Shown: positions 1 to 64,000 of the stretch, piece by piece | Numbering within the stretch: the first letter of the stretch is position 1 | Layout of the letters: each line of letters opens with the position of its first letter | Assembly (NCBI GenBank): GCA_017433725.1 | Contig: JAFRGQ010000005.1 | Span: forward strand, 62,001-126,000 | Source: Lachnospiraceae bacterium | Lineage (GTDB): Bacteria; Bacillota; Clostridia; Lachnospirales; Lachnospiraceae | Length of the DNA: 64,000 bases | Direction: 5' to 3' | Position numbers and translations under genes: made by a program | Notes under the pieces: model-generated | The model's database searches: none | Told to the model about the DNA's origin: nothing | What the model saw: the letters and a program-made list of their open reading frames with translations, nothing else

Positions 1-401
1 AACTCGTTAATGATAATGTCTGTCGTGAAGTTCTCGACGCTCAGAAAGTGACAGCCTGCGACGACATTAGCTGACAAGGCAGCCCCCCACCCATACATCT
101 CACTGAACACGACAGTCACGAAAATATATATACCGAAGGCGACCCACTCACTGCTTATGTGATGAAAGGTGATCCACGCTGCTACAAACGTAACGCCAAA
201 ACTCAAAAGGCGTGCCACGGAGAGCTTAAGTGTGTCCTTTTTAGTAGTCAGCATGGAGAACAGGCAGATGACGCCCGCCTGAGTTGAAAACTGCAGCTTC
301 ATCAGATCTGCGGCATAAATTGCGAGGCTGCTGGCGAGGGCAAGTCGGGCGGCATAGACCACCCAATGTTTCCATCCGTTCTTAATTTTGGTCAGCATCA
401 T
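1..401 (-). CDS. Aromatic acid exporter (FUSC/DUF939-type) family protein, C-terminus cut by window edge
   Basis: The reverse strand is open from an ATG at 401 to the window edge (133 codons). The start is preceded by AAGGA six bases upstream. The N-terminus has a short basic stretch (KIKNGWKHW) followed by closely spaced hydrophobic segments. Typical family phrases are visible, such as VYAARLALASSLAIYAADL, FSTQAGVICLFSML and the helix after SEWVAFGIYIF. This matches the N-terminal membrane half of YqjA/ArAE-like proteins, which are proposed to export aromatic acids or related small organic anions. The cytosolic C-terminal domain is outside the window. It is transcribed away from the YybS-like gene, with about 200 bp of shared control region. 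The family call is fairly secure; the substrate is unknown. Confidence 0.75.
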   Translation of the reverse strand, partial: MMLTKIKNGWKHWVVYAARLALASSLAIYAADLMKLQFSTQAGVICLFSMLTTKKDTLKLSVARLLSFGVTFVAAWITFHHISSEWVAFGIYIFVTVVFSEMYGWGAALSANVVAGCHFLSVENFTTDIIINE

Positions 402-436
402 ATTCCTTCACTTTCTGTTCAAACATCTCTACATTA

Positions 437-445
437 ATAATACCA
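437..445 (-). promoter_or_regulatory. Extended -10 element for the exporter gene
   Basis: On the reverse strand TGG-TATTAT (an extended -10, TGnTATTAT) lies about 36 bp upstream of the ATG at 401. No convincing -35 is seen, which is normal for extended -10 promoters. The assignment is by sequence only. Confidence 0.4.
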
Positions 446-523
446 GACATTTGACTCTCATACAGCAAAAATCGATGTAAAATTAGTCTGCGTGACAAAC
501 TCGCCATAGCCGTAATCCCCGGC

Positions 524-552
524 TTGTAACCTCACCGGTTTTGCTATATTAT
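524..552 (+). promoter_or_regulatory. Sigma-A-type promoter for the YybS-like gene
   Basis: TTGTAA (524-529), a 17-bp spacer and TATTAT (547-552) precede the ATG at 605. An overlapping TGCTATATT is also present. The transcript would start near 559, giving a leader of about 45 nt that includes GGAGGT. Confidence 0.5.
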
Positions 553-604
553 GATGAGGTATCATCGGCGATCGTACAGGGGCTCTCCCTGCATGGAGGT
601 TCAC

Positions 605-1543
605 ATGAACAGAAACAATGAAACCTTAAAAATTACCACCGGAGCCATGATCATCGCCATCTTTGCGATGCTTCTGCTCCTGAACAGGCAGACCGGCGCC
701 TTCTTTGAGGAGATGTTCATCTATATTCTGCCGATTCCAATGGTCGTTTATGCAACAAAATACAGCTGGAAATACGGTCTCATGGTCTTTGCCGGCATGA
801 CTCTGTTCTCCTTCATATTCGGTTCCATCACGACCGTATTCTATGCAATCACAGGGGCCCTGCTCGGCCTTATTCTCGGAACCTGCTTCTATTACAAGGT
901 GGACATGACCACGACTATGCTGCTTTCCATGGGACTTGCAGCCCTGTTCAACGTGCTCAGCACCATCACGCTGGCAAGTGTCTTCGGATATGACCTGAAA
1001 CGCGAGATAGACGAGATGCAGAACATGATGAATCAGGTCTTTACCCAGGCAAAGGTCGAGACCAATGCCGCCACCTCACAAATGCTTGAGGCGGGCTTTC
1101 TCAGGCAGATGATGATCATATCCATGGTCCTTATGGGGCTCGTTCAGGGCTTCATCATATACCAGCTCAGCGTAATGATTCTGAAAAAACTCCGCTTCAC
1201 GATCGGGACACCGACATCCTTCTCATCAATCTATCCCCCGAAGTGGACAGGTTTCGCCGCGATAGCCGCTTACTCCTACGGTGCAACTTCCTTTTTTCAG
1301 GCAGCGGAGAATTCCGTGCGGCAGGACATCGGCCAGACGCTCTGGGTAGTCGGATATGTATGGCTGCTGTGTTTCGGTCTGATTGCAGTGAATCTCGCCC
1401 TCAAAAAGTACATCGTTTCCAACAAGCTGATTGCCGCAGTACTGACTTTTATGAGTATCTTCATTCTGCCTCAGCTTGTCATGATACTGGGAATGCTGTA
1501 CATATCATTCGGATTTCACGATAAACTCCTGCAGCCGAGATAA
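605..1543 (+). CDS. YybS-like DUF2232 multi-pass membrane protein
   Basis: A 312-aa protein whose start is taken at 605 because GGAGGT (595-600) sits four bases before it; the longer in-frame extension upstream lies over the promoter. Roughly eight hydrophobic segments are visible, with the TM pattern of DUF2232/YybS: an N-terminal helix (IIAIFAMLLLLN), short paired helices, and a polar central loop rich in Met/Gln (residues about 140-165) before the last helices. YybS proteins are often near rpsR or gdpP in Firmicutes and some relate to ECF-type S components, but no substrate is established. The neighbours here (exporter, TetR) do not settle the role. Confidence 0.7.
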   Translation: MNRNNETLKITTGAMIIAIFAMLLLLNRQTGAFFEEMFIYILPIPMVVYATKYSWKYGLMVFAGMTLFSFIFGSITTVFYAITGALLGLILGTCFYYKVDMTTTMLLSMGLAALFNVLSTITLASVFGYDLKREIDEMQNMMNQVFTQAKVETNAATSQMLEAGFLRQMMIISMVLMGLVQGFIIYQLSVMILKKLRFTIGTPTSFSSIYPPKWTGFAAIAAYSYGATSFFQAAENSVRQDIGQTLWVVGYVWLLCFGLIAVNLALKKYIVSNKLIAAVLTFMSIFILPQLVMILGMLYISFGFHDKLLQPR

Positions 1544-1562
1544 TGAAACTTGTTTCACTGTT

Positions 1563-1599
1563 AAATGTCACCCATTTTTTGTTAAAATGTGACATTTTT
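1563..1599 (+). terminator. Inverted repeat after the YybS-like gene: terminator or TetR operator
   Basis: AAATGTCAC (1563-1571) and GTGACATTT (1589-1597) form a perfect 9-bp inverted repeat followed by a short T run. It lies 20 bp after the stop of the upstream gene and 130 bp before the TetR gene. The stem is AT-rich, so termination would be weak, and an operator for the adjacent TetR protein is equally possible. Confidence 0.45.
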
Positions 1600-1727
1600 A
1601 CCTATGCCGGCCTTATATACTTGCCTTTTTTATAAAAATTGACTATAATTAATCCAACACCAAAATATTGCTATAAATATTTAAGCCAAAAACGTATTAA
1701 GCTCATATTAAAGGCAGGCTATATTCC

Positions 1728-2267
1728 ATGGTTATACGTAAATCTTCCAAAGAACTTCTCATTGACTCTGTTCTGGAACTTCTTTCAGAATATCCGTTAG
1801 AAAAGATAACCGTTTCAAAAATTGCAGAAAACTGTTCCCTGTCCAAGAGGACATTCTATTACCATTTTTCTGACAAATATGATCTTGCAAATAAAGCTTA
1901 CTATTATCAGATGTGCCGGTATTGCGAGGAGAACAAAGGCACACTGACCCTGCATGGATTCTTGCTCCATCTGGCAGGCTTCATTCATGAGCATCACACA
2001 TATTTTACTCATCTGGCACAGTATAAAGGTCAGAACAATATTGCAGATTTTAATATAATTCACATGCGTGAAATGTTCATTCAGATCATTGAGGATTCTT
2101 TCAAGGACGAAGTTTCGACCGATCTCTTCAATGTCATCACATTCTATATTGTCGGGATGACGCATTACGTTTCCGATGTCATCGCTGTCAACACAGGCAT
2201 GACTCCGGAGGAAATCGTCACGCTTTTTGAAAAATGTATTCCCGAGTCACTGCAGAAGTATCTTTAA
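1728..2267 (+). CDS. TetR/AcrR-family transcriptional regulator
   Basis: A 179-aa protein. Residues about 8-55 form the TetR helix-turn-helix, with the recognisable block KITVSKIAENCSLSKRTFYYHF followed by DKYDL. The C-terminal helical ligand domain resembles the short DhaS-like regulators. It probably binds DNA as a dimer and represses itself or a nearby gene; the inverted repeat at 1563-1599 is a candidate site. Its last 21 bases overlap the 3' end of the convergent CinA-like gene. Inducer and targets cannot be read from the sequence. Confidence 0.85.
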   Translation: MVIRKSSKELLIDSVLELLSEYPLEKITVSKIAENCSLSKRTFYYHFSDKYDLANKAYYYQMCRYCEENKGTLTLHGFLLHLAGFIHEHHTYFTHLAQYKGQNNIADFNIIHMREMFIQIIEDSFKDEVSTDLFNVITFYIVGMTHYVSDVIAVNTGMTPEEIVTLFEKCIPESLQKYL

Positions 2268-2765
2268 AAGCTCCTCTGCAACTCTCTCAGCAATCATAAG
2301 CTTGCATACACGCCTGTTCTTTCCGAAAATGTCATTGAGGAAAAACAGGCGTATTTCTTCCTTATAGTCGATAGCAAAAAAGACCTCTCCAGGCACACTG
2401 TCCGCATTGGACGGATCGACTCTTCCCAGGCTTCCGGTCACGCCCACCGCAATGTCCGTGTTAAAAAAATGCCTGACTGTCAAAGCCATTGCGCCCGCAG
2501 TCTCTTTTGAATAAACACCGTACGTATCGATTATTTTTGCAGGCACCCCACAGATTTCTTTGGCTTCGTTGCTGTATGTCACCAGACTGCCCTTCATGAC
2601 AGCGGAAGCTCCCTCCGTATCCGTGATCAGGGAGGCTATGCAACCCGATGTACAGCTCTCCATCGTCGAAATCTTCAGACCTTTCTCAATCAGTGTCCGC
2701 GTCAGTTTCTCGTAAACAGCATAACACCTGTCTTCGATTGTCTCTTCATTATTCAACATATTCAT
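2247..2765 (-). CDS. pncC: CinA C-terminal-domain amidase (nicotinamide-nucleotide amidase, PncC-like)
   Basis: A 172-aa stand-alone CinA C-terminal domain. The N-terminal helix leads into the active-site block ISTMESCTSGCIASLITD, followed by GVYSKETAGAMA and AVGVTGSLG, as in PncC, which deamidates nicotinamide mononucleotide in the pyridine-nucleotide cycle. The N-terminal COG1058 domain of full-length CinA is absent, as in E. coli YgaD. The start at 2765 overlaps the upstream MBL-hydrolase gene by 17 bases, so the pair is translationally coupled. The 3' end overlaps the convergent TetR gene. Confidence 0.8.
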   Translation of the reverse strand: MNMLNNEETIEDRCYAVYEKLTRTLIEKGLKISTMESCTSGCIASLITDTEGASAVMKGSLVTYSNEAKEICGVPAKIIDTYGVYSKETAGAMALTVRHFFNTDIAVGVTGSLGRVDPSNADSVPGEVFFAIDYKEEIRLFFLNDIFGKNRRVCKLMIAERVAEELLKILLQ

Positions 2766-3558
2766 GAAATCCTCTTATAACGGTGCCCGCACTCACGTAG
2801 TGCAGTCTGTCTCCCATAATTTCCTTCAGGTATGTGTATTGCGGAATACCTGTGCAATGACAGGTATAGTATATTGTATTGTAGGACATAAGCTGCTCCG
2901 CAATCATCCGCAGTTTCTTTTTCCCTGCTCTGTCCATACTGACTTTCATAAAGTGGAAGCCTCCCACCAGGACATCCGGCTTCGTCCACTCGACAATATT
3001 GAAAATTCCCCTGTGGGAACACCCGCTGAACAGAACCTTTTTACCGCCTTCGGTTATTTCCAGATACTGTTCATGACGAAAATCCTCCGGGATAAGGGCA
3101 TTCTCTTTCATAACGGTCAGACCGAACGGCTCGATCGGCATAATCAGTCTCTGACTTTGACAGTTCATGATGCGGATCTGCGGCGCAAGCTGCAATTCTG
3201 AGTCCACGGGGATAAGTCTGCTGTTTCCGCTTAGCTCCTCATCAAGACCTATGTATTTATTTTTTGCATTGTAGTGTTTTTCAAATGCCGCTCTGCTCAC
3301 ATATACATTCGCATTCGAATTCACCTGCAGAAATCTGCGCAGCCCTCCTCCGTGGTCGTAATGTCCGTGCGACAGCACGCCGTATTCAACCGACGTCAGA
3401 TCTGCACCGAGAGCAAATGCATTTTCACAGAACAACTCCGATTGTCCGAAGTCAAAGAGGATGGTATGACCTCCGGATTGTATAAAAAGACTCAGACCGT
3501 GTTCCTGTCCGACATCCGGTCTGCAGGAAGTATTTTCCACCAGTGATGTGATTACCAT
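2749..3558 (-). CDS. MBL-fold metallo-hydrolase
   Basis: A 269-aa metallo-beta-lactamase-fold protein. The metal-binding motif SHGHYDHGGGL (HxHxDH) is at about residues 83-93. Further likely ligands are in FSGCSHRGI and in the C-terminal YYTCHCTG segment. The layout matches the family annotated as 7,8-dihydropterin-6-methyl-4-(beta-D-ribofuranosyl)aminobenzene-5'-phosphate synthase, whose real substrates in bacteria are mostly unknown. It is the first gene of a two-gene unit with the CinA-like amidase. No signal peptide is seen, so it is cytoplasmic. Confidence 0.8.
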   Translation of the reverse strand: MVITSLVENTSCRPDVGQEHGLSLFIQSGGHTILFDFGQSELFCENAFALGADLTSVEYGVLSHGHYDHGGGLRRFLQVNSNANVYVSRAAFEKHYNAKNKYIGLDEELSGNSRLIPVDSELQLAPQIRIMNCQSQRLIMPIEPFGLTVMKENALIPEDFRHEQYLEITEGGKKVLFSGCSHRGIFNIVEWTKPDVLVGGFHFMKVSMDRAGKKKLRMIAEQLMSYNTIYYTCHCTGIPQYTYLKEIMGDRLHYVSAGTVIRGFHEYVE

Positions 3559-3580
3559 AATATCCTTCCTAATCGTTGAA

Positions 3581-3697
3581 ACTCTGACGCAGTATTCTCG
3601 TGACGCAAGTCCGGGAGAACGTACTCACAATGAAGCCAGATTTCATTTGCGCGCGTATCATAGATTCACGTCACGAGTATTGCGCGATGAAGAATAA
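3581..3697. repeat. Repeat family A, longest copy (A1)
   Basis: An intergenic element between the MBL-hydrolase gene and the pgi terminator. Its blocks recur elsewhere in the window: CTCTGACGCAGTATTCTCGT recurs with one change at 59488, GTACTCACAATGAAG at 29041, and CACGAGTATTGCGCGATGAA at 12209, 29090 and 56370. No ORF or transposase is associated, which suggests a non-coding dispersed repeat. Confidence 0.6.
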
Positions 3698-3698
3698 A

Positions 3699-3731
3699 TG
3701 GGGCTCCCACATTATAAATGCAGGAACCCCA
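3699..3731 (-). terminator. Rho-independent terminator of pgi
   Basis: GGGGCTCC (3700-3707) pairs imperfectly with GGAACCCC (3723-3730), with an inner CAT/ATG pairing. On the reverse strand the hairpin is followed by ATTTATTC. It lies just after the pgi stop codon. Confidence 0.6.
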
Positions 3732-3774
3732 TGAGTTCTCATATCATTTCAAAACGCAAGCCGCGGCTGAATTA

Positions 3775-5355
3775 TCAGAAAATGCTGAGCAATTCACTGT
3801 AAGCTGTCAGAGCGCCTTCTGTATCCTTTGCAAGGACCTTCTTTGCAAGAAGCTTTCCGAGTTGTACGCCTTCCTGATCGAAACTGTTGATATTCCATAC
3901 AAAGCCCTGGAACATAACCTTGTTCTCGAAGTGTGCAAGAAGTGCACCGAGTGTCTCCGGAATCAGCTTGTCAGCAACAATGATGCTGGACGGTCTTCCG
4001 CCTGCGAAATACTTGTTCGGATTCTCGTCATCCTTGCCGAGTGCGAATGCAACGATCTGAGCGGCAACGTTAGCAGAGAGTTTCTGCTGGCTTGTGGTTC
4101 CCTGGATATCCAGATCGTTGTCCATCTGGTTGTTCTTGAAACCGATGAACTGCATCGGAACGACCTGTGTTCCCTGATGAAGCAGCTGATAGAAGGAGTG
4201 CTGTCCGTTTGTACCGGGCTCGCCGTAGATAATCGGGCCTGTCTGATAGTTGACCGGCTCTCCGAAGCGGTTAACGCTCTTGCCGTTGGATTCCATGTCA
4301 AGCTGCTGCAGATGTGCCGGGAAACGGCTCAGAGCCTGTGAATACGGAAGAACAGCAGTCATCTGGTAGCCGAGGAAATTGCGCTCATAAACACCGATCA
4401 GGGCATCCAGCAGAGCTGCATTCTCTCTTACGTTCGGGTTCTTAGCCTTTTCATCTTCTGCTGCTGCGCCGTTCATGATGCGGGCGAATACTTCCGGACC
4501 GAATGCCATTGAAAGAACTGCGCCGCCTACTGCCGAGGAGGAGGAGAATCTTCCGCCGATATAGTCATCCATATAGAAGGAATCAAGATACTCCGGATTT
4601 CCGGCGAGCGGTGATGTAGCGCTTGTGACTGCCGCCATATGTTTGGATACTTCACATCCTGCTGCCTTGATAGCGTTCTTTACAAAGGACTCATTGGTCA
4701 GAGTTTCAAGTGTTGTTCCGGATTTGGACACAACGATAAAGATAGATCTGGAGATGTCAACCGTAGCAAGAACTGCGGAAGCGTCATCCGGGTCTACATT
4801 ACTGATGAATCTTGCTTCCATCTTAAGGGTGTTGTTTGCGCGAGCCCAATTCTCAAGTGCGAGATACAGAGCGCGCGGGCCAAGATCTGAACCGCCGATA
4901 CCGATCTGTACAACAGTCGTATATTTCTCACCCTTCTCATTCAGGATCTCACCGTTGTGAACTTTGTTTGCGAACTCAGCAATACGGTTCTGCTGAGATA
5001 CATAGAACTCTCTCTTATTCTCGCCATCTTTAATGACATCGTTGCCGAGCTGTCCGCGGCAAAGCTGATGGAGAACCAGACGACCCTCACCTGTATTGAT
5101 GACTGCACCGTTATACAATTCAGCATATTTTTCTGTCAGTTCTGCCTCATCAGCGAGTGCCTGAAGAGTGTCCAGGACCTTGTCGTCTACCTGCTTAGCA
5201 GCATAGCTGTAAACCATCCCGTTCGACATCGGGATTTTATACTCAGCAACGCGCTTTGCACCGTTCTCGCCGGCCATGGCTGTCTTGACATCAACGGTAT
5301 CAAGACCTTTCAGTGCTTCATAAGATGCGAGTAAATCGAAATTTTTCCAGACCAT
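3775..5355 (-). CDS. pgi: Glucose-6-phosphate isomerase
   Basis: A 526-aa cytoplasmic phosphoglucose isomerase interconverting glucose 6-phosphate and fructose 6-phosphate. Family motifs are clear: VVQIGIGGSDLGPRALY near residue 150, SKSGTTLETLTN near 210, the GGRFSSSSAVG signature near 270, FPAHLQQLDMESNGKSVN near 345 with the catalytic Glu in DMESNGK, and the C-terminal block around FDQEGVQLGK with the catalytic Lys. The start has GAGGAAAC nine bases upstream. It is monocistronic, with its own promoter (5463-5490) and terminator (3699-3731). Confidence 0.97.
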   Translation of the reverse strand: MVWKNFDLLASYEALKGLDTVDVKTAMAGENGAKRVAEYKIPMSNGMVYSYAAKQVDDKVLDTLQALADEAELTEKYAELYNGAVINTGEGRLVLHQLCRGQLGNDVIKDGENKREFYVSQQNRIAEFANKVHNGEILNEKGEKYTTVVQIGIGGSDLGPRALYLALENWARANNTLKMEARFISNVDPDDASAVLATVDISRSIFIVVSKSGTTLETLTNESFVKNAIKAAGCEVSKHMAAVTSATSPLAGNPEYLDSFYMDDYIGGRFSSSSAVGGAVLSMAFGPEVFARIMNGAAAEDEKAKNPNVRENAALLDALIGVYERNFLGYQMTAVLPYSQALSRFPAHLQQLDMESNGKSVNRFGEPVNYQTGPIIYGEPGTNGQHSFYQLLHQGTQVVPMQFIGFKNNQMDNDLDIQGTTSQQKLSANVAAQIVAFALGKDDENPNKYFAGGRPSSIIVADKLIPETLGALLAHFENKVMFQGFVWNINSFDQEGVQLGKLLAKKVLAKDTEGALTAYSELLSIF

Positions 5356-5411
5356 TTAATCGTTTCCTCCTGTAGTTTTATAGAACGCCGCCGATAGCGG
5401 GGCGCGATTAT

Positions 5412-5431
5412 TTCTGTCTTTAAAGACAGAA
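5412..5431. promoter_or_regulatory. Perfect 20-bp palindrome in the pgi leader
   Basis: TTCTGTCTTTAAAGACAGAA is a perfect self-complementary sequence between the predicted promoter and the pgi start. It could be an operator for a dimeric regulator or a short RNA hairpin. No known consensus is assigned. Confidence 0.5.
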
Positions 5432-5462
5432 CCGTTCACACAGGGTCTAACCCTCTTATCTA

Positions 5463-5490
5463 AGTATACTAAAATTGACAAAGATTTCAA
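5463..5490 (-). promoter_or_regulatory. Sigma-A-type promoter of pgi
   Basis: On the reverse strand TTGAAA (5490-5485), a 16-bp spacer and TATACT (5468-5463) lie about 108 bp before the pgi ATG. The leader would contain the 20-bp palindrome at 5412-5431. Confidence 0.55.
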
Positions 5491-5548
5491 TCCTGAACTC
5501 ATTTTTATGATGCAAAATATCTAAAACCTATGTCCCCTTGTGCGCATA

Positions 5549-5585
5549 AGAAAAGGAGGCTGCGCCATACGGCAACAGCCTCCTT
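5549..5585 (-). terminator. Rho-independent terminator of the hydCBA operon
   Basis: AAGGAGGCTG (5553-5562) and CAGCCTCCTT (5576-5585) make a perfect 10-bp stem. On the reverse strand it is followed by TTCTTATG. It lies about 40 bp after the hydA stop. Confidence 0.75.
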
Positions 5586-5626
5586 ACTCAGGTCTGAGTC
5601 AGTTTTGTGAGATGATAGTTTCTCAA

Positions 5627-7384
5627 TTAAAGACCGAATTTCTGCTTCGGTGAATATGTAGTATGAAGCAGCTTCTCAGCCAGCTCGCTGCCCGGCTCTC
5701 CGAAGTACTCGGTGTACATATCCTTCATCTGAGCGTTGTCCATGGAAACTCTCTTCGGCATCATTCTGTCTTCCTCATACAGAGTCTCCATACGCCATAC
5801 CTTATACTCATCGCCGATGCGGGCTTTCTTACGTCCGGAAATAATGGACTGTCCGCCGCCGTTGATGCAGCCGCCCGGGCATCCCATGACTTCGATGAAG
5901 GTATACTTGGACGTGCCCGCCCTTACTTCATCAAGAAGCGGCTTTGCACATGTCATGGAAGATGTGATTGCGATCCAGATCTTCTTGCCGTTCAGGTCGA
6001 TCTCTGCTTCCTTCACGCCTGCCATACCACGGCACTCCATAAAGTCAACATTCTCGAGCGGCTTGCCGTCAAGAATCTGCTTAACTGTACGGAGCGCAGC
6101 TTCCATAACGCCGCCCGTTGTGCCGAAGATAACGCCGGCACCGGTGTACTCGCCGCAGAAGTCCTGATCGAACTTCTCGTCTTCAAAGATGTTGATATTA
6201 TCCATACCATACATCTTGATCAGGCGTGCTGCTTCTCTCGTCGTAAGAACTGCATCAACATCCGGATACTCGCCGGTCTTGCATTCCGGACGAAGGATTT
6301 CTGTCTTCTTCGCGATACACGGCATGATTGATACTACGAAGATCTTGGACGGATCAACATTGTTCTTCTCTGCCCAGTAAGTCTTAAGTGTAGCACCGAA
6401 CATCATATGCGGAGACTTTGCACTGGAGAGATGCGGAAGCAGATCCGGATACTCATACTCGATATACTTGATCCATCCCGGTGAGCAGGATGTGAACATC
6501 GGCAGTTTTCCGCCCTTCTCAATTCTCTTAAGAAGCTCTGTGCCCTCTTCCATGATGGTCATATCAGCGCCGTAGTTCGTGTCGTATACGCGGTCGAATC
6601 CGCAGCGTTTCAGAGCAGCGACCATCTTTCCGGTCACGAGCGTACCGATACGCATACCGAATTCCTCGCCGAGAGATGCACGGACAGCCGGAGCTGTCTG
6701 GCAGATAACGACCTTATCCGGGTCATTGATTGCTTCAACTACTTCATGGATGCTCTCCTTCTCTGTCAGAGCACCGACCGGACATGCCGTGACGCACTGG
6801 CCGCACTGCATGCAGTTGACTTCTGTGAACTTCGCATCAAAGATCGGGCCGACTTTGGTCTTGAAACCACGATTCATAAGACCGAGAACGCCGATGCCCT
6901 GAACCTTCTTACATGTCTGGACGCAACGCTCGCAGAGCACGCACTTAGATGTATCGCGAACGATACCCGGGCTTGCATCTTCGAAAGTCGGCTCTGTATA
7001 CTCGCCCTCGAATCTGTTCTCACGGATTCCGAGTTCCTGGCAGAGCTTCTGAAGCTCGCAGTTCAGATTGCGCTTGCAGGACAGGCAGTTCTTATTGTGG
7101 TTGGACATGATCAGCTCGACCGTTGTCTTGCGGGCACGGATTGCACGCTCGGAGTTGGTCCATACTACCATACCTTCGGATACCGGAGTTGTACATGCGG
7201 AAAGAAGAGCTCTTGCGCCTTTTACTTCCACGAGACATACACGGCAGGCGCCGCTCTTTACGACATCTTTAAGATAGCAGAGGGTCGGGATCCGGATATT
7301 TGCTCTTCTGGCAGCGTCCAGGATCGTTTCGCCGGCCTCAGCTACGATCTTCTGATTATTTATAATAACATTCACTTCACCCAT
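5627..7384 (-). CDS. hydA: NAD-dependent [FeFe]-hydrogenase catalytic subunit
   Basis: A 585-aa group A (M3-type) hydrogenase. Domains in order: an N-terminal [2Fe-2S] domain (C36, C47, C50, C64); a His-ligated cluster in HNKNCLSC (about 96-109); two [4Fe-4S] motifs CVLCERCVQTC (148-158) and CMQCGQCVTAC (191-201); then the H-cluster domain. Motif L1 reads TSCSPGW (298-304) instead of TSCCPxW, L2 is MPCIAKKTE (354-362), and L3 is EVMGCPGGCINGGG. The enzyme couples H2 formation or uptake to NAD(H), probably with ferredoxin (electron bifurcation). It is the last gene of hydC-hydB-hydA. The start is preceded by AGGAGGA. Accessory genes hydEFG are not in this window. Confidence 0.93.
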   Translation of the reverse strand: MGEVNVIINNQKIVAEAGETILDAARRANIRIPTLCYLKDVVKSGACRVCLVEVKGARALLSACTTPVSEGMVVWTNSERAIRARKTTVELIMSNHNKNCLSCKRNLNCELQKLCQELGIRENRFEGEYTEPTFEDASPGIVRDTSKCVLCERCVQTCKKVQGIGVLGLMNRGFKTKVGPIFDAKFTEVNCMQCGQCVTACPVGALTEKESIHEVVEAINDPDKVVICQTAPAVRASLGEEFGMRIGTLVTGKMVAALKRCGFDRVYDTNYGADMTIMEEGTELLKRIEKGGKLPMFTSCSPGWIKYIEYEYPDLLPHLSSAKSPHMMFGATLKTYWAEKNNVDPSKIFVVSIMPCIAKKTEILRPECKTGEYPDVDAVLTTREAARLIKMYGMDNINIFEDEKFDQDFCGEYTGAGVIFGTTGGVMEAALRTVKQILDGKPLENVDFMECRGMAGVKEAEIDLNGKKIWIAITSSMTCAKPLLDEVRAGTSKYTFIEVMGCPGGCINGGGQSIISGRKKARIGDEYKVWRMETLYEEDRMMPKRVSMDNAQMKDMYTEYFGEPGSELAEKLLHTTYSPKQKFGL

Positions 7385-7398
7385 TTGACATCCTCCTG

Positions 7399-9300
7399 TT
7401 AATGCCGCTCAACAGCACCAAACTTGCAATTTGTAATACACAGACCGCATTTGATGCACTTCTCGGCATCGATCTTGTAGACTTCTTTGCCGGGCTTGCC
7501 TGTGATGGCGTCTGCCGGACAGTTGCGGGCGCAGAGTGAACAGCACTTACATTTATCCGGATTGATGACGTATGTCAGAAGCTTCTTGCATACGTGTGCC
7601 GGGCAGCGCTTCTCAAGAATATGCGCTTCATACTCATCTCTGAAATACCGCAGCGTGGAGAGAATCGGATTCGGAGCCGTCTGTCCGAGACCGCAGAGAG
7701 CGCCGTCCCTGACTTCGTTGCAGAGCTCTTCCATCTCGTCCAGCATCTCCATGGTGCCGTTACCTTCTGTGATCTTGGTGAGCATCTCAAGGAGACGCTT
7801 TGTACCGATACGGCACGGTGTACACTTACCGCAGGACTCGTCACAGATGAATTCCATATAGAACTTCGCAACGTCGACCATACAGTTGTCCTCGTCAAGG
7901 ACGATCATACCGCCGGAACCCATCATGGAACCTGCTGCAACAAGGTTCTCATAAGTGATCGGTGTGTCAAGCTCTTTCTCAGTCAGACATCCGCCGGACG
8001 GACCGCCTGTCTGAACGGCTTTGAATTTCTTGCCTTCCGGACATCCGCCGCCGATATCATAAATGATCTCACGGAGCGTTGTGCCCATCGGAATCTCAAC
8101 AAGACCTGTATTATTGATCTTGCCGCCGAGCGCGAATACCTTTGTACCTGTGGACTTGCCCATACCCATTGCAGCATACCATTCCGGACCGTTCAGAATA
8201 ATCTGAGTGATATTTGCAATCGTCTCGACATTGTTGATAGAGGTCGGCTTCTGCCATACGCCTGATACAGCCGGGAATGGCGGCTTCGGTGAGGGCATAC
8301 CGCGCTTGCCCATGATGGAAGCGATAAGAGCTGTCTCTTCGCCGCAGACAAATGCGCCTGCTCCGAGACGGATCTCAATATCAAAGTTGAAGCCTGTTCC
8401 GAAGATGTTCTCGCCCAGAAGGCCGAGCTCTTTGGCCTCACGGATAGCAATGCGGAGTCTGTTTACAGCGATCGGATACTCGGCGCGGATATAGACATAA
8501 CCCTGATGAGCGCCGACTGCGTAAGCCATAATGGCCATACCTTCAAGGATCGCATGCGGATCGCCTTCCAGAATGGAACGATCCATGAATGCGCCCGGAT
8601 CGCCTTCGTCAGCATTGCAGATGACATATTTCTCATCGCCCGGCTGATCCTTCTCGAACTGCCATTTCAGGCCTGTCGGGAAACCGGCGCCGCCGCGTCC
8701 GCGAAGGCCGGAAGCCTTGACGATATCGATAACTTCCTGCGGTGTCTTCTCTGTAAGTACACGGTAAAGAGCCTCATAGCCGTCAATTCCGATGTACTCA
8801 TAAATGTTCTCCGGATTGATGCGTCCGCAGTTCCGAAGAGCGATTCTCTGCTGTTTCTCATAGAAACCGATCTTGTCGATATCGTAGACCTTTTCTCCGG
8901 TCTTTCTGTCCGTATCGAACATCTGGAGATCTTTGATTACATGACCGCCGATGACATGATCGTTGACGATTCTTTCAGCGTCATCCGGCTTAACATGTGT
9001 ATAGTACACTCTGTCCGGGTAAACTGCTACGATCGGTCCCTTCTGGCAGAAACCGAAACATCCGGTCTTTACGACCTTGACTTCTTCTGCCAGCCCTGCT
9101 TCCTCGAGCTTTTCATTCAGTTTCTTGATAAGGATTGCGGAATCACCGGCTGTACATCCGGTACCGGCGCAGACAAGAATATTCTTGTGCTGTTCGCCTT
9201 CTTCCAATGAAAACTTATCTTCCAGTCTGAGCTGCAGATAACGTCTCTCAGCTTCTCTGACTGCAAGAAGTGCCTTTAATGTCGTAATCTTTTCTTTCAT
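7399..9300 (-). CDS. hydB: Hydrogenase NADH-binding subunit (NuoF-like)
   Basis: A 633-aa flavoprotein subunit. It has an N-terminal thioredoxin-like [2Fe-2S] domain (VCAGTGCTAGD and KTGCFGFCQKGP). The NuoF core follows with the FMN/NADH glycine-rich segments GLRGRGGAGFPTG and CNADEGDPGAFMDR. A [4Fe-4S] site is in ESCGKCTPCRIGT. The C-terminal 2x[4Fe-4S] extension (CKCCSLCARNCP and CIKCGLCITNC) is typical of bifurcating and NAD-linked hydrogenases and absent from complex I NuoF. Its ATG overlaps the hydC stop by 4 bases. It passes electrons between NAD(H) and HydA. Confidence 0.94.
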   Translation of the reverse strand: MKEKITTLKALLAVREAERRYLQLRLEDKFSLEEGEQHKNILVCAGTGCTAGDSAILIKKLNEKLEEAGLAEEVKVVKTGCFGFCQKGPIVAVYPDRVYYTHVKPDDAERIVNDHVIGGHVIKDLQMFDTDRKTGEKVYDIDKIGFYEKQQRIALRNCGRINPENIYEYIGIDGYEALYRVLTEKTPQEVIDIVKASGLRGRGGAGFPTGLKWQFEKDQPGDEKYVICNADEGDPGAFMDRSILEGDPHAILEGMAIMAYAVGAHQGYVYIRAEYPIAVNRLRIAIREAKELGLLGENIFGTGFNFDIEIRLGAGAFVCGEETALIASIMGKRGMPSPKPPFPAVSGVWQKPTSINNVETIANITQIILNGPEWYAAMGMGKSTGTKVFALGGKINNTGLVEIPMGTTLREIIYDIGGGCPEGKKFKAVQTGGPSGGCLTEKELDTPITYENLVAAGSMMGSGGMIVLDEDNCMVDVAKFYMEFICDESCGKCTPCRIGTKRLLEMLTKITEGNGTMEMLDEMEELCNEVRDGALCGLGQTAPNPILSTLRYFRDEYEAHILEKRCPAHVCKKLLTYVINPDKCKCCSLCARNCPADAITGKPGKEVYKIDAEKCIKCGLCITNCKFGAVERH

Positions 9301-9800
9301 GCCTTCGCCCCCGCTTTCTTTTCCTCACGGACGATCCTGCGGATCTCATTCGTGAATTCGCTGTCGACCAGGGCATTGCCGTAATATTTTCCGTCAATTA
9401 TGCAGACCGGCGCAAGTCCGCATGCTCCGAGGCATCTTGTGGCGTCAAGTGAGAAAAGACCATCTGCAGATGTCTTATTGACAGCAGCGCCCGTCAGCTT
9501 CTCGACCCGGTCAATCAGTTTCTGCGCGCCTTTTACATAGCACGCGGTTCCAAGACAGACATTAATGACATGTTTGCCCTTTGGCTCGGTCGTGAATTGT
9601 GCATAGAACATTACTACACCGTAGACCTCTGCCGGAGAGCTGCCTGTTGCCTCTGCAATCTTCTCCATGGCCTCAAAAGGAACATATCCGAGTTCGTTCT
9701 GAACCTCATGAAGCATTTCGATGCAGGGACCTGCCTGATCCTTGTGCTTCGCTACGATTTCATCGATTTTGCGAAGCGCATCACAATTAAGTTTCTCCAT
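9297..9800 (-). CDS. hydC: Hydrogenase [2Fe-2S] subunit (NuoE-like)
   Basis: A 167-aa NuoE/thioredoxin-like ferredoxin subunit and first gene of hydCBA. Cluster ligands are in VCLGTACYVKGAQ and ATRCLGACGLAPVC. The start at 9800 (MEKLNCDALRKID) is chosen over the in-frame ATG at 9896 because 9800 has GAAAGGGG upstream and the promoter lies at 9868-9896. NuoE-type proteins shuttle electrons to the flavin site of the NuoF-like partner. Confidence 0.93.
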   Translation of the reverse strand: MEKLNCDALRKIDEIVAKHKDQAGPCIEMLHEVQNELGYVPFEAMEKIAEATGSSPAEVYGVVMFYAQFTTEPKGKHVINVCLGTACYVKGAQKLIDRVEKLTGAAVNKTSADGLFSLDATRCLGACGLAPVCIIDGKYYGNALVDSEFTNEIRRIVREEKKAGAKA

Positions 9801-9867
9801 ATAAAGCCCCTTTCTTTGCAATAACGTTTTGTGTGTATTGCATTTCGCTATTTCAGCTATTCTACTA

Positions 9868-9896
9868 ATTATAACTTGTAACAACGCTATTAACAA
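9868..9896 (-). promoter_or_regulatory. Promoter of the hydCBA operon
   Basis: On the reverse strand TTGTTA (9896-9891), exactly 17 bp, and TATAAT (9873-9868), a near-consensus promoter 68 bp before hydC. The -35 is part of a TTGTTAA...TTGTTAC repeat resembling Rex half-sites, but the spacing is not the standard 18-bp Rex palindrome. Confidence 0.65.
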
Positions 9897-10055
9897 TGTC
9901 CTAGCGTCTTATTTTCAAATTTTTTTATATTTTGCACAAAAGAATAGGAATACATTACAATTTGTTGCTGCTAACTATCTTTTGCCGACCGCAGTCGCTT
10001 ATTGTCAGATAATTTATACATCAACGCCCTATAATCACCCGGACGCACAGGTGAA

Positions 10056-10682
10056 TTATGGCATACCCGGCTCATCTGCCAGCAGCCATTCGATTTTATG
10101 CCGGAATAAGTCATAGGCCACATCATTCTTACCGCTGTTAATGACGATATCCGCTTTGGCGCGCGTCGGCTCAACGTACAGATAATGCATGGGTTTTACC
10201 GTGGTGAGATACTGATCGATAATGCCTCGAAGGTCGCGTCCCCTCTCCTCAACATCACGGAGTACCCTGCGAAGGATACGCTCATCCGCATCCGCCTCCA
10301 CATATACTTTGATATCAAGCAGGTTTCTCACCCGCTCATCCTGCAGGACCATAATTCCCTCGACCACAATGATCTTCCTCGGCTGGATCTCGATGACCTG
10401 ATCGGACCTGTTATGCACCGTATAGTCATACACAGGGCATTGCACAGGCTTCCCGTTCTTCAGTTCTGTGAGATGCTCTACGAGCAGATCCGTTTCAAGA
10501 GCATCCGGATGGTCATAATTGGTCTTTACCCTCTGCTCGAACGGAATATTGTCCTGACATTTATAATAATTATCATGATATACAACAGAAATCTGATCGC
10601 CGAAATAGTTCTTCAGCCTGTTCGTAAAAGTTGATTTGCCCGACCCGGTGCCGCCGGCAACGCCTATAATCACTGTATTCAT
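10056..10682 (-). CDS. udk: Uridine kinase
   Basis: A 208-aa P-loop nucleoside kinase. The Walker A is GVAGGTGSGKST near the N-terminus. YHDNYYK and NYDHPDALET are the uridine-kinase signature segments, and VVEGIMVL with RVLRDVEERGRD forms the acceptor site and lid. It phosphorylates uridine/cytidine in pyrimidine salvage. The start at 10682 (MNTVIIG) fits the family N-terminus and has AGGTAAAG upstream; the 18-codon extension has no support. It is adjacent to an unrelated pseudogene on the other strand. Confidence 0.92.
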   Translation of the reverse strand: MNTVIIGVAGGTGSGKSTFTNRLKNYFGDQISVVYHDNYYKCQDNIPFEQRVKTNYDHPDALETDLLVEHLTELKNGKPVQCPVYDYTVHNRSDQVIEIQPRKIIVVEGIMVLQDERVRNLLDIKVYVEADADERILRRVLRDVEERGRDLRGIIDQYLTTVKPMHYLYVEPTRAKADIVINSGKNDVAYDLFRHKIEWLLADEPGMP

Positions 10683-10911
10683 ACTCTTTACCTCGTATGT
10701 CTCTTCAAGTCTTACAATATTGCCCGGACCATTCATCTCAGAAGAATTGCTAAACTATCACTATTCTGTACTGTTAATATCTGTTCGGACAGCAGTGCTT
10801 CTACTACTCATTGTACCCGAAAACAGAGCTTCGTGGTATTATATTATTAACGAAACTTCCACTCGTCTCTTCTCCAAGGCAAGCCGGAATCGAAATCATT
10901 TCTTAAGACTC

Positions 10912-11328
10912 CATCATAAAATCTTCAAAAAGTATGATCAGACAGGAGGATATCCTAATGAAACATATGACAAAGGCAATTATGTGATCGCAGGCGGTGA
11001 TTTTAACCAGACGTTTTCGGGTACGGACACCTCCATGTATCCGCTTCAGAGCAGCGACCTCTGGGCGTGCGGGCTGCTTGACGAGTCCTCCTTCAGCGAC
11101 AGTTTCACATTTCAGATGGATAATTCCGCACCGACCTGCCGCTCGCTTGACAGGCCATTCGATTCTGATGACAGCACTTTCCAGTTCTATCTGATAGACG
11201 GATTTATTGTCTCGGACAATATTGAAGTAGAAACTCTCAGAACACTGGACAAGGGGTTTGTCAATTCAGATCACAATCCGGTTTACATGACCTTCTCTCT
11301 GAAAGATGCAAAACATAATGAACGTTGA
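10912..11328 (+). pseudogene. Remnant of an endonuclease/exonuclease/phosphatase-family protein
   Basis: Only the C-terminal third of an EEP-fold protein is present. The reading frame from about 10912 gives HHKIFKKYDQTGGYP, then KGNYVIAGGDFNQTFSG with the family's GGDFN motif, and ends with NSDHNPVYMTF, the SDHxPV catalytic motif. No N-terminal EEP half (the Glu and Asp motifs) and no ribosome binding site are found. The upstream in-frame sequence (10636-10911) overlaps udk antisense and shows no EEP similarity. It is most simply a 5'-truncated gene. Its 3' end nearly touches the convergent methyltransferase gene. Confidence 0.7.
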
Positions 11329-11331
11329 TTT

Positions 11332-12180
11332 TTACAGAAGATAGCAATCATACCGCACATTTCTGCATTCGATCGCATAGCCCGGTCTTCGTCCGGCAAG
11401 AGGCTTTCCTTTGATTGGTCTCTTAACAACGATTCTTTGAGGGCGGGCCTCAAAAGCCGCCCTCAGCAGCTCCTCCTCCGCCTCGCAGGGAGTTTCGAGC
11501 TTCTGAAAGAGCTGAAGCTTTTTCGTACTTATTCCCGACTTCTGTTTCGCCGGGAACATCGGATCCAGATAAATGAGATCGGGACGTTTCTCAAGAGATG
11601 CAAGGATATCTATTCCGTTTCCCGTAAAAAGCTCCATACGGTTCGCAATCTCTCTGATTCGGGATTCAATCTGTTCCGTTTCAAACGAATCCGAATGTCT
11701 ACCGACGAAATTTGTCTCTTGACCTCTAAGACCTGTCAAATCATTTGCCCCTCCGCTTCGACTCAGAGACGACCCGTTCTGCGCTCTCTCAAGCGCATCG
11801 GCGAGTAAAGCCCCTATAACAGGGTTATACTCACACATAATCACATGGAAGCCGGCCGCTGCCAGTATAAAAGAGTCCTCGCCGAGACCTGCCGTCGCGT
11901 CTACGGCTATCGGATCATCCGGCATGCCTTTCCATCTGACAGCCCTGAGAAGTTTTTCATGTTGTAGGTGCCCGCCGAGAACGCGGCGATGCATTTGTCC
12001 GAAATCTCCCCTCAGCTCCATCTTTCCCTGAACAAGAGAGAGGCCGTTCATGTCCAGACGAAGATACCTGTCTTCTCCGGAGACCGCCTCTATATCTGTT
12101 ACGAGATCCGCCTGAATGAGCCCCGCTATAGCGCTCGCCCTGACCTTAAGAAATTGTTCCTGACCTGTCAGTATTTTCAT
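11332..12180 (-). CDS. RsmJ-like SAM-dependent methyltransferase (16S rRNA m2G1516 type)
   Basis: A 282-aa class I methyltransferase. The block AVDATAGLGEDSFILAAAGF and CEYNPVIGALLADAL match RsmJ/YhiQ, as do LIYLDPMFP and VVKRPIKGKPL. RsmJ methylates G1516 of 16S rRNA, and orthologues exist in some Firmicutes. A Ser/Gly-rich insertion of about 40 residues lies between the SAM-binding core and the EIANRMELFTGN segment. The ATG at 12180 with AGAAAGG upstream is preferred to the in-frame GTG at 12201. Confidence 0.8.
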   Translation of the reverse strand: MKILTGQEQFLKVRASAIAGLIQADLVTDIEAVSGEDRYLRLDMNGLSLVQGKMELRGDFGQMHRRVLGGHLQHEKLLRAVRWKGMPDDPIAVDATAGLGEDSFILAAAGFHVIMCEYNPVIGALLADALERAQNGSSLSRSGGANDLTGLRGQETNFVGRHSDSFETEQIESRIREIANRMELFTGNGIDILASLEKRPDLIYLDPMFPAKQKSGISTKKLQLFQKLETPCEAEEELLRAAFEARPQRIVVKRPIKGKPLAGRRPGYAIECRNVRYDCYLL

Positions 12181-12208
12181 AAGTTCATACCTTTCTTCCA
12201 CTCCGCCA

Positions 12209-12234
12209 ACGAGTATTGCGCGATGAAGAATAAA
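12209..12234. repeat. Repeat family A, short copy (A2)
   Basis: ACGAGTATTGCGCGATGAAG with the following AATAAA matches the 3' end of copy A1 (3672-3697) exactly. It lies between the methyltransferase start and the terminator of the NSS transporter gene. Confidence 0.6.
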
Positions 12235-12236
12235 AG

Positions 12237-12270
12237 CGGCTGAGAAAATGAAACTCTGTTTTCTCAGCCG
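12237..12270 (-). terminator. Rho-independent terminator of the NSS transporter gene
   Basis: CGGCTGAGAAAA (12237-12248) and TTTTCTCAGCCG (12259-12270) form a perfect 12-bp stem, followed on the reverse strand by CTTTTATT. It lies 24 bp after the stop codon at 12294. Confidence 0.85.
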
Positions 12271-12293
12271 TTAACTAATACATTTTTCAGAGA

Positions 12294-13664
12294 TCAGACC
12301 GTCACCAATCCGAGCACCTGTGCAATCGAAGTCAGAAGGATGATGAGCAGACAGATGATGCAGAAATACCGCAGCGTCACGGTATAGACCTTCTCTCTCC
12401 TGAATGCCGCTCCGTTCTTCGTAACTTCCTTCGTGATCCGATCGATACCGATCACCTTAAGGCAAAGCACGCAGATGGAAATCGCACTGATCGGCATCAT
12501 GACCGAGTTCGTCAGGAAATCAAAGAAATCCAGGAACTGCATGCCCAGCAGCTTGACAAACCCCAGTGGTCCGTAGCCCAGGCAGGAAAGTGTTCCGATA
12601 CCTATCATGATGACGCCCATGATGACGGTTCCGACATGTCTGCTGATATGGAATTCGTCTTCAAATGTAGACACAGCACTCTCCAGCAGCGCAATAGAGC
12701 TCGTCAGTGCCGCAAAAAGCACAAGAAGGAAGAACATGATTCCGAACGGCGTTGCAAATCCCATATTCGCAAATACCTTAGGCAAGGTAATGAACATGAG
12801 TGACGGACCTGCCTGCAGAACATCCGGATCCCCGCCGGAAAATGCAAAGACCGCCGGGATGATCATAAGTCCTGCCATGATAGCGATCGCCGTGTCAAAA
12901 ATCTCGACATTGATCGTTGCCTCCTCGATGGCGACATCATCTTTCATATAAGAGCCGAAAGTGACCAGAATACCCATAGCGATGGAAAGCGAGTAGAACA
13001 TCTGCAGCATAGCGGACGCAATCGTCATGAATGAGAAGTTTGCCGGATTCGGAACCAGGAAATAAATCACGCCGTCGATGGCTCCCGGTCTCGAGATGGA
13101 GTACGCAGCTATAATAATAGACAGCACGACCAGGATCGGCATCATGATGCTGGAAACACGCTCAATACCGTTCCTCACACCCGCATAGATTATGAACAGA
13201 TTAATAAAGGCAAATATCAGGAAGCAGATCTCTACCTGCGTCCCATTTGTGATGAACGAAGAAAAATACCCTTCGTCTGTGACTTTCATCGCATTTCCAC
13301 GGCAGTATTCGAACAGGTACTTAACAATCCATCCTCCGATCGTCGAGTAATACGGGACGATCAGCATCGGAATGATGGCATTGATCCATCCGCCGAGCTT
13401 GAACGGTAGACTGTCGCCGAAGTGGGCAAATGCTCCCACCGGGCTCTTCCACGTCATTCGTCCGAGTGCCGTCTCGGAGATAATCATCGTGTAGCCGAAT
13501 GTCAATGCCAGAATAATGTATACGAGAAGGAAGATTCCTCCGCCGTACTTTGCTGCGAGGTAAGGAAATCTCCAGATGTTTCCGAGTCCGACGGACGCAC
13601 CTGCCGCGGAAAGTACGAAACCGAGCTTTCCGGAAAAGCTGCTTCTCTTTTTCTTGTTGTGCAT
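12294..13664 (-). CDS. Neurotransmitter:sodium symporter (NSS/SNF) family transporter
   Basis: A 456-aa polytopic membrane protein. The N-terminal signature GFVLSAAGASVGLGNIWRFP with the unwound TM1 Gly-rich region is diagnostic of NSS. TM2 follows as GGGIFLLVYIILALTFGY, with about 11 TM segments in all and the TM6-TM8 region containing ASAMLQMFYSLSIAMGIL. These proteins import amino acids or indole derivatives with Na+. The substrate cannot be deduced; bacterial 11-TM members such as Tyt1/MhsT carry amino acids. It is monocistronic, with a clear terminator. Confidence 0.92.
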   Translation of the reverse strand: MHNKKKRSSFSGKLGFVLSAAGASVGLGNIWRFPYLAAKYGGGIFLLVYIILALTFGYTMIISETALGRMTWKSPVGAFAHFGDSLPFKLGGWINAIIPMLIVPYYSTIGGWIVKYLFEYCRGNAMKVTDEGYFSSFITNGTQVEICFLIFAFINLFIIYAGVRNGIERVSSIMMPILVVLSIIIAAYSISRPGAIDGVIYFLVPNPANFSFMTIASAMLQMFYSLSIAMGILVTFGSYMKDDVAIEEATINVEIFDTAIAIMAGLMIIPAVFAFSGGDPDVLQAGPSLMFITLPKVFANMGFATPFGIMFFLLVLFAALTSSIALLESAVSTFEDEFHISRHVGTVIMGVIMIGIGTLSCLGYGPLGFVKLLGMQFLDFFDFLTNSVMMPISAISICVLCLKVIGIDRITKEVTKNGAAFRREKVYTVTLRYFCIICLLIILLTSIAQVLGLVTV

Positions 13665-13717
13665 AGTAGTGTTCCCCTTTTTCAGTCAGTGATGCGACGA
13701 CAATTATACACTAACTT

Positions 13718-13760
13718 AATAAAAAGAGGGGAAGGATTTTTGAATAACCCTTCCCCTCTT
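13718..13760 (-). terminator. Rho-independent terminator of the dehydrogenase/amylase fusion gene
   Basis: AAGAGGGGAAGG (13724-13735) pairs with CCTTCCCCTCTT (13749-13760). On the reverse strand the hairpin is followed by TTTATTAAG. It lies beyond the family B repeat that follows the stop codon of the fusion gene. Confidence 0.8.
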
Positions 13761-13790
13761 GCGCATTTTATCAAAATCGTGCAAATGTGG

Positions 13791-13862
13791 GTCGCAGACG
13801 TGTGCATTGGAAGGCGCCTTGGCGCCGCGCATGTCGCAGCAAGAACGCCGAGGCGTTCTTGA
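13791..13862. repeat. Repeat family B, full copy (B1): tandem palindromes
   Basis: Contains GGCGCCTTGGCGCC (stem GGCGCC), AAGAACGCCGAGGCGTTCTT (stem AAGAACGCC) and an outer GCAGAC/catgtcgc pairing. The same arrangement occurs at 55112-55180. It lies directly after the stop codon of the dehydrogenase/amylase gene. It is a REP-like non-coding palindromic unit. Confidence 0.7.
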
Positions 13863-13870
13863 AACCGGCA

Positions 13871-16189
13871 TCACATTACGACCGCGCCCTCCGGCGTCAG
13901 ATCATGCTCCTCATCCAGCCATACACTGACCGAGCCGCTATCGACAGAGAAATCTCCGTATCCCTGTCTGTTGATGCGTACCTTTCTGTCAACATGACCG
14001 AGAGCATCGTAGAAAGTCTTGCCAGCGTGTTCTTTGCCGACATACATTCTGCGGCGGTGTCTTCCCTTGGTCGAGATAAGGACCGCCATACCGTACTTTT
14101 CACGGGTCCATCCGATGCAGTACTGATGGTCGAAATAGTCATGCTGCTTTCCGTATGCGTAAAGTCGTCTGATCATCAGCATCATCTCGAGATCCGTCCC
14201 GACAGGCGGAACGTTATTATGCGGAATACCGTACAGGTCACCGTAAAATACACACGGATAACCGTCAGCCCTCAAAAGAATCAATGCATAGGCAAGAGGC
14301 CTGAACCAGGGTTTAATAGGAGATGCCAATGACTGTCCCGGCTGTGTATCGTGATTGTCTACAAATGTCACCGAGTGAATCGGATTCCTCTGTGTAAGCG
14401 TGTTGTCAAATATGGTCCTCAAATCGTATCTGTCACGATTATAGGAGGCGTCGCAGAAATGGAAATGCAACGGGACATCGAAAAGACTCATCTGATAGTC
14501 TGTCTTATCCAGATAATTCGTCAGTTTATTGACGTCTCCGCTCCAGTATTCACCTACTGCGAAAATGTTCCTTCCGCTCTCCTCCCGCATATATTTGAGC
14601 CATTCCCGATAAAAACCGGCGTCGATATGCTTTACGGCATCAAGACGCACGCCGTCGAGTCCCGTCATCCTCTCATACCAGGCGCCCCATTTGTTCAGCT
14701 CCTCTGCGACCTCCGGCACCTTCTGGTCAATATCTGCACCCATCAGATAGTCGAAGTTGCCGTATTCATTATCGACATCCGGACTCCATTCGTGATCTTT
14801 CAGCTTGTAAATCGGACCGCCCGACTCGTTCCGGACACCGGAGAAGTAACGATGGTCCCATTTGAAATCGGAATACTGATTGTCGCGGCCTTCAAAGTCA
14901 TAAATCGTCTCCGCCTCTGTCGTGACATATTCGGAATCCAACTCATAGTTCCTGTTATCCGGGCTCACGCGCACAGCCTCGACCTCTTCTGTGCGATCCG
15001 CTCCGAGTTTATGATTCAGAACGATATCCGGATATACATGAAGTCCGGCCTGATGGCATGCATGAATCGCCGCATGGTACTCATCTTTTGTACCGTATTT
15101 TGTCCGGACTGTTCCTTTCTGGTCGAACTCGCCGAGATCATACACATCATAGACGCCGTAACCTACGTCATTCACGCCGTTCATGGCCTTATAAGCCGGC
15201 GGCATCCAGATGGATGTGAACCCCATGGCTTCCAGTGCGGCTGCATTTTCTGCCAGCTGATTCCAGAGTGTTCCGTCGGACGGCAGATACCACTCGAAAT
15301 ACTGCAGCATCGTTCCGTTCCGTGTGAAGGAATTGTAGTATGCCATCAGGATATCCGTTCCCGCGTGGCCGTAACCTTCACGGTTCATCTGATCATAGAT
15401 GTCCGTGACGGTATTCAGTACGCTCAGGTTCAGATTCCTGTTCTCGGCATCTTCCTTAGCTGTCTGGAAGTCTGTAAGCATGTGACGTACAGTCAGCGTC
15501 TTATCCGAAGACGAATCAATCGTGTCTTCCATTGACAGCAGGGTGCCTGTACTGCTCTCCAGCTCCTGCTCCAGCATGCGGATCAGCGTCTTTCTGTCGA
15601 GGTTGACCTTTCCGCTGTATGCGAGAGATTCTGTAAGACCGCTCACAATACCGGCCGCTGCGATCTGCATCGCCATCTTCATCTGCTGGCTTGCTGCATT
15701 CTCTCCGATATAGGTGATCTTGTTTCCCAGATTCTCTAAGACAGGGATCACATCCTTGCAGACACTTCTTTCTCCGCCGATCAAGATCGTCAGAGAGCCG
15801 TTTTCAGCATCTGCCAGACTTCCGGTGATCGGTGCATCGACTGTGCTGATATTTCGTTCGGCTGCTTCTTCCGCTATGCGGACAGCGAGTTCCGGACTCT
15901 TGGTGGTCATATCGATAATGACGCTGTTTTCCGGAGCGGTCTCGCAGATTCCTCCTTCATCGAAATAAAGTTCCTCCACATCACGTGGATAAGTCACTTT
16001 TGAAAATATATATTCAGCGTCTTTGAGGCATTCCTCCACGGTCTCAGCCCAGATGGCGCCCTCGGCGATCGGCCCCTCGGCGCTATACTTCTTTTTATCA
16101 TAAACAGTTACCTGATAACCGGCATGCAGCAGTCGGATTGCCATTGCGGATCCGAGAGCGTCCATACCCGTAAACGCCAGTTTTTTCAT
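13871..16189 (-). CDS. Beta-hydroxyacid dehydrogenase-like domain fused to cytoplasmic alpha-amylase (GH13_5)
   Basis: A 772-aa fusion. Residues 1-290 resemble 3-hydroxyisobutyrate/tartronate-semialdehyde reductases: a Rossmann start GMDALGSAMA, substrate motif DAPITGSLADAENGSL, and Lys171 at the canonical catalytic position. From N291 the chain is a complete GH13 subfamily 5-type alpha-amylase starting NGTMLQYFEWYLPSDG. Its (beta/alpha)8 motifs are DIVLNHK, GVRLDAVKH (nucleophile D517), FAVGEYW (acid/base E547) and FVDNHD (D614). There is no signal peptide, so it is cytoplasmic and probably acts on intracellular glycogen or maltodextrin. The join coincides with the usual N-terminus of AmyA-type enzymes. 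AAGGAGG lies 10 bases before the ATG. The Rossmann GxGxxG is altered (D10 for Gly) and the usual Asn four residues after the Lys is Gln175. Confidence 0.9.
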   Translation of the reverse strand: MKKLAFTGMDALGSAMAIRLLHAGYQVTVYDKKKYSAEGPIAEGAIWAETVEECLKDAEYIFSKVTYPRDVEELYFDEGGICETAPENSVIIDMTTKSPELAVRIAEEAAERNISTVDAPITGSLADAENGSLTILIGGERSVCKDVIPVLENLGNKITYIGENAASQQMKMAMQIAAAGIVSGLTESLAYSGKVNLDRKTLIRMLEQELESSTGTLLSMEDTIDSSSDKTLTVRHMLTDFQTAKEDAENRNLNLSVLNTVTDIYDQMNREGYGHAGTDILMAYYNSFTRNGTMLQYFEWYLPSDGTLWNQLAENAAALEAMGFTSIWMPPAYKAMNGVNDVGYGVYDVYDLGEFDQKGTVRTKYGTKDEYHAAIHACHQAGLHVYPDIVLNHKLGADRTEEVEAVRVSPDNRNYELDSEYVTTEAETIYDFEGRDNQYSDFKWDHRYFSGVRNESGGPIYKLKDHEWSPDVDNEYGNFDYLMGADIDQKVPEVAEELNKWGAWYERMTGLDGVRLDAVKHIDAGFYREWLKYMREESGRNIFAVGEYWSGDVNKLTNYLDKTDYQMSLFDVPLHFHFCDASYNRDRYDLRTIFDNTLTQRNPIHSVTFVDNHDTQPGQSLASPIKPWFRPLAYALILLRADGYPCVFYGDLYGIPHNNVPPVGTDLEMMLMIRRLYAYGKQHDYFDHQYCIGWTREKYGMAVLISTKGRHRRRMYVGKEHAGKTFYDALGHVDRKVRINRQGYGDFSVDSGSVSVWLDEEHDLTPEGAVVM

Positions 16190-16714
16190 CCGTAATAAAC
16201 CTCCTTATTGCAAGCTTCTCAATCTAAGTGCTGTCTTAGCCTTACTTTTCCTGCTTACTAAAAATATTGAATGCTTAACAAATTGTGCGATTAGCAACCA
16301 GTCGGCTTTCAATCAATTCTGATTCGACATTAGAGAAGCATCAATCATTATTATAACACGAAAACATACTGTATACGTTTAAACACATCCAATTAATTCA
16401 TAATTATATACAATCTGTTTTCGAATCATGTATTTTAAACTTGTCGATTCAACTTGTCAAATGTTTTGCTCGCTCTTTTTTTATTGTTTCATATCGCGTA
16501 CAAGCGCTCCGGCCTGTACCGCATTGACATATTTATTAAGGTTTAGTATCCGATTTCAAAATCTTCACCCCGATTGTCCATATAAGTGACCTGAATAAAT
16601 AATAGCGGTACTTTCCTTGTAAAAATCCTTGAACTTGATGTACTATATAGAATGCAAAAGTAGCTTTTCAACTTTTCCGTATACTGAAACCCATTACAAA
16701 AAGGAGATATAAGA
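16190..16714. other. 525-bp AT-rich intergenic region
   Basis: It separates the divergent fusion gene and acyltransferase gene. No ORF with a plausible start or family is seen. A TTGACA at 16525-16530 with a weak TATCCG 17 bp later is the best promoter-like pair for the acyltransferase. No repeat of families A-C is present. Confidence 0.4.
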
Positions 16715-17770
16715 ATGATTTTGTTTCTGATACTCTTTATGATTCTTATTATGACAATATTCAGCATAAGAATAACTCCGGGGAATTTTACTGCCGCACT
16801 TAGCTATGATAAGTCAAATGCAATGAAAGGCATTTTGGCTTTAGTCATTGTATTTCACCATTTAGTTTTAGAAAGTAATACTTCTTTCATAGGCTTAGAA
16901 GTGTTCAAATATATCGCATTCCCGTTAGTTTCAGTATTCTTCTTTTTTAGCGGGTACGGTCTGATCAAGTCCTACTATAAAAACGGCGGACAAATCTTTC
17001 TGAAGCAGTATGCGATAAAAAGAATGACAAGGCTTCTGATTCCGTATATCATAGTCATCATTTATTATGGATTATACAAGTATTTCCGGGAACCGGCTGC
17101 TTTCAATCCCGGAGATTTTTTAACGGATGTATTCCTTGCAAGAGAAATAGGTCCGCTGTGGTATATGACAGTAATACTGTTTGTATATGCTCTGTTTGGG
17201 GTGTGCTTCAAGTATTTAAAAGCCGTTACAGCCAGACGGGCTATACTTGCGGCAACCGTTGTATACATTTTCTCATGTATTGCCTTTTCCGCCCCGTCGC
17301 AGTGGTATTCTTCGATAATCGGCTTTTATGTAGGCATCTTATATGGAATGAATGAGAAAAAGGTGACGGACAGTATACATGATAGATATTTTGTGAAATT
17401 ATTCCTGCTATTTTTCGGGTTTGTTATTCTCTTCGGATTGAGATTAGTTGTATCTTCGCGGATTACGGATTCCGAAATTTTGCACGGACCATTCCGAAGT
17501 GCAATTGATATTGTTTTTATTCTGTTTCTTATTTCTTTATTTGAAATAATTGAAATCAAAAAAAATGCGATGCTCTTTATCGGCAAAATTTCATATGAAA
17601 TATATCTGATTCATCCATTTATCATATATTCCCTGGCAAAAAAAATATTGGATGACGAAAAGTATAGTTTAATCGCTTTTCTGTGTTCAATACTTTTAGC
17701 TTATATACTTAACGTAATAAACGTCCGTTTATCAAAAAATATTATTAATCACTTTAACCGGGTTGAATAG
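16715..17770 (+). CDS. Acyltransferase 3 family membrane protein (OatA/WecH-like)
   Basis: A 351-aa integral membrane O-acyltransferase. After an N-terminal TM helix, KSNAMKGILALVIVFHHL carries the catalytic-type His of acyltransferase 3 proteins. FPLVSVFFFFSGYGL and YAIKRMTRLLIPYI are further family signatures, with about 10 TM helices. Such proteins transfer acetyl or succinyl groups to extracellular glycans or peptidoglycan. AAAGGAGATATAAGA precedes the ATG. Base composition is more AT-rich than the housekeeping genes on either side, as in the polysaccharide region, so it may belong functionally with surface glycan genes (inference). Confidence 0.85.
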   Translation: MILFLILFMILIMTIFSIRITPGNFTAALSYDKSNAMKGILALVIVFHHLVLESNTSFIGLEVFKYIAFPLVSVFFFFSGYGLIKSYYKNGGQIFLKQYAIKRMTRLLIPYIIVIIYYGLYKYFREPAAFNPGDFLTDVFLAREIGPLWYMTVILFVYALFGVCFKYLKAVTARRAILAATVVYIFSCIAFSAPSQWYSSIIGFYVGILYGMNEKKVTDSIHDRYFVKLFLLFFGFVILFGLRLVVSSRITDSEILHGPFRSAIDIVFILFLISLFEIIEIKKNAMLFIGKISYEIYLIHPFIIYSLAKKILDDEKYSLIAFLCSILLAYILNVINVRLSKNIINHFNRVE

Positions 17771-17797
17771 TCTGTTTCCATTAGCATGTTTTTCCAT

Positions 17798-19177
17798 TCA
17801 GGGCATCAGTCCTCCTCCGGTCGCCCACACAATGTGTGTTGCATCAGACATGAGATCCGAAAGTCTGTTTTCTTCAAGGTATTTTGCATACGGACCGCCG
17901 GTGCGTTCGATCTCCGAAAGACCCTCAAAGCCTGCACATGCAGACGGCTCAAGACGTATTCCTTCCGTCTCGCTGATCTTGTTTTGGTACTCAAGCATCC
18001 TCTCATCAGATACCGTGAAGACGCCTGACACGAGGCTTTCCATCATATTGCACACAAATCCCGACGGTCTTCCGACTGCAAGACCGTCGGCCACTGTATG
18101 CCCTGTTAGCCCTATATCCTGAACACTTATTTTTTCATGCCGGCCGCTTGCCATCCCGAGCAGCACACACGGCGCATCGACCGGTTCTGCAAAAAAGCAG
18201 TGGACGTTCGATCCGAATAACTGCTTAAATCCATAAGTGATACCTCCCGGTGCTCCGCCTACGCCGCAAGGCAGATAAAGGAACAGCGGATGCCTTTCAT
18301 CCACGGGAATATTCCTCTTTACCAATTGCACGGAAACGCGCATGGCAGCCGTGGCATATCCGAAGAAAAGATCTTCCGAGTTCTCATCATCTATGAAAAA
18401 GCTGTTCGGATCCGCTTCCGACTCTTTCCGTCCGGTGGCAACAGCCTGGCTGTAATCTCCGGCATACTCCCTGACAATGACGCCTTCGCTCCTCAGCAGA
18501 TCCTTCTTCCACTGCTTTGCATCACTCGACATATGTACTATTGCGCGAAATCCGAGCCGTGCAGCACTTCTTCCGATACTGATTCCGAGATTACCGGTCG
18601 AGCCGACCTGAATTGTATACTGGCTATAGAATTCACGGAATTCATCCGAATCGATTTTTGAGTAGTTCTCCGTCGGCCATAGCATTCCCGCTCTCTGTGC
18701 CAGCGTCTCTGCGATCTTGAGGACCTCATGAATACCCCCTCTCGCTTTTACGGAACCGGCGATGGGCATATGTGCATCGTCTTTCAAAAAAACTTCGCCG
18801 CGAATATTCGATCCCTTTCCGTTCAGCCATTCCCGCATCCCGGGAATGGGGATGAGATTGGATTCAATGACCCCTTTTCTCGCCTCGGTCTCAGGGAATG
18901 CACTTGCGATATAAGGCATAAAGCGCATGAAGCGGCTCTGCGCTGCTTTCATGTGTATGAACTTGTATCCGTTCAGCTCAAATCGCGGGGCTACATGTTC
19001 AAGGCCGGGATTCAGCCAGAGGGTCTCTTTTCTCTCCTTCAGGTCATTAATAATACCGTCGGGTTTTCCTGTTTCATCAGGGCTATCTACAATCCTGTCA
19101 AAATCTCTGCAATCAGTTGATTCTTCTATGACATGATCGGGCGTTTTCATTCCCTGAATGCCGTCAGCGATACTCAT
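17798..19177 (-). CDS. dsdA: D-serine ammonia-lyase (D-serine dehydratase)
   Basis: A 459-aa fold-type II PLP enzyme converting D-serine to pyruvate and ammonia. The PLP lysine lies in PIAGSVKARGGIHEVL, the glycine-rich phosphate loop is GSTGNLGISIGRSAARLGF, and FLYLPCGVGGAPGGITYG is a DsdA-specific segment. Length and motif order match DsdA over the whole protein. The start has GGGAGGAG upstream. No LysR-type dsdC or dsdX permease is adjacent. It ends 27 bp from the convergent acyltransferase gene. Confidence 0.95.
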   Translation of the reverse strand: MSIADGIQGMKTPDHVIEESTDCRDFDRIVDSPDETGKPDGIINDLKERKETLWLNPGLEHVAPRFELNGYKFIHMKAAQSRFMRFMPYIASAFPETEARKGVIESNLIPIPGMREWLNGKGSNIRGEVFLKDDAHMPIAGSVKARGGIHEVLKIAETLAQRAGMLWPTENYSKIDSDEFREFYSQYTIQVGSTGNLGISIGRSAARLGFRAIVHMSSDAKQWKKDLLRSEGVIVREYAGDYSQAVATGRKESEADPNSFFIDDENSEDLFFGYATAAMRVSVQLVKRNIPVDERHPLFLYLPCGVGGAPGGITYGFKQLFGSNVHCFFAEPVDAPCVLLGMASGRHEKISVQDIGLTGHTVADGLAVGRPSGFVCNMMESLVSGVFTVSDERMLEYQNKISETEGIRLEPSACAGFEGLSEIERTGGPYAKYLEENRLSDLMSDATHIVWATGGGLMP

Positions 19178-19577
19178 GTGTTCTCTCCTCCCATACGCTC
19201 AGGTGACTTTTTTCGACCAAATTTTCTGTTGTTCATCTCAGAAGACTGATTCGTCCCGGATGATCAACCCCCACCGCTTCATTATATGATAAGTTCACCG
19301 GAAGTCGATTACGGATTGTTCCGTGCTTACGCGCTTCCACAGTCCTGTAATCATTATATTCCCATTCTATGGACATAAACAGACTTAATTGAGAAAACCG
19401 GGAGTAACAAATCTTTTGATTCTCGTTTCTGTGATTCAGACCTGCTCTTTTCATGAATATTCCGACAGAAAATTTACAAAAGAATAATGTCCTAGGGTAT
19501 AATAATAAGTAGCTAAACTTCCCATATCACAGGGCTTAGTTCGCTCATCGAAATTATGCTACGCAAGGAGGAACAAC
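19178..19577. other. 400-bp intergenic region between dsdA and the subtilase gene
   Basis: Contains the divergent control sequences. A TATAAT at 19498-19503 with TTTACA 19 bp upstream is the likely subtilase promoter; the dsdA Shine-Dalgarno is at the left edge. A 73-codon reverse ORF (19233-19454) has no ribosome binding site or recognisable family and is not called. Confidence 0.45.
19473..19503 (+). promoter_or_regulatory. Promoter of the subtilase gene
   Basis: TTTACA (19473-19478), a 19-bp spacer and a perfect TATAAT (19498-19503) lie 75 bp before the start codon. The long spacer suggests modest basal strength or activator dependence. Confidence 0.5.
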
Positions 19578-22500
19578 ATGCGACACAAGTCATTCATCAG
19601 AAAGCTTACCGCCGCCTTCATGTCAGTCTGCCTGACTATCGGAAGCGCGGGAACGCTACCCGTCACGGTTTATGGTAACAGCGAAGGAACCGACACTACT
19701 GATATCATATCAACCGATTCACCGGATTTTGACATCGTCGAAAAGGTAGCTGACCTTCTCGCACAAGGTGATTACGAAGAAGGGCGCGCCATTGTCCTCT
19801 ATGACACGGAGAGTCCTGCCTCCGATGAGGAGCTTGTCGGTGCCGGCGATCTCATAGCCGGTGCCGAGCAGATCGCGGAAGTCAGTGCAGAAAGCTATGT
19901 GAATGCGACCGGAGAAACTCTACAGCTCTCTGATGAAGAGCTTGTCGGCGCATCATCCGATTCCGCAGACAATGACCGTATCGCGGTTCTTGTGGTGGAA
20001 GATCAGAGCCGCTCAACGGAAGAACTTCTGCGGGAACTCTTATCTGACCCGCGAGTTCTGAGTGCAGAACCTGACTATATCTTCAGTGTCAATTCCGTCG
20101 ATCAAGATGTTCCCTCTGACGAGCTTCTCGGAAGTGACTCTGTTATACCTGACACAGAAAGCAGCACAGGCTCCGAGTTGGAACCGTTCGTTCAAAATCC
20201 GTCTGTGAGCATCCCGGAAGATGAATACGCAGATCAGGACAGTGACACAGATTATGATACGGATGATGAAACTGTCACATCGGACATTGCAGATCTGCCT
20301 GTTCCCGACAGTGATGCTGCAAATATCGATGGAGCGGGCAGCGCTGATCAAAGTGCCGATGCCCTCGTCTCAGACGATGCAGAAGAAGAAGTCATTGTCG
20401 GCGCATCCGGAGACCTGACGCCATATCAGTGGGGAATGTCCGACGGAAAAAATCGTTATGCGGGAGCAATGCTTGAGAACACAGAAGTCTACAGTGTGAA
20501 TTCTCCTAACTGGAATACCGTCGGTGCCACCAACGCCGAGGGCGTCATCGCCGTCATAGACACCGGTATCGACCATACTCATCCTGACTTAAAAGACAAT
20601 ATGTATGTCATCCCGAATTCCGTGCGGGAGAAGCTCGGCTGCGGAGAATATGGCATCAGCACCATGGTAAAAGTTCGTGAAAAGACAGACACAATGGATG
20701 TGCACGGACACGGGACACACTGTGCAGGCATAATAGCCGCTTCCTGGAATAACAGAGGTGTAAGCGGCGTCGCCTCCGGCGCCGAACTCATGGCTGTCCG
20801 GGCACTCGATGACAAAGGTTTCTCAAACTACTCCAGTATACTGCTGGCGCTGAATTTCGTTAAAGATGCAAAAGAAAACGGAATTGACATAAGAGCTACG
20901 AACAATTCATACGGTGTTACTACATTCAGCTATGCTTTGCGTACCATGATTGAAGAACTCGGAAATCTCGGTATTATCTGCGTATTTGCAAGCGGGAATG
21001 AATCATCTTATGTAAATCCGACTACAGGAGGTATGAACCATCTGTGGGATCTCCCGAACGTGGTGATTGTCAATGCATCTGCAGAAAACGGAGATAAGGC
21101 ACTATTTTCAAACTTCAGCCAGAATGAGACACATATATTTGCTCCGGGCGTAAATATCCTCTCCACAGTACCGACTGCAGGTTCAGACGAAGCGCCTATA
21201 GATTATTTTGCCGAGCTGGATGATGCTCCTCTATATAAAGATCCCTCATGGAAGAATCTTTCCTCAGACATGATACCCAATGTCTCGTTCGACTGGATGA
21301 AAGATTCCTATTTTGACTATTTTCAGATCACGCAGATGATAGATATATCTTCCTGCGGTCAGACGCCTGCGCTGCGGATCAAGCTGCTGAAAGACGTACC
21401 TGCCGGCAAGGAAATGACTTACTGTTTTCTCATCCCCGTGGGAAAAGATGCACCTGTTTCCTATGTTTCTGCGGATATTCTCACGCCTGACAGCGACACA
21501 ACAACCACGCTTCGAATCCGCACACGAACTGACGGTGATACAATCAGCGACATATTTTGCTGCCAAAGAGACGACCATTATGATTGGGTGCACCGGTCGG
21601 TAATAAACCTGGATAAAATCGACGGAACTATAGATATGGTCGAAGATGTCTATCTTCCTGTTTATATCGATTTGAATAAAAAAGACGGTTCCTCACTGAA
21701 GGCCGGGGAATATATTTACATTGATAATATTTGTGTCGGGTCCTCGTCCTATAGGAACAATCAGACAGCCTATGGGTTCATGGACGGAACATCCATGGCG
21801 ACGCCGTTTGCAGCCGGTATGGCTATGGTTCTCTATAAAGGCAAAGAGGTAAACCGCCAAAATGCCAACCTTCTCGCAGCAGGTCTGCAGGGACTGGTGC
21901 GTACAAAAGATTCTCTGGCAGGTTACTGCACTTCCGGCGGCGTTCTCGATTACTCGGTAGACTCCAATGCGATGCTGCCTGTCATAAATTCGGCGACTCT
22001 GAACGGCACTGACCTCACTATCACATTGTCCGGATATTTCTTCGGGAACAGAGGAACACAATCCTCCGTAAATCTGGCAGGAACAGATCTTGAAATCGTC
22101 AGCTGGAGCAACAACGAGGTAGTGGTAAAATGCCCCGACCGGATGGCATCCGGCCTTCAGAAAATAGTATTGACCGATGCAATCGGCCTGACTACCCGCG
22201 GTGCATTCAGCCTCACAGTGCCGAAAGATTCCGAAATCGAAGACACGGCTACAGAGCTTTATGAAACTACACTGCCGGATATTCCTGAGGATGTAATCAG
22301 TGCGGATGAATCAATTTGCAACGTATGCGGTCTCAATGATACGATATACATCACAGCAGGCACACCAGTTGGAGACGAGTTCTATGCAGAAAAATTAGTC
22401 AGTTATTCAATCAAGGATAAGAAATGGGAAGTCACGGCACTTATTCCCGAAGAAGGTCTCGCGGATTGCTCCATGACTGCATTTCAGGGAACTCTCTTCC

Positions 22501-24113
22501 TGAACGGTACAGATCTTACCGGTAAAGCCTACCTGTATTACTACTCACCTTCGAAGAAAGACTGGTACTTGCTCGAAGAATCCGGCGTCGCCGATGCAAC
22601 GATTGTCAATTTTAAGAATAATCTCCTTTCTATAGGCGGTTCCCCCTTAGAAGCTGCCAGTGAAATACGTCTGATAGATGTATCCACAGGAAAAGATAGT
22701 TTACTTACAGATCTCGGATACAAGATTGCAGCTGTCCAAACCGCAGTTTGCGGTGATACGCTTTGCCTGTACGGAGGGTCTATATATAATGAAAATACCA
22801 AAAAATGGGAATCGGATAGGAATGGAAGTGCCTGCTACACAATAACCGGCGAGGGTGTCAGCAGAGATACGAGGAAAGAAATCAATATCGAGCCCCTGCT
22901 TATGAAGAATTCTGAAGATCTCGAGAGTGCAATATGCTCTTCTGACAAGGAGATATATCTTGTCGGTGCCCAGCTTAGTCAGGATGCATCAGGTTCTGTA
23001 ATCGATCCGTCCGGCTATCAGATTGCAGACGGAGATACCTGGGTGTATTCGGATCAGATGAAAAATCTGGGCAAACGCCTGTCCCACACGATTGTGACAT
23101 TTCCGCGTGCAGTCGTTTACAAAGGCGTACTCTACGGTTTCGGTCTTAATACGCAGGACGGCAATCCCACGGAATACGTAGCTCGCGCCACCGTAGTTGA
23201 TGAAACCCCCGATACCCCGATCCAGGATACAATCAAAATAAAAATCCCGACGGCAAAAAAGGGACTTAAATACAACGGAAAGGCCCAGACCGGCGTTCCG
23301 GCAAGCGGTGAAGGTTTCTATAATATCAAGAATAACAGAAAGACTGACCCCGGAACATACAAGGCCCGGGCAGAACTCATTGATCAGGATTATCTTGTCT
23401 GGGAAGACGGAACATCTGCCGCGAAGACCATAACATGGTCAATCGCCCCGATCTCAGTCACAGGCGTGAAGCTTGACAAAACAAATCTCACTGTTTACGC
23501 AGGAACCACCACACAGCTCAAGGCTACGGTCATCCCTTCCGGAGCAAACAATAAAGCCGTCACATGGAAGAGCGCAGATGCGAAGATTGCGAAAGTAGAT
23601 CAGAATGGCAAGGTTACGGCCGTAAAGGCAGGCACGGTCAAGGTCACGGTAACTACGAAAGACGGAGCAAAGAAAGCCACCTGCACGGTAAAAGTCATAG
23701 CAGGCGTACCTGTCTACAGGCTCTATGACATCAAAGGAACCGGCGATCATCTTTTCACGACAAGTGCATATGAAAAGGACACTCTGACTCTCCGCGGCTG
23801 GAAATATGAGGGCATTGCATGGTATGAGCCGAAGACTTCATCCCGTCCGGTATATAGGTCCTATAATCCCAATAACGGGCTGCATATGTACACGTATTCC
23901 GATACCGAGCGCAGCGCCCTGGCAGGTGCAGGCTGGAAGATGGAAGGAATCGCATTCTATTCATGCACGGACAGCAGCAAAGTCCCGGTCTATAGGCTAT
24001 ACAATCCAAATGGCGGCACGCACTTCTTTACGAAGGCTGTTTCGGAGAAAAATATGCTTGTGAAAGCCGGTTGGAAGTATGAGGGGATCGGATTCTATGC
24101 GTTAGGCATTTGA
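19578..24113 (+). CDS. Large secreted S8 subtilisin-like protease with IPT/TIG, Kelch-like, Ig-like and C-terminal repeat domains
   Basis: A 1511-aa exported serine protease. A Sec signal peptide covers about residues 1-33. The long acidic propeptide region (about 34-280) contains several DEELVGA-like motifs. The catalytic triad is D328 (VIAVIDTGID), H378 (GHGTHCAG) and S739 (DGTSMATPF), with the oxyanion Asn in FASGNESS. About 190 residues between the Asn and Ser motifs form an inserted beta-rich domain (about 545-730). Then come an IPT/TIG-like domain (about 795-880), Kelch-like beta repeats, a Big_2-type Ig domain (about 1295-1375) and three tandem VYRLYNPN...GWKYEGIxFY repeats at the C-terminus (DUF5648-like). 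No LPxTG sorting signal is present, so it is probably released or held by its repeats. GGAGG precedes the ATG. Confidence 0.93.
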   Translation: MRHKSFIRKLTAAFMSVCLTIGSAGTLPVTVYGNSEGTDTTDIISTDSPDFDIVEKVADLLAQGDYEEGRAIVLYDTESPASDEELVGAGDLIAGAEQIAEVSAESYVNATGETLQLSDEELVGASSDSADNDRIAVLVVEDQSRSTEELLRELLSDPRVLSAEPDYIFSVNSVDQDVPSDELLGSDSVIPDTESSTGSELEPFVQNPSVSIPEDEYADQDSDTDYDTDDETVTSDIADLPVPDSDAANIDGAGSADQSADALVSDDAEEEVIVGASGDLTPYQWGMSDGKNRYAGAMLENTEVYSVNSPNWNTVGATNAEGVIAVIDTGIDHTHPDLKDNMYVIPNSVREKLGCGEYGISTMVKVREKTDTMDVHGHGTHCAGIIAASWNNRGVSGVASGAELMAVRALDDKGFSNYSSILLALNFVKDAKENGIDIRATNNSYGVTTFSYALRTMIEELGNLGIICVFASGNESSYVNPTTGGMNHLWDLPNVVIVNASAENGDKALFSNFSQNETHIFAPGVNILSTVPTAGSDEAPIDYFAELDDAPLYKDPSWKNLSSDMIPNVSFDWMKDSYFDYFQITQMIDISSCGQTPALRIKLLKDVPAGKEMTYCFLIPVGKDAPVSYVSADILTPDSDTTTTLRIRTRTDGDTISDIFCCQRDDHYDWVHRSVINLDKIDGTIDMVEDVYLPVYIDLNKKDGSSLKAGEYIYIDNICVGSSSYRNNQTAYGFMDGTSMATPFAAGMAMVLYKGKEVNRQNANLLAAGLQGLVRTKDSLAGYCTSGGVLDYSVDSNAMLPVINSATLNGTDLTITLSGYFFGNRGTQSSVNLAGTDLEIVSWSNNEVVVKCPDRMASGLQKIVLTDAIGLTTRGAFSLTVPKDSEIEDTATELYETTLPDIPEDVISADESICNVCGLNDTIYITAGTPVGDEFYAEKLVSYSIKDKKWEVTALIPEEGLADCSMTAFQGTLFLNGTDLTGKAYLYYYSPSKKDWYLLEESGVADATIVNFKNNLLSIGGSPLEAASEIRLIDVSTGKDSLLTDLGYKIAAVQTAVCGDTLCLYGGSIYNENTKKWESDRNGSACYTITGEGVSRDTRKEINIEPLLMKNSEDLESAICSSDKEIYLVGAQLSQDASGSVIDPSGYQIADGDTWVYSDQMKNLGKRLSHTIVTFPRAVVYKGVLYGFGLNTQDGNPTEYVARATVVDETPDTPIQDTIKIKIPTAKKGLKYNGKAQTGVPASGEGFYNIKNNRKTDPGTYKARAELIDQDYLVWEDGTSAAKTITWSIAPISVTGVKLDKTNLTVYAGTTTQLKATVIPSGANNKAVTWKSADAKIAKVDQNGKVTAVKAGTVKVTVTTKDGAKKATCTVKVIAGVPVYRLYDIKGTGDHLFTTSAYEKDTLTLRGWKYEGIAWYEPKTSSRPVYRSYNPNNGLHMYTYSDTERSALAGAGWKMEGIAFYSCTDSSKVPVYRLYNPNGGTHFFTKAVSEKNMLVKAGWKYEGIGFYALGI

Positions 24114-24150
24114 TTCAATCTTAATTTATATTAGATGAGGAGGTATATCG

Positions 24151-25203
24151 GTGATTTCAGTAATCGTTCCTGTTTTTAACGTAGGACCCTATCTTTCGCG
24201 TTGTATAGATAGTATTATTTCTCAGGAATATAAAGATCTCGAAATTCTGCTTATTGATGATGGTTCCACAGATAGCAGTCCGGAAATATGTGATCAATAT
24301 AGGCTGAAAGACAATCGTGTTTCCGTATTTCATAAGAAAAACGGCGGTGTGTCAAGCGCCCGTAACTTAGGCTTGAAGAAAGCAACAGGTGAATATGTAA
24401 CATTTGTTGACGCGGATGACTGGCTTTTACCTGCTTGTCTGAAAAATCTTTTGACCGCAGCGGAGGAACACGATGCAGACATCTGCGCAGGAGGACGAGT
24501 GACCGTCAGCGATACGGAGGAAACTCCGGTATTCAATAAAACAACGGGCGTACTTGACGAGCAGGGCAAAATTGACTGGATTCAGCAGAAAATAGGCTAC
24601 TCATATGAAGATATGAAAACATGGCTCAGAAACGATGACTTCAGCAGAGGCACTGTTGTATGGGGAAGACTTTACAGGAAATCACTGATCGCCGATAATT
24701 CAATGGAGTTTGACAGAAAGATAAAAGTAGCGGAGGATCTGGTCTTTGACGTGAGAGCTGCCTTGTTGGCGAATGTCATTGTCCTGACGGATAAAGCGGA
24801 ATACTGCTATTACCAGAGGGAGGACAGTGCAATTCATCGTTATCTTGGTGGAGATTTCAGATATCTGGTGGATAACAAGATACAGTTGGCCTATAAAAGG
24901 GAAGAGATAAATAAAGAGTTCCTGGAAAAAGGTCATCCCGATATCTCTTATATGTATCAAGGAAGTTTTGTACTTTCCTGCGCAGAAATTGCGATGGCGC
25001 TCGGCAGAATCAAAGATATGAAATTCAGAGATAAGATCAGGCAGTACCGACGCTATTCGGAAAGTAAGCCTGTAAAAAAAGCCAGAATGAATTTGACGCT
25101 CGATAATCTGAGTTTAAAGAACAAGGTCGCACTTTGGCTAATCAAGCACAATTGGTACGTCGCATTATTGCTTGCAATGCAAATCATCCAAAAAGCTCAG
25201 TGA
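24151..25203 (+). CDS. Glycosyltransferase family 2
   Basis: A 350-aa GT-A fold transferase. The N-terminal ISVIVPVFNVGPYLSRCIDS and LLIDDGSTDSS are the nucleotide-binding part, and FVDADDW is the DxD metal site. The C-terminal third is helical and basic without TM segments. It starts with GTG behind GAGGAGG. It follows the subtilase by 37 bp and probably shares its transcript, but its role is polysaccharide synthesis by family; donor and acceptor are unknown. A nested palindrome (25245-25306) follows the stop codon. Confidence 0.88.
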   Translation: MISVIVPVFNVGPYLSRCIDSIISQEYKDLEILLIDDGSTDSSPEICDQYRLKDNRVSVFHKKNGGVSSARNLGLKKATGEYVTFVDADDWLLPACLKNLLTAAEEHDADICAGGRVTVSDTEETPVFNKTTGVLDEQGKIDWIQQKIGYSYEDMKTWLRNDDFSRGTVVWGRLYRKSLIADNSMEFDRKIKVAEDLVFDVRAALLANVIVLTDKAEYCYYQREDSAIHRYLGGDFRYLVDNKIQLAYKREEINKEFLEKGHPDISYMYQGSFVLSCAEIAMALGRIKDMKFRDKIRQYRRYSESKPVKKARMNLTLDNLSLKNKVALWLIKHNWYVALLLAMQIIQKAQ

Positions 25204-25244
25204 CATCTTCTTTTAGACATACGCTATTATAAATTTCGATTACA

Positions 25245-25306
25245 GTGCCCCAGGTATCATTCTGCCACTGAGCTTACTCGAGTGGCAGGAATGACCTCTG
25301 GGGCAC
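25245..25306. terminator. Nested palindrome between convergent genes, probable bidirectional terminator
   Basis: The outer arms are GTGCCCCAG (25245-25253) and CTGGGGCAC; the inner arms CATTCTGCCACT and AGTGGCAGGAATG pair with one bulge around the loop GAGCTTACTCG. It lies between the glycosyltransferase (+) and the Mbeg1-like gene (-). No long T run follows either way, so strong RNA folding rather than a classical terminator is what can be seen. Confidence 0.6.
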
Positions 25307-25365
25307 GCCCTATATGAGTATGAAGCGTGAAATGGGTCCCACGGATTGCGAATATAGTTGATCCA

Positions 25366-26559
25366 TTATACATCTGCTATATGTTCTTTTCTTTTTGTCA
25401 ATTCAGTACTTACGGGCGTTTCCTCACCGGGTTTCTCAGACAAATCCACACTCTTTCCGGATTGCTTTGTTGCTTTCCTTTCATTCATAATCACTTCTTT
25501 GCCTACTGACAAGAGCTGTCCGAGAACTGCCAAAACAGTACCGACCTGATCAGGTGCAAGTTTCATTGCCGCCTTGGCAATAGCATTGTAGTATGTCCAT
25601 TTATCGGAATTAATCTGTGAAAAAGTTTTCGCACCTGTTGCTTCAAGCGTATCAAAAACAATATCTACGAATCTCCTCTTCTTATCTCTGTCAAGTCTCT
25701 TCAACCACTCATCGAGAGTGCGATCCAGCAATACACTTGATGATGACTGTTTTTCAGCCTGAACGAAACCGAACTTGCCGACGAGCCAGCTGTACGGGTT
25801 ATGCTGACCCGCTCCTCCTTTTGCATTACTTTGTACGATCTGTTTCTCCTGCTTATTGAACAGAAGAACTCCAATCAACGAACCTTCCGGAATAATAAGA
25901 TCAACTTTTTCCAGAATATGTTTATAACTCTCGTTCTCCACGATCAGCTCATTAAATCCGGGTCCATCATTGGAATAGACCTTAAGAATCCGATCTTTGT
26001 TCTCATCAGCACAAAATGCAGCAGCGAACATAGCCAGATTACCGCCTTTGGAATGACCTCCGACTCGAATCATTGAATCTGTCTTTTCCGCTTCCATATC
26101 CAGATAATCGGCGGCGCAGAGCTGTGCCGGCGTGGACTCCATAAATGAGAAGTTCATGTCTTCTCTCCATCCGACCAATGAATTGTCTGTACCTCTGTAG
26201 GCCACGTAAATTGTGCCGTCTCCCAGTTCAAAAGTCATAGCTGCGAACTGAAATTGGTTTCCCTGACTTTGCAGGTCAACATAATCTTTGACAATGAGGT
26301 TGCCAAAGCGTACTGTTCCGGCACATTTCTCCAGAAGAGGAGTCGGGTTGTTTACCAGATAACTCTGATTTTTTCCCATTTCCGCATATTTGTGATATAC
26401 CTCGGACAGCAGCATGCTATCCTGCTCACCGTATCGAAGAATCGAGCGCAGGTCTATGTAAGCCAGCTCGGATAATATGAGATTGTCAACATCATTGAAA
26501 GGTCTCTCACGAAAGTTAAGGTCTCCTCTCCACTCTGTATAATCTAAAATGTTGCTCAT
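25366..26559 (-). CDS. Mbeg1-like (DUF2974) alpha/beta-hydrolase
   Basis: A 397-aa protein. The opening NILDYTEWRGDLNFRERPFN is typical of DUF2974 proteins. VAYRGTDNSLVGWREDMN resembles lipase class 3 oxyanion regions, and GGHSKGGNLAMF supplies the nucleophile elbow (GxSxG as G-H-S-K-G). It is a probable lipase or esterase acting in the cytoplasm, since no signal peptide is seen. The ATG at 26559 is used because AAAGGAGATATACTGT precedes it; the annotated-length alternative at 26592 lacks a ribosome site. The C-terminal 40 residues are Lys/Glu/Ser-rich and look disordered. It is monocistronic and divergent from the glycosyltransferase at 26899. Confidence 0.8.
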   Translation of the reverse strand: MSNILDYTEWRGDLNFRERPFNDVDNLILSELAYIDLRSILRYGEQDSMLLSEVYHKYAEMGKNQSYLVNNPTPLLEKCAGTVRFGNLIVKDYVDLQSQGNQFQFAAMTFELGDGTIYVAYRGTDNSLVGWREDMNFSFMESTPAQLCAADYLDMEAEKTDSMIRVGGHSKGGNLAMFAAAFCADENKDRILKVYSNDGPGFNELIVENESYKHILEKVDLIIPEGSLIGVLLFNKQEKQIVQSNAKGGAGQHNPYSWLVGKFGFVQAEKQSSSSVLLDRTLDEWLKRLDRDKKRRFVDIVFDTLEATGAKTFSQINSDKWTYYNAIAKAAMKLAPDQVGTVLAVLGQLLSVGKEVIMNERKATKQSGKSVDLSEKPGEETPVSTELTKRKEHIADV

Positions 26560-26832
26560 ACAGTATATCTCCTTTCGAGTCACTCCGGACAAGAAAAAGC
26601 AAGGTAAAAATTACCAATCTCGTTTTGGTTATCACAGTTAGATATCTCCCTTTAATAATACTACGCATCTTTTATCAGGGAAATCTCTTATTTCTCTATC
26701 TTTCAGATTTTAAGGCATATGATTCAGTTCCTATTCGCTCGAATCGGTTCAGAATTGTATCTTCTGACGCTAATCTTTCGTCCCACGTAAGTCTATCAAG
26801 CGAGACTTGAATCTAACGCCATATGTTAAAAA

Positions 26833-26861
26833 TTGATTTCTAAATACATATCTGATAAAAT
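26833..26861 (+). promoter_or_regulatory. Promoter of the GT4/deacetylase pair
   Basis: TTGATT (26833-26838), exactly 17 bp, and TAAAAT (26856-26861) lie 38 bp before the ATG at 26899. The rest of the 339-bp gap (26560-26898) shows no gene or repeat. Confidence 0.6.
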
Positions 26862-26898
26862 ACTAACAAACTATACGTGAAACAAATGAGGTTCAAAA

Positions 26899-28155
26899 AT
26901 GCGGATATTATATGATTGTTTTTCATGTTCCCCATATTACGGAAGCGATGAAGGTCTCGGGTGGATGTGGCCGTATAAAATGAGTCAGTATCATGAAGTA
27001 TGGGTGTTGATCCGGAAAGACAGAAAAGAAGGCATAGACAGATATTGTAAAGAGAATAATATACGTGGAATTCATTTCGTATACTGCGATCTGCCGGATT
27101 TCATGAACATCTATTACAAGAGGAAAGCAAAGAACAAGAACGGTACATTTGACTTTCTGCTTTATCAGTACCTCTGGCAATATGTGGCATTACCTGTAGC
27201 AAAAAAGCTGCATAAGAAATACCGTTTTGACATCGTTCACCACGCGGTCACGAACGATTTTCGCATCATAGGCAGACTTGATAGTCTGGGCATTCCGTTC
27301 ATTTTGGGTCCGATCGGAGGTGCACAGGAGACACCGCAGGCTCTGCAGTATTATGTGCGGGATCATAAAAAAGTTGAGAAAGTCCGTTCTCTTCTTAACA
27401 GGATGCTGACATCCACACCCGGATACAGAAGAACCATGCAAACGGCATCCGCTGTCTTCGTCTCCAATAATGAGACTATGGAGTATATTTTGCCTATTGT
27501 CAGGGATGAGGGCAAATGTCAGCTCCTTACAGAATTAGCCATAGATGACATAAGCGGCGCTCCTGAAAAAGTCTGCAAAGATAATCAGGACGATACCGTC
27601 TTTATCTGGGCCGGTCGTGTCGAATACAGAAAAGGTCTGGAGCTCCTTATGGATGTCTTCCGTACATTAAAAGACACAGACGGATGGAAATTAAAGATAT
27701 GCGGCACCGGCAGTGATTTTGATCACATAAAGAAACTCTCAGCTGATTACGAGATTGACGACAGAATAGAATTCCTGGGATTCGTGGAGCATTCCGACTT
27801 GCAAGTCATGTTCGCTGAAGCAGATGCTTTCGTTTTTCCAAGTCTGCGTGAAACTACCGGCAGTGTACTGTTAGAGTCAATGTCTGTAGGACTGCCGGTC
27901 ATCAGTCTGAATCAGGGAGGAGCCAGGCAGATGATCCGCCCTGATGAAGGATATCTGATCGATGTTAACAGCAAAGACGAATGCATAGCAGAATTCGCAC
28001 GCGTTCTGAAAGAATGTATCGGAAATCATGAAAAACTATATCAGATGGGCCAGCGGGCGCGAACCCGCGCATTGAAAGAGTATTCATGGACTTCTAAATG
28101 CGAGTATATGAATTATGTGTACAAAAAAGCAATTGCTGAATGCAATGCCGACTGA
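26899..28155 (+). CDS. Glycosyltransferase family 4-type (GT-B)
   Basis: A 418-aa GT-B enzyme. The C-terminal Rossmann half carries VFIWAGRVEYRKGLELLMDVF, RIEFLGFVEHSDLQVMFAEAD and FPSLRETTGSVLLESMSVGLPVI (the E-x7-E type donor site in two pieces). The N-terminal half starts RILYDCFSCSPYYGSDEGLG, as in a subset of cell-surface glycan enzymes. GAGG precedes the ATG. It is followed after 75 bp by a deacetylase-like gene on the same strand, so both may modify the same glycan. Donor sugar unknown. Confidence 0.88.
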   Translation: MRILYDCFSCSPYYGSDEGLGWMWPYKMSQYHEVWVLIRKDRKEGIDRYCKENNIRGIHFVYCDLPDFMNIYYKRKAKNKNGTFDFLLYQYLWQYVALPVAKKLHKKYRFDIVHHAVTNDFRIIGRLDSLGIPFILGPIGGAQETPQALQYYVRDHKKVEKVRSLLNRMLTSTPGYRRTMQTASAVFVSNNETMEYILPIVRDEGKCQLLTELAIDDISGAPEKVCKDNQDDTVFIWAGRVEYRKGLELLMDVFRTLKDTDGWKLKICGTGSDFDHIKKLSADYEIDDRIEFLGFVEHSDLQVMFAEADAFVFPSLRETTGSVLLESMSVGLPVISLNQGGARQMIRPDEGYLIDVNSKDECIAEFARVLKECIGNHEKLYQMGQRARTRALKEYSWTSKCEYMNYVYKKAIAECNAD

Positions 28156-28230
28156 AACTCCGCACATTCACATATCCCTGTGAAGGAGACACAAGTTACT
28201 AATTTTATCACAAAACAAGGAGTATGCACG

Positions 28231-29028
28231 ATGGATAAAGCGATCATCAGCCTGTCTTTCGACGATGGGCGGGAAGATAATTACAGGTTATTCAAAAAAT
28301 TCACGATACCGCATAACATTCCGGTCACTCTGAATGTTGCGACTGCTTATGTAGACGGCACCATGCCTGTTGAGTCCTGGCCAACAGATAAAAAGCCCAT
28401 GACTAAGGAGCAGGTCGTCGAATTATCAGGATGTTCCTTAATTGAACTTGCCCTGCACGGCGATGCCCATGACAATACCGAACCTGATGTAAAGGCAGGA
28501 AGAGACAAACTTGTTTCGTGGATCGGTTCCCCTGAAGATGGAAAATGGGGCTTTGCGAGCCCATATTCGAAACTTCCCGTTGAGGACTTCGTAAGTCCTG
28601 ACGCCCCGCCCTTTTTCAAAAATGATATTTTATATATGCGTACCGGTCTCAAGAAAGAGCAGCTTTCCCGGTTGCGCGAATTGTGCAGAAAAGCGAGCAA
28701 AGTTTTACCGCTTCCTCTCTTCTATCATACTTCATACGGGTACGCATTCATGCAGGAATGCCCCGATAGAGTAATTTATAGTTTTCCGGTATTCAACGCG
28801 CTCAGTTTTGCATATGTAAAAGGTATTATAGACACAGCAATTCGTTATAAAGGGGCCGTTACTTTGATGTTCCATAGTATAGAGCCCAACTCTGAAAGTA
28901 CCGACGAATGGTCATGGGATTCAGATAAGTTCCGTAAACTTTGTGCTTATCTCGTTAAGATGCAGAAGCAAAACAAGCTCGACATCTCTACAACGCGAGA
29001 TCTTTACAACAGAATAAAGACAGATTGA
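28231..29028 (+). CDS. Polysaccharide deacetylase-like (NodB-type) protein
   Basis: A 265-aa protein. AIISLSFDDGREDNY gives the NodB metal-binding Asp pair, and ALHGDAHDN supplies the two His residues in the HxxxH arrangement, so a metal-dependent de-N-acetylase is likely. The ATG at 28231 with ACAAGGAG upstream is preferred to 28180, which has none. There is no signal peptide, so an intracellular step on a nucleotide- or lipid-linked sugar is more likely than cell-wall editing (inference). It is followed by repeat A3 and palindrome C1. Confidence 0.75.
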   Translation: MDKAIISLSFDDGREDNYRLFKKFTIPHNIPVTLNVATAYVDGTMPVESWPTDKKPMTKEQVVELSGCSLIELALHGDAHDNTEPDVKAGRDKLVSWIGSPEDGKWGFASPYSKLPVEDFVSPDAPPFFKNDILYMRTGLKKEQLSRLRELCRKASKVLPLPLFYHTSYGYAFMQECPDRVIYSFPVFNALSFAYVKGIIDTAIRYKGAVTLMFHSIEPNSESTDEWSWDSDKFRKLCAYLVKMQKQNKLDISTTRDLYNRIKTD

Positions 29029-29040
29029 ACTCGTTAAGCC

Positions 29041-29120
29041 GTACTCACAATGAAGATGAGTGTCACATTACACGCGTATCATAGACTCACGTCACAAGTA
29101 TTGCGTGATAAAGAATTAAA
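29041..29120. repeat. Repeat family A, copy A3
   Basis: Begins GTACTCACAATGAAG and ends GTCACAAGTATTGCGTGATAAAG. It shares the order of blocks with A1 (3621-3697) with scattered substitutions. It is directly abutted by palindrome C1. Confidence 0.6.
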
Positions 29121-29218
29121 GGACTGTCGCAACAGGCAATTACACCTCTATATACAGCAGATGCTTGCAAATAGCATCCGTTGTATATAGAGGTTTTGTG
29201 CCTTAATGTGACAGCCCT
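29121..29218. repeat. Repeat family C, copy C1: nested palindrome at a convergent junction
   Basis: The outer arms are GGACTGTCGCAA and the 3' TGTGACAGCCC; the inner arms CCTCTATATACA and TGTATATAGAGG are perfectly complementary around a loop containing GCAGATGCTTGCAAATAGCA. It sits between the deacetylase (+) and nucleotidyltransferase (-) genes. Copies C2 and C3 have the same architecture. Confidence 0.75.
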
Positions 29219-29230
29219 TATATGCATAAA

Positions 29231-30421
29231 CTAAATATGAAGATCAACAAATAGATTCTTTATCTCATCACTTTTTTTCCTGTCCTGAGAGAGCTTTTTC
29301 AGAGGATTCCCTCTGACTAAACCGATATGCAGATATCGCATAATCTGGTATACCCAGGCAAAAGGTCTTAGCAGCAGGTTTTTCCTGGCTGCCGGCATGC
29401 TGTATTTGCTGCTGTAGTTCAACCTGCCAAGGAATCCTATGAGTCCCTGGGATTCTGACATAAGCTTTATGCCTCTGTTCTCAAATGCACCTTTTTTTCC
29501 GAAATCCCCCTCACTAATCAGGTATTCCAGAAGCCGTCTGCACGAGGAAGAATCAGCATCCCTGCACCATGTCAATTCATTATTGAGCCCAAAACATTTC
29601 TGACAAACTTTTGTCATGACTTTTGCCAGATCCTTCAAATGCACTTTTTCTGCTTCCGCACAAAAGTACTCTTCCCAATACTGATCTGACAGATAATGTT
29701 CCGCATAAACCATCCAGTCGAGCAAGTGCCTGATTCCTACCCCTTCGCGCATATGCCCCGCAAAATGAATCAGAAGTGTCATCCCTTTTTGAAGGGTCGG
29801 CAATACAGGAAAATAGTATTTATCTACTTCTACATACCCGACGTTGTCAAGTCCCTGACTGAAGAAATCAATCAGCGCCTGTGATTCCGGACTGCCATCC
29901 ATTTTTGTGCCGCCCGGTCTTTTGTGTAACTCAAAAACAACATCGTCTTTAGTTAATACAACATGATACTCAGCCTTATCAAGTTCTTCAGTTTTTGAGT
30001 AACCGTTATCCAGAAGCAGTTGATAAACACTTTCATATTCATCCTCTCTGACCAGAAAATCAATATCCCCGCTTTTACGGAGCTCCGGTACAGGATAAAG
30101 CACGGCATTGGCCATGCCCTTCATGATTGCAAAGTCAAAACCGGCTGAAGAAAGCAGATTGACCAGCTCCTGTTGGCAGTACATCAACATGTACCAACTG
30201 TTATATTGCTCAATGACCGACTGTGACCATTCCCGGTCTAAATCGGTATCATTAAACGAACCTTTTCTTTTTTTGTAGATCTCATATCCGAGAGGTGCCA
30301 CCGCCTGCTGGCTCATATCCTTATATATTGCCCACCAATCCGGTTCAGCTGAAAGATCAGCTGCACCACCGCTCAAGGCCTCCTTTATGATCTCTATTTC
30401 ATCCCGTTCTGTCCGATTCAT
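29231..30421 (-). CDS. Nucleotidyltransferase-fold protein (NTP_transf_5 family)
   Basis: A 396-aa protein of the PF14907-type family. FAIMKGMANAVLYPVP followed by RKSGDIDFLVRED gives the GDxDxLV-like pol-beta nucleotidyltransferase metal site, with VVFELHKR as the third acidic strand. Members occur in polysaccharide clusters and in lasso/RiPP clusters; no reaction is established. It is the last gene of the leftward polysaccharide arm, 44 bp after the flippase, with GGGGGAAAT before the ATG. A RiPP locus lies 24 kb to the right, but there is no physical link. Confidence 0.75.
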   Translation of the reverse strand: MNRTERDEIEIIKEALSGGAADLSAEPDWWAIYKDMSQQAVAPLGYEIYKKRKGSFNDTDLDREWSQSVIEQYNSWYMLMYCQQELVNLLSSAGFDFAIMKGMANAVLYPVPELRKSGDIDFLVREDEYESVYQLLLDNGYSKTEELDKAEYHVVLTKDDVVFELHKRPGGTKMDGSPESQALIDFFSQGLDNVGYVEVDKYYFPVLPTLQKGMTLLIHFAGHMREGVGIRHLLDWMVYAEHYLSDQYWEEYFCAEAEKVHLKDLAKVMTKVCQKCFGLNNELTWCRDADSSSCRRLLEYLISEGDFGKKGAFENRGIKLMSESQGLIGFLGRLNYSSKYSMPAARKNLLLRPFAWVYQIMRYLHIGLVRGNPLKKLSQDRKKSDEIKNLFVDLHI

Positions 30422-30465
30422 ATTTCCCCCTGATACTGCCGAACGCTTATTTGAACGAATCGGTA

Positions 30466-32001
30466 TCAGTCTCTGTTTCTGTTCTTCAGCCTTCCCATAT
30501 ACTCATTTATCAGATACATTACAAAATCCATCTCCTCGGATCTTGCAAACACCACCAATACAAATACGGCAGCCAGAGCGACACTGATGGCACCCAGTAT
30601 CAAAAACTTAAGAATATACCCATATGAAATATGCTGACTGATAACATGGACAATGCCACAGTCCGCACAGAATATGGCAAGCATTTTTATCCACAGCAGA
30701 GCATATGATACGGGGCTGGATTTAAAATACCTGTTAAACAAGAAATATGTCTTTGACGTAATCTCTATCAGGTATGTACAGCAAGTACCGATAAATATTC
30801 CCGGTAATCCGATAATTTTTCCGAGAATAATTGACACAACAAGGTTAACAACAGCACTCACACCGGAAATGTTTCTGCCGATCTCAAAATATCCGGTCAT
30901 ATGCATAGCAGAACTTAAGGGTCTGTAAGTAATCGTCGTAAAGAGAAGCAGGCTATAAAGGAACACCATATCTTCAGAAATCAGATACGTCTCACTTTTC
31001 AGCCAGATCATGATAAATGACTGTATGCACGCAAAGATTCCTACCCCACCTAACAGAGCAAAAAGGAAAAATATAAAAGTCAGCCTTTTCAAAACCTGTA
31101 TTTTCTTTTCCTCGTCAGCAGTCACGAACAGATTTCCGAAACTTGCTTCCGTTGAATCCCAGACTTTGTCGGCCAGCGTTGTGAAAACATTGGTAATCAT
31201 CGTATAGTTACCGCAGTAACCAACCATTAAAGTTCCTACCAGCTTCGATATCAGTATATTATCAGTACTGTTAACTACCTTTCCTGCTATCTGCTTTACA
31301 AAAATATTCTTTACATTGGTGAAAATCTGCTTTTTTTCTTCCGCAGGCAGTGACGCATCATCCTTAAGATAAGGATACCTCTTATCTACAGCCCTTGAAG
31401 CAATAGCGTTCGTAATGATTGTCAGCGAGATATTACCAATCAGATACGGTAAATAGGACTTTGTCACGCGCATAATGATAATAAGCGCAATCGATCCGAC
31501 CGTTCGACACACCATGTTTATATTGGTGTATACATATTGTTTCTGATCAGCCTGCACAAGTGAAATCTTATAGGAAAAGAGATAAGAAACCGAATTTTGG
31601 AAGACGAAGAGTACATAAACTATTCGCAGATATCCCAGAGAAATATCTACCTTTTCTATCAGCAGGTGAATTATCGGAACGAGCGCTAATCCGACCGCCA
31701 TAGTAACTGCCGCAATCGTCATATACGCTTTCTTATAAAGGTACATGAGCTGACAGATCTTCTTCTCATCCCCCTCCGCGAGCGGTTTATACAGATTATA
31801 TACGATTGCAGAACCGATTCCCAATTCTGCAAGCGATAACGTAGAGATGACATCTGAAAACAGAGAATTTAAAGAAGCAGGCAGAATCCCCAGTGAACGC
31901 AGCATTTCGGTACGTAACATGAAGGACAGTAGCACTGTTACTCCCTGTGACAAAAATGCAAACAATAAATTCTTTATACTCTTATCTGTTCTATTCATCA
32001 T
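30466..32001 (-). CDS. Polysaccharide flippase (Wzx-like, MATE/MVF fold)
   Basis: A 511-aa membrane protein with about 14 TM segments. It starts KSIKNLLFAFLSQGVTVLLSFMLRT, and SLAELGIGSAIVYNLYKPLA and IFVKQIAGKVVNSTDNILISKLVG are typical of the polysaccharide-transport family (PST). It would flip lipid-linked repeat units made by the arm's glycosyltransferases to the outer face, where the Wzy-like polymerase (40145-41527) acts. AAGGATCTTAG precedes a double ATG. Confidence 0.88.
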   Translation of the reverse strand: MMNRTDKSIKNLLFAFLSQGVTVLLSFMLRTEMLRSLGILPASLNSLFSDVISTLSLAELGIGSAIVYNLYKPLAEGDEKKICQLMYLYKKAYMTIAAVTMAVGLALVPIIHLLIEKVDISLGYLRIVYVLFVFQNSVSYLFSYKISLVQADQKQYVYTNINMVCRTVGSIALIIIMRVTKSYLPYLIGNISLTIITNAIASRAVDKRYPYLKDDASLPAEEKKQIFTNVKNIFVKQIAGKVVNSTDNILISKLVGTLMVGYCGNYTMITNVFTTLADKVWDSTEASFGNLFVTADEEKKIQVLKRLTFIFFLFALLGGVGIFACIQSFIMIWLKSETYLISEDMVFLYSLLLFTTITYRPLSSAMHMTGYFEIGRNISGVSAVVNLVVSIILGKIIGLPGIFIGTCCTYLIEITSKTYFLFNRYFKSSPVSYALLWIKMLAIFCADCGIVHVISQHISYGYILKFLILGAISVALAAVFVLVVFARSEEMDFVMYLINEYMGRLKNRNRD

Positions 32002-32034
32002 CTAAGATCCTTCTTTTTATTAGGGAATACTGAG

Positions 32035-33084
32035 TCAACCGTTATATAACAATTCAGGAACCGCGTCCTCAAGATAACGTATTTCTCTCTCATATTTCGT
32101 TGCACGCCTGTACTGTCTCATATACTTATTCTTAGTCTTCGGATCAAAATGTTTCCCCATATCAACGTGATCTTCTGAAGAAAGGCCGCAGAATTCTTCC
32201 ACTTTTGAAACTGTTCCCTCGTAATCTTCGAAGAGATCCTCATAATAAATACGCAGTACCTGTTTTTCATCACCTTCCGGTTTTTCAATCTCTCTGACAC
32301 GCTTCATGAATGCTGCAAACTCCTCTATCCTGATCGGGACAGGTGATTCAGCATCATAGTGATCGAGACGATGACGAGCTTCTACGTATACATCACGGAT
32401 ATCTCGTTTCATCACAATTACGCGAAGTTCCTCCTCAGGAATGTATTTGTTCAATCTGAACAGATTCTGCGGAAGAAGAAAATGATCCAGTAAAAGTACG
32501 CCTTTCGCTCCTCCTCGACACAGATTCAGGTAAGCACGTATAAACTTACCGGCAACCGCATAGAACTTCTCCTCTGTCGGGAACGCGTACCTTGTGAGAC
32601 CGTCGTCGTACTTCTTTTTGTAAGAGATGTTTTCAAAAAAGTTCGCGCTGTATGGCTCTTTTTTCAGACGGTGCATCGCGCTGGAAGCAGTATGCTTGAC
32701 TGAGAATTTCATTTCTTCATCGTAATACCATTTTGCCCGAAGTGTGAATTCAGTAAGATCGTCTATCAGAGCATCCACAGCTTCCATAAAAGCCGGACCA
32801 AATCGTTCTTTATAATTACCGTACCAGCCATAGTTATTTCTGTAAAGATCACTCATAGCCTGATAAAAAGCGTTGAGCGCCTCATCGGAGCGATGAATAT
32901 TATTCCCCCTGAGCAGCTTGTCTTCTAAATCGAATAGACCATCCGGCATATAAAGAGGCAGATGCTCGCAGGGATTTTTCTCAAGTACACCTGCTGTCGT
33001 TGTTTTATACTCCGTCAGAAGATGATATATCGCTGAAGACCCTGTAGCATAATAACCTGTTGGAGTGACTGATAGATTACTCAA
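32035..33084 (-). CDS. Sulfotransferase-like protein of a polysaccharide cluster
   Basis: A 349-aa protein. Near the N-terminus SVTPTGYYATGSSAIYHLL resembles the 5'-phosphosulfate loop of PAPS-dependent sulfotransferases (G-x-GSS). VIVMKRDIRDVYVEAR matches the 3'-phosphate site (RDxRDVxxS-like), and LRIYYEDLFEDYE resembles the family's YEDL element. It starts with TTG behind AAAGGAAAAAG and overlaps the GT32 stop by 4 bases, so it is translationally coupled. A role in sulfating the polymer is an inference; a structural homologue with another donor is possible. Confidence 0.6.
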   Translation of the reverse strand: MSNLSVTPTGYYATGSSAIYHLLTEYKTTTAGVLEKNPCEHLPLYMPDGLFDLEDKLLRGNNIHRSDEALNAFYQAMSDLYRNNYGWYGNYKERFGPAFMEAVDALIDDLTEFTLRAKWYYDEEMKFSVKHTASSAMHRLKKEPYSANFFENISYKKKYDDGLTRYAFPTEEKFYAVAGKFIRAYLNLCRGGAKGVLLLDHFLLPQNLFRLNKYIPEEELRVIVMKRDIRDVYVEARHRLDHYDAESPVPIRIEEFAAFMKRVREIEKPEGDEKQVLRIYYEDLFEDYEGTVSKVEEFCGLSSEDHVDMGKHFDPKTKNKYMRQYRRATKYEREIRYLEDAVPELLYNG

Positions 33085-33827
33085 TGTCTTTTTCCTTTCA
33101 ATATTGAACGAACGGCATCGTAGCCATTATCACCGAGTACTCTCTGAGCGAAATTGACCACGCCCCACTTTATCTTTCCTTTTATATCATGCTCTATCCA
33201 GCTGGAAGCCATATGGTGAACCGTACATGTATTTTCTGTCCTTTTGTCATGCCAGTGATTTACATCCCATGCAGCAAAGTAGTCCCTGGGATAAACTGCA
33301 ATTCCACCGGGAAGCTCCTGATACTCATCACGGTCGAGATCAAGCCCCTTGCTTTCAGCAAATTCGCTAAGTACATCATTTATGTTTGTGAGGTCCAGTT
33401 CTCCGTTATCCATCAAAAAATGACGGGTATGATAGCTCTGCTCGAATTCAGAAATAAATGGATCATGTTTTCTGCAAGCTATAAAGGCAGTTGTAAGCAA
33501 TCTGTCGCTCTCAAAACCCAGGACGACATTTTTCTCCTCAAGGTACTGGCTGAAGTCCTTAACAGCTTCAATATCTGTGTCAAAGTAGACTCCGCCATGA
33601 TCAGCAAGTTTCTTTACCCTGACATAATCTGATACGAACGCGTACTTCTTTGCTTCATAAGCTTCTTTCACGTAGTCCGGAGCCGTATTAATATCAAAGT
33701 TCTTCTCGCTCCACCTGACTAATTTATAATCAGGCAGTACCTTTCTCCAGGTAACCATATATCGTCTGATATCTTCCGGCAGTGGGTTCCCGCCGAACCA
33801 ACAATAATGTATAACTTTCGGTATCAT
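33081..33827 (-). CDS. Glycosyltransferase family 32-type (DXD sugar transferase)
   Basis: A 248-aa protein. IPKVIHYCWFGGNPLPEDI is the family opening, ADHGGVYFDTDIEAV carries the DxD site, and NVVLGFESDRLLTTAFIA follows as in capsular GT32 enzymes. The start at 33827 is placed 8 bp after the upstream stop, with GGAAGGTAACGGG upstream; an in-frame ATG at 33860 would overlap the previous gene and has poor support. Same operon as its neighbours on both sides. Confidence 0.85.
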   Translation of the reverse strand: MIPKVIHYCWFGGNPLPEDIRRYMVTWRKVLPDYKLVRWSEKNFDINTAPDYVKEAYEAKKYAFVSDYVRVKKLADHGGVYFDTDIEAVKDFSQYLEEKNVVLGFESDRLLTTAFIACRKHDPFISEFEQSYHTRHFLMDNGELDLTNINDVLSEFAESKGLDLDRDEYQELPGGIAVYPRDYFAAWDVNHWHDKRTENTCTVHHMASSWIEHDIKGKIKWGVVNFAQRVLGDNGYDAVRSILKGKRH

Positions 33828-33834
33828 ATTCCCG

Positions 33835-35067
33835 TTACCTTCCACGTTTCTTCCATTCAATCAGCTTCTTATAATAGTGCATAAGCTTTTTCACATAATT
33901 CTCTGCAGAATACTTTTCTCTTGCCATCTCAACTATCTGCTCGCCGTCCCAGGATGCTGCATCCATCATACGGATCTTTTCGGCAAGATCGTCGACATCA
34001 TTAGGAGTAAAGACATATCCCGTTATTCCGTCCGTAACAAGTTCCGGCAGACCGCCATTCCTGCTGACAATGGCCGGACGACCTACCGCCTGTGCTTCCA
34101 TGATAGAATACGGAGCATTCTCACAGCACTCACTCGGCATACATACACAGTGTGCATTTGCCACAACATCTTTAAGATCCTGACCCGTCTTGAAACCAAG
34201 AAGAGGTACTTTCTCCTCAAGATGCAGTTCACTGATCAGTGCACGGATTTCCTCTTCCTCAGGACCGCGTCCGACAATATAGAGAGGCTTTTCTATGCCG
34301 GATGCAGCATATCCCTTAATGAGCGTGAGCACGCCTTTTTCACGGCTTAACCGTCCGAAATACAGGAAATACTTTCCGTCGTTTGTACCGTTTCTGAATT
34401 CAGTACCGACAGGAAGGAAGTTTGCCATATAGCGGATCGGTCCTTTTGTCACTTTTGCCTCTTCTAGTCTTCTTTTGTGATGCATGGAAGGTGTAATAAT
34501 AAGGTCCATATGGCGATATGTGCCTTTCATCTTATAGACCAGTGACTCCATGACTGCAAGAGTGCTCTTGGCTTTTGAATCTTTCATGCATGCGGTCTTT
34601 ATGCAGTGCAGATAATCACCGTGAAGACATGCATCACATATCTGACCGTGGTTCATCATAAGATAGGTCGGGCATACAGCCTTAAGATCATGAGAAGTAT
34701 AAACAATGGGGATATCCCTTTTTACCGCTTCATCCACGATAGATCCCGTCAGCTGGCTCTGAAAGATATTGAGATGGATGATATCCGGTTCCTCATCATC
34801 GAGGAGGTGGGCAAACTTTGTTTTAGCCTCAAGCGAGTATAACAGCTTGGCAGACTGCTTAGCCATCTCGGGAATAGTCATTTTGCCGTTATAATCAATG
34901 TTGTCAACAAAGTACTGCTCCTGATCGCACGGAAGATTCTCCGGATGCTTCATGGAAAAGTAAATGACCTCGACTCCCCTCTCTTTTAACATATTTCCGA
35001 GTGCGAAATAGTAAGTTTCGGAGCCACCCTTTAAATAATGAAATTTGTTGACAAGCAATACTTTCAC
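33835..35067 (-). CDS. Glycosyltransferase family 4
   Basis: A 410-aa GT-B enzyme. N-terminal KVLLVNKFHYLKGGSETYYF is characteristic. The donor half has YFLYFGRLSREKGVLTLIK, GRGPEEEEIRALI and PSECCENAPYSIMEAQAVGRP (E-x7-E motif). A Cys-rich stretch (CDACLHGDYLHCIKTAC) near residue 150 is common in this subfamily. It starts with GTG overlapping the upstream stop by four bases, indicating tight coupling. Sugar specificity is unknown. Confidence 0.9.
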   Translation of the reverse strand: MKVLLVNKFHYLKGGSETYYFALGNMLKERGVEVIYFSMKHPENLPCDQEQYFVDNIDYNGKMTIPEMAKQSAKLLYSLEAKTKFAHLLDDEEPDIIHLNIFQSQLTGSIVDEAVKRDIPIVYTSHDLKAVCPTYLMMNHGQICDACLHGDYLHCIKTACMKDSKAKSTLAVMESLVYKMKGTYRHMDLIITPSMHHKRRLEEAKVTKGPIRYMANFLPVGTEFRNGTNDGKYFLYFGRLSREKGVLTLIKGYAASGIEKPLYIVGRGPEEEEIRALISELHLEEKVPLLGFKTGQDLKDVVANAHCVCMPSECCENAPYSIMEAQAVGRPAIVSRNGGLPELVTDGITGYVFTPNDVDDLAEKIRMMDAASWDGEQIVEMAREKYSAENYVKKLMHYYKKLIEWKKRGR

Positions 35068-35996
35068 TTCCAGTACCTCTTTTTCTTAAATTTCTTTTTC
35101 CTGACAAGATACTCGATATCGATAATTTCGAAATCTTCCGTAGCACTATATGTATGTGTGCCGATTAATCTGTTTCTTGTTCCTTTGCACTGAACCTGCT
35201 TCGGAAGAATCTCTCGAATCAGCTCTCCGATTTGTCCGTCCTTCCATTCCATAAATTTTGTCGAGAATCCATACACTGCGGGAGTACTTCTCTGTATCGG
35301 ACATATCGTTCCGTTCACGAACGGACCTGCCATTCTTGATTCGTATGTATATTCCTCTGTCTCCCTGTCGAGCCACTCCGCTGTGATATTTCCGTTTTCA
35401 CGAACCAGACGATAACGCACAAATCGCGTTAATTTCGGATTGACCGGATCATATTCCGATCCGAGAAGATATACAGCATCCTCTGTAATTTCCGTGACTA
35501 CAGAATCGACGATTTTGTGCCCTTCCAGAAATCTGCCGGCACGGCGCCACTTCCACGGGAATTCCACACAGCGGTAAAGGCAGATTTCCTCAATCATTTC
35601 AGTTTCAGGGAGCATATAAAGTTCTCCGTTCCATTCAAATGTCATTGGGAAGGACATATGAAACGGCTCAATAATTACCTGATGCGGCTTCTTCTTATAA
35701 ATCGAATCGCCTGTCAGCGCAACTGTCGCAATGCTGCCTAAATTCGTCTTTCTGTCCATGCATTCCAGAAATACGACCTGTTTTCCCTGATATTCACAGA
35801 CCAACGGATCTGCATACCAGTATCTTGCCGTATTGGGAACTAAAGTAAAGGGCTGATCCAGTCCTTGCTCGGTATACAATTCCCTGCCCTTGATTCTTTT
35901 TCTGTAGCCCCACGAAAATGCAACTTCATATCCGATCAGTTTTTTAAAGCCCAGCCAAAGACCTAACCTTTTCGCCTTTTGAAACAGCGTTTCCAT
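35064..35996 (-). CDS. Beta-propeller protein resembling the GINT1 N-terminal/GH43-like family
   Basis: A 310-aa protein without TM segments. ARYWYADPLVCEYQGKQVVFLE, FHMSFPMTFEWNGELYMLPET and VDSVVTEITEDAVYLLGS are successive blades of a five-bladed GH32/43/68-like propeller. The same pattern occurs in proteins annotated as glucosamine inositolphosphorylceramide transferase-like, often alone in bacterial glycan clusters. The activity is unknown; transferase or glycan-binding roles are both possible. GGAGGAATTGT precedes the ATG. Its 3' end overlaps the next gene by four bases. Confidence 0.6.
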   Translation of the reverse strand: METLFQKAKRLGLWLGFKKLIGYEVAFSWGYRKRIKGRELYTEQGLDQPFTLVPNTARYWYADPLVCEYQGKQVVFLECMDRKTNLGSIATVALTGDSIYKKKPHQVIIEPFHMSFPMTFEWNGELYMLPETEMIEEICLYRCVEFPWKWRRAGRFLEGHKIVDSVVTEITEDAVYLLGSEYDPVNPKLTRFVRYRLVRENGNITAEWLDRETEEYTYESRMAGPFVNGTICPIQRSTPAVYGFSTKFMEWKDGQIGELIREILPKQVQCKGTRNRLIGTHTYSATEDFEIIDIEYLVRKKKFKKKRYWK

Positions 35997-36076
35997 ACAA
36001 TTCCTCCTTTAAGACGTCTTGAGTAATACTCGATTCAAACATTCAACCTTCTATACACGTTCTAAAGCATACGCAA

Positions 36077-37246
36077 TTATTCCTGCCCCTGTAAGAACAG
36101 TTTCTCGTATGTATCTGTAATGTATCTCCAGCTATATTCATCCCGAATTCTCTTCTTTGCACGTCTGCCGAATTTCGCACGCTCCTGCTCACTCATAGCA
36201 TCACAATCCGCGATCATCTGCGAGAGACTTCCCTTGATCTTATTCCAATAAAGTGCTGACCGGCCTGCGACCTCACGATTGAATCCCACATTGAGCAGCA
36301 GGTTCATCTTTGTACTTGCAAGAGCTTCCAGAAGAGAGGGATTTGTACCGCCGACCTGGTGTCCGTGCAGGTATGCGTAGGCATGTTCGCGAATCTTCTT
36401 AAGAAGTTCCTGATCATATACAGTCCCGACAAACTTGATTCTGGGATCTTCCGAAAAATGCAGCTTTCTTTCCAGGGTATTGTACAACGCCTGATTCTCA
36501 GTTGTTATGATTGCCAAATCTTTCGTGGTCGACGAATTCATGAACTCACGAATAATCGTCTCTACATTATTCTCAGGAACAAATCTTCCGACCACAAGAT
36601 AATACTCATCCGCACGCAAGCCCTTTTCATCCAGCCAGCCGGTAAACTTCTCATCATCGTCTGCCAGAACAGATGGCTCCAGATCTGCGCCATAGGAGAT
36701 GTAGATGGTGTTGGGATCATACCTTGCGTACTCTTCACGGACATATTTCTCAATATTCTTGCTGTCGCAGATGATAAGATCACAGTCTTTAATCATAGCG
36801 CGCTCAGATGTCTTCCAGTACTTTTGAACAGCCCAGGACCACTTTGACCTTCTCCACTCATGACCGTCCGGGTTAAGATAAAGCACTCCGCCAAGCTCCT
36901 CTACGGCTTTATGAATGGATGCGATGAACGGGCGGATTCTGCAAGCCAATATATAAAAGATGGGCGCACGCTTAAAATCCATCTTCTTACAATACTCAAG
37001 GCAGGCATTCAGTGCAATAAGATCATATAGAACTGCTTTTCCCGGACCTACATCCGGCACTTTCACATTGAATACTCTCGCACCCTTGTACATAAACTCA
37101 TCGTTTTTGTCGGAAAGACGTGCAACATGATACTGAATTTCATCTGTTGACTGATATTGTACCAGCTTGTCAACAAATGTCTCAAATCCACCATACTCCG
37201 CGGGAATTCCCTTTGAACCGACTATAAATACATGTTGTTTTTCCAT
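36077..37246 (-). CDS. DUF1972-type glycosyltransferase (rhamnosyltransferase-like)
   Basis: A 389-aa GT-B protein. QHVFIVGSKGIPAEYGGFETFVDKLV is the DUF1972 opening found in Cps2T-like rhamnosyltransferases. The C-terminal half has YYLVVGRFVPENNVETIIREF and HGHQVGGTNPSLLEALAS. The ATG at 37246 with AGGAGGTCACA immediately upstream is used rather than the 32-codon extension. It commonly adds the second sugar after the priming transferase, which is encoded just upstream here (37372-38814). The linkage is inferred from family members. Confidence 0.88.
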   Translation of the reverse strand: MEKQHVFIVGSKGIPAEYGGFETFVDKLVQYQSTDEIQYHVARLSDKNDEFMYKGARVFNVKVPDVGPGKAVLYDLIALNACLEYCKKMDFKRAPIFYILACRIRPFIASIHKAVEELGGVLYLNPDGHEWRRSKWSWAVQKYWKTSERAMIKDCDLIICDSKNIEKYVREEYARYDPNTIYISYGADLEPSVLADDDEKFTGWLDEKGLRADEYYLVVGRFVPENNVETIIREFMNSSTTKDLAIITTENQALYNTLERKLHFSEDPRIKFVGTVYDQELLKKIREHAYAYLHGHQVGGTNPSLLEALASTKMNLLLNVGFNREVAGRSALYWNKIKGSLSQMIADCDAMSEQERAKFGRRAKKRIRDEYSWRYITDTYEKLFLQGQE

Positions 37247-37371
37247 TGTGACCTCCTGCCTAATCCATTTTTTACAACTGTTTATAGTATTATCTTTAAT
37301 TTCCTGTTTCTTGCTTAATTGGTCAGCGTCTGCTGACATGATATCAAGAACGCCTCGGTTGCTTCAAAACC

Positions 37372-38814
37372 TCATTTTGCACCTGATCCGGTAAAGATCA
37401 TAGCGGCTGTCTTCAGGATAATCCATATATCCCGACCTATAGACCAGTTATTGATATATTCCAGATCAAGACGGACAACTTCTTCAAAATCCTGTATATC
37501 GCTACGGCCGCTGACCTGCCACAATCCTGTCAAACCGGGTCTGAAAGACATGCGTGCTCTGTGATGAAGTTCGTAATTTTCCCACTCATCAAGTGTCGGC
37601 GGACGCGTCCCGACGAGAGACATATCACCCTTCAGTATATTCCAAAACTGCGGGAACTCATCGATAGACGTTTTTCGTATGAACCATCCGATGCCATGCT
37701 TTGTCCCATCAGGACCGCTCCCGATAATTCTCGGGTCATTGTCCATCTTAAACATATTTCCCTTGATCTGGTTTTGTGCCATAAGGGCTTTTTTCCGTTC
37801 TTCTGCATCCTTATACATGGAACGGAATTTATACATCTTGAATTTTCGACCGTTCATTCCGATTCGAACCTGTGCAAAGAAAATCGGTCCAGGATCCGTA
37901 AAATAAATGATCGGTCCTACAATCAGTGTTATAAGTGCAGTGAAGAACAGTCCGACGATTGCTCCGGCAATATCCATAAGCCTTTTCAAAATAAGACCTC
38001 CGGGATTGGCCTCATGGATATTCTCCGTAACAACGATACACTCAGCAAATCGTTCAATCGCAAACTCAGAATGTCTTTGATACTGCATGTCTAACCGCGT
38101 ATGCGTCGTGATTCCCATAGCCGAAAAATTCAGCATGGTATTTTCCGATAGCGCATTCTCAGGTTTCGTGAAGATAAAAACATCATCCACCCATTTGTCC
38201 TGTATGCTGACTTCAATATGTTCTTTGTCTGAAATGACCGGAATATCAAGATATGTGGATCCCACATAGGAATCATCATCAACAAGTACGATGCCGACGA
38301 CCGTGTATTTGCCGGGTGCATATCTTCGAATCTTATCCGCTGCCACATACGCATTTTCCCTGTCCGTCACGATCAGAAGATGATGGTTAAATCTTTCGCC
38401 ACCCAAAATACTGTGCATCATAGCTTTCCATATCTGATGAAGAAAATACAGGCTGAAAATACCAAACACAAAGAAATAAGCTATGATGCCGCGTGCGTCT
38501 TCTATATCTCTTCGTACCACAAAAAAATACAGAATTATAAGAATCGAAACAGCGCCTGTTTCCAGCATACATTGTCCCATTTCCATCAAGCCGTCCCGAC
38601 CCAGTACATTATCGTGAATTTTCGTCACCACTGAAATGATGAATACAGACGCCAATATGGTGACGGCTGCATTTCGAAGAACCGTCCCCGGGCTGTACGT
38701 GAATGATTGAAAATACAGGGCAAAAGCCAGCCTGTACGAAAGGATAAGAATAATCGAATCAAATATAATAAGCTCTATATGTTTTGACCAACCTTGTCTT
38801 TGTTTTGTATACAT
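37372..38814 (-). CDS. Polyprenyl-phosphate sugar-1-phosphate transferase (priming enzyme)
   Basis: A 480-aa protein. Four or so N-terminal TM helices (LIIFDSIILILSYRLAFALYF and following) lead to a CoA-binding-like domain, one further TM helix, and the catalytic bacterial sugar transferase domain. The latter has KRLMDIAGAIVGLFF, YKFRSMYKDAE, RKTSIDEFPQFWNILKGDMS and RPGLTGLWQVSGRS. This PglC/WbaP-type enzyme loads the first sugar phosphate onto undecaprenyl phosphate. The start is uncertain: the ATG at 38814 has only a weak Shine-Dalgarno sequence, and a 50-codon in-frame extension is open. It is the first gene of the leftward arm. Confidence 0.9.
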   Translation of the reverse strand: MYTKQRQGWSKHIELIIFDSIILILSYRLAFALYFQSFTYSPGTVLRNAAVTILASVFIISVVTKIHDNVLGRDGLMEMGQCMLETGAVSILIILYFFVVRRDIEDARGIIAYFFVFGIFSLYFLHQIWKAMMHSILGGERFNHHLLIVTDRENAYVAADKIRRYAPGKYTVVGIVLVDDDSYVGSTYLDIPVISDKEHIEVSIQDKWVDDVFIFTKPENALSENTMLNFSAMGITTHTRLDMQYQRHSEFAIERFAECIVVTENIHEANPGGLILKRLMDIAGAIVGLFFTALITLIVGPIIYFTDPGPIFFAQVRIGMNGRKFKMYKFRSMYKDAEERKKALMAQNQIKGNMFKMDNDPRIIGSGPDGTKHGIGWFIRKTSIDEFPQFWNILKGDMSLVGTRPPTLDEWENYELHHRARMSFRPGLTGLWQVSGRSDIQDFEEVVRLDLEYINNWSIGRDIWIILKTAAMIFTGSGAK

Positions 38815-39103
38815 TCCTGACCCAATCACACTAACGTGTGAATCCTTTCTTCGATTATTTACAGATGTGCCGTTTATCCGAATCACTCTGAATCTCGTCA
38901 GGGAAACTTGAAATCCAGCAAAAAATGTGAGCTCTATGAACCAGACAATCACTGCACTGTACAATTTTATCTATTAATTCATAAGGATATCACAAAATAA
39001 GCATAAACAAAATTCAAAACTGTAAAAATAAAAAAATAAACAAGTTGTGGAAATTCACCTGAATTTGCAATATCATACTACTATAATATATATGGAGGTC
39101 TGT
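38815..39103. promoter_or_regulatory. Divergent control region of the two polysaccharide arms
   Basis: This 289-bp AT-rich gap separates the leftward and rightward operons. It holds the inverted repeat TCACAC-TAAC-GTGTGA (38826-38841) close to the sugar-transferase start and a TATAAT at 39082-39087 just before the rightward glycosyltransferase. No antiterminator gene or JUMPstart/ops sequence was recognised. Confidence 0.45.
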
Positions 39104-40144
39104 ATGAATATATCAGTTGTGATTCCCGTGCATAATTCCGTTCCGTTTTTGGATAGCTGTCTCTCTTCTGTTCTCCCGCAGTTAGATGCGGACGATGAAG
39201 TTCTGCTTCTTGAAAACGGATCTACGGACGCTTCCTGGAATCTATGTAAAGATTATGCAGAAAAGGACACAAGAATACACGCCTTTACCCTCGGTCCTTG
39301 CGGCGTCTCCCACGCCAGAAATGAAGGTATCCGCCATGCTTCCTGTGACTTAATCATGTTCCTGGATTCGGACGACCTTCTTACAGATAATGCACTATCG
39401 GAAGCACATTCGTGGTCAATCCTCGAACACGCAGATATATTTTGCTTCGATTTTGTAAATATTGACGGGAACGGGACAGTTTTAGATGAAAACATCAACG
39501 ATGTTACTTCGACAAATACTCCAGTCAATGTACCCTCTCAGGTTCTTGTGAAAAGTGCCCTGCGCTTCGCTCATTTTGAAAAAAAAGCCAAGTCTTTTGG
39601 CTTCAATCATACTACCATATGGACATGCTGGGCAAAATTTTTCAGAAGGGACTTTCTGCTGAAGCACGAAATACTGTTCCCGGAAGACCTGATCATGAGC
39701 GAAGATACTTATTTTATGGTACACGCTTACATTAATGCCAAAACAATCCTATCCTATTCAAAAAAGATTTATAAATATAGAATTAATGAAAGCTCAGTCT
39801 CCAGAAATCTGCAGCCTTCATTATTAGGGAATAATAGCACGCTGAGAAAAAAGATATATACTCTTATAAAAGAATTAGATACTGACCGTATATATAAAGA
39901 AGAGCTTGCTGTGTTCCTGACCAGAAAACTCATCGAAGAAGTTCTTTATATAAAAGAGAGCCGCTTATTCAGTCTCGAGGATTCTGTCGAGTATATCCAT
40001 AAATCCATGCGGCAGAGATATATGGCAAATGCTATTGAGCTATGCGGCTATACCGATATCGTTCCGGGAAAAAAGAATTCTATAAAATACGGCTATGTGC
40101 TGTGGTGCCTGAAACACGGAAAGGAAACGTTATTTTTGAAATAA
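39104..40144 (+). CDS. Glycosyltransferase family 2
   Basis: A 346-aa GT-A enzyme. ISVVIPVHNSVPFLDSCLSS, LLLENGSTDASW and IMFLDSDDLL (DxDD metal site) define the catalytic core. The C-terminal region is helical and includes SEDTYFMVHAYI, typical of EpsH-like transferases. The ATG at 39104 is preferred because GGAGGTCTGT precedes it. It heads the rightward arm, and its stop codon abuts the polymerase start. Confidence 0.88.
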   Translation: MNISVVIPVHNSVPFLDSCLSSVLPQLDADDEVLLLENGSTDASWNLCKDYAEKDTRIHAFTLGPCGVSHARNEGIRHASCDLIMFLDSDDLLTDNALSEAHSWSILEHADIFCFDFVNIDGNGTVLDENINDVTSTNTPVNVPSQVLVKSALRFAHFEKKAKSFGFNHTTIWTCWAKFFRRDFLLKHEILFPEDLIMSEDTYFMVHAYINAKTILSYSKKIYKYRINESSVSRNLQPSLLGNNSTLRKKIYTLIKELDTDRIYKEELAVFLTRKLIEEVLYIKESRLFSLEDSVEYIHKSMRQRYMANAIELCGYTDIVPGKKNSIKYGYVLWCLKHGKETLFLK

Positions 40145-41527
40145 ATGGTACTGATAAGTCGTAAATATTGCTTTCTCGCAGTGAATTTCCTTATGGTGTT
40201 CTGTATGGTTCTCAGCATCACAGATTCACCGATGGCAAGTGCTGTCACGAAAGTAAAATTCATCTTTATTGCATATTGCTTAGCTGATATTGCTTTACGG
40301 CGGGAAAAACCAGCGAACAACCATGTGCTTGCAATCATGTTCATATTTATCTTCTACACAATTGTGTGGGGATATGTACTGGATAACTCCCATGTGAAGA
40401 CATGGAACGCAGAGCACCGGATTGTTATGGTCATGTATATCTTCATGCTCTTTGGCGGAGTGTATGAAGTGATCGCATATAAATGCGTTGACGAATACCT
40501 TATAACATCCGGCGCCGCTTTGACCCTTGTCATGCTGCTTCAGGTACTTACCCATACCTCTTCCCTAAGTCTTAATCCAGCAGCAGTAATAAGCGGCATC
40601 TCGGGAAGCGAGAGGATGAAGAATGCTTTTGGCTTTATGCACGTTAATTTCGCGGGCAATACCTGTTTTTGTGCAATAGTCAGTCTGCACTTCATTAAAA
40701 AGGAAATCTCTGCTTATACCCTGTATCACTCAAAGAAAAAAATGATATTATTAATATCTACATATTTTCTACTGTACATATTATTTTGTACTTCCTGCCG
40801 AACAGCACTCATCGCTTTGGGCATGTATGCCGGCGGAAAAGTTATGTGCAGTCTGTTTCAGGGTGATCGAATGACCAAAGGATCCAAGCTCCTGCTTTTT
40901 GCCATAATTATTGTTTCGGTATTCATAATACTGCCGGCAACCTTCATAGGGGGATTTTGGGATTATGTCTGGAGCAATTCCAACCGAAGCCTGAACGTCT
41001 CGGAAAATCTAAAATGGGTCGGAGTTATCGGATCGAAGTGGACCGGTATGGGCTATGTAGACAACCAGTGCTTTTACAGAGATGAAAGCGCTGGAGGAGT
41101 CGGGGGATTCGGCGTCGCCACTTCGTCACTCGATATGAACTACCTTTTTATCTATTGTTCAACCGGAATTTTAGGAACAGCGCTGTTTATTTCCATGATT
41201 GCGCTTATGGGAATAGGACTTTTTCTGAATATAAAACAGGAGAACGCATCTACATATATATTATTATACCTGGTACTATTATTCTATGCATATTGGGAGA
41301 CGATAATGTATACTTATCGATTCTGGTCGATGATAGTTCCGACTACGGTACTGTTATATGCCAGTAATGGAGAGATGAAAAATGAAGTATATAAAAATAG
41401 GGCTGCTCCTCCTTCTTATTCTTACTATAGGGATGTTTGCTTACTTAAAAATGAAACAATCGAAGGTGACAAAATCGAGCCCTCCGGTAATCGAGGACTC
41501 TATAAAGGTTCTCCATGTCAACAGTGA
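40145..41527 (+). CDS. Wzy-like polysaccharide polymerase (O-antigen ligase-type membrane protein)
   Basis: A 460-aa protein with about ten TM helices and a large periplasm-type loop (residues about 285-330). FLLYILFCTSCRTALIALGMYAG resembles the conserved stretch of Wzy/WaaL proteins. It would join repeat units delivered by the flippase. The ATG directly follows the previous stop codon, so translation is probably coupled. The last 48 residues are polar and overlap the N-terminus of the next gene in another frame by 146 bp, which is unusual. Confidence 0.75.
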   Translation: MVLISRKYCFLAVNFLMVFCMVLSITDSPMASAVTKVKFIFIAYCLADIALRREKPANNHVLAIMFIFIFYTIVWGYVLDNSHVKTWNAEHRIVMVMYIFMLFGGVYEVIAYKCVDEYLITSGAALTLVMLLQVLTHTSSLSLNPAAVISGISGSERMKNAFGFMHVNFAGNTCFCAIVSLHFIKKEISAYTLYHSKKKMILLISTYFLLYILFCTSCRTALIALGMYAGGKVMCSLFQGDRMTKGSKLLLFAIIIVSVFIILPATFIGGFWDYVWSNSNRSLNVSENLKWVGVIGSKWTGMGYVDNQCFYRDESAGGVGGFGVATSSLDMNYLFIYCSTGILGTALFISMIALMGIGLFLNIKQENASTYILLYLVLLFYAYWETIMYTYRFWSMIVPTTVLLYASNGEMKNEVYKNRAAPPSYSYYRDVCLLKNETIEGDKIEPSGNRGLYKGSPCQQ

Positions 41528-42209
41528 TTTCACTTATTACGATCTTCTGGAAGGATTAACCGCCACAGATGACGTTGACGGCGATCTTACAGATCAAATA
41601 ATGATTGGTGAATTCTCATCTCTTGGCGAAGACAATAGTGCCTCGTATAATTGTGTTGTCTTCGACAGTGACGGGCAAAGTTCAGAGTTCAACAGAAAGA
41701 TGGTCATTGACGATTATGCACAACCCAGAATTTATCTCAACAGCCCCCTGTTGTTCTATCAAATTGATAATCAATCGAGTATACCAAGAGAGCAATTTTT
41801 TGCCCTGGACAAAATAGACGGTGATATAACTGAAAGGCTTAAATTTTCCGGAGACACTACAGATTTTACACACTTGGGAGACTATTCTCTCACAGCAAGT
41901 GTTGACAACAACTTTGGGGATTCAGTGAGTTATACATTTCCCGTTCATGTCAGGGATAAAGCATCACCGTTATATATCACCCTTACTCAATATGTTGTAT
42001 ATTGCAGCCGCAACGCTACGTTCGATCCTATGCGGTATGTGAAAGAGTCTTCCAATGACCTGGTAACCGTGCAGACACCCTATGATTTGTCAGTACGGTC
42101 AAATGTTGACACAAGTAATCCCGGCGTTTATGAAGTTGAATACACTCTGTCAAGCGAAACGACAAGTGTTCCGGCAATTACTTTTCTTGTGGTCATCGTT
42201 CTGGAATAA
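41382..42209 (+). CDS. Membrane-anchored protein with Ig-like (DUF5011-type) domains
   Basis: A 275-aa protein. One N-terminal hydrophobic helix (IGLLLLLILTIGMFAYL) is followed by an extracellular part. Two Ig-like repeats carry the DUF5011 signature: TDDVDGDLTDQI near residue 65 and LDKIDGDITERL near 145. No catalytic motif is seen, so it is probably a binding or assembly component at the outer face. It lies between the polymerase and the chain-length proteins, so a role in polymer assembly or retention is inferred. Its first 146 bases overlap the polymerase reading frame. Confidence 0.7.
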   Translation: MKYIKIGLLLLLILTIGMFAYLKMKQSKVTKSSPPVIEDSIKVLHVNSDFTYYDLLEGLTATDDVDGDLTDQIMIGEFSSLGEDNSASYNCVVFDSDGQSSEFNRKMVIDDYAQPRIYLNSPLLFYQIDNQSSIPREQFFALDKIDGDITERLKFSGDTTDFTHLGDYSLTASVDNNFGDSVSYTFPVHVRDKASPLYITLTQYVVYCSRNATFDPMRYVKESSNDLVTVQTPYDLSVRSNVDTSNPGVYEVEYTLSSETTSVPAITFLVVIVLE

Positions 42210-42218
42210 AGGAGTTTT

Positions 42219-43451
42219 ATGGAACAGGACTTCAGGTGGGGTGGTATCAATATAAGATACCTCCTTCACTATCTGCTTAAAAATATATGGATGGGAATCG
42301 CATTAGGTATTGTGTTCTTCCTTATAGGAACCATCTTATCAGACCGCTCTGTCAGTACGATTTACACGACAAAAGCCCTTGTTTCTGTGACACAAAGCGG
42401 AATGGCTTCGCTTCCTGAAAATATCGGATACAGAATCGGATATGCTAATGCTGCTGCTACAGTGCTTAATAGTGATGCATTTATGACACAAGCCAAGGAA
42501 ACATCAGGTATTCATGATGCTTCTGTTTCTACCCAGATTATTGCCGGTACCAATCTGCTCTCTATAGAATGCACTTCAAACAATCCAAAGTCATCCTATA
42601 TGTTCATGTATTATCTTGTTGATAATTTCTACGAACTGGCCGGGGATGTCTCAGGTGATTTAAAAATAACGATTGTCCAAAGACCTGAAATACCCAGGGA
42701 CGGCGAAATCATTAAGAATTCAAAACTCCCTGCCCCGCTTCTGGCTTTTGCCGGGTTTTTCATGGTACTCATGCCGCTGTGTATTTTATATGTTTTGCCA
42801 ATCAAATATAAAGGTCTCGGCGAGGTATTCAGACAGTATGGAGATGACATAATACAAATTATTCCTTATAAGGATATCGAGACAGATAAAAAGTCCATAT
42901 TCAGAAAAAAAAGACCTAAGCAACATGCTTATATCAATGCTATACAAAAACTATCTTTTATCATTAAGCAGAATATCTTAAAGAAAAACAATAAAGTTCT
43001 TCTTTTTACATCTGCAGGCAGATCAGAGGGAAAGCATACGGTATGTGAGGAACTCGTTTCTGTTCTTGTCAATTCGGGGCTTGATGTCTTTTATATGGAT
43101 GGCAAACTCATGAGCGTGCTGAGTAAAAATCCACTCACTTCGGATTTAATTGTGCACGATGATGAACATGGATGTGATGTTGTAAAATCACTCGAAGAAG
43201 GGATGTCTTTCAGTTACGAATCCGTCGCTGCACTCATAAAGGATATGCGCATTTCTAAAGATGCCGTGATAATCTGCGGAGTATCCGGTGACGATGCCAC
43301 CGCTTTATCGATTTGGAGCGATTTGGCTGATAAGACATACCTCATCATTCGTGAGAACACCACTGACATAAGAAAAATTGATGCAATTTACAAGAACCTC
43401 AAGGATGCATCAGATAATTTCGGAGGATGTATTCTGAACGCATTTTACTAA
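42219..43451 (+). CDS. Wzz-like chain-length protein fused to a degenerate BY-kinase-type domain
   Basis: A 410-aa protein. Residues 1-200 form a Wzz/YveK domain bounded by two TM helices (near 25-42 and near 175-195). The C-terminal part has the fold order of a CpsD/Wzc ATPase, but the Walker A reads SAGRSEGKHTV with His in place of Ser/Thr. No C-terminal tyrosine cluster is present, so kinase activity is doubtful. AAAGGAG precedes the ATG. It is followed by a second protein of the same architecture, and the pair may work as a hetero-oligomer controlling chain length. Confidence 0.78.
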   Translation: MEQDFRWGGINIRYLLHYLLKNIWMGIALGIVFFLIGTILSDRSVSTIYTTKALVSVTQSGMASLPENIGYRIGYANAAATVLNSDAFMTQAKETSGIHDASVSTQIIAGTNLLSIECTSNNPKSSYMFMYYLVDNFYELAGDVSGDLKITIVQRPEIPRDGEIIKNSKLPAPLLAFAGFFMVLMPLCILYVLPIKYKGLGEVFRQYGDDIIQIIPYKDIETDKKSIFRKKRPKQHAYINAIQKLSFIIKQNILKKNNKVLLFTSAGRSEGKHTVCEELVSVLVNSGLDVFYMDGKLMSVLSKNPLTSDLIVHDDEHGCDVVKSLEEGMSFSYESVAALIKDMRISKDAVIICGVSGDDATALSIWSDLADKTYLIIRENTTDIRKIDAIYKNLKDASDNFGGCILNAFY

Positions 43452-43506
43452 ACGTATAATACAATCATGAATATTTTCCATTAATCAAAAGCTATAGGAA
43501 AAATGA

Positions 43507-44715
43507 ATGGACAATAGAAACTCAAATGATTATATTGATCTACTTGCAATATGTAACAGATTCTTCAGGTTTTTCAAGGTATTCTGGCCGGCTATCTTAC
43601 TGTTATCAATAGTTTTGATGTGTACATTCGGTGCCGTTGCCCTTAAACCGCCAACCCGCACATATTCCTCCCATATCGTTTTTACATATGGTATAAAGCC
43701 CGGTAAATCCCTTGAATTCAATTACACACTGACCGGACACGCTTCAGGAATCAACATCGACATTATTTCTACGTCTATGCAGAGCATTCTCGATACTAAG
43801 CTGTTCAGGAACGCTCTGAAAGAAAAACTCGGCACCGATTCCCTCAGCACAACGATGAGCATGTCCTTCACACCGGGAACTAATCTCGGAATACTGTATT
43901 CCGATTCATTAGATGAAGATGAAGTATTGGATGCACTCGACGCGACTCTGGAAATCTTGCCGGATATTATGTTACCCGTGTCAGGTCCCATAGAATTACG
44001 CACACAGGGTACTCCGGCTGAAGTGAAAGAATCTGTTGACGGGCTCCCTTTAGGTCTGCTTGCAGCCGGCGGATTCTTTGTCGGAGTATTCCTTGGGATG
44101 GGAGCGCTCGGACTCGTTGCATTTACCAGACAGGAAATCAGTTCAGAATCTGATGTTAATAATTCTTTGAATCTAAAGACATTTGGATCCCTTCCATTTT
44201 TGAACAGAAAAGGCTCTATCCCGATTCTTTGGAAGTTGAGAAACAGAGGTTACCTTCCCAGATTATTCATAAAAGAAAATCCGGAACTGATTGAAACACC
44301 TGCTTATCAGGAGAATTTGCGACTCATTTCATCTCAGATCATCGAGGATTTAAAAGCTTCCGAATTTAGAAGCATGCTGATTATGAGTACCAGGAAGGCA
44401 GAAGGTAAAACAACTTTTGCAAAGGGCTTAAAAAAAGAATTATCTGATGCAGGATGGAAAGTAACGCTGATTGATAGTTACCCGGATTTCAGGAACAGAT
44501 CAGATAAACTGCCTGAAGACGAATTGCTATTGCTGGATTTTCCCGGCGCAACCACTGCCGACATGGAGACAATGGAAGCTGCCGAATATGCAGATGCTTC
44601 ATTGCTGGTCATAAAAAGCGATACCGTGCTTCCAAAAGATGCAAAATGGGGTCTGCACTTTCTTGAGAACTGCCACGCAGAATGCATAGGAGTTGTACTC
44701 AACGCCTGTATTTAA
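43507..44715 (+). CDS. Second Wzz-like protein with P-loop ATPase domain
   Basis: A 402-aa protein. TM1 lies near residues 20-40 and TM2 near 180-203 (LGLLAAGGFFVGVFLGMGALGLVA), enclosing the Wzz domain. The cytoplasmic part has MSTRKAEGKTTFAKGL (near-canonical Walker A), VTLIDSYPDF (Walker A') and LLLLDFPG (Walker B). A C-terminal Tyr-rich tail is missing, so autophosphorylation of the usual kind is unlikely. It is co-directional with 42219-43451 and the glycosyltransferase at 44765. Confidence 0.8.
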   Translation: MDNRNSNDYIDLLAICNRFFRFFKVFWPAILLLSIVLMCTFGAVALKPPTRTYSSHIVFTYGIKPGKSLEFNYTLTGHASGINIDIISTSMQSILDTKLFRNALKEKLGTDSLSTTMSMSFTPGTNLGILYSDSLDEDEVLDALDATLEILPDIMLPVSGPIELRTQGTPAEVKESVDGLPLGLLAAGGFFVGVFLGMGALGLVAFTRQEISSESDVNNSLNLKTFGSLPFLNRKGSIPILWKLRNRGYLPRLFIKENPELIETPAYQENLRLISSQIIEDLKASEFRSMLIMSTRKAEGKTTFAKGLKKELSDAGWKVTLIDSYPDFRNRSDKLPEDELLLLDFPGATTADMETMEAAEYADASLLVIKSDTVLPKDAKWGLHFLENCHAECIGVVLNACI

Positions 44716-44764
44716 GTCATTAAGATAATCATAATTCATAGAGACATATAAGGAGGGTCTACCC

Positions 44765-45763
44765 ATGAACAACCCACTGGTAAGTATCGTTATTCCGATA
44801 TATAACTCAGAGAATCAGTTAAAAAAATGTATTGACAGTCTTCTTAATCAGACATATCAAAATTTAGAAATCATCTTAGTTGACGACGGTTCAAAAGACT
44901 CATCATGGGATATATGTGAAAGATATGCACTGAATGATTCCAGAATTAAAGCGATCCATAAGGAGAATGGGGGAGTTTCCTCCGCAAGAAACCTTGGAAT
45001 CCAACATGCATCCGGAGAATATTTAGGATTTCTTGACAGCGATGATTATGTTTCTCCGGATCTATATTCTGATTTGGTTAACATATTGAACAGTAATCCC
45101 GGGCTTGATGGCATCAGATATCAATTCAGAAGCGTTTACGGAGATGAAATGAAAGAAAGCTCTTCCAGTAAAAATCTGGGATTGATACCTCTGGACAGCA
45201 AGTTAAAAGCCATGCAGCTGATCTTGATTGACAAAGAGTTTCCGAGTGTTGCGATCTTCCTGTTCAAAAGGCAGAAGATTCGTCATACATTCAATGAAGA
45301 CGTCAGAACTGCGGAAGACTACCTGTTCATGATGCATTACATAATGCATGCGGAAAAAGTATATATAACAGATAAAGTCTATTATTATTATGTTTATAAT
45401 CAGAACAGTATCACAAGAGCCAGCACCACGCCGGAGAGAGCCCTTTCGTATCTGACGTCTCAGCTCTTTGTCTGCCGTGTCGCGGACAAATACATCAACA
45501 AGTATTCTCTCGGCGAATTGAGTGATGCGCAGATTGCAGATATAAAAAGTGTGATATCCAACAATGTTAACAGTTTATTCCCCGATATAACGTATGCACA
45601 ATATAAGAAATATATAGAAGACGCGCGCAGTTTAAGGGATTTCAGATATTTTAACAGAACCCGTATTTATGACTCAGTGTTGAAACCGAGTTTGCTCTTC
45701 TATCTATCAAAGAAAATGTCAAAAAAGGGAAAGAACATCCTGAAAGGCATTATTAAAAAATAA
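44765..45763 (+). CDS. Glycosyltransferase family 2
   Basis: A 332-aa GT-A enzyme with LVSIVIPIYNSENQLKKCID, LVDDGSKDSSW and LGFLDSDDYVS. The C-terminal part (TAEDYLFMMHYI) resembles EpsJ/CpsI-like transferases, as does that of 39104-40144, to which it is a paralogue. GGAGGG precedes the ATG. It is the last gene of the rightward arm and is followed by palindrome C2. Confidence 0.9.
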   Translation: MNNPLVSIVIPIYNSENQLKKCIDSLLNQTYQNLEIILVDDGSKDSSWDICERYALNDSRIKAIHKENGGVSSARNLGIQHASGEYLGFLDSDDYVSPDLYSDLVNILNSNPGLDGIRYQFRSVYGDEMKESSSSKNLGLIPLDSKLKAMQLILIDKEFPSVAIFLFKRQKIRHTFNEDVRTAEDYLFMMHYIMHAEKVYITDKVYYYYVYNQNSITRASTTPERALSYLTSQLFVCRVADKYINKYSLGELSDAQIADIKSVISNNVNSLFPDITYAQYKKYIEDARSLRDFRYFNRTRIYDSVLKPSLLFYLSKKMSKKGKNILKGIIKK

Positions 45764-45777
45764 CACAATTTTAAAAA

Positions 45778-45868
45778 GGGCCGTCGCAATGCATTCTCAC
45801 CACTATACATGGCAGAAATCAGAAAAGTACATCTGCTATGTATAGTGGTTTTTGCTTGTGACAGCCCC
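45778..45868. repeat. Repeat family C, copy C2: nested palindrome at a convergent junction
   Basis: The outer arms are GGGCCGTCGCAA and TTGTGACAGCCC; the inner arms ACCACTATACAT and ATGTATAGTGGT are perfectly complementary, with a GCAGA...TCTGC pairing inside. It sits between the glycosyltransferase (+) and the acetyltransferase (-). Confidence 0.75.
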
Positions 45869-45891
45869 TGTATATTCATCGAATTCACAGC

Positions 45892-46464
45892 TCAAGTGAT
45901 TTCTTTTAAATCTTTTTCCTCTATAGATCGAATCACTCTGGCAGGATTTCCTACAACAACCGAATTAGACGGTACGTCCTTTGTCACAACAGATCCTGCA
46001 CCTATGATAACATTATCTCCGATTTCAATACCACCGATAACAGTTGAATTGGCAGCAATGTAAACATTGTTTCCGATTGTCGGGAATCCGTTCCCATTTC
46101 TGCCGATAACAACACCCGGACCAACTCTGAAATTTTTTCCTGCAGACTTCACGAAAATAGCACTGAATCTGTGGGAGACCATCAATCCCCCTTTAATATC
46201 ACCCATAATCTCTACGCTTCTGTCAGCCGGTGAAAACAGAAATCCAATCTTTCCAATCAGACTTGCAACATGTGATCCGTTCACCAATCGAAATCTGAGA
46301 ACATTTCTGAATTCCTGTTCTTTGCAGCATCTGATAAATCTTTTCTGCGGATTCATTCCCTTACAGTCACTGTTCCACTTAAGGAACCTGTAAGAATCTT
46401 CATTGATTTTATCTCTGGTATCCTTGTCTGTTAATCGATAAGCGATTAAGTATAAAATATTCAT
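45892..46464 (-). CDS. Left-handed beta-helix O-acetyltransferase (serine/glycan acetyltransferase type)
   Basis: A 190-aa protein. The N-terminal 90 residues are helical. Hexapeptide repeats begin near residue 95: GPGVVIGRNGNGFPTIGNNV, IAANSTVIGGIEIGDNVIIG, and the closing AGSVVTKDVPSNSVVVGNPAR. VSHRFSAI supplies a His in the expected place. It resembles WcaB/CysE-like enzymes of glycan clusters. The ATG at 46464 has GGAGGC upstream. It could acetylate a sugar of the polymer; its divergent neighbour is a cysteine synthase, so O-acetylserine production is the alternative. Confidence 0.75.
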   Translation of the reverse strand: MNILYLIAYRLTDKDTRDKINEDSYRFLKWNSDCKGMNPQKRFIRCCKEQEFRNVLRFRLVNGSHVASLIGKIGFLFSPADRSVEIMGDIKGGLMVSHRFSAIFVKSAGKNFRVGPGVVIGRNGNGFPTIGNNVYIAANSTVIGGIEIGDNVIIGAGSVVTKDVPSNSVVVGNPARVIRSIEEKDLKEIT

Positions 46465-46588
46465 ATGTGCCTCCACCATATTTTAATGTCGGTTTATTAT
46501 TATTTATTATATATTGAAACAGCTTTGAAAGAAAGCTATAATTAACCGGTGTATTATACACAATTCTGACGATATACAGGTGATAGAT

Positions 46589-47515
46589 ATGGTTTACAAT
46601 AATATTTTGGAAGCAATGGGACACACTCCACTGATTAAGCTCAATCACATAGTTCCGCAAAATGCGGCAGACGTCTATGTGAAATTTGAAGGTCTGAACG
46701 TCGGCGGATCCATTAAGACCAGAACGGCTTACAATATGATACTCGATGCCGAGGAACGCGGGCTGATTAATCCCAACACAATCATAGTTGAGCCCACAAG
46801 CGGAAACCAAGGCATAGGCTTGGCTCTCGTCGGTGCTGTCCGCGGATATAAAACTATAATAATTATGCCTGACTCTGTCAGCGAGGAACGTAGAAAACTG
46901 GTCAATCATTACGGTGCCGAAGTCTTGCTCATCCATGATGCCGGCGATATCGGCGCCTGCATACAGGAATGCATCGCTACTGCAGACCGGATGAAAAGAG
47001 AAAACCCCAATGTTTTCGTTCCGCAGCAATTCGAAAATCTGGCAAACCCTGCTGTTCAGCGCGATGTGACCGGGCACGAGATTCTGGAAGACCTTGGCTG
47101 TCCTGCAGACGGTTTCTGCTCGGGTATCGGAACAGGCGGAACGATCACAGGCATCGGCGAGACTCTGAAAGCAGCTAACCCGAACATGCTGATCTGGGCT
47201 GTTGAACCTGAAAATGCAGCTATCCTCTCAGGAGGGTCGATCGGCACGCACGTACAGATGGGTATCGGCGATGGTCTTGTCCCGGAAATTCTTAATCAGA
47301 ACATTTACGGCGATATCTATATCGTAACAGACGAACAGGCCCTGCAAACTGCAAAAGACCTGGCGAGCAGGGAAGGTATCATGTGCGGAATTTCCAGCGG
47401 TACAAATGTTGCTGCTGCTATCGTCATGGCAGAAAAACTGGGTAAGGGTAAAAAAGTAGTAACTATCCTTCCGGATACAGCAGAGAGATATTTTTCAACG
47501 GAACTCTTTGATTAA
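46589..47515 (+). CDS. cysK: Cysteine synthase family protein (fold-type II PLP)
   Basis: A 308-aa enzyme. NVGGSIKTRTAYNMI holds the PLP lysine, PTSGNQGIGLALVG is the asparagine loop (canonical SGNTG has Thr where this has Gln), SGIGTGGTITGIG is the phosphate cup, and LPDTAERYFST is near the C-terminus. It should make cysteine from O-acetylserine and sulfide, or use a related donor. It starts at the ATG 46589 with CAGGTGA upstream; a GTG at 46580 is open in frame. It is divergent from an acetyltransferase. Confidence 0.88.
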   Translation: MVYNNILEAMGHTPLIKLNHIVPQNAADVYVKFEGLNVGGSIKTRTAYNMILDAEERGLINPNTIIVEPTSGNQGIGLALVGAVRGYKTIIIMPDSVSEERRKLVNHYGAEVLLIHDAGDIGACIQECIATADRMKRENPNVFVPQQFENLANPAVQRDVTGHEILEDLGCPADGFCSGIGTGGTITGIGETLKAANPNMLIWAVEPENAAILSGGSIGTHVQMGIGDGLVPEILNQNIYGDIYIVTDEQALQTAKDLASREGIMCGISSGTNVAAAIVMAEKLGKGKKVVTILPDTAERYFSTELFD

Positions 47516-47591
47516 ACTGTTTCTTTATAAACGGTTACTCAAGATTTGGCACAGCTTACATGTTTTAAAACTGACATTCAGATGGTGAATT

Positions 47592-49769
47592 ATGAAAAGA
47601 ATTATACTTTTATCTTTATGCATCGCATCGGCAGGTATTTTATTTTGCCGAGCTTCCTTAAAACTTGTTGCATTTGTCCTTGGGGCAAGCATCTTTTGCT
47701 CATGTATCGTCTTTCTTCTTGAAAAATATGTCACACATCCGAAATTTGCTTTCGTTCACAAGAAGTACATTATCCTGGATATACTGCTCGTCTCCTGGTT
47801 AATGGTCAGATTTTACAGCAGGTGGGGTACAGACAGTTATATTATGACAATAATATCGAAGACAAATGTGCCTTTACCTGTTATGTTAGGTATTATTGCA
47901 TCTGTTCTCGGAGCCTTTGCTTTACACGCGCTTGATACCCTCTTCTTTCTGTCCGAGAGCCTGATCATATATATCACCAAAAGAGCCCAGATCATTAATA
48001 ACCCCTATAATCTGTTTGCTCTTTTGGTCATCGTTTTTATGCAGAATCTGATTCTGAATTACAGCGGTCTGCAGACATTCGAAAGCCTCGGCAGGCAGAG
48101 CATCGTTGCTACTTTATTTAACACTCTGGTCATTTTGAGTGTGAATCTTCTGCTCACTTTACTAATCAGGAACTGGAAAATTTCACTGACACTCACGACT
48201 GTCATATTCTGGGTTTGGTCAATCGCAGACTACTATGTAGTCAAATTCCATGGCAGTCCACTATATTTCAGCGAATTTGCAAATGCAAAAACTGCAGCGA
48301 ACGTAATGTCCGGCTATCAACTGAATATCGGTATCGTAGTGATTAACATTACAATTATTGCACTTGCCATTCTCGCGGAAATAATCCTTTTTATTACTCC
48401 CGGCAAGGTCTTCAATAAAGATAAAAAGATATTTCAGATCAGTTTTACTCTTGTAATGTTAGTGCTGTGCACGGTTGCGAGCATTTTCGGATATAAAAAA
48501 GTTGACCCCAGCTCCCACGGATGGGCGCCCTGGACAGAAGGACTCGAAACCGGCGGATTCCTGTATGAATCAGTGTATGATCTTCAGAAAAGACAAAACC
48601 CGGTCGTTGAGCCGGAAGGTTACAATGTCGAATCCATTAAGAAGCTGAAATCTGAGAAGAACAGCTCCGAAAAATATCCTGATATTATTCTGATTCTGAA
48701 CGAGACTTTCTGCGACCTTAGTTACAGTGTGAATTTCGAAGCTGATGTCGATCCAATGGAAGCATTCAAAGATATTGACGGTGCATCTTACGGACACGCA
48801 ACTGTCGCCAATGTAGGCGGAGGAACAAATGACTCCGAGTTCGAATTATTGAGTTCGAACTCCAGGTATCTGCTGAGTAGCTCCGCTCCATTTACCTTCC
48901 TTCCGGAGAAACAGCTCAAAAACAGTATCGTTCGTTTTCTTAAGGAAGACCTTGGATATGAAACTACTGCAATGCACTGCGGTATCGCCGGCAACTACTC
49001 CAGAAATATCGCTTATCCCTATCTTGGATTCGATCATATTTATCTCGGGGAAGACGCTTTCAAATATCAGAGCAGCTATGGCAACAGAAAATGGCTTGAT
49101 TCGGACAACTACCATGATCTTACAGATCACTACGAAGAAGGCGGAGAAGGTCCCCGCTTTATGTATCTGTTGACATTCCAGAATCATGGTGGGTATGAAC
49201 AAAATGAGCCTTCAGTTGATACGGTTCATGTAAAAACTGATTTCGGAGGTCTCACAGACGATGTTGATGAGTTCCTGAGCAGCATGAAATCTTCAGCGGA
49301 AGCATTTCGAGATCTGACAGATTATTTCAAGGACAGCAAGCGGGACGTTATCATCTGTATGGTCGGTGATCATGCGCCTGCCTTTATTTCAGAATTACCG
49401 AATGATACAGAAGGACCGATTGATGATGAGAGTCTCAATAAGAGCACTGTTCCTTACGTGATCTGGTCAAACTTCAATGCAAAAATGACTTCGTATGCAG
49501 ACTATGCAACCATGACCGACCTTGTACCGATGACCCTCAAAGCTGCCGGACTTCCGTTATCTGCTTACTACAAAACAGTGCTTGATCTTCATGAAGAGCT
49601 GCCGATACGTACAAAAACCGGAAAATACTATGACCGGGATTTCAAGAGCGGAGAGTTCGAGAGCACTACAGACAACCAATTATTGTCCGATTATTATTAT
49701 ATGGAGTATAACTCGCTTCATGCAGGTGACGATTATATAGACGAATTATATACAGTTGCCGCGAAGTAG
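47592..49769 (+). CDS. LtaS-type sulfatase-fold phosphoglycerol transferase
   Basis: A 725-aa membrane enzyme. The N-terminal 300 residues contain about seven hydrophobic helices. The extracellular alkaline-phosphatase-fold domain begins at PDIILILNETFCDLS (metal-binding Glu). ANVGGGTNDSEFELLSS contains the nucleophile-type Thr, and YLLTFQNHGGYE and CMVGDHAPAF carry the His/Asp metal ligands. Relatives transfer glycerol phosphate to lipid anchors or glycans. It lies in the polysaccharide region, so decoration of the polymer with phosphoglycerol is also possible. GGTGA precedes the ATG. Confidence 0.88.
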   Translation: MKRIILLSLCIASAGILFCRASLKLVAFVLGASIFCSCIVFLLEKYVTHPKFAFVHKKYIILDILLVSWLMVRFYSRWGTDSYIMTIISKTNVPLPVMLGIIASVLGAFALHALDTLFFLSESLIIYITKRAQIINNPYNLFALLVIVFMQNLILNYSGLQTFESLGRQSIVATLFNTLVILSVNLLLTLLIRNWKISLTLTTVIFWVWSIADYYVVKFHGSPLYFSEFANAKTAANVMSGYQLNIGIVVINITIIALAILAEIILFITPGKVFNKDKKIFQISFTLVMLVLCTVASIFGYKKVDPSSHGWAPWTEGLETGGFLYESVYDLQKRQNPVVEPEGYNVESIKKLKSEKNSSEKYPDIILILNETFCDLSYSVNFEADVDPMEAFKDIDGASYGHATVANVGGGTNDSEFELLSSNSRYLLSSSAPFTFLPEKQLKNSIVRFLKEDLGYETTAMHCGIAGNYSRNIAYPYLGFDHIYLGEDAFKYQSSYGNRKWLDSDNYHDLTDHYEEGGEGPRFMYLLTFQNHGGYEQNEPSVDTVHVKTDFGGLTDDVDEFLSSMKSSAEAFRDLTDYFKDSKRDVIICMVGDHAPAFISELPNDTEGPIDDESLNKSTVPYVIWSNFNAKMTSYADYATMTDLVPMTLKAAGLPLSAYYKTVLDLHEELPIRTKTGKYYDRDFKSGEFESTTDNQLLSDYYYMEYNSLHAGDDYIDELYTVAAK

Positions 49770-49861
49770 AAGCTTAGACCGGGAAATCGGACCGACACTG
49801 AGATAAGTTTGATACACCCACGATCTTTGATGTTGAGACTTCTCCCACTGAAATAAAATAA

Positions 49862-49963
49862 GAACAGAAGTTGTCGCAATAGGCGTCACCACTATAGCGC
49901 AAATGCTTTTTGCAAATGTCTGCTATATAGCGGTGACGTCGTTTTATTGCGACAACTTCTGTT
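49862..49963. repeat. Repeat family C, copy C3: nested palindrome at a convergent junction
   Basis: The outer arms GAACAGAAGTTGTCGCAATA and the matching 3' arm at 49944-49963 are complementary over nearly 20 bp. The inner arms GTCACCACTATA and TATAGCGGTGAC pair with one wobble. The loop contains GCAAATG as in C1. It lies between the LtaS-like gene (+) and a glycosyltransferase (-). Confidence 0.8.
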
Positions 49964-49999
49964 CAATTTCTGTCAGCTATCTGTATAACCGGCTGCGAT

Positions 50000-51157
50000 T
50001 TAATTCAGTCTGGATAACAGATCAAATCTCCCAAAGTCTTTATTCAATAAGCACTCCCGGATTTCCAGGCTCTCTTTCGAACAGTTCTCAGCATTTGAGT
50101 AATACTTTTCATGCAGCTCGCAGAATCCTACAAAAACGGCTTCCCGCAGCTGTTTTTCACAATAAGCCATTCTATTTCCGCTGAGCAGAACATGCGAGAG
50201 GAACAATTCATATAAAGGAGCAGGGTCTATGTTCTGCAGCTTCATACAATCATACATTAACTCTGCAATGTAGAATGTTTCGATGTTCCTAGGCCTGCCC
50301 TTAGAGGCAAAGGAAAGGCTTGCGCCGTGTCTCCTGTAATAATAGACGACATCCTCTATCGTTCCGCATTTCCCTGCCAGAGGATACATCAGAAAAGAAA
50401 CTATTGTATCTTCATATAAGTACCCTTCCGGGAATTGAATCGTACGGAACAGTTCTGTTTTAAAAGTCTTCATCCATGGGAATCCGGTGAGTACATACAG
50501 AGGCGACTCTACTATTTCCGTTTTATGGAACTCCGAATCGCGGTGAAGCTTACCATCCTGTAAATTGAGATAATTCCCTTCAACTATATCCAGATCGTTG
50601 GCGTATGCATAGCTTAACAGATTCTGTATTGCATTTTTGGCAAGCAAATCATCTGAGTCCAAGAGCAATGTATAATCTGATGAACAATAGTGCAAAGCTG
50701 TATTGCGCGCACCGGAAAGTCCTCTGTTCTCCTGCGTAATGATTTTGATATTAGGATGCTTCTCGAACCTTCGCAGCCGCTGTGCCGTGTCATCCGTAGC
50801 CCCGTCATTGACAACGATAGCCTGCCAGCTGTATTCTGTTTTCTGCGCTAATAAAGACCGCAGACATCTCATTAAATAATCAGCGCAGTTGTACGTCGGA
50901 ATCACAACAGTAAGGTTATAATGCACTTCCCCTTTGTTCCAGTTCTCATCCCGTTCAATAAATACACTACTATCCGTTAGTTTCGGATGCGCATTATGCA
51001 TGATTTCCTGTGCCATCGAATATGTCAAATCCGATTTTTTTGAAAATGGTCTTCTGAGCAAAGCGTTGACTGTTTTCCCAAGATGCAGTCTTTTCAGTAC
51101 TTTCAGTGTATAAAGCATACTTTTATCACAGTATGTATTAATGCTCTCAAAACTCAT
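50000..51157 (-). CDS. Glycosyltransferase family 2
   Basis: A 385-aa protein. After about 75 N-terminal residues, LTVVIPTYNCADYLMRCLRS, VVNDGATDDTA and LLLDSDDLLAKN define a GT-A core. The C-terminus carries YLYEDTIVSFLMYPLAG. AAGGAGCGGATTTC precedes the ATG. It is divergent from the ABC exporter. It is a likely polysaccharide enzyme rather than part of the RiPP locus, although glycosylated RiPPs exist. Confidence 0.87.
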   Translation of the reverse strand: MSFESINTYCDKSMLYTLKVLKRLHLGKTVNALLRRPFSKKSDLTYSMAQEIMHNAHPKLTDSSVFIERDENWNKGEVHYNLTVVIPTYNCADYLMRCLRSLLAQKTEYSWQAIVVNDGATDDTAQRLRRFEKHPNIKIITQENRGLSGARNTALHYCSSDYTLLLDSDDLLAKNAIQNLLSYAYANDLDIVEGNYLNLQDGKLHRDSEFHKTEIVESPLYVLTGFPWMKTFKTELFRTIQFPEGYLYEDTIVSFLMYPLAGKCGTIEDVVYYYRRHGASLSFASKGRPRNIETFYIAELMYDCMKLQNIDPAPLYELFLSHVLLSGNRMAYCEKQLREAVFVGFCELHEKYYSNAENCSKESLEIRECLLNKDFGRFDLLSRLN

Positions 51158-51184
51158 GAAATCCGCTCCTTATAAGTGTTATAA

Positions 51185-51212
51185 TTGAACAATCATGCTA
51201 TTATTATATACA
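51185..51212 (+). promoter_or_regulatory. Promoter of the ABC exporter gene
   Basis: TTGAAC (51185-51190), 16 bp and TATACA (51207-51212) lie 77 bp before the TTG start codon of the exporter. Confidence 0.55.
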
Positions 51213-51288
51213 ATCACGTTGAGATTTGGAAGTCTCTGCTTTTTCATAACCGGAAAATCACTCACACTGCAGACACAGGAGGACGTCT

Positions 51289-52989
51289 TTGAAGAAATAC
51301 TGGGAACAAATCAAAGAATTATACGGAAAGCGGGATCTGGCCTACGCCAGCATCTTCTGGCTCTTCTCACAGGCAGGACCGTATGCAAAACAATTATCAG
51401 TGAAACTGGCTATCAGTACATTTACACTTGCAATGGGCTTCGCAGGCACTATCGTCAGTAAATATATAATTGATGCAACTACCTCCGGCTCCCTCAACTG
51501 GACCTATGTCACATACATGATTCTTGCTGCCGTCTTTACAATTCTATTCTCAGCTGTAGCGGACATATTCGATTCCTATATCAGCGAAAAATTTGAGTTC
51601 GGTATGCGTTGTGATATGTTCGACCAGATTCAGACAGGAGTATGGAACGAGCTTTCGAAGTACCATAGCGGTGATATCGTCACGCGTTTGACCACAGACA
51701 TTTCCACGATTTCGTCCGGACTCATTTCAATTATTCCATCCGCCATTATTATGGGCTTAAGGCTTCTTATATCCTTCTGCATTCTTTTCTATTTTGACCG
51801 TTGGCTGGCGATCTTTGCTCTGTTCGTCGCACCTGTCGGTGCTATATGCGCACTGCTCTATCGCAAAAAATACGGTTATTATTACAACAAACTCCGCGAC
51901 ACAGAATCTTCTTACCGAACTTTCATGCAGGAAAATCTGTCGAACATCGCTGTTGTTAAAACCTTCCAGTTAGAAGAAGACAACATGACTTACATGAAAA
52001 CCATAAGAAGTGAGCGTATGAGTCTGGTCATGAGCAGTTCCAGGCTCAGTGCCCTGATGTCCGGGTTCATAAGCCTGGTATACAGGACTGCCTATGTGGT
52101 GGCCTTCTGCTGGAGTGCATACCGGATCTCCACCGGTCAGATCACTTACGGAACAATGACTGTCTTTCTGTCTCTGGTCTCACAGGTCCAAGGTTCTATA
52201 TCTTCACTCGGTTCGACTATACCGGAACTCTACCGGATGCTCATCTCTGCCAGACGCATCACGGATATCGTGGATATACAAAATGAGGACTATAAGGATA
52301 TGACTTCTGTTCCCGAACAGGTCTCGGTGGAAATAAAAGATATGACATTTGCCTACGACAAGAAGAAAAATATACTGGAACACCTGACTCTTTCCGTAAA
52401 GCCGGGTGATATAGTGGGCATTGTCGGACACTCCGGTGCGGGCAAGACTACTCTGATACGCCTGCTTCTCTCACTGCTCAAACCGGATGCAGGCAGCGTT
52501 GAGTACATCGATGAACACGGGAACAGAGAGAGTGCACAGCCCGCCTCCAGGCGTTTTATATCTTATGTACCGCAGGGAAATACTCTGCTCTCCGGTACGA
52601 TTGCACAGAACCTGAGAATGGGCAAAAAAAATGCCTCCGAGGATGAACTCTGGGAGGCACTTCGTATGGCAGATGCAGATACATTTGTAATGAAAACAGA
52701 AGACGGGCTCGACACAAGACTGACAGAGAAAGCCGGAGGACTATCGGAAGGACAAGCCCAGAGAATCGCCATCGCCAGGGCGCTCATCCGCAACAAGCCT
52801 CAGCTCATTTTGGATGAGGCGACAAGCGCGCTGGACGAAGAAACTGAATCAAAGATACTCTCACGAATAACGAAAAGTTACGGAAAGACCATCTTCATCA
52901 TCACCCACAGACGGTCCATGCTGCGCTACTGCAACCGTGTAATCGAACTCGGCGACGACGCAACTGCCACGATCAGGAACCTGGAATAG
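51289..52989 (+). CDS. ABC exporter (fused permease and ATPase), probable peptide exporter of the RiPP locus
   Basis: A 566-aa half-transporter. Residues 1-320 form the six-helix exporter domain, including KYHSGDIVTRLTTDISTIS. The ATPase has GHSGAGKTTLIRLLL (Walker A), the Q-loop in SYVPQGN, the signature as GGLSEGQAQRIAIARAL, LILDEATSALDEE (Walker B) and the H-loop ITHRRSM. No C39 peptidase domain is present. It starts with TTG behind AGGAGG (51278-51283), six bases away. Homodimeric exporters of this kind accompany RiPP and lasso clusters. It is convergent with the protease/kinase/precursor genes, so assignment to the locus rests on proximity. Confidence 0.85.
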   Translation: MKKYWEQIKELYGKRDLAYASIFWLFSQAGPYAKQLSVKLAISTFTLAMGFAGTIVSKYIIDATTSGSLNWTYVTYMILAAVFTILFSAVADIFDSYISEKFEFGMRCDMFDQIQTGVWNELSKYHSGDIVTRLTTDISTISSGLISIIPSAIIMGLRLLISFCILFYFDRWLAIFALFVAPVGAICALLYRKKYGYYYNKLRDTESSYRTFMQENLSNIAVVKTFQLEEDNMTYMKTIRSERMSLVMSSSRLSALMSGFISLVYRTAYVVAFCWSAYRISTGQITYGTMTVFLSLVSQVQGSISSLGSTIPELYRMLISARRITDIVDIQNEDYKDMTSVPEQVSVEIKDMTFAYDKKKNILEHLTLSVKPGDIVGIVGHSGAGKTTLIRLLLSLLKPDAGSVEYIDEHGNRESAQPASRRFISYVPQGNTLLSGTIAQNLRMGKKNASEDELWEALRMADADTFVMKTEDGLDTRLTEKAGGLSEGQAQRIAIARALIRNKPQLILDEATSALDEETESKILSRITKSYGKTIFIITHRRSMLRYCNRVIELGDDATATIRNLE

Positions 52990-53087
52990 TCTTATCCGGT
53001 TTCCGCACGTCAACCCGACACGAAGCTTAAGGTTCGCGTCAGCTGACAAAATCCCGCAAAATTCTGATTCGAACGTTTCGACGATTA

Positions 53088-53567
53088 TCAAGATCTGTCG
53101 GGAAAAACAGATCTCTTAACATCACCGATTTTCTGCCGCAGCTTTCTGTATCGGACAAATGCAGGCCTTTTCCACTTGCTGCTCAGCCATTTGAGCCCTT
53201 TCTCACGCTGCTCGTCACAGTCAAGTATATGCAGCTTTCCATCTCTCTCATAGGAAACCGCAAGGCCGAAAACGGCAGACCTGGGGATCGGAGCATCCGG
53301 ATGCTCTGCGTTATCTCCCCAGGTCATGACCGTATGACCATCGTCAAGAGTTTTATATACCCTGTGACAGACATAAGCCCCGTCCATTCTCTTAAATAAA
53401 ACAACGTCTCCGGGAATCGGCTTTCTTTCAATAGGAACGAAAGTGACAGGATCTTTATAAACGCGAATCAGCGGCTCCATGCTGAGTGATGTCAAGCTTG
53501 TTGTAATAGGGATTTTTGTGCCTTCCTCAGCGAGGCGTCTCCACTCTTCAAGAGAAAGCTTGACCAT
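53088..53567 (-). CDS. Soluble S24/S26-family peptidase, candidate leader protease
   Basis: A 159-aa protein without a TM helix. TSLSMEPLIR carries the signal-peptidase Ser box (SMxP), GDVVLFKRMDGAYVCHRVYK gives the second box with His where classical type I enzymes have Lys, and MTWGDNAEHPDAP is the GDN box. This Ser/His pattern is that of ER-type (S26B) peptidases. Loss of the membrane anchor suggests a cytoplasmic peptide substrate, such as a RiPP leader (inference). The ATG at 53567 has GAGGTAAA upstream and lies 10 bp after the HprK-PqqD stop, so the two form an operon. Confidence 0.8.
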   Translation of the reverse strand: MVKLSLEEWRRLAEEGTKIPITTSLTSLSMEPLIRVYKDPVTFVPIERKPIPGDVVLFKRMDGAYVCHRVYKTLDDGHTVMTWGDNAEHPDAPIPRSAVFGLAVSYERDGKLHILDCDEQREKGLKWLSSKWKRPAFVRYRKLRQKIGDVKRSVFPDRS

Positions 53568-53577
53568 AGAATTTACC

Positions 53578-54699
53578 TCAGTCTTTCTCAATTACGCCAT
53601 ACTCATCGAGTTTTGTAAGCAGATTATCCAGATCCTTTGCCGCAACACTCTCCTCCACCTCATATTCATCGAGGATAGCAGTGAGAAGATCATCTCTGGA
53701 AACAGGCGCCTGCATCTTTTCCCATATAAAAGCAGCCACACCACTCAGCAGGACCGTCCCCTTGAATTTTCCGATATTTTCGTCAGTCGGCATCAGAATC
53801 TGCTCACCTGCAATATTTCTCAATACAAAACCATCTTTAGCCTTCATATCAGTTTTCTCCTTTTTATAGTCTCCTATTTCCAGTGCTTTTCTGAGTTCTA
53901 CAGCTGATTCCGGATCGGGTCCGGAAAAACCTCTCAGAATCTTAGCACGTGAAGCCAGCTTCGCAATATTTGCCATCTGGATGACCGCCGTTTCGGTATC
54001 CCACATGGGGATAAAGCACTCCTGATACAAAAGTCTCCGCTTCTGTTCATGGCTCATCTCCCTGATATAATTCGATTTTTCCGACCGCCGGACCTCAATT
54101 ATGGTATTAAGCGGATAATGCACGTTTCGGAAACACTTTTCTTTTCCGTCCCACGGCACGCCATATACCTCCAGATTCCTTACATTTATCAGAGGCCTGT
54201 CTCCGCTTATCAGTTCTGCTCCGAACGCTTCTTTCCATGCTTCTGCTCTGGTAGATTTTCCTGTGCCGGACGGTCCGCTGAACGCTATGGCCTGCTCTTC
54301 CAGCTGTATACAGGCAGAATGCAGAGAGACATATCCGTGTCGAACCAGCAGACATTCCAGAGCCATACGGATCAGAACCTCTTCCAAAGAATACGGTTCA
54401 TCAAATCCTATATCTTCCGTTGCTTGTTCCGAATATGTTCTTTGACCAACCAATTTCAGATACTTATAGTCATCACTAACCACAAGACCCATCTGATCGT
54501 CGAAGACGGCATGATAGAACCATCCCCCGTCGATCTTATGCTGTATTATATAACTCGACCTTACCTCTATTCCCTGCGGGGCTTCTTCCTTCGAGATGAC
54601 CAGAGAGACATCCGCAGGCTTTGGCTCTGTCTTAAAATTTTCAAATGACGGAAGGACGATTTCAGATTCAAATACTATGTCTGCAATTTGATAATACAA
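53578..54699 (-). CDS. HPr-kinase-like protein fused to a PqqD (RRE-type) domain
   Basis: A 373-aa two-domain protein. Residues about 115-280 form an HprK-like P-loop kinase: VSLHSACI, AFSGPSGTGKST (Walker A), ISGDRPLI and YGVPWDGKEKCF. Residues about 283-373 are a PqqD-type winged helix (GFVLRNIAGEQILMP ... TVLLSGVAAFIWEKM ... ILDEYEV). PqqD domains bind RiPP leader peptides, and HprK-like kinases phosphorylate some lasso precursors. The start is taken as TTG at 54699 because AGGGAGGAG lies eight bases upstream; the in-frame ATG at 54750 has no ribosome site. Confidence 0.85.
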   Translation of the reverse strand: MYYQIADIVFESEIVLPSFENFKTEPKPADVSLVISKEEAPQGIEVRSSYIIQHKIDGGWFYHAVFDDQMGLVVSDDYKYLKLVGQRTYSEQATEDIGFDEPYSLEEVLIRMALECLLVRHGYVSLHSACIQLEEQAIAFSGPSGTGKSTRAEAWKEAFGAELISGDRPLINVRNLEVYGVPWDGKEKCFRNVHYPLNTIIEVRRSEKSNYIREMSHEQKRRLLYQECFIPMWDTETAVIQMANIAKLASRAKILRGFSGPDPESAVELRKALEIGDYKKEKTDMKAKDGFVLRNIAGEQILMPTDENIGKFKGTVLLSGVAAFIWEKMQAPVSRDDLLTAILDEYEVEESVAAKDLDNLLTKLDEYGVIEKD

Positions 54700-54786
54700 C
54701 GCGCTTTTCTCCTCCCTGTCAACAGCCGTATTTTGGCATAGCCTGCTCATTACCGGGCTGCAAAACCCATTCTATCGAAACTAAAG

Positions 54787-54818
54787 AAGGGCACCTCAAC
54801 CGCAGTTCAAGTGCCCTT
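54787..54818 (-). terminator. Hairpin after the RiPP precursor gene, partial terminator
   Basis: AAGGGCAC (54787-54794) and GTGCCCTT (54811-54818) pair, with further TGAAC/GGTT pairing inside. On the reverse strand it is followed by CTTTAGTTT, a weak T-rich tail. It lies 14 bp after the precursor stop and about 90 bp before the kinase gene, so it could limit read-through and keep precursor mRNA in excess. Confidence 0.65.
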
Positions 54819-54832
54819 TGTTTTCAATATGC

Positions 54833-55006
54833 TTAGTTCTTGTCCGGATTGCAGCCGTGTGAACTGCCATGATAAGTAACTACTCTTCCGCAACCTCTGC
54901 CGTTGCCCCAGTCACCGTGATCCTTGCCGCCTGCCGAAGCGACTACAGACTTTGAATAATCAAAATTAAGACGATCTGCATCTGGCGTTGAATATTCTTT
55001 TTTCAT
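54833..55006 (-). CDS. RiPP precursor peptide candidate (57 aa)
   Basis: A short ORF from ATG 55006 to TAA 54833, with AAGGAGG five bases before the start. The N-terminal part (1-27) starts MKKEYSTPDADRLNF and contains a YxxP motif (Y5-P8) like those bound by RRE domains in lasso leaders; it ends VVASAGG. The C-terminal part (28-57) is Gly-rich: nine Gly, four His (30, 46, 50 plus none in the tail; three certain), one Trp (W33), Cys39, Cys52, and segments KDHGDWGNGRGCG and VTYHGSSHGCNPDKN. It has its own promoter and lies between the radical SAM gene and the HprK-PqqD gene. Cleavage after GG27 is possible but unproven. Confidence 0.8.
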   Translation of the reverse strand: MKKEYSTPDADRLNFDYSKSVVASAGGKDHGDWGNGRGCGRVVTYHGSSHGCNPDKN

Positions 55007-55056
55007 TGTTGCCTCCTTATATCAATATCAATCCTTCTATCTTTGTTATCTAACAC

Positions 55057-55085
55057 ATATTATCACAAAGAAAATCCTTCTACAA
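55057..55085 (-). promoter_or_regulatory. Promoter of the precursor peptide gene
   Basis: On the reverse strand TTGTAG (55085-55080), exactly 17 bp and TAATAT (55062-55057) lie 51 bp before the precursor ATG; an overlapping TGTGATAAT extended -10 is also possible. This allows precursor expression independent of the radical SAM gene. Confidence 0.55.
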
Positions 55086-55111
55086 CTCAATTTTTATACT
55101 TTTTATTCTTC

Positions 55112-55180
55112 ATCGCAGACATGCGCAGTGGAAGGCGCCTTGTCGCCGCATGTCGCGTCAAGAACGCCGAGGCGTTCATG
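55112..55180. repeat. Repeat family B, full copy (B2)
   Basis: Contains GGAAGGCGCCTTGTCGCCGC and AAGAACGCCGAGGCGTTC, as in B1 (13791-13862), with an additional GACATGCG/CGCATGTC-type pairing on the reverse strand. It directly follows the radical SAM stop codon and overlaps its last bases, as B1 directly follows the dehydrogenase/amylase gene. Confidence 0.7.
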
Positions 55181-56324
55181 AATTGCATTCTTCGATTTCA
55201 CGTATACCATGCTTAACCAGAAACCTTGCCCGTTCACAGATCTTAGTCGGACGTTCTCCGAGAATTGCATACTGCGTCATATTTGCAGGACAGTTATCAC
55301 ACACTTCGTAATAAGAGCATCCATCACATTCCGCCACTCGCGGCCAATTATTGCAGGCGGTATTGATCTTCTGCCATGCAGCCTCAAGTCCCTCCTTGAG
55401 CGGCAGCATTTCAACCTCCGTCAGTCGGTTGCAGGGATACATTTTACCGTCCCAGGTTATTACGAAACCCGATCGACCTCCGCCGCATTGAACCCCGCGT
55501 TTTGTGCGGTCAGTCGATCCGCCACCCGGGGGCGGGAGCAGTTCGTCGGGTACCTCTCTCCAAGTTTGCCCTTCCATCTCCTGAAGTGCGCGGTAAATAT
55601 GAACATATTCTTCCGCAGTCAAATCAAAATCAATTCCGCTTCTGCCGGTATCTTCCCTCGGATCGAACAGTTCTGTATTAATTCTTACATCCCGACATAA
55701 ACTCTTTGCCAGCCTGACGGTATCTGTCATCGAATCTCTCAGAAAAACATTGGGCGTTATCGCTATCCGGAGCGGCAGTCCGGCCTCGAAAACTCTTCTG
55801 ATATTCTTCAAAACCTTATCAAAGACCTTTCGTCCGGTGACCTTTTCATAGGATTCGTCATCATTACCGTACAGTGTGATCTGAATACCGGCAGGCATAT
55901 GCTTTTTGAAAAAACCGATCCATTTCTCATCGAGCAACTCACCGTTCGTCAGGACATTGACCTCACACCCGAGGCTGTGAAGATACAGAAACAATTCCTC
56001 AAATCCCGGATATAGCAGACATTCGCCGCCGGTCAGTGTCGCCTGATACATGCCCAGTTCATATGCCTGACGGATCAGATCTTTCCACTGTTCCGTCTTT
56101 AACGGAACGCGGCCGCGCATTTGCTCCGTTGATAAATGCGTATAGCACATCTTGCAGTCAAAATTACATAGCGGAGTGAGTTCAAATTGTCCGTGAATCG
56201 GAACTCCCTTTATGCGTGCCCTCTGCTCCAGATACTCGGCAAAGTCATCAAAGGTACTCTCCTTCCCTCCACTCTTCTTTCTCAGATTATCCAGGAACTC
56301 CAGTCCGTTTTTTGGGTTTTCCAT
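55176..56324 (-). CDS. Radical SAM/SPASM peptide maturase
   Basis: A 382-aa enzyme. The radical SAM cluster motif is CNFDCKMC (C53, C57, C60), followed by TLTGGECLLYPGF. The C-terminal SPASM domain has several Cys, including those in MYPCNRL, CDGCSYYEVCDNCPANM and KICERARF, to bind auxiliary Fe-S clusters. Such enzymes make thioether, C-C or epimerised residues in RiPPs. It has no N-terminal RRE of its own, which fits a separate PqqD domain on the neighbouring kinase. GAGGCGA precedes the ATG. It is the nearest upstream gene to the precursor. Confidence 0.88.
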   Translation of the reverse strand: MENPKNGLEFLDNLRKKSGGKESTFDDFAEYLEQRARIKGVPIHGQFELTPLCNFDCKMCYTHLSTEQMRGRVPLKTEQWKDLIRQAYELGMYQATLTGGECLLYPGFEELFLYLHSLGCEVNVLTNGELLDEKWIGFFKKHMPAGIQITLYGNDDESYEKVTGRKVFDKVLKNIRRVFEAGLPLRIAITPNVFLRDSMTDTVRLAKSLCRDVRINTELFDPREDTGRSGIDFDLTAEEYVHIYRALQEMEGQTWREVPDELLPPPGGGSTDRTKRGVQCGGGRSGFVITWDGKMYPCNRLTEVEMLPLKEGLEAAWQKINTACNNWPRVAECDGCSYYEVCDNCPANMTQYAILGERPTKICERARFLVKHGIREIEECNS

Positions 56325-56347
56325 AAATTATCGCCTCTTTCCAATCT

Positions 56348-56393
56348 ATGAAGACGAGTGTCATCTTGCACGAGTATTGCGCAATGAAGAATG
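56348..56393. repeat. Repeat family A, copy A4 (internal deletion)
   Basis: ATGAAGACGAGTGTCATCTT joins directly to GCACGAGTATTGCGCAATGA, so the CGCGTATCATAGACTCACGT block seen in A1/A3 is missing. It lies between the PlsC-like and radical SAM genes. Confidence 0.55.
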
Positions 56394-56396
56394 CTC

Positions 56397-57161
56397 TTAT
56401 CCTGCTATTCTCTCATCCTCAGTGATATTTTCCCTCCGCTTCAGAAGCATCTCATATATCTTCTCCCTCGTATAAGCCCCAAGGCGCTTCCTCTCCTCTT
56501 TTCCGAGCTCCTCCGGAATGATTGCTTTCCCGTACTCTACCGTCACATGCCTCCGCTTAACACGCGGATAGTTTTTTTCAAATATATCCGCCGATCCGGT
56601 TATTGCGATCGGTACGATCTTGCAACCGCTTCGCCTGGCTACATTGAAACTGCCTTCATGAAAAGGCAGCATATCCAACTCGCTCTCACCCTGGCTGAAT
56701 GTCCCCTCCGGGAAAATGCACATTGAGATACCCGCTTTTACATTTTCGGTAGCCTCATTTATCGTGGCGACGCCCTGTCTGAGATTTGCCCTGTCAAGAA
56801 AGAGGCAGTGGAGACGTCTCATCCATATGGAGAGCAGGGGAACCCGCGCCATCTCGATCTTGGCGACGATTCCCGTCACATCCGGAAACAGGCTGTAATT
56901 AATGACAGTGTCAAAGATGCTGTTGTGGTTGCAGATGTAAAGCACCGCCTCATGTTCCGGTATGTTCTCCCTGCCGATCACGGTGAGTCCGGTACCGGCG
57001 AGAAACAGAATTATCTTGAAGATGCCCTGCACCATGCGGAGGGATACAATGTCGCTGAATCGGGGGTATTTCCTGCCGATCAGCCACAGGATTCCGAGCA
57101 TCGGAATGAACACTATTAAATAGAGGATTACCGCTAACAGACAGAGGATAGTTCGAAGCAT
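56397..57161 (-). CDS. plsC: 1-acyl-sn-glycerol-3-phosphate acyltransferase (PlsC-like)
   Basis: A 254-aa membrane-bound acyltransferase. An N-terminal TM helix pair is followed by ICNHNSIFDTVIN (HX4D catalytic motif), ARVPLLSIWMRR, and IFPEGTFSQGESEL (acceptor-binding FPEGT). It makes phosphatidic acid from lysophosphatidate. The role is housekeeping and unrelated to the RiPP genes downstream. AAAGGAAAG precedes the ATG. Confidence 0.9.
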   Translation of the reverse strand: MLRTILCLLAVILYLIVFIPMLGILWLIGRKYPRFSDIVSLRMVQGIFKIILFLAGTGLTVIGRENIPEHEAVLYICNHNSIFDTVINYSLFPDVTGIVAKIEMARVPLLSIWMRRLHCLFLDRANLRQGVATINEATENVKAGISMCIFPEGTFSQGESELDMLPFHEGSFNVARRSGCKIVPIAITGSADIFEKNYPRVKRRHVTVEYGKAIIPEELGKEERKRLGAYTREKIYEMLLKRRENITEDERIAG

Positions 57162-57325
57162 AGAACGCGCTTTCCTTTCGGAATAATGATACCGAATTAA
57201 CCGTTCGGCATCTTAATCATGAAAAAATTGTATCACACCCCTGATTATTATTCTATGTATGACTCAAAAAATACTCTGTCAGGTGGCCTCTCACGCGAAA
57301 AGAACCGTTCTCACGGTGTTTTATA

Positions 57326-57334
57326 TGGTATACT
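57326..57334 (+). promoter_or_regulatory. Extended -10 promoter of the zinc-ribbon trio
   Basis: TGG-TATACT (57326-57334) lies 48 bp before the ATG at 57383. A TTCTCA 15 bp upstream could act as a weak -35. Confidence 0.45.
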
Positions 57335-57382
57335 GTTTGCATGCGGTAAATGCTTTACATTTCATTTTTCGGAGGTCATCTC

Positions 57383-58159
57383 ATGTACTGTGCAAACTGC
57401 GGAGCAGAAATAACCGAAAAAGATGCATACTGTCCCTACTGCGGCGTAATGAACGCCCGTGCCGCCGAGCGGGAATATATGGAAAAGCTGGAAGATATCC
57501 GGGAGGATACGGAAAGACTGGGAGAAGAGTCGGGCAAGGAGAGCCGACGGGGTATGAGGACCGCCGGCAAGAAGGCTTTGAAGATATTTGCGATCGTCGC
57601 AATCATTATCCTGGGCCTCACATCCGTTTTCATATATCTGGAGACCGGTTTCCTGCGCGGTGACGCTAAGACAGCAAGAGCGGAAGCGGCCTTTAAGGAA
57701 AAGTATTTTCCGAAGCTCGACGAATACTACGCCGCCGGGGATGATGATGCAACTGCGGCATATTTACAGGAAATCGGTTCTCAGGATGGCGCCGCTGTCT
57801 TAAGCGGCTGGAAGCACTATATGTATATGAAATACTATATGGATTACGCAAATGTCTGCGGGGTCCGTAACAGGGAGCTCGATGATGATTTCCGGAAATA
57901 CGACTACGAGCTTGTTTTATACGATGGTATTCAGCTGATCTATGAGACGGACATCGTCGGATATCAGGGTATGACGGCGGCGGAAAAAGAGAAGGTACGG
58001 GGATATCAGAGAGAAGCCGAAGAAATATTTGAAGAGTACTTTTCTCTCAGCAAATCCGACCTCGACAAAATCCACGAATCATCCATAGACGAAGGGAATT
58101 ATCTCTACAGATCCAAAATCAGAGAATGGGCTGCCAAGACGGGAGGTGAAAACAAATGA
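57383..58159 (+). CDS. Zinc-ribbon membrane protein, first of a coupled trio
   Basis: A 258-aa protein. The N-terminus is a zinc ribbon (MYCANCG ... YCPYCGV). A charged linker (about 25-65) precedes a single TM helix (about 66-90, IFAIVAIIILGLTSVFIYL), and the remaining 165 residues are a helical, acidic domain that should face outside. GGAGGTCATCTC precedes the ATG; the in-frame ATG at 57350 lies within the promoter leader. The stop overlaps the next start. No known function; zinc-ribbon/TM proteins of this type are common in Clostridia as hypothetical proteins. Confidence 0.78.
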   Translation: MYCANCGAEITEKDAYCPYCGVMNARAAEREYMEKLEDIREDTERLGEESGKESRRGMRTAGKKALKIFAIVAIIILGLTSVFIYLETGFLRGDAKTARAEAAFKEKYFPKLDEYYAAGDDDATAAYLQEIGSQDGAAVLSGWKHYMYMKYYMDYANVCGVRNRELDDDFRKYDYELVLYDGIQLIYETDIVGYQGMTAAEKEKVRGYQREAEEIFEEYFSLSKSDLDKIHESSIDEGNYLYRSKIREWAAKTGGENK

Positions 58160-59001
58160 AATGTCCACACTGCGGTGCGCCGCTTAAGATGGAAGACAAA
58201 TTCTGCACTTATTGCGGTGCTCCGAACACACTGGCCATGCAGCATCAGGCTGATATGGAACACTATGAGCGGGAATTTACCGAAACACAGGAGGAAGTGC
58301 TCACCAAGAGCAGGAAAGCAGGTCACCTGACCGGCTATCTGGTCGTTCTCATCGTCATGATCGTCCTCAATATTGTGGCCGCCTTTTTCAGCAGCAACGC
58401 CTGGAACTTCAAATACGAGCGAAGGCGGGTTGAAGCTGCCAAACAGGCGCATGTGCACAGGGCGGCTCTTGATAAGATGATCGAGGAGCAGGATTATATC
58501 GCCATGCGTACTTATTACTATAACAACAGGCTTTCGGGCGTTGACGCTTTCCGCGAATATGAAGCGGTAATGAAGTATGCCGGCAGCCTTGGCGATATCT
58601 ACATGTACCTCTGCAATACCGACAGATTCGGTTATTGGAAATCGGAAAAGAGTCTGGAAAATACGATCACGTCCATGTCTTCCGATATCATTTCTCTGTA
58701 TGAGAATCCTCTCAGCAGTTACTACGATGAAGAATCTGTCACGGAAGAAAAGCTCGCAGTTATCGAGGACATCAGGAATCAGGCCGAAGCCTTGCTTGTA
58801 ACATACAGCGGATTCACGAGCGAAGAAGCGCAGGAACTGAAAAACATGTCGAAATCACGCATCGAGGATACGCTCAGAGAACATCTGACAGCTATACGTA
58901 CGGAACGTGAGGCTGAGGAATCTGCCGCAGAAGCCGCACTGGATGAGAGTTTCTCCTTAAAAGAATTTTATGAGGAATACTTTGGAGGTGACGACGTATG
59001 A
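58156..59001 (+). CDS. Zinc-ribbon membrane protein, second of the trio
   Basis: A 281-aa protein with the same layout as its neighbour: zinc ribbon KCPHCGAPL ... FCTYCGAPN, a charged stretch, one TM helix (about residues 58-80, GYLVVLIVMIVLNIVAAFF), then a helical domain with Tyr- and Glu-rich segments. It overlaps the upstream stop by four bases (ATGA) and the downstream start likewise, so the three proteins are made in fixed ratio and may form one complex (inference). Confidence 0.78.
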   Translation: MKCPHCGAPLKMEDKFCTYCGAPNTLAMQHQADMEHYEREFTETQEEVLTKSRKAGHLTGYLVVLIVMIVLNIVAAFFSSNAWNFKYERRRVEAAKQAHVHRAALDKMIEEQDYIAMRTYYYNNRLSGVDAFREYEAVMKYAGSLGDIYMYLCNTDRFGYWKSEKSLENTITSMSSDIISLYENPLSSYYDEESVTEEKLAVIEDIRNQAEALLVTYSGFTSEEAQELKNMSKSRIEDTLREHLTAIRTEREAEESAAEAALDESFSLKEFYEEYFGGDDV

Positions 59002-59423
59002 AAAGACGGAAGAAAAAAAGAATCAGTGCCGGCGGCATCTTCTTCACGATAATTATCGTCTTTCTCTCCTTGATTCTGGTCGGTCAGGGAATTTATATTA
59101 TGTCGGAAATGAAAGATAGCGACAGGCTTTACTACGCGGATGAGGACGACTATATCCGCAGCGTAACGTATGAGGACTATTACCGGATCTTAAGCGATGC
59201 GATCGATGACTGCTATCCGGATACAAAACATACAGAGACGGAGAAAGAGATCCGTGCACTCGGATATTATTACGAGGCGGCTACACTCTACAAGGCCTAT
59301 ACTACGGCAGGCGATCAAACATCAGCGGAAAAGCAGCATGCACGCATGGAACGCTTCCGCTCGGAAGCCGGGAGCTACGCTGACGAAGCAACAAGGATCG
59401 ACGAGCTTTTAGAGATCAGTTAA
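58998..59423 (+). CDS. Small single-pass membrane protein, third of the trio
   Basis: A 141-aa protein. It has a basic N-terminus (KRRKKKRISAGG), one TM helix (IFFTIIIVFLSLILVGQGIYI) and a short helical outer domain. There is no zinc ribbon. Translation is coupled to the preceding gene by an ATGA overlap. The outer domain resembles those of the two larger partners in composition, so the three may be paralogues that differ by loss of the ribbon. Confidence 0.75.
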   Translation: MKRRKKKRISAGGIFFTIIIVFLSLILVGQGIYIMSEMKDSDRLYYADEDDYIRSVTYEDYYRILSDAIDDCYPDTKHTETEKEIRALGYYYEAATLYKAYTTAGDQTSAEKQHARMERFRSEAGSYADEATRIDELLEIS

Positions 59424-59487
59424 GGAATATTGACATCAATGCCGGAACTTTTGCAATCAACGCCCCTGTTATTCAACTTTTTTAATC

Positions 59488-59545
59488 TCTGACGCAGAAT
59501 TCTCGTGACTTAAGTCGCGAGATGAATGCGCAAAATGAAACTTGT
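59488..59545. repeat. Repeat family A, divergent copy A5
   Basis: CTCTGACGCAGAATTCTCGT matches the left end of A1 (3582-3601) with one substitution, followed by a diverged middle part. It lies in the gap before the aldo/keto reductase gene. Confidence 0.45.
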
Positions 59546-59569
59546 CTCTGACATGGGATACAAACCCGC

Positions 59570-59594
59570 GGCAAGAACGCCGAGGCGTTCTTGA
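59570..59594. repeat. Repeat family B, half copy (B3)
   Basis: Only the AAGAACGCC-GA-GGCGTTCTT palindrome of B1/B2 is present, 20 bp before the aldo/keto reductase start. The GGCGCC half is missing. Confidence 0.6.
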
Positions 59595-59612
59595 TAGAAA
59601 TGAGGTACCTTT

Positions 59613-60791
59613 ATGCAGTACAGGAAAGACCGCTACGGAAACAAGATCTCCGTCCTTGGCTACGGATGCATGCGTTTCCCGCAAAAAAACGGATCCATCG
59701 ATTACGAGAAAACAAAGGCCCAGATCAAGCTTGCGATCGACCACGGCGTTAACTACTTTGATACAGCATATATTTATCCCGGAAGTGAGGAAACTGTAGG
59801 CAAAATCATGGAGGAGCTCGGCGTCCGAAAGGACATCTACATTGCCACCAAGCTCCCGCAATATATGGTGCGCACAAGCGCCGCTATTGACAAGTATTTT
59901 AACGAGGAGCTGAAAAGGCTTCGCACTGACTATATCGATTATTACCTTATGCATATGATGACCGATGTGAGCCAGTGGGAAAATCTTGACAATCTCGGCA
60001 TCCGCCAATGGATCGACGACCAGAAAGCGGCCGGACGAATTCACAATATCGGGTTCTCTTTCCACGGAACGACTGATATGTTCCTGAAGATTCTTGATGT
60101 ATATGACTGGGATTTCTGCCAGATCCAGTATAATTACCTGGATGAACACACACAGGCAGGCAGAGCAGGTCTCGAGGCTGCAGAAGCGAAAGGCATCCCG
60201 GTCATCATTATGGAACCCCTGCGCGGCGGTAAGCTGGTAGATCTGCTTCCCGATAAAGCCAAAAAGCTCATTGCAGAAAATGAGCGCGGCTGGTCTCCCG
60301 CTGAGTGGGCTTTCCGCTGGCTCTGGAACCAGACCGGCGTCACATGCGTGCTCTCCGGCATGAATACCAAGAAGATGATTGCCGAAAATATCAGGGCTGC
60401 TTCCAGAATGCGTCCCGGCATGCTGACGGAGGAAGATCAGGCCTTCCTCGGACAGATCTGCGATATCATCCGTGAGCGCACTAAGGTAGGCTGTACGGGC
60501 TGCCGCTATTGCCAGCCATGTCCGAAGGGTGTGGACATCCCGGCACTTTTCAGATGTTACAACGCAATGTATGCCGAGAACAAAGCCACCGGCCACAAAG
60601 AATACATGCAGACTGTAGCTCTCAGAAGAGAACCGGCGTTTGCAACACAGTGCGTGCGCTGCGGAAAGTGCGAGAAAGTATGTCCGCAGGGACTCAAGGT
60701 CATGGACCTCATTCAGGAAGCGGACCGCGCGGTCAGACCTTTGTATCTTCGTATCGGCTATGCTGCAGCTCGCAAATTCATGTTCAGATAG
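59613..60791 (+). CDS. Aldo/keto reductase with C-terminal ferredoxin-type clusters
   Basis: A 392-aa protein. The N-terminal 280 residues are an AKR barrel: SVLGYGCMRFP, VNYFDTAYIYPGSEE (catalytic Asp/Tyr region), and the Lys in IATKLP. The C-terminal part has Cys motifs TGCRYCQPCPKGVDIP and CVRCGKCEKVCPQG for one or two [4Fe-4S] clusters. Such fusions may take electrons from ferredoxin rather than NADPH. GAGGTACCTTT precedes the ATG. It is 16 bp upstream of nrdG and probably co-transcribed with it. Confidence 0.9.
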   Translation: MQYRKDRYGNKISVLGYGCMRFPQKNGSIDYEKTKAQIKLAIDHGVNYFDTAYIYPGSEETVGKIMEELGVRKDIYIATKLPQYMVRTSAAIDKYFNEELKRLRTDYIDYYLMHMMTDVSQWENLDNLGIRQWIDDQKAAGRIHNIGFSFHGTTDMFLKILDVYDWDFCQIQYNYLDEHTQAGRAGLEAAEAKGIPVIIMEPLRGGKLVDLLPDKAKKLIAENERGWSPAEWAFRWLWNQTGVTCVLSGMNTKKMIAENIRAASRMRPGMLTEEDQAFLGQICDIIRERTKVGCTGCRYCQPCPKGVDIPALFRCYNAMYAENKATGHKEYMQTVALRREPAFATQCVRCGKCEKVCPQGLKVMDLIQEADRAVRPLYLRIGYAAARKFMFR

Positions 60792-60807
60792 TAAGAAAGG
60801 ATTTCCC

Positions 60808-61500
60808 ATGAAAATACACGGCCTGCAGAAAATGACCCTTCTGGATTATCCGGGCCACGTCGCCTGCACGGTTTTCCTCGGGCAGTGCGACTTCCGATGC
60901 CCTTATTGCCACAACTACGAGCTCGTGGACGGCTCGGCACCCGCCTGCATGGACAGCGACGAGCTCTTTGCCTTTCTCAAAAAGCGTCAGGGGCTTCTGG
61001 ACGGCGTAGCCATCACCGGCGGAGAACCCTGCCTGCACAAAAGGCTGTATGATCTGATTGTGGAAATCCGCAAGCTGGGTTTTGCTGTTAAGCTTGATAC
61101 CAACGGCAACCATCCCGAGCTTCTTGCAAAGCTTCTAAATGAGCATCTCGTTGATTATGTGGCGATGGATATCAAGAACAGCCCGGATAGGTACGCCGAG
61201 ACAGTAGGTCTTGACCGGGTCGACCTGGAACCGATCCGACGCAGCATTGACCTTCTCATGCAGGGTACGACCGAATACGAGTTCCGGACAACTGTCGTCA
61301 GAGAGCTCCATGAGACACAGGATTTCGAGGAAATCGGGCAAATGATTGCCGGAGCCTCCAAGTACTACCTCCAAAAGTTCACTGACCGGGATACCGTTCC
61401 GTATGGAAACCTGCATGCACATTCCAAGGAAAGCATGCAGATGTTCGCAGAAATCGTATCGAAATATGTTGACTATGTAAGCCTTCGCGGTGTAGACTGA
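60808..61500 (+). CDS. nrdG: Anaerobic ribonucleotide reductase activating protein (radical SAM)
   Basis: A 230-aa activase. MTLLDYPGHVACTVFLGQCDFRCPYC holds the radical SAM Cys triad in CDFRCPYC, followed by VAITGGEPCLHK and KLDTNGNHPELL. It generates the glycyl radical on NrdD. This larger NrdG form (COG1180-like) is common in Clostridia. AAAGGATTT precedes the ATG at 60808. The nrdD gene follows after 370 bp with its own promoter. Confidence 0.9.
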   Translation: MKIHGLQKMTLLDYPGHVACTVFLGQCDFRCPYCHNYELVDGSAPACMDSDELFAFLKKRQGLLDGVAITGGEPCLHKRLYDLIVEIRKLGFAVKLDTNGNHPELLAKLLNEHLVDYVAMDIKNSPDRYAETVGLDRVDLEPIRRSIDLLMQGTTEYEFRTTVVRELHETQDFEEIGQMIAGASKYYLQKFTDRDTVPYGNLHAHSKESMQMFAEIVSKYVDYVSLRGVD

Positions 61501-61650
61501 ATTTCGCACTGCTCTGCATTATATTGTGCATGCAGTACATGAGCTCATATATCATATTCTGCGGTGTACCGAAATCATACAAGTTCTGCGGCAAAAGTTG
61601 CAGATTCCCGGTACGGATCGACACTATTTTTACTCCTTCGAGCGTCCAAA

Positions 61651-61697
61651 CCACAAGATATTGTGTTTTTGTTAATAAGTCGTAATAGATATTGATT
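61651..61697. promoter_or_regulatory. Two NrdR-box-like sites upstream of nrdD
   Basis: Box 1 (61651-61666) CCACAAGATATTGTGT matches 14 of 16 positions of the palindromic NrdR consensus ACACWATATATWGTGT. Box 2 (61682-61697) is weaker but shares the AGATATTG core. The cores are exactly 31 bp apart, the three-turn spacing of paired NrdR boxes, and box 2 overlaps the -35 of the nrdD promoter. Repression of nrdD by NrdR is therefore likely. Confidence 0.75.
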
Positions 61698-61720
61698 TTA
61701 TCACCTTCCAGTGATAGTAT
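61692..61720 (+). promoter_or_regulatory. Promoter of nrdD
   Basis: TTGATT (61692-61697), 17 bp and TAGTAT (61715-61720). The -35 lies within NrdR box 2. Transcription would begin close to 61727, at the first leader hairpin. Confidence 0.6.
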
Positions 61721-61722
61721 AT

Positions 61723-61781
61723 AAGACGGTTGCCGAACGGCAGCCGTCTTTCTCTCAGGTGCCGCTTACGGACGGTACCTG
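61723..61781 (+). promoter_or_regulatory. Two stable stem-loops in the nrdD leader
   Basis: Hairpin 1 pairs AAGACGGTTGCC with GGCAGCCGTCTT (61723-61750, one G-U) and is followed by TCTCT. Hairpin 2 pairs CAGGTGCCG with CGGTACCTG (61756-61781, one G-U). They lie in a leader of about 145 nt before GGGGGG and the nrdD ATG. Hairpin 1 could be a weak terminator of nrdG read-through or a 5' stabilising structure. Confidence 0.55.
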
Positions 61782-61870
61782 ACTAATGAAAATACAATCC
61801 GACAGACAAGAGACTATCTTTCGCATACATATCTGCCAAGATATAACAATCAGACAAAAGGGGGGTTCAT

Positions 61871-64000
61871 ATGTACAAAGTCATTAAAAGGGACGGCCAG
61901 ATCGCGGATTTCGAGATCAGCAAGATCACAGACGCCATCACAAAGGCTTTTGTGGCGCTTGAAAAGCAGTATCATCCGAGCATCATTGAGCTGATCGCTC
62001 TCCACGTAACGGCTGACTTTGAAAGCAAAATCATCGACGGTCAGATCAATGTCGAGAGTATTCAGGACAGTGTGGAAAAAGTCCTCTCCGAGTCCGGCTA
62101 CGCAGATGTTGCGAAAGCATATATTCTGTACCGCAAGCAGCGCGAAAAGGTCCGCAATGTCAACTCCACTCTTCTCGACTATAAAGACCTTATCGATAAC
62201 TACCTGCAGATCAACGACTGGCGCGTTAAGGAGAACTCCACCGTCACATATTCCGTCGGCGGACTGATTCTCTCCAATTCCGGTGCGATCACAGCCAATT
62301 ACTGGCTCAGCGAAGTTTATGACGATGAGATTGCCATGGCACACCGCAGTGCGGCCATCCACCTGCATGATCTCTCCATGCTGACAGGTTACTGCGCGGG
62401 CTGGAGTCTCAAGCAGCTGATCATGGAAGGTCTTGGCGGGGTTCCGGGCAAAATCACTTCCTCACCGGCCAATCACCTCTCGACGCTCTGCAACCAGATG
62501 GTCAACTTCCTCGGTATCATGCAGAATGAATGGGCGGGCGCTCAGGCGTTCTCATCGTTCGACACTTACCTGGCTCCGTTCGTCAAAGTCGATAATCTTA
62601 CACAGAAGGAAGTGAAGCAGTGTGTCCAGTCCTTTATCTACGGTGTCAACACACCGAGCCGCTGGGGAACACAGGCACCATTTTCCAACATCACCCTCGA
62701 CTGGGTTGTTCCGAACGACCTGAAGAACCTTTCAGCCATCGTGGGCGGACGTCATATGAATTTCACATACGGCGACTGCCAGAAAGAAATGGATATGGTC
62801 AACAAGGCCTTCATTGAAATCATGATTGAAGGCGACCACAACGGACGCGGATTCCAGTATCCGATTCCGACCTATTCCATCACACGCGACTTCGACTGGA
62901 GCGACACCGAGAATAACCGTCTGCTGTTCGAGATGACCGCCAAGTACGGCACACCGTACTTCTCCAACTATATCAACTCCGATATGGAGCCGAGCGACGT
63001 GCGCTCTATGTGCTGCCGTCTCCGCCTCGATCTCCGCGAGCTCAGAAAGAAATCCGGCGGTTTCTTCGGCGCCGGCGAATCGACAGGTTCCATCGGCGTT
63101 GTAACGATCAACATGCCGAGAATCGCATACCTCGCAAAGGATGAAAAGGATTTCTACCACAGACTCGACGTCCTGATGGATCTCGCTGCCCGCAGCCTGA
63201 AGACGAAGCGCACGGTCATCACCAAGCTGCTCGAACAGGGGCTGTATCCGTACATAAAGAGATATCTCGGAACATTTGATAACCACTTCTCGACCATCGG
63301 ACTGATCGGTATGAATGAAGTCGGTCTGAACGCCAACTGGCTTCGCGCTGATCTCACCGATGAGCGCACACAGCGTTTCACCCGCGATGTCCTGAACCAC
63401 ATGCGTGAGCGCCTCTCCGATTATCAGGAGCAGTACGGCGACCTGTACAACCTGGAGGCAACACCGGCTGAGTCCACGACTTACAGATTCGCAAAGCATG
63501 ACAAGGAACTGTATCCGGATATTATCACGGCGAACATGAACGGTACGCCGTACTACACCAATTCATCCCATCTTCCGGTCGGCTACACAGAAGATATTTT
63601 CTCCGCACTGGATATTCAGGATGATCTGCAGACGTTGTACACATCCGGAACCGTATTCCACGCCTTCCTCGGCGAGAAACTTCCGGACTGGAAAGCAGCT
63701 GCCAATCTCGTACGGAAAATCGCAGAGAACTACAAGCTGCCGTACTATACCATGTCCCCGACATATTCCGTCTGCAGGGACCACGGCTATCTTACCGGCG
63801 AACAGTTCTCCTGCCCGATCTGCGGCTGCACTACGGAAGTTTACAGCAGAATCACAGGTTACTATCGTCCGGTTCAGAATTGGAACGACGGCAAGGCTCA
63901 GGAATATAAGGACCGCAGAGTTTACAATATCGGACGCTCAAGACTTCTGCACAACGGACCCAATCCGGCACCGGTCGATACGCCGGCAATACAGGCCGCC
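61871..64000 (+). CDS. nrdD: Anaerobic ribonucleoside-triphosphate reductase, 3' end beyond window
   Basis: 710 codons are open to the window edge. An N-terminal ATP-cone (KVIKRDGQIADFEISKITDA) is followed by the class III catalytic domain with HLHDLSMLTGYCAGW, SPANHLSTLCNQMVNF and FGAGESTGSIGVVTINM. The Zn site FSCPICGCT and the glycyl-radical segment RITGYYRPVQNWN are present, so only a short tail is missing. The enzyme makes dNTPs without oxygen. The ATG at 61871 follows a GGGGGG ribosome site. Control is by the NrdR-like sites upstream; activation is by NrdG. Confidence 0.95.
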   Translation, partial: MYKVIKRDGQIADFEISKITDAITKAFVALEKQYHPSIIELIALHVTADFESKIIDGQINVESIQDSVEKVLSESGYADVAKAYILYRKQREKVRNVNSTLLDYKDLIDNYLQINDWRVKENSTVTYSVGGLILSNSGAITANYWLSEVYDDEIAMAHRSAAIHLHDLSMLTGYCAGWSLKQLIMEGLGGVPGKITSSPANHLSTLCNQMVNFLGIMQNEWAGAQAFSSFDTYLAPFVKVDNLTQKEVKQCVQSFIYGVNTPSRWGTQAPFSNITLDWVVPNDLKNLSAIVGGRHMNFTYGDCQKEMDMVNKAFIEIMIEGDHNGRGFQYPIPTYSITRDFDWSDTENNRLLFEMTAKYGTPYFSNYINSDMEPSDVRSMCCRLRLDLRELRKKSGGFFGAGESTGSIGVVTINMPRIAYLAKDEKDFYHRLDVLMDLAARSLKTKRTVITKLLEQGLYPYIKRYLGTFDNHFSTIGLIGMNEVGLNANWLRADLTDERTQRFTRDVLNHMRERLSDYQEQYGDLYNLEATPAESTTYRFAKHDKELYPDIITANMNGTPYYTNSSHLPVGYTEDIFSALDIQDDLQTLYTSGTVFHAFLGEKLPDWKAAANLVRKIAENYKLPYYTMSPTYSVCRDHGYLTGEQFSCPICGCTTEVYSRITGYYRPVQNWNDGKAQEYKDRRVYNIGRSRLLHNGPNPAPVDTPAIQAA

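Follow-up and report, generated by a model that had tools for sequence, protein, structure and literature searches.

The locus described here probably encodes a pathway for a ribosomally made and modified peptide (RiPP) that resembles the linear polyphosphorylated peptides (LPP), with a radical SAM/SPASM maturase added to it; judging from its genes, the core of a single precursor would be radical-modified, phosphorylated on Ser, cut from its leader and exported. Four of the genes lie on the minus strand of the window (the whole 64,000-nucleotide stretch of DNA that was analyzed): they encode a radical SAM/SPASM enzyme, the 57-aa precursor, a fusion of an HprK-like kinase with a PqqD domain (RRE), and a soluble signal-peptidase homologue. 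An exporter gene is convergent to them. All five genes proposed in an earlier note on this DNA were recovered where it had placed them, the 57-aa ORF indeed lying between the radical SAM/SPASM and HprK-like/PqqD genes. The features are as follows:

29231..30421, minus strand: NTP_transf_5 nucleotidyltransferase, a possible partner (PF14907, 117.9 bits), in a polysaccharide region 23 kb off
51289..52989, plus strand: MsbA-like ABC exporter, convergent, with a TTG start (ABC_membrane and ABC_tran)
53088..53567, minus strand: soluble Sec11/SipW-type signal-peptidase homologue of 159 aa, proposed leader peptidase (S29/H68/D85)
53578..54750, minus strand: HprK-like kinase (about residues 1-298) and PqqD/RRE (about residues 299-390), by Pfam, profile and AlphaFold model
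54773..54829, minus strand: RNA hairpin between precursor and kinase, a possible partial terminator or processing site (folding energy, identity in L032)
54833..55006, minus strand: precursor peptide of 57 aa, with leader MKKEYSTPDADRLNFDYSKSVVAS followed by a 33-residue variable part with two Cys
55176..56324, minus strand: radical SAM/SPASM peptide maturase of 382 aa (Pfam, Cys columns, SkfB structure match)

What is established at the locus is these genes, their motifs, a recurrent neighbourhood and a conserved leader ahead of a variable core. The earlier note had made its reading depend on the small ORF recurring with the enzymes in other genomes, and precursors sharing the leader do accompany radical SAM and kinase/PqqD genes, both in a near relative (L032) and in seven more loci (L032-L036, L066, L068 and L069 altogether), which supports that reading overall. 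The whole cluster is syntenic in L032, and this, together with the E-values of the leader relatives (2e-17 to 3e-4 in a profile search of 16,270 frame segments of the relatives' loci, matches that include 12 seeds of the profile itself), indicates that the cluster is more than a chance arrangement. Neither peptidase nor exporter was found in L066, where the contig ends.

Family profiles run against 25 radical SAM loci detected the kinase in 19 and PqqD in 18, peptidase and exporter in 8 each and the nucleotidyltransferase in 4, counts in which several contigs end early and some loci had trained the profiles; 6 of the 25 lacked a detected kinase and 17 a peptidase in the DNA stretch examined. 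In L066/L067, which are one piece of DNA (99.7% over 4.3 kb), kinase and radical SAM enzyme form a single 621-aa protein. Kinase and PqqD/RRE form a fusion in the window and in L032-L036; the RRE is discrete in L066, L068 and L069, and a PF14907 nucleotidyltransferase adjoins the genes in L033, L038, L043, L068, L069, L079 and L082. A close radical SAM homologue (E 1e-50) was present in only 6 of 397 family genomes, the window's own included; at that threshold the same-genus genome G209 has none. G209 also offered no clean empty site for comparison, since its homologue of the LPAAT shares just 41% identity and lies among unrelated genes. A short contig of G209 (L082) carries a distant radical SAM (30%) together with a nucleotidyltransferase, peptidase, kinase and exporter.

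The radical SAM enzyme matched Pfam Radical_SAM with 79.1 bits and SPASM with 19.0 bits, the latter under its cut-off of 21.5. Its motif C53xxxC57xxC60 and the SPASM cysteines at 280, 298, 333, 336, 342, 345 and 363 make up ten positions that are Cys in all 12 aligned relatives, a sequence pattern from which two auxiliary clusters are expected. NCBIfam matches to PqqE, AlbA and SkfB were all below cut-off, the SkfB structure 6efn was matched with an E-value of 1e-17, and no curated sactipeptide or ranthipeptide maturase or precursor model exceeded its cut-off among the matches listed.

The PqqD domain of the kinase fusion scored above cut-off (47.7 bits); the kinase part was weak in family libraries (HprK_rel_B, E 3.7e-5, far under cut-off) and a single-sequence PDB search with the protein returned no HPr kinase, while a 16-sequence profile reached HPr kinase 1ko7 with an E-value of 0.0011. 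All 16 sequences keep His144, the Walker A motif and Asp184. The AlphaFold model has a mean pLDDT of 85.8 and a C-terminal order strand-strand-strand-helix-helix-helix. In the available part of PMC10368454 the Asp pair D186-D187 of BsfK is reported as important; the first Asp of this pair is Gly in most of the kinase relatives, and only D184 of the pair is invariant (16/16).

The peptidase ORF, 53088-53591(-), can start at TTG 53591, the likely start being the ATG at 53567. TIGR02228 scored 41.2 bits, under its cut-off of 51.85, and a single-sequence PDB search gave no match; a 14-sequence profile matched SEC11C (E 2.7e-8), with S29, H68 and G84-D85 invariant in 14/14. The peptidase claimed earlier is thus present, its label of S26-type being narrowed to Sec11/SipW type by the SEC11C match. 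The exporter starts with TTG behind AGGAGG, as its counterpart in L032 does behind GGAGG; its best NCBIfam match was MsbA (256.5 bits against an equivalog cut-off of 602), and no C39 peptidase was among the 21 Pfam families listed. The hairpin at 54773..54829 has a minimum free energy of -31.5 kcal/mol, a value reached by 2 of 200 shuffles (z -3.0), and its innermost part is identical in L032. A terminator scan (2 terminator-like sites against 3.1 in shuffles, none of them at the hairpin) and a promoter scan (6 promoter-like sites against 6.1 in shuffles) were both uninformative.

The precursor has a ribosome site, AAGGAGG, 5 nt ahead of its ATG. Between the window and L032 it differs at 4 of 171 nt, compared with 111 of 1146 in the radical SAM gene and 8-10% in neighbouring genes. 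The leader common to the family contains YxxP with a Ser 19-20 residues past the Tyr, followed by a variable, Cys-containing core; the Ser stands at +19 from Tyr/Phe in 12 of 15 precursors and at +20 in the other 3, a count that is partly circular because the leader profile includes that column. Mean pairwise identity was 0.67 in the leader against 0.24 in the core (8 of the 15 precursors). Cysteine makes up 34 of 532 core residues (6.4%, against a background of 1.86%; binomial p 1e-9), and the cores of 14 of the 15 precursors hold at least two. When seven to eight precursors were compared with curated families no match exceeded cut-off, weak ones being to tryglysin and StsA leaders. A second candidate precursor at 57219-57413 (MKKLYHTPDYYS...) resembles the leader only weakly (E 1.9) and does not stay in frame in L032; it was set aside as a chance ORF.

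Larger precursors ending in FxS may form a second branch, with the C-terminal Ser as candidate acceptor. A C-terminal Ser is the phosphate acceptor reported for paeninodin-type lasso peptides, and by analogy that of the FxS-ending precursors would be one too.

Among described classes the nearest is LPP rather than the lasso peptides. According to the available part of its description (PMC13381572, 2026), the lpp cluster of Paenibacillus alginolyticus comprises an SpI-like leader peptidase, an HprK-like kinase, an RRE and an MsbA-like exporter, LPP clusters also including a nucleotidyltransferase; roles were demonstrated for LppK, LppS and LppB, the precursor motif is YxxPxVLxHQxIxFETxxS with its Ser at +18 from Tyr, core Ser carries multiple phosphates, and phosphorylation is reported to gate leader removal. 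Compared with that account, the window has the SpI-like (SipW-type) peptidase by the RRE, the HprK-like kinase, the RRE itself and the MsbA-like exporter, and is also LPP-like in its YxxP leader, in a Ser close to where leader and core meet, in its variable core, in having no lasso cyclase among the genes scanned and in the polysaccharide genes close by. The window differs by its added radical SAM/SPASM enzyme ("Radical SAM" has 0 occurrences in the LPP paper), by an RRE fused to the kinase where LPP has a discrete one, by having no NTP transferase in the cluster, the nearest PF14907 gene being 23 kb away, and by departing from the full precursor motif, since YxxP is present, VLxHQxIxFET is absent and the Ser lies one residue further on. 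S29 and H68 of the peptidase bear the same numbers as catalytic residues of LppS (S29, H68 and D93 in the same part of PMC13381572); the third is D93 in LppS and an invariant D85 in the window.

Other known systems share less with the locus. In the portions of the sources available, paeninodin-like and Bsf lasso loci also have an HprK-like precursor kinase (BsfK acts on core Ser3; PMC10368454) and a PqqD-type RRE (B1 in lasso), often with a nucleotidyltransferase and exporter. A scan of the 8 proteins at 50003-57413 revealed neither a macrolactam cyclase nor a B2 cysteine peptidase, the radical SAM enzyme and the SpI-like peptidase being there instead, and a lasso peptide identity was set aside for want of a cyclase among those genes. 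Sactipeptide and ranthipeptide systems (SkfB, AlbA and PapB types) share a radical SAM/SPASM enzyme with the full SPASM Cys set and a Cys-containing core, and the enzyme motifs and Cys-rich cores fit a Cys thioether formed by such an enzyme; the window enzyme differs in showing no N-terminal RRE in the Pfam scan, the locus in its added kinase and SpI-like peptidase, and all NCBIfam matches are far under cut-off. In the SynChlorMet cassette, ScmC is HprK-like and ScmE/ScmF are radical SAM proteins, an adjacency of HprK-related and radical SAM/SPASM proteins seen in the window too, but the models are weak here (TIGR04251 62.6 bits and TIGR04249 14 bits, far under cut-offs of 400 and 125 bits). 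The earlier view that the locus falls outside the best-known RiPP classes is a fair one. In the open-licence literature, preprint servers being outside the scope, we found no report of an HprK-like kinase and a radical SAM enzyme occurring together in one RiPP locus; the part of PMC4289311 available mentions both, for different classes.

In the pathway we propose, the PqqD/RRE fused to the kinase would bind the YxxP leader, and the radical SAM enzyme would act on the core, where the Cys enrichment suggests a bond of some kind, most likely from one or both Cys. The kinase would phosphorylate the conserved Ser that lies 19 residues past the YxxP Tyr, where leader meets core, as LppK does with a Ser at a like position. 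The Sec11/SipW-type peptidase would cut beside this Ser, most likely at VVA|S, where positions -1 and -3 satisfy the small-residue rule, and the exporter, with no peptidase of its own, would secrete the product. Binding, phosphorylation, cleavage and export have counterparts in LppB, LppK, LppS and LppD in the available part of PMC13381572; the radical step has none there. On a more tentative view, phosphorylation might control leader removal, as reported for LPP, and the peptide would then be released only once it carries the radical modification.

Three other readings were weighed. That the product is a plain radical SAM RiPP (a sacti- or ranthipeptide or a cyclophane), its HprK-like domain serving only as RRE scaffold or regulator and leaving the precursor unphosphorylated, would agree with the Gly that most relatives have in place of the first Asp of the BsfK pair (as described in the part of that source available) and with the lack of a detected kinase in 6 of the 25 radical SAM loci; we think it unlikely, since His144, Walker A and Asp184 are kept in all 16 kinase sequences and the precursors retain a Ser at fixed distance. 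The locus might instead be an ordinary LPP or lasso-type phosphopeptide locus that merely has the radical SAM gene next to it by coincidence: some kinase-PqqD-peptidase loci, such as L074-L077, gave no radical SAM match, and the LPP paper names no such enzyme. Yet the radical SAM gene adjoins kinase/PqqD repeatedly, in many loci, and in L066 the kinase and the radical SAM enzyme are a single protein, making this very improbable. We give least credence to the small ORF being untranslated or no substrate, with some other peptide or protein as the enzymes' target: an ORF that resembles the leader by chance does lie nearby at 57219-57413, but that ORF loses its frame in L032, whereas the leader family adjoins the enzymes, and the precursor has its strong ribosome site and low divergence.

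The LPP-like pathway with a radical step thus remains our preferred reading, and its pairing of radical enzyme and kinase looks like a new branch of the peptide family first described in 2026. More tentatively, we suggest a clostridial RiPP class that subjects a single precursor to both radical C-H chemistry and Ser (poly)phosphorylation. An RRE, sometimes joined to the kinase, would organise the two, with the kinase-radical SAM fusion as the extreme case. The cluster joins radical SAM peptide maturation to HprK-type phosphorylation, reported apart in the literature searched, and brings anaerobic Clostridia of gut and rumen into the LPP family; its leader pattern offers a sequence rule for locating such precursors. 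The precursor is a testable substrate with two Cys and one candidate phosphorylation Ser, and as kinase and radical SAM enzyme occur in one protein in L066/L067 their coupling is directly testable. For the host, a bacterium probably of gut or rumen type, the sequence points to a product that is probably a secreted two-Cys peptide, radical-modified and phosphorylated.

The five-gene locus proposed in the earlier note stands: four genes on the minus strand and a convergent exporter were confirmed in this draft genome (2.66 Mb, 76.8% complete). The minus-strand genes are listed in their order, followed by the exporter and by a nucleotidyltransferase from the region to its left.

56324-55176, minus strand, radical SAM/SPASM gene
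55006-54833, minus strand, precursor gene
54750-53578, minus strand, HprK-PqqD fusion gene
53567 (ATG) or 53591 (TTG) to 53088, minus strand, peptidase gene
51289-52989, convergent with the minus-strand genes, exporter gene
29231-30421, PF14907 nucleotidyltransferase

Several glycosyltransferase-like genes also lie left of the exporter, two of them identified by Pfam or alike by eye; clusters for linear polyphosphorylated peptides (LPP) are described as lying within capsular polysaccharide loci (PMC13381572). A REP-like palindrome, AAGAACGCCGAGGCGTTC, occurs in the window at 13841-13862, 55160-55181 (over the 3' terminus of the gene for the radical SAM enzyme) and 59573-59594, with 52 exact copies across the genome and none of its reversed control.

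The kinase was weakly identified by single-sequence searches, while a profile search placed HPr kinase as a match (E 0.0011). His144, Ser161, Gly164, Lys165, Ser166, Thr167 and Asp184 were invariant in 16/16 sequences, mostly the same as the motif reported for the lasso-peptide kinase BsfK (PMC10368454), except that its first Asp is replaced by Gly183. A 12-sequence profile of the PqqD domain matched TfuB1, TbiB1, 9x90 and 9x8z (E 3e-9 to 6e-5). In the AlphaFold model of the fusion (mean pLDDT 85.8, pTM 0.83) the C-terminus is predicted to form three strands and then three helices, the order described for RREs (PMC12710340).

Scanning with the radical SAM protein yielded 25 loci. The near relative L032 (uncultured Lachnospiraceae RUG12161, 91% identical) carries the complete five-gene set, arranged as in the window, and four more distant stretches, L033-L036 (41-55%), carry the fusion, the peptidase and precursors, with exporters visible in L034-L036; the co-occurrence whose absence would have refuted the note was found. 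Family profiles detected the kinase in 19/25 loci, PqqD in 18/25, the peptidase and the exporter in 8/25 each and the nucleotidyltransferase in 4/25, counts affected by several loci clipped at contig ends and by sequences that trained the profiles. In a kinase-centred sample (200 relatives' genomes searched, 42 of them matching, and the best 29 loci of 3-4 kb each retained) radical SAM was present in 13/29, the peptidase in 11/29 and both in 2/29; radical SAM and peptidase therefore mostly belong to separate kinase loci, the window's combination being rarer in this sample. Both occur together in the longer stretches L068, L069, L079 and L082. Close radical SAM relatives (E 1e-50) were found in 6/397 family genomes, including this one. 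In L066 and L067 (a single entry in the counts, given 99.7% identity across 4.3 kb) the kinase and radical SAM/SPASM are fused in one 621-aa ORF (L066:9710-11575; L067:695-2560), with precursor and PqqD genes downstream.

Contig C21 of the same genome holds a second set of kinase, SpI-like peptidase and nucleotidyltransferase (L071:9304-11765), with no radical SAM match in the 20 kb fetched. RUG12161 has a further cluster (L037:383-10149) in which PqqD, radical SAM and kinase genes are accompanied by three ABC transporters, of which one shares 70% identity with the window's, and by small ORFs, including one whose leader is double-Gly-like.

The precursor comparison covered fifteen sequences in eight loci (window, L033-L036, L066, L068, L069), after removal of near-identical copies found in L032 and in further excerpts of genomes already represented; one in L033 lies 5.6 kb behind the kinase. 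Y/F..P is common to all the leaders and is followed by a Ser 19 residues (12/15) or 20 residues (3/15) further on; the conservation of this Ser is partly circular because 12/15 were profile seeds. Identity in the eight with ungapped leaders was 0.67 in the leader and 0.24 in the core. Between L032 and the window the precursor differs at 4/171 nt, 3 of them silent, the radical SAM gene at 111/1146, the peptidase at 33/477 and the LPAAT at 63/762. A conserved hairpin between precursor and kinase (z -3.0) may determine an excess of precursor. A leader-like small ORF at 57219-57413 was rejected as a chance ORF, being out of frame in L032.

None of the 15 leaders contains Cys, while 34 of the 532 residues after the Ser are Cys (at least two in 14/15), compared with 1.86% Cys in the larger ORFs of these loci. 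Since Cys is the one enriched residue, it is most likely the target of the radical enzyme. In the enzyme itself, ten Cys positions are Cys in 12/12 aligned relatives, and its closest solved structure is SkfB (E 1e-17). The product bond may be a thioether, another bond, or an ordinary disulfide, in which case the radical enzyme would act at another site. Two radical SAM genes with three or four different precursors in each of L035:6532-9735 and L036:7977-10994 suggest maturases tolerant of substrate.

Many loci with radical SAM and kinase encode longer precursors, in which IAxxC follows the leader and Cys number about four. This second branch was seen in radical SAM loci, mostly with a kinase gene (L007, L009, L010, L012, L018, L043, L045-L050, L052, L055, L056, L065). 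A C-terminal Ser was seen in 14/16 such sequences, nine of the 16 being profile seeds and the remaining seven ending in Ser in 5/7; a kinase is present in the locus for 14/16. For known lasso kinases the C-terminal Ser is the site reported in PMC10368454.

The peptidase matched SEC11C (E 2.7e-8), with S29, H68 and G84-D85 invariant in 14/14; S29, H68 and D93 are given for LppS (PMC13381572). No C39 domain is among the families listed for the exporter, so leader removal would fall to the peptidase. As described in PMC13381572, LppK phosphorylates core Ser3 several times, and LppS cleavage after T-1 requires LppB and is poor without LppK. Counterparts of all three are in the window, together with a Ser whose spacing from the Tyr is almost that seen in LPP, and a cut three residues before this Ser, as in LPP, would give SV|VAS. 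Signal peptidases follow a small-residue rule at the cleavage site, and VVA|S is for that reason the likelier cut. The locus is not classed as LPP because three features of that class, a discrete RRE, an adjacent nucleotidyltransferase and the full leader motif, were looked for and are missing in the window. The proposal that one peptide would be bound, radical-modified, phosphorylated, cleaved and exported by these products is supported by comparison with the relatives' loci and with LPP; the locus would work like LPP plus a radical step.
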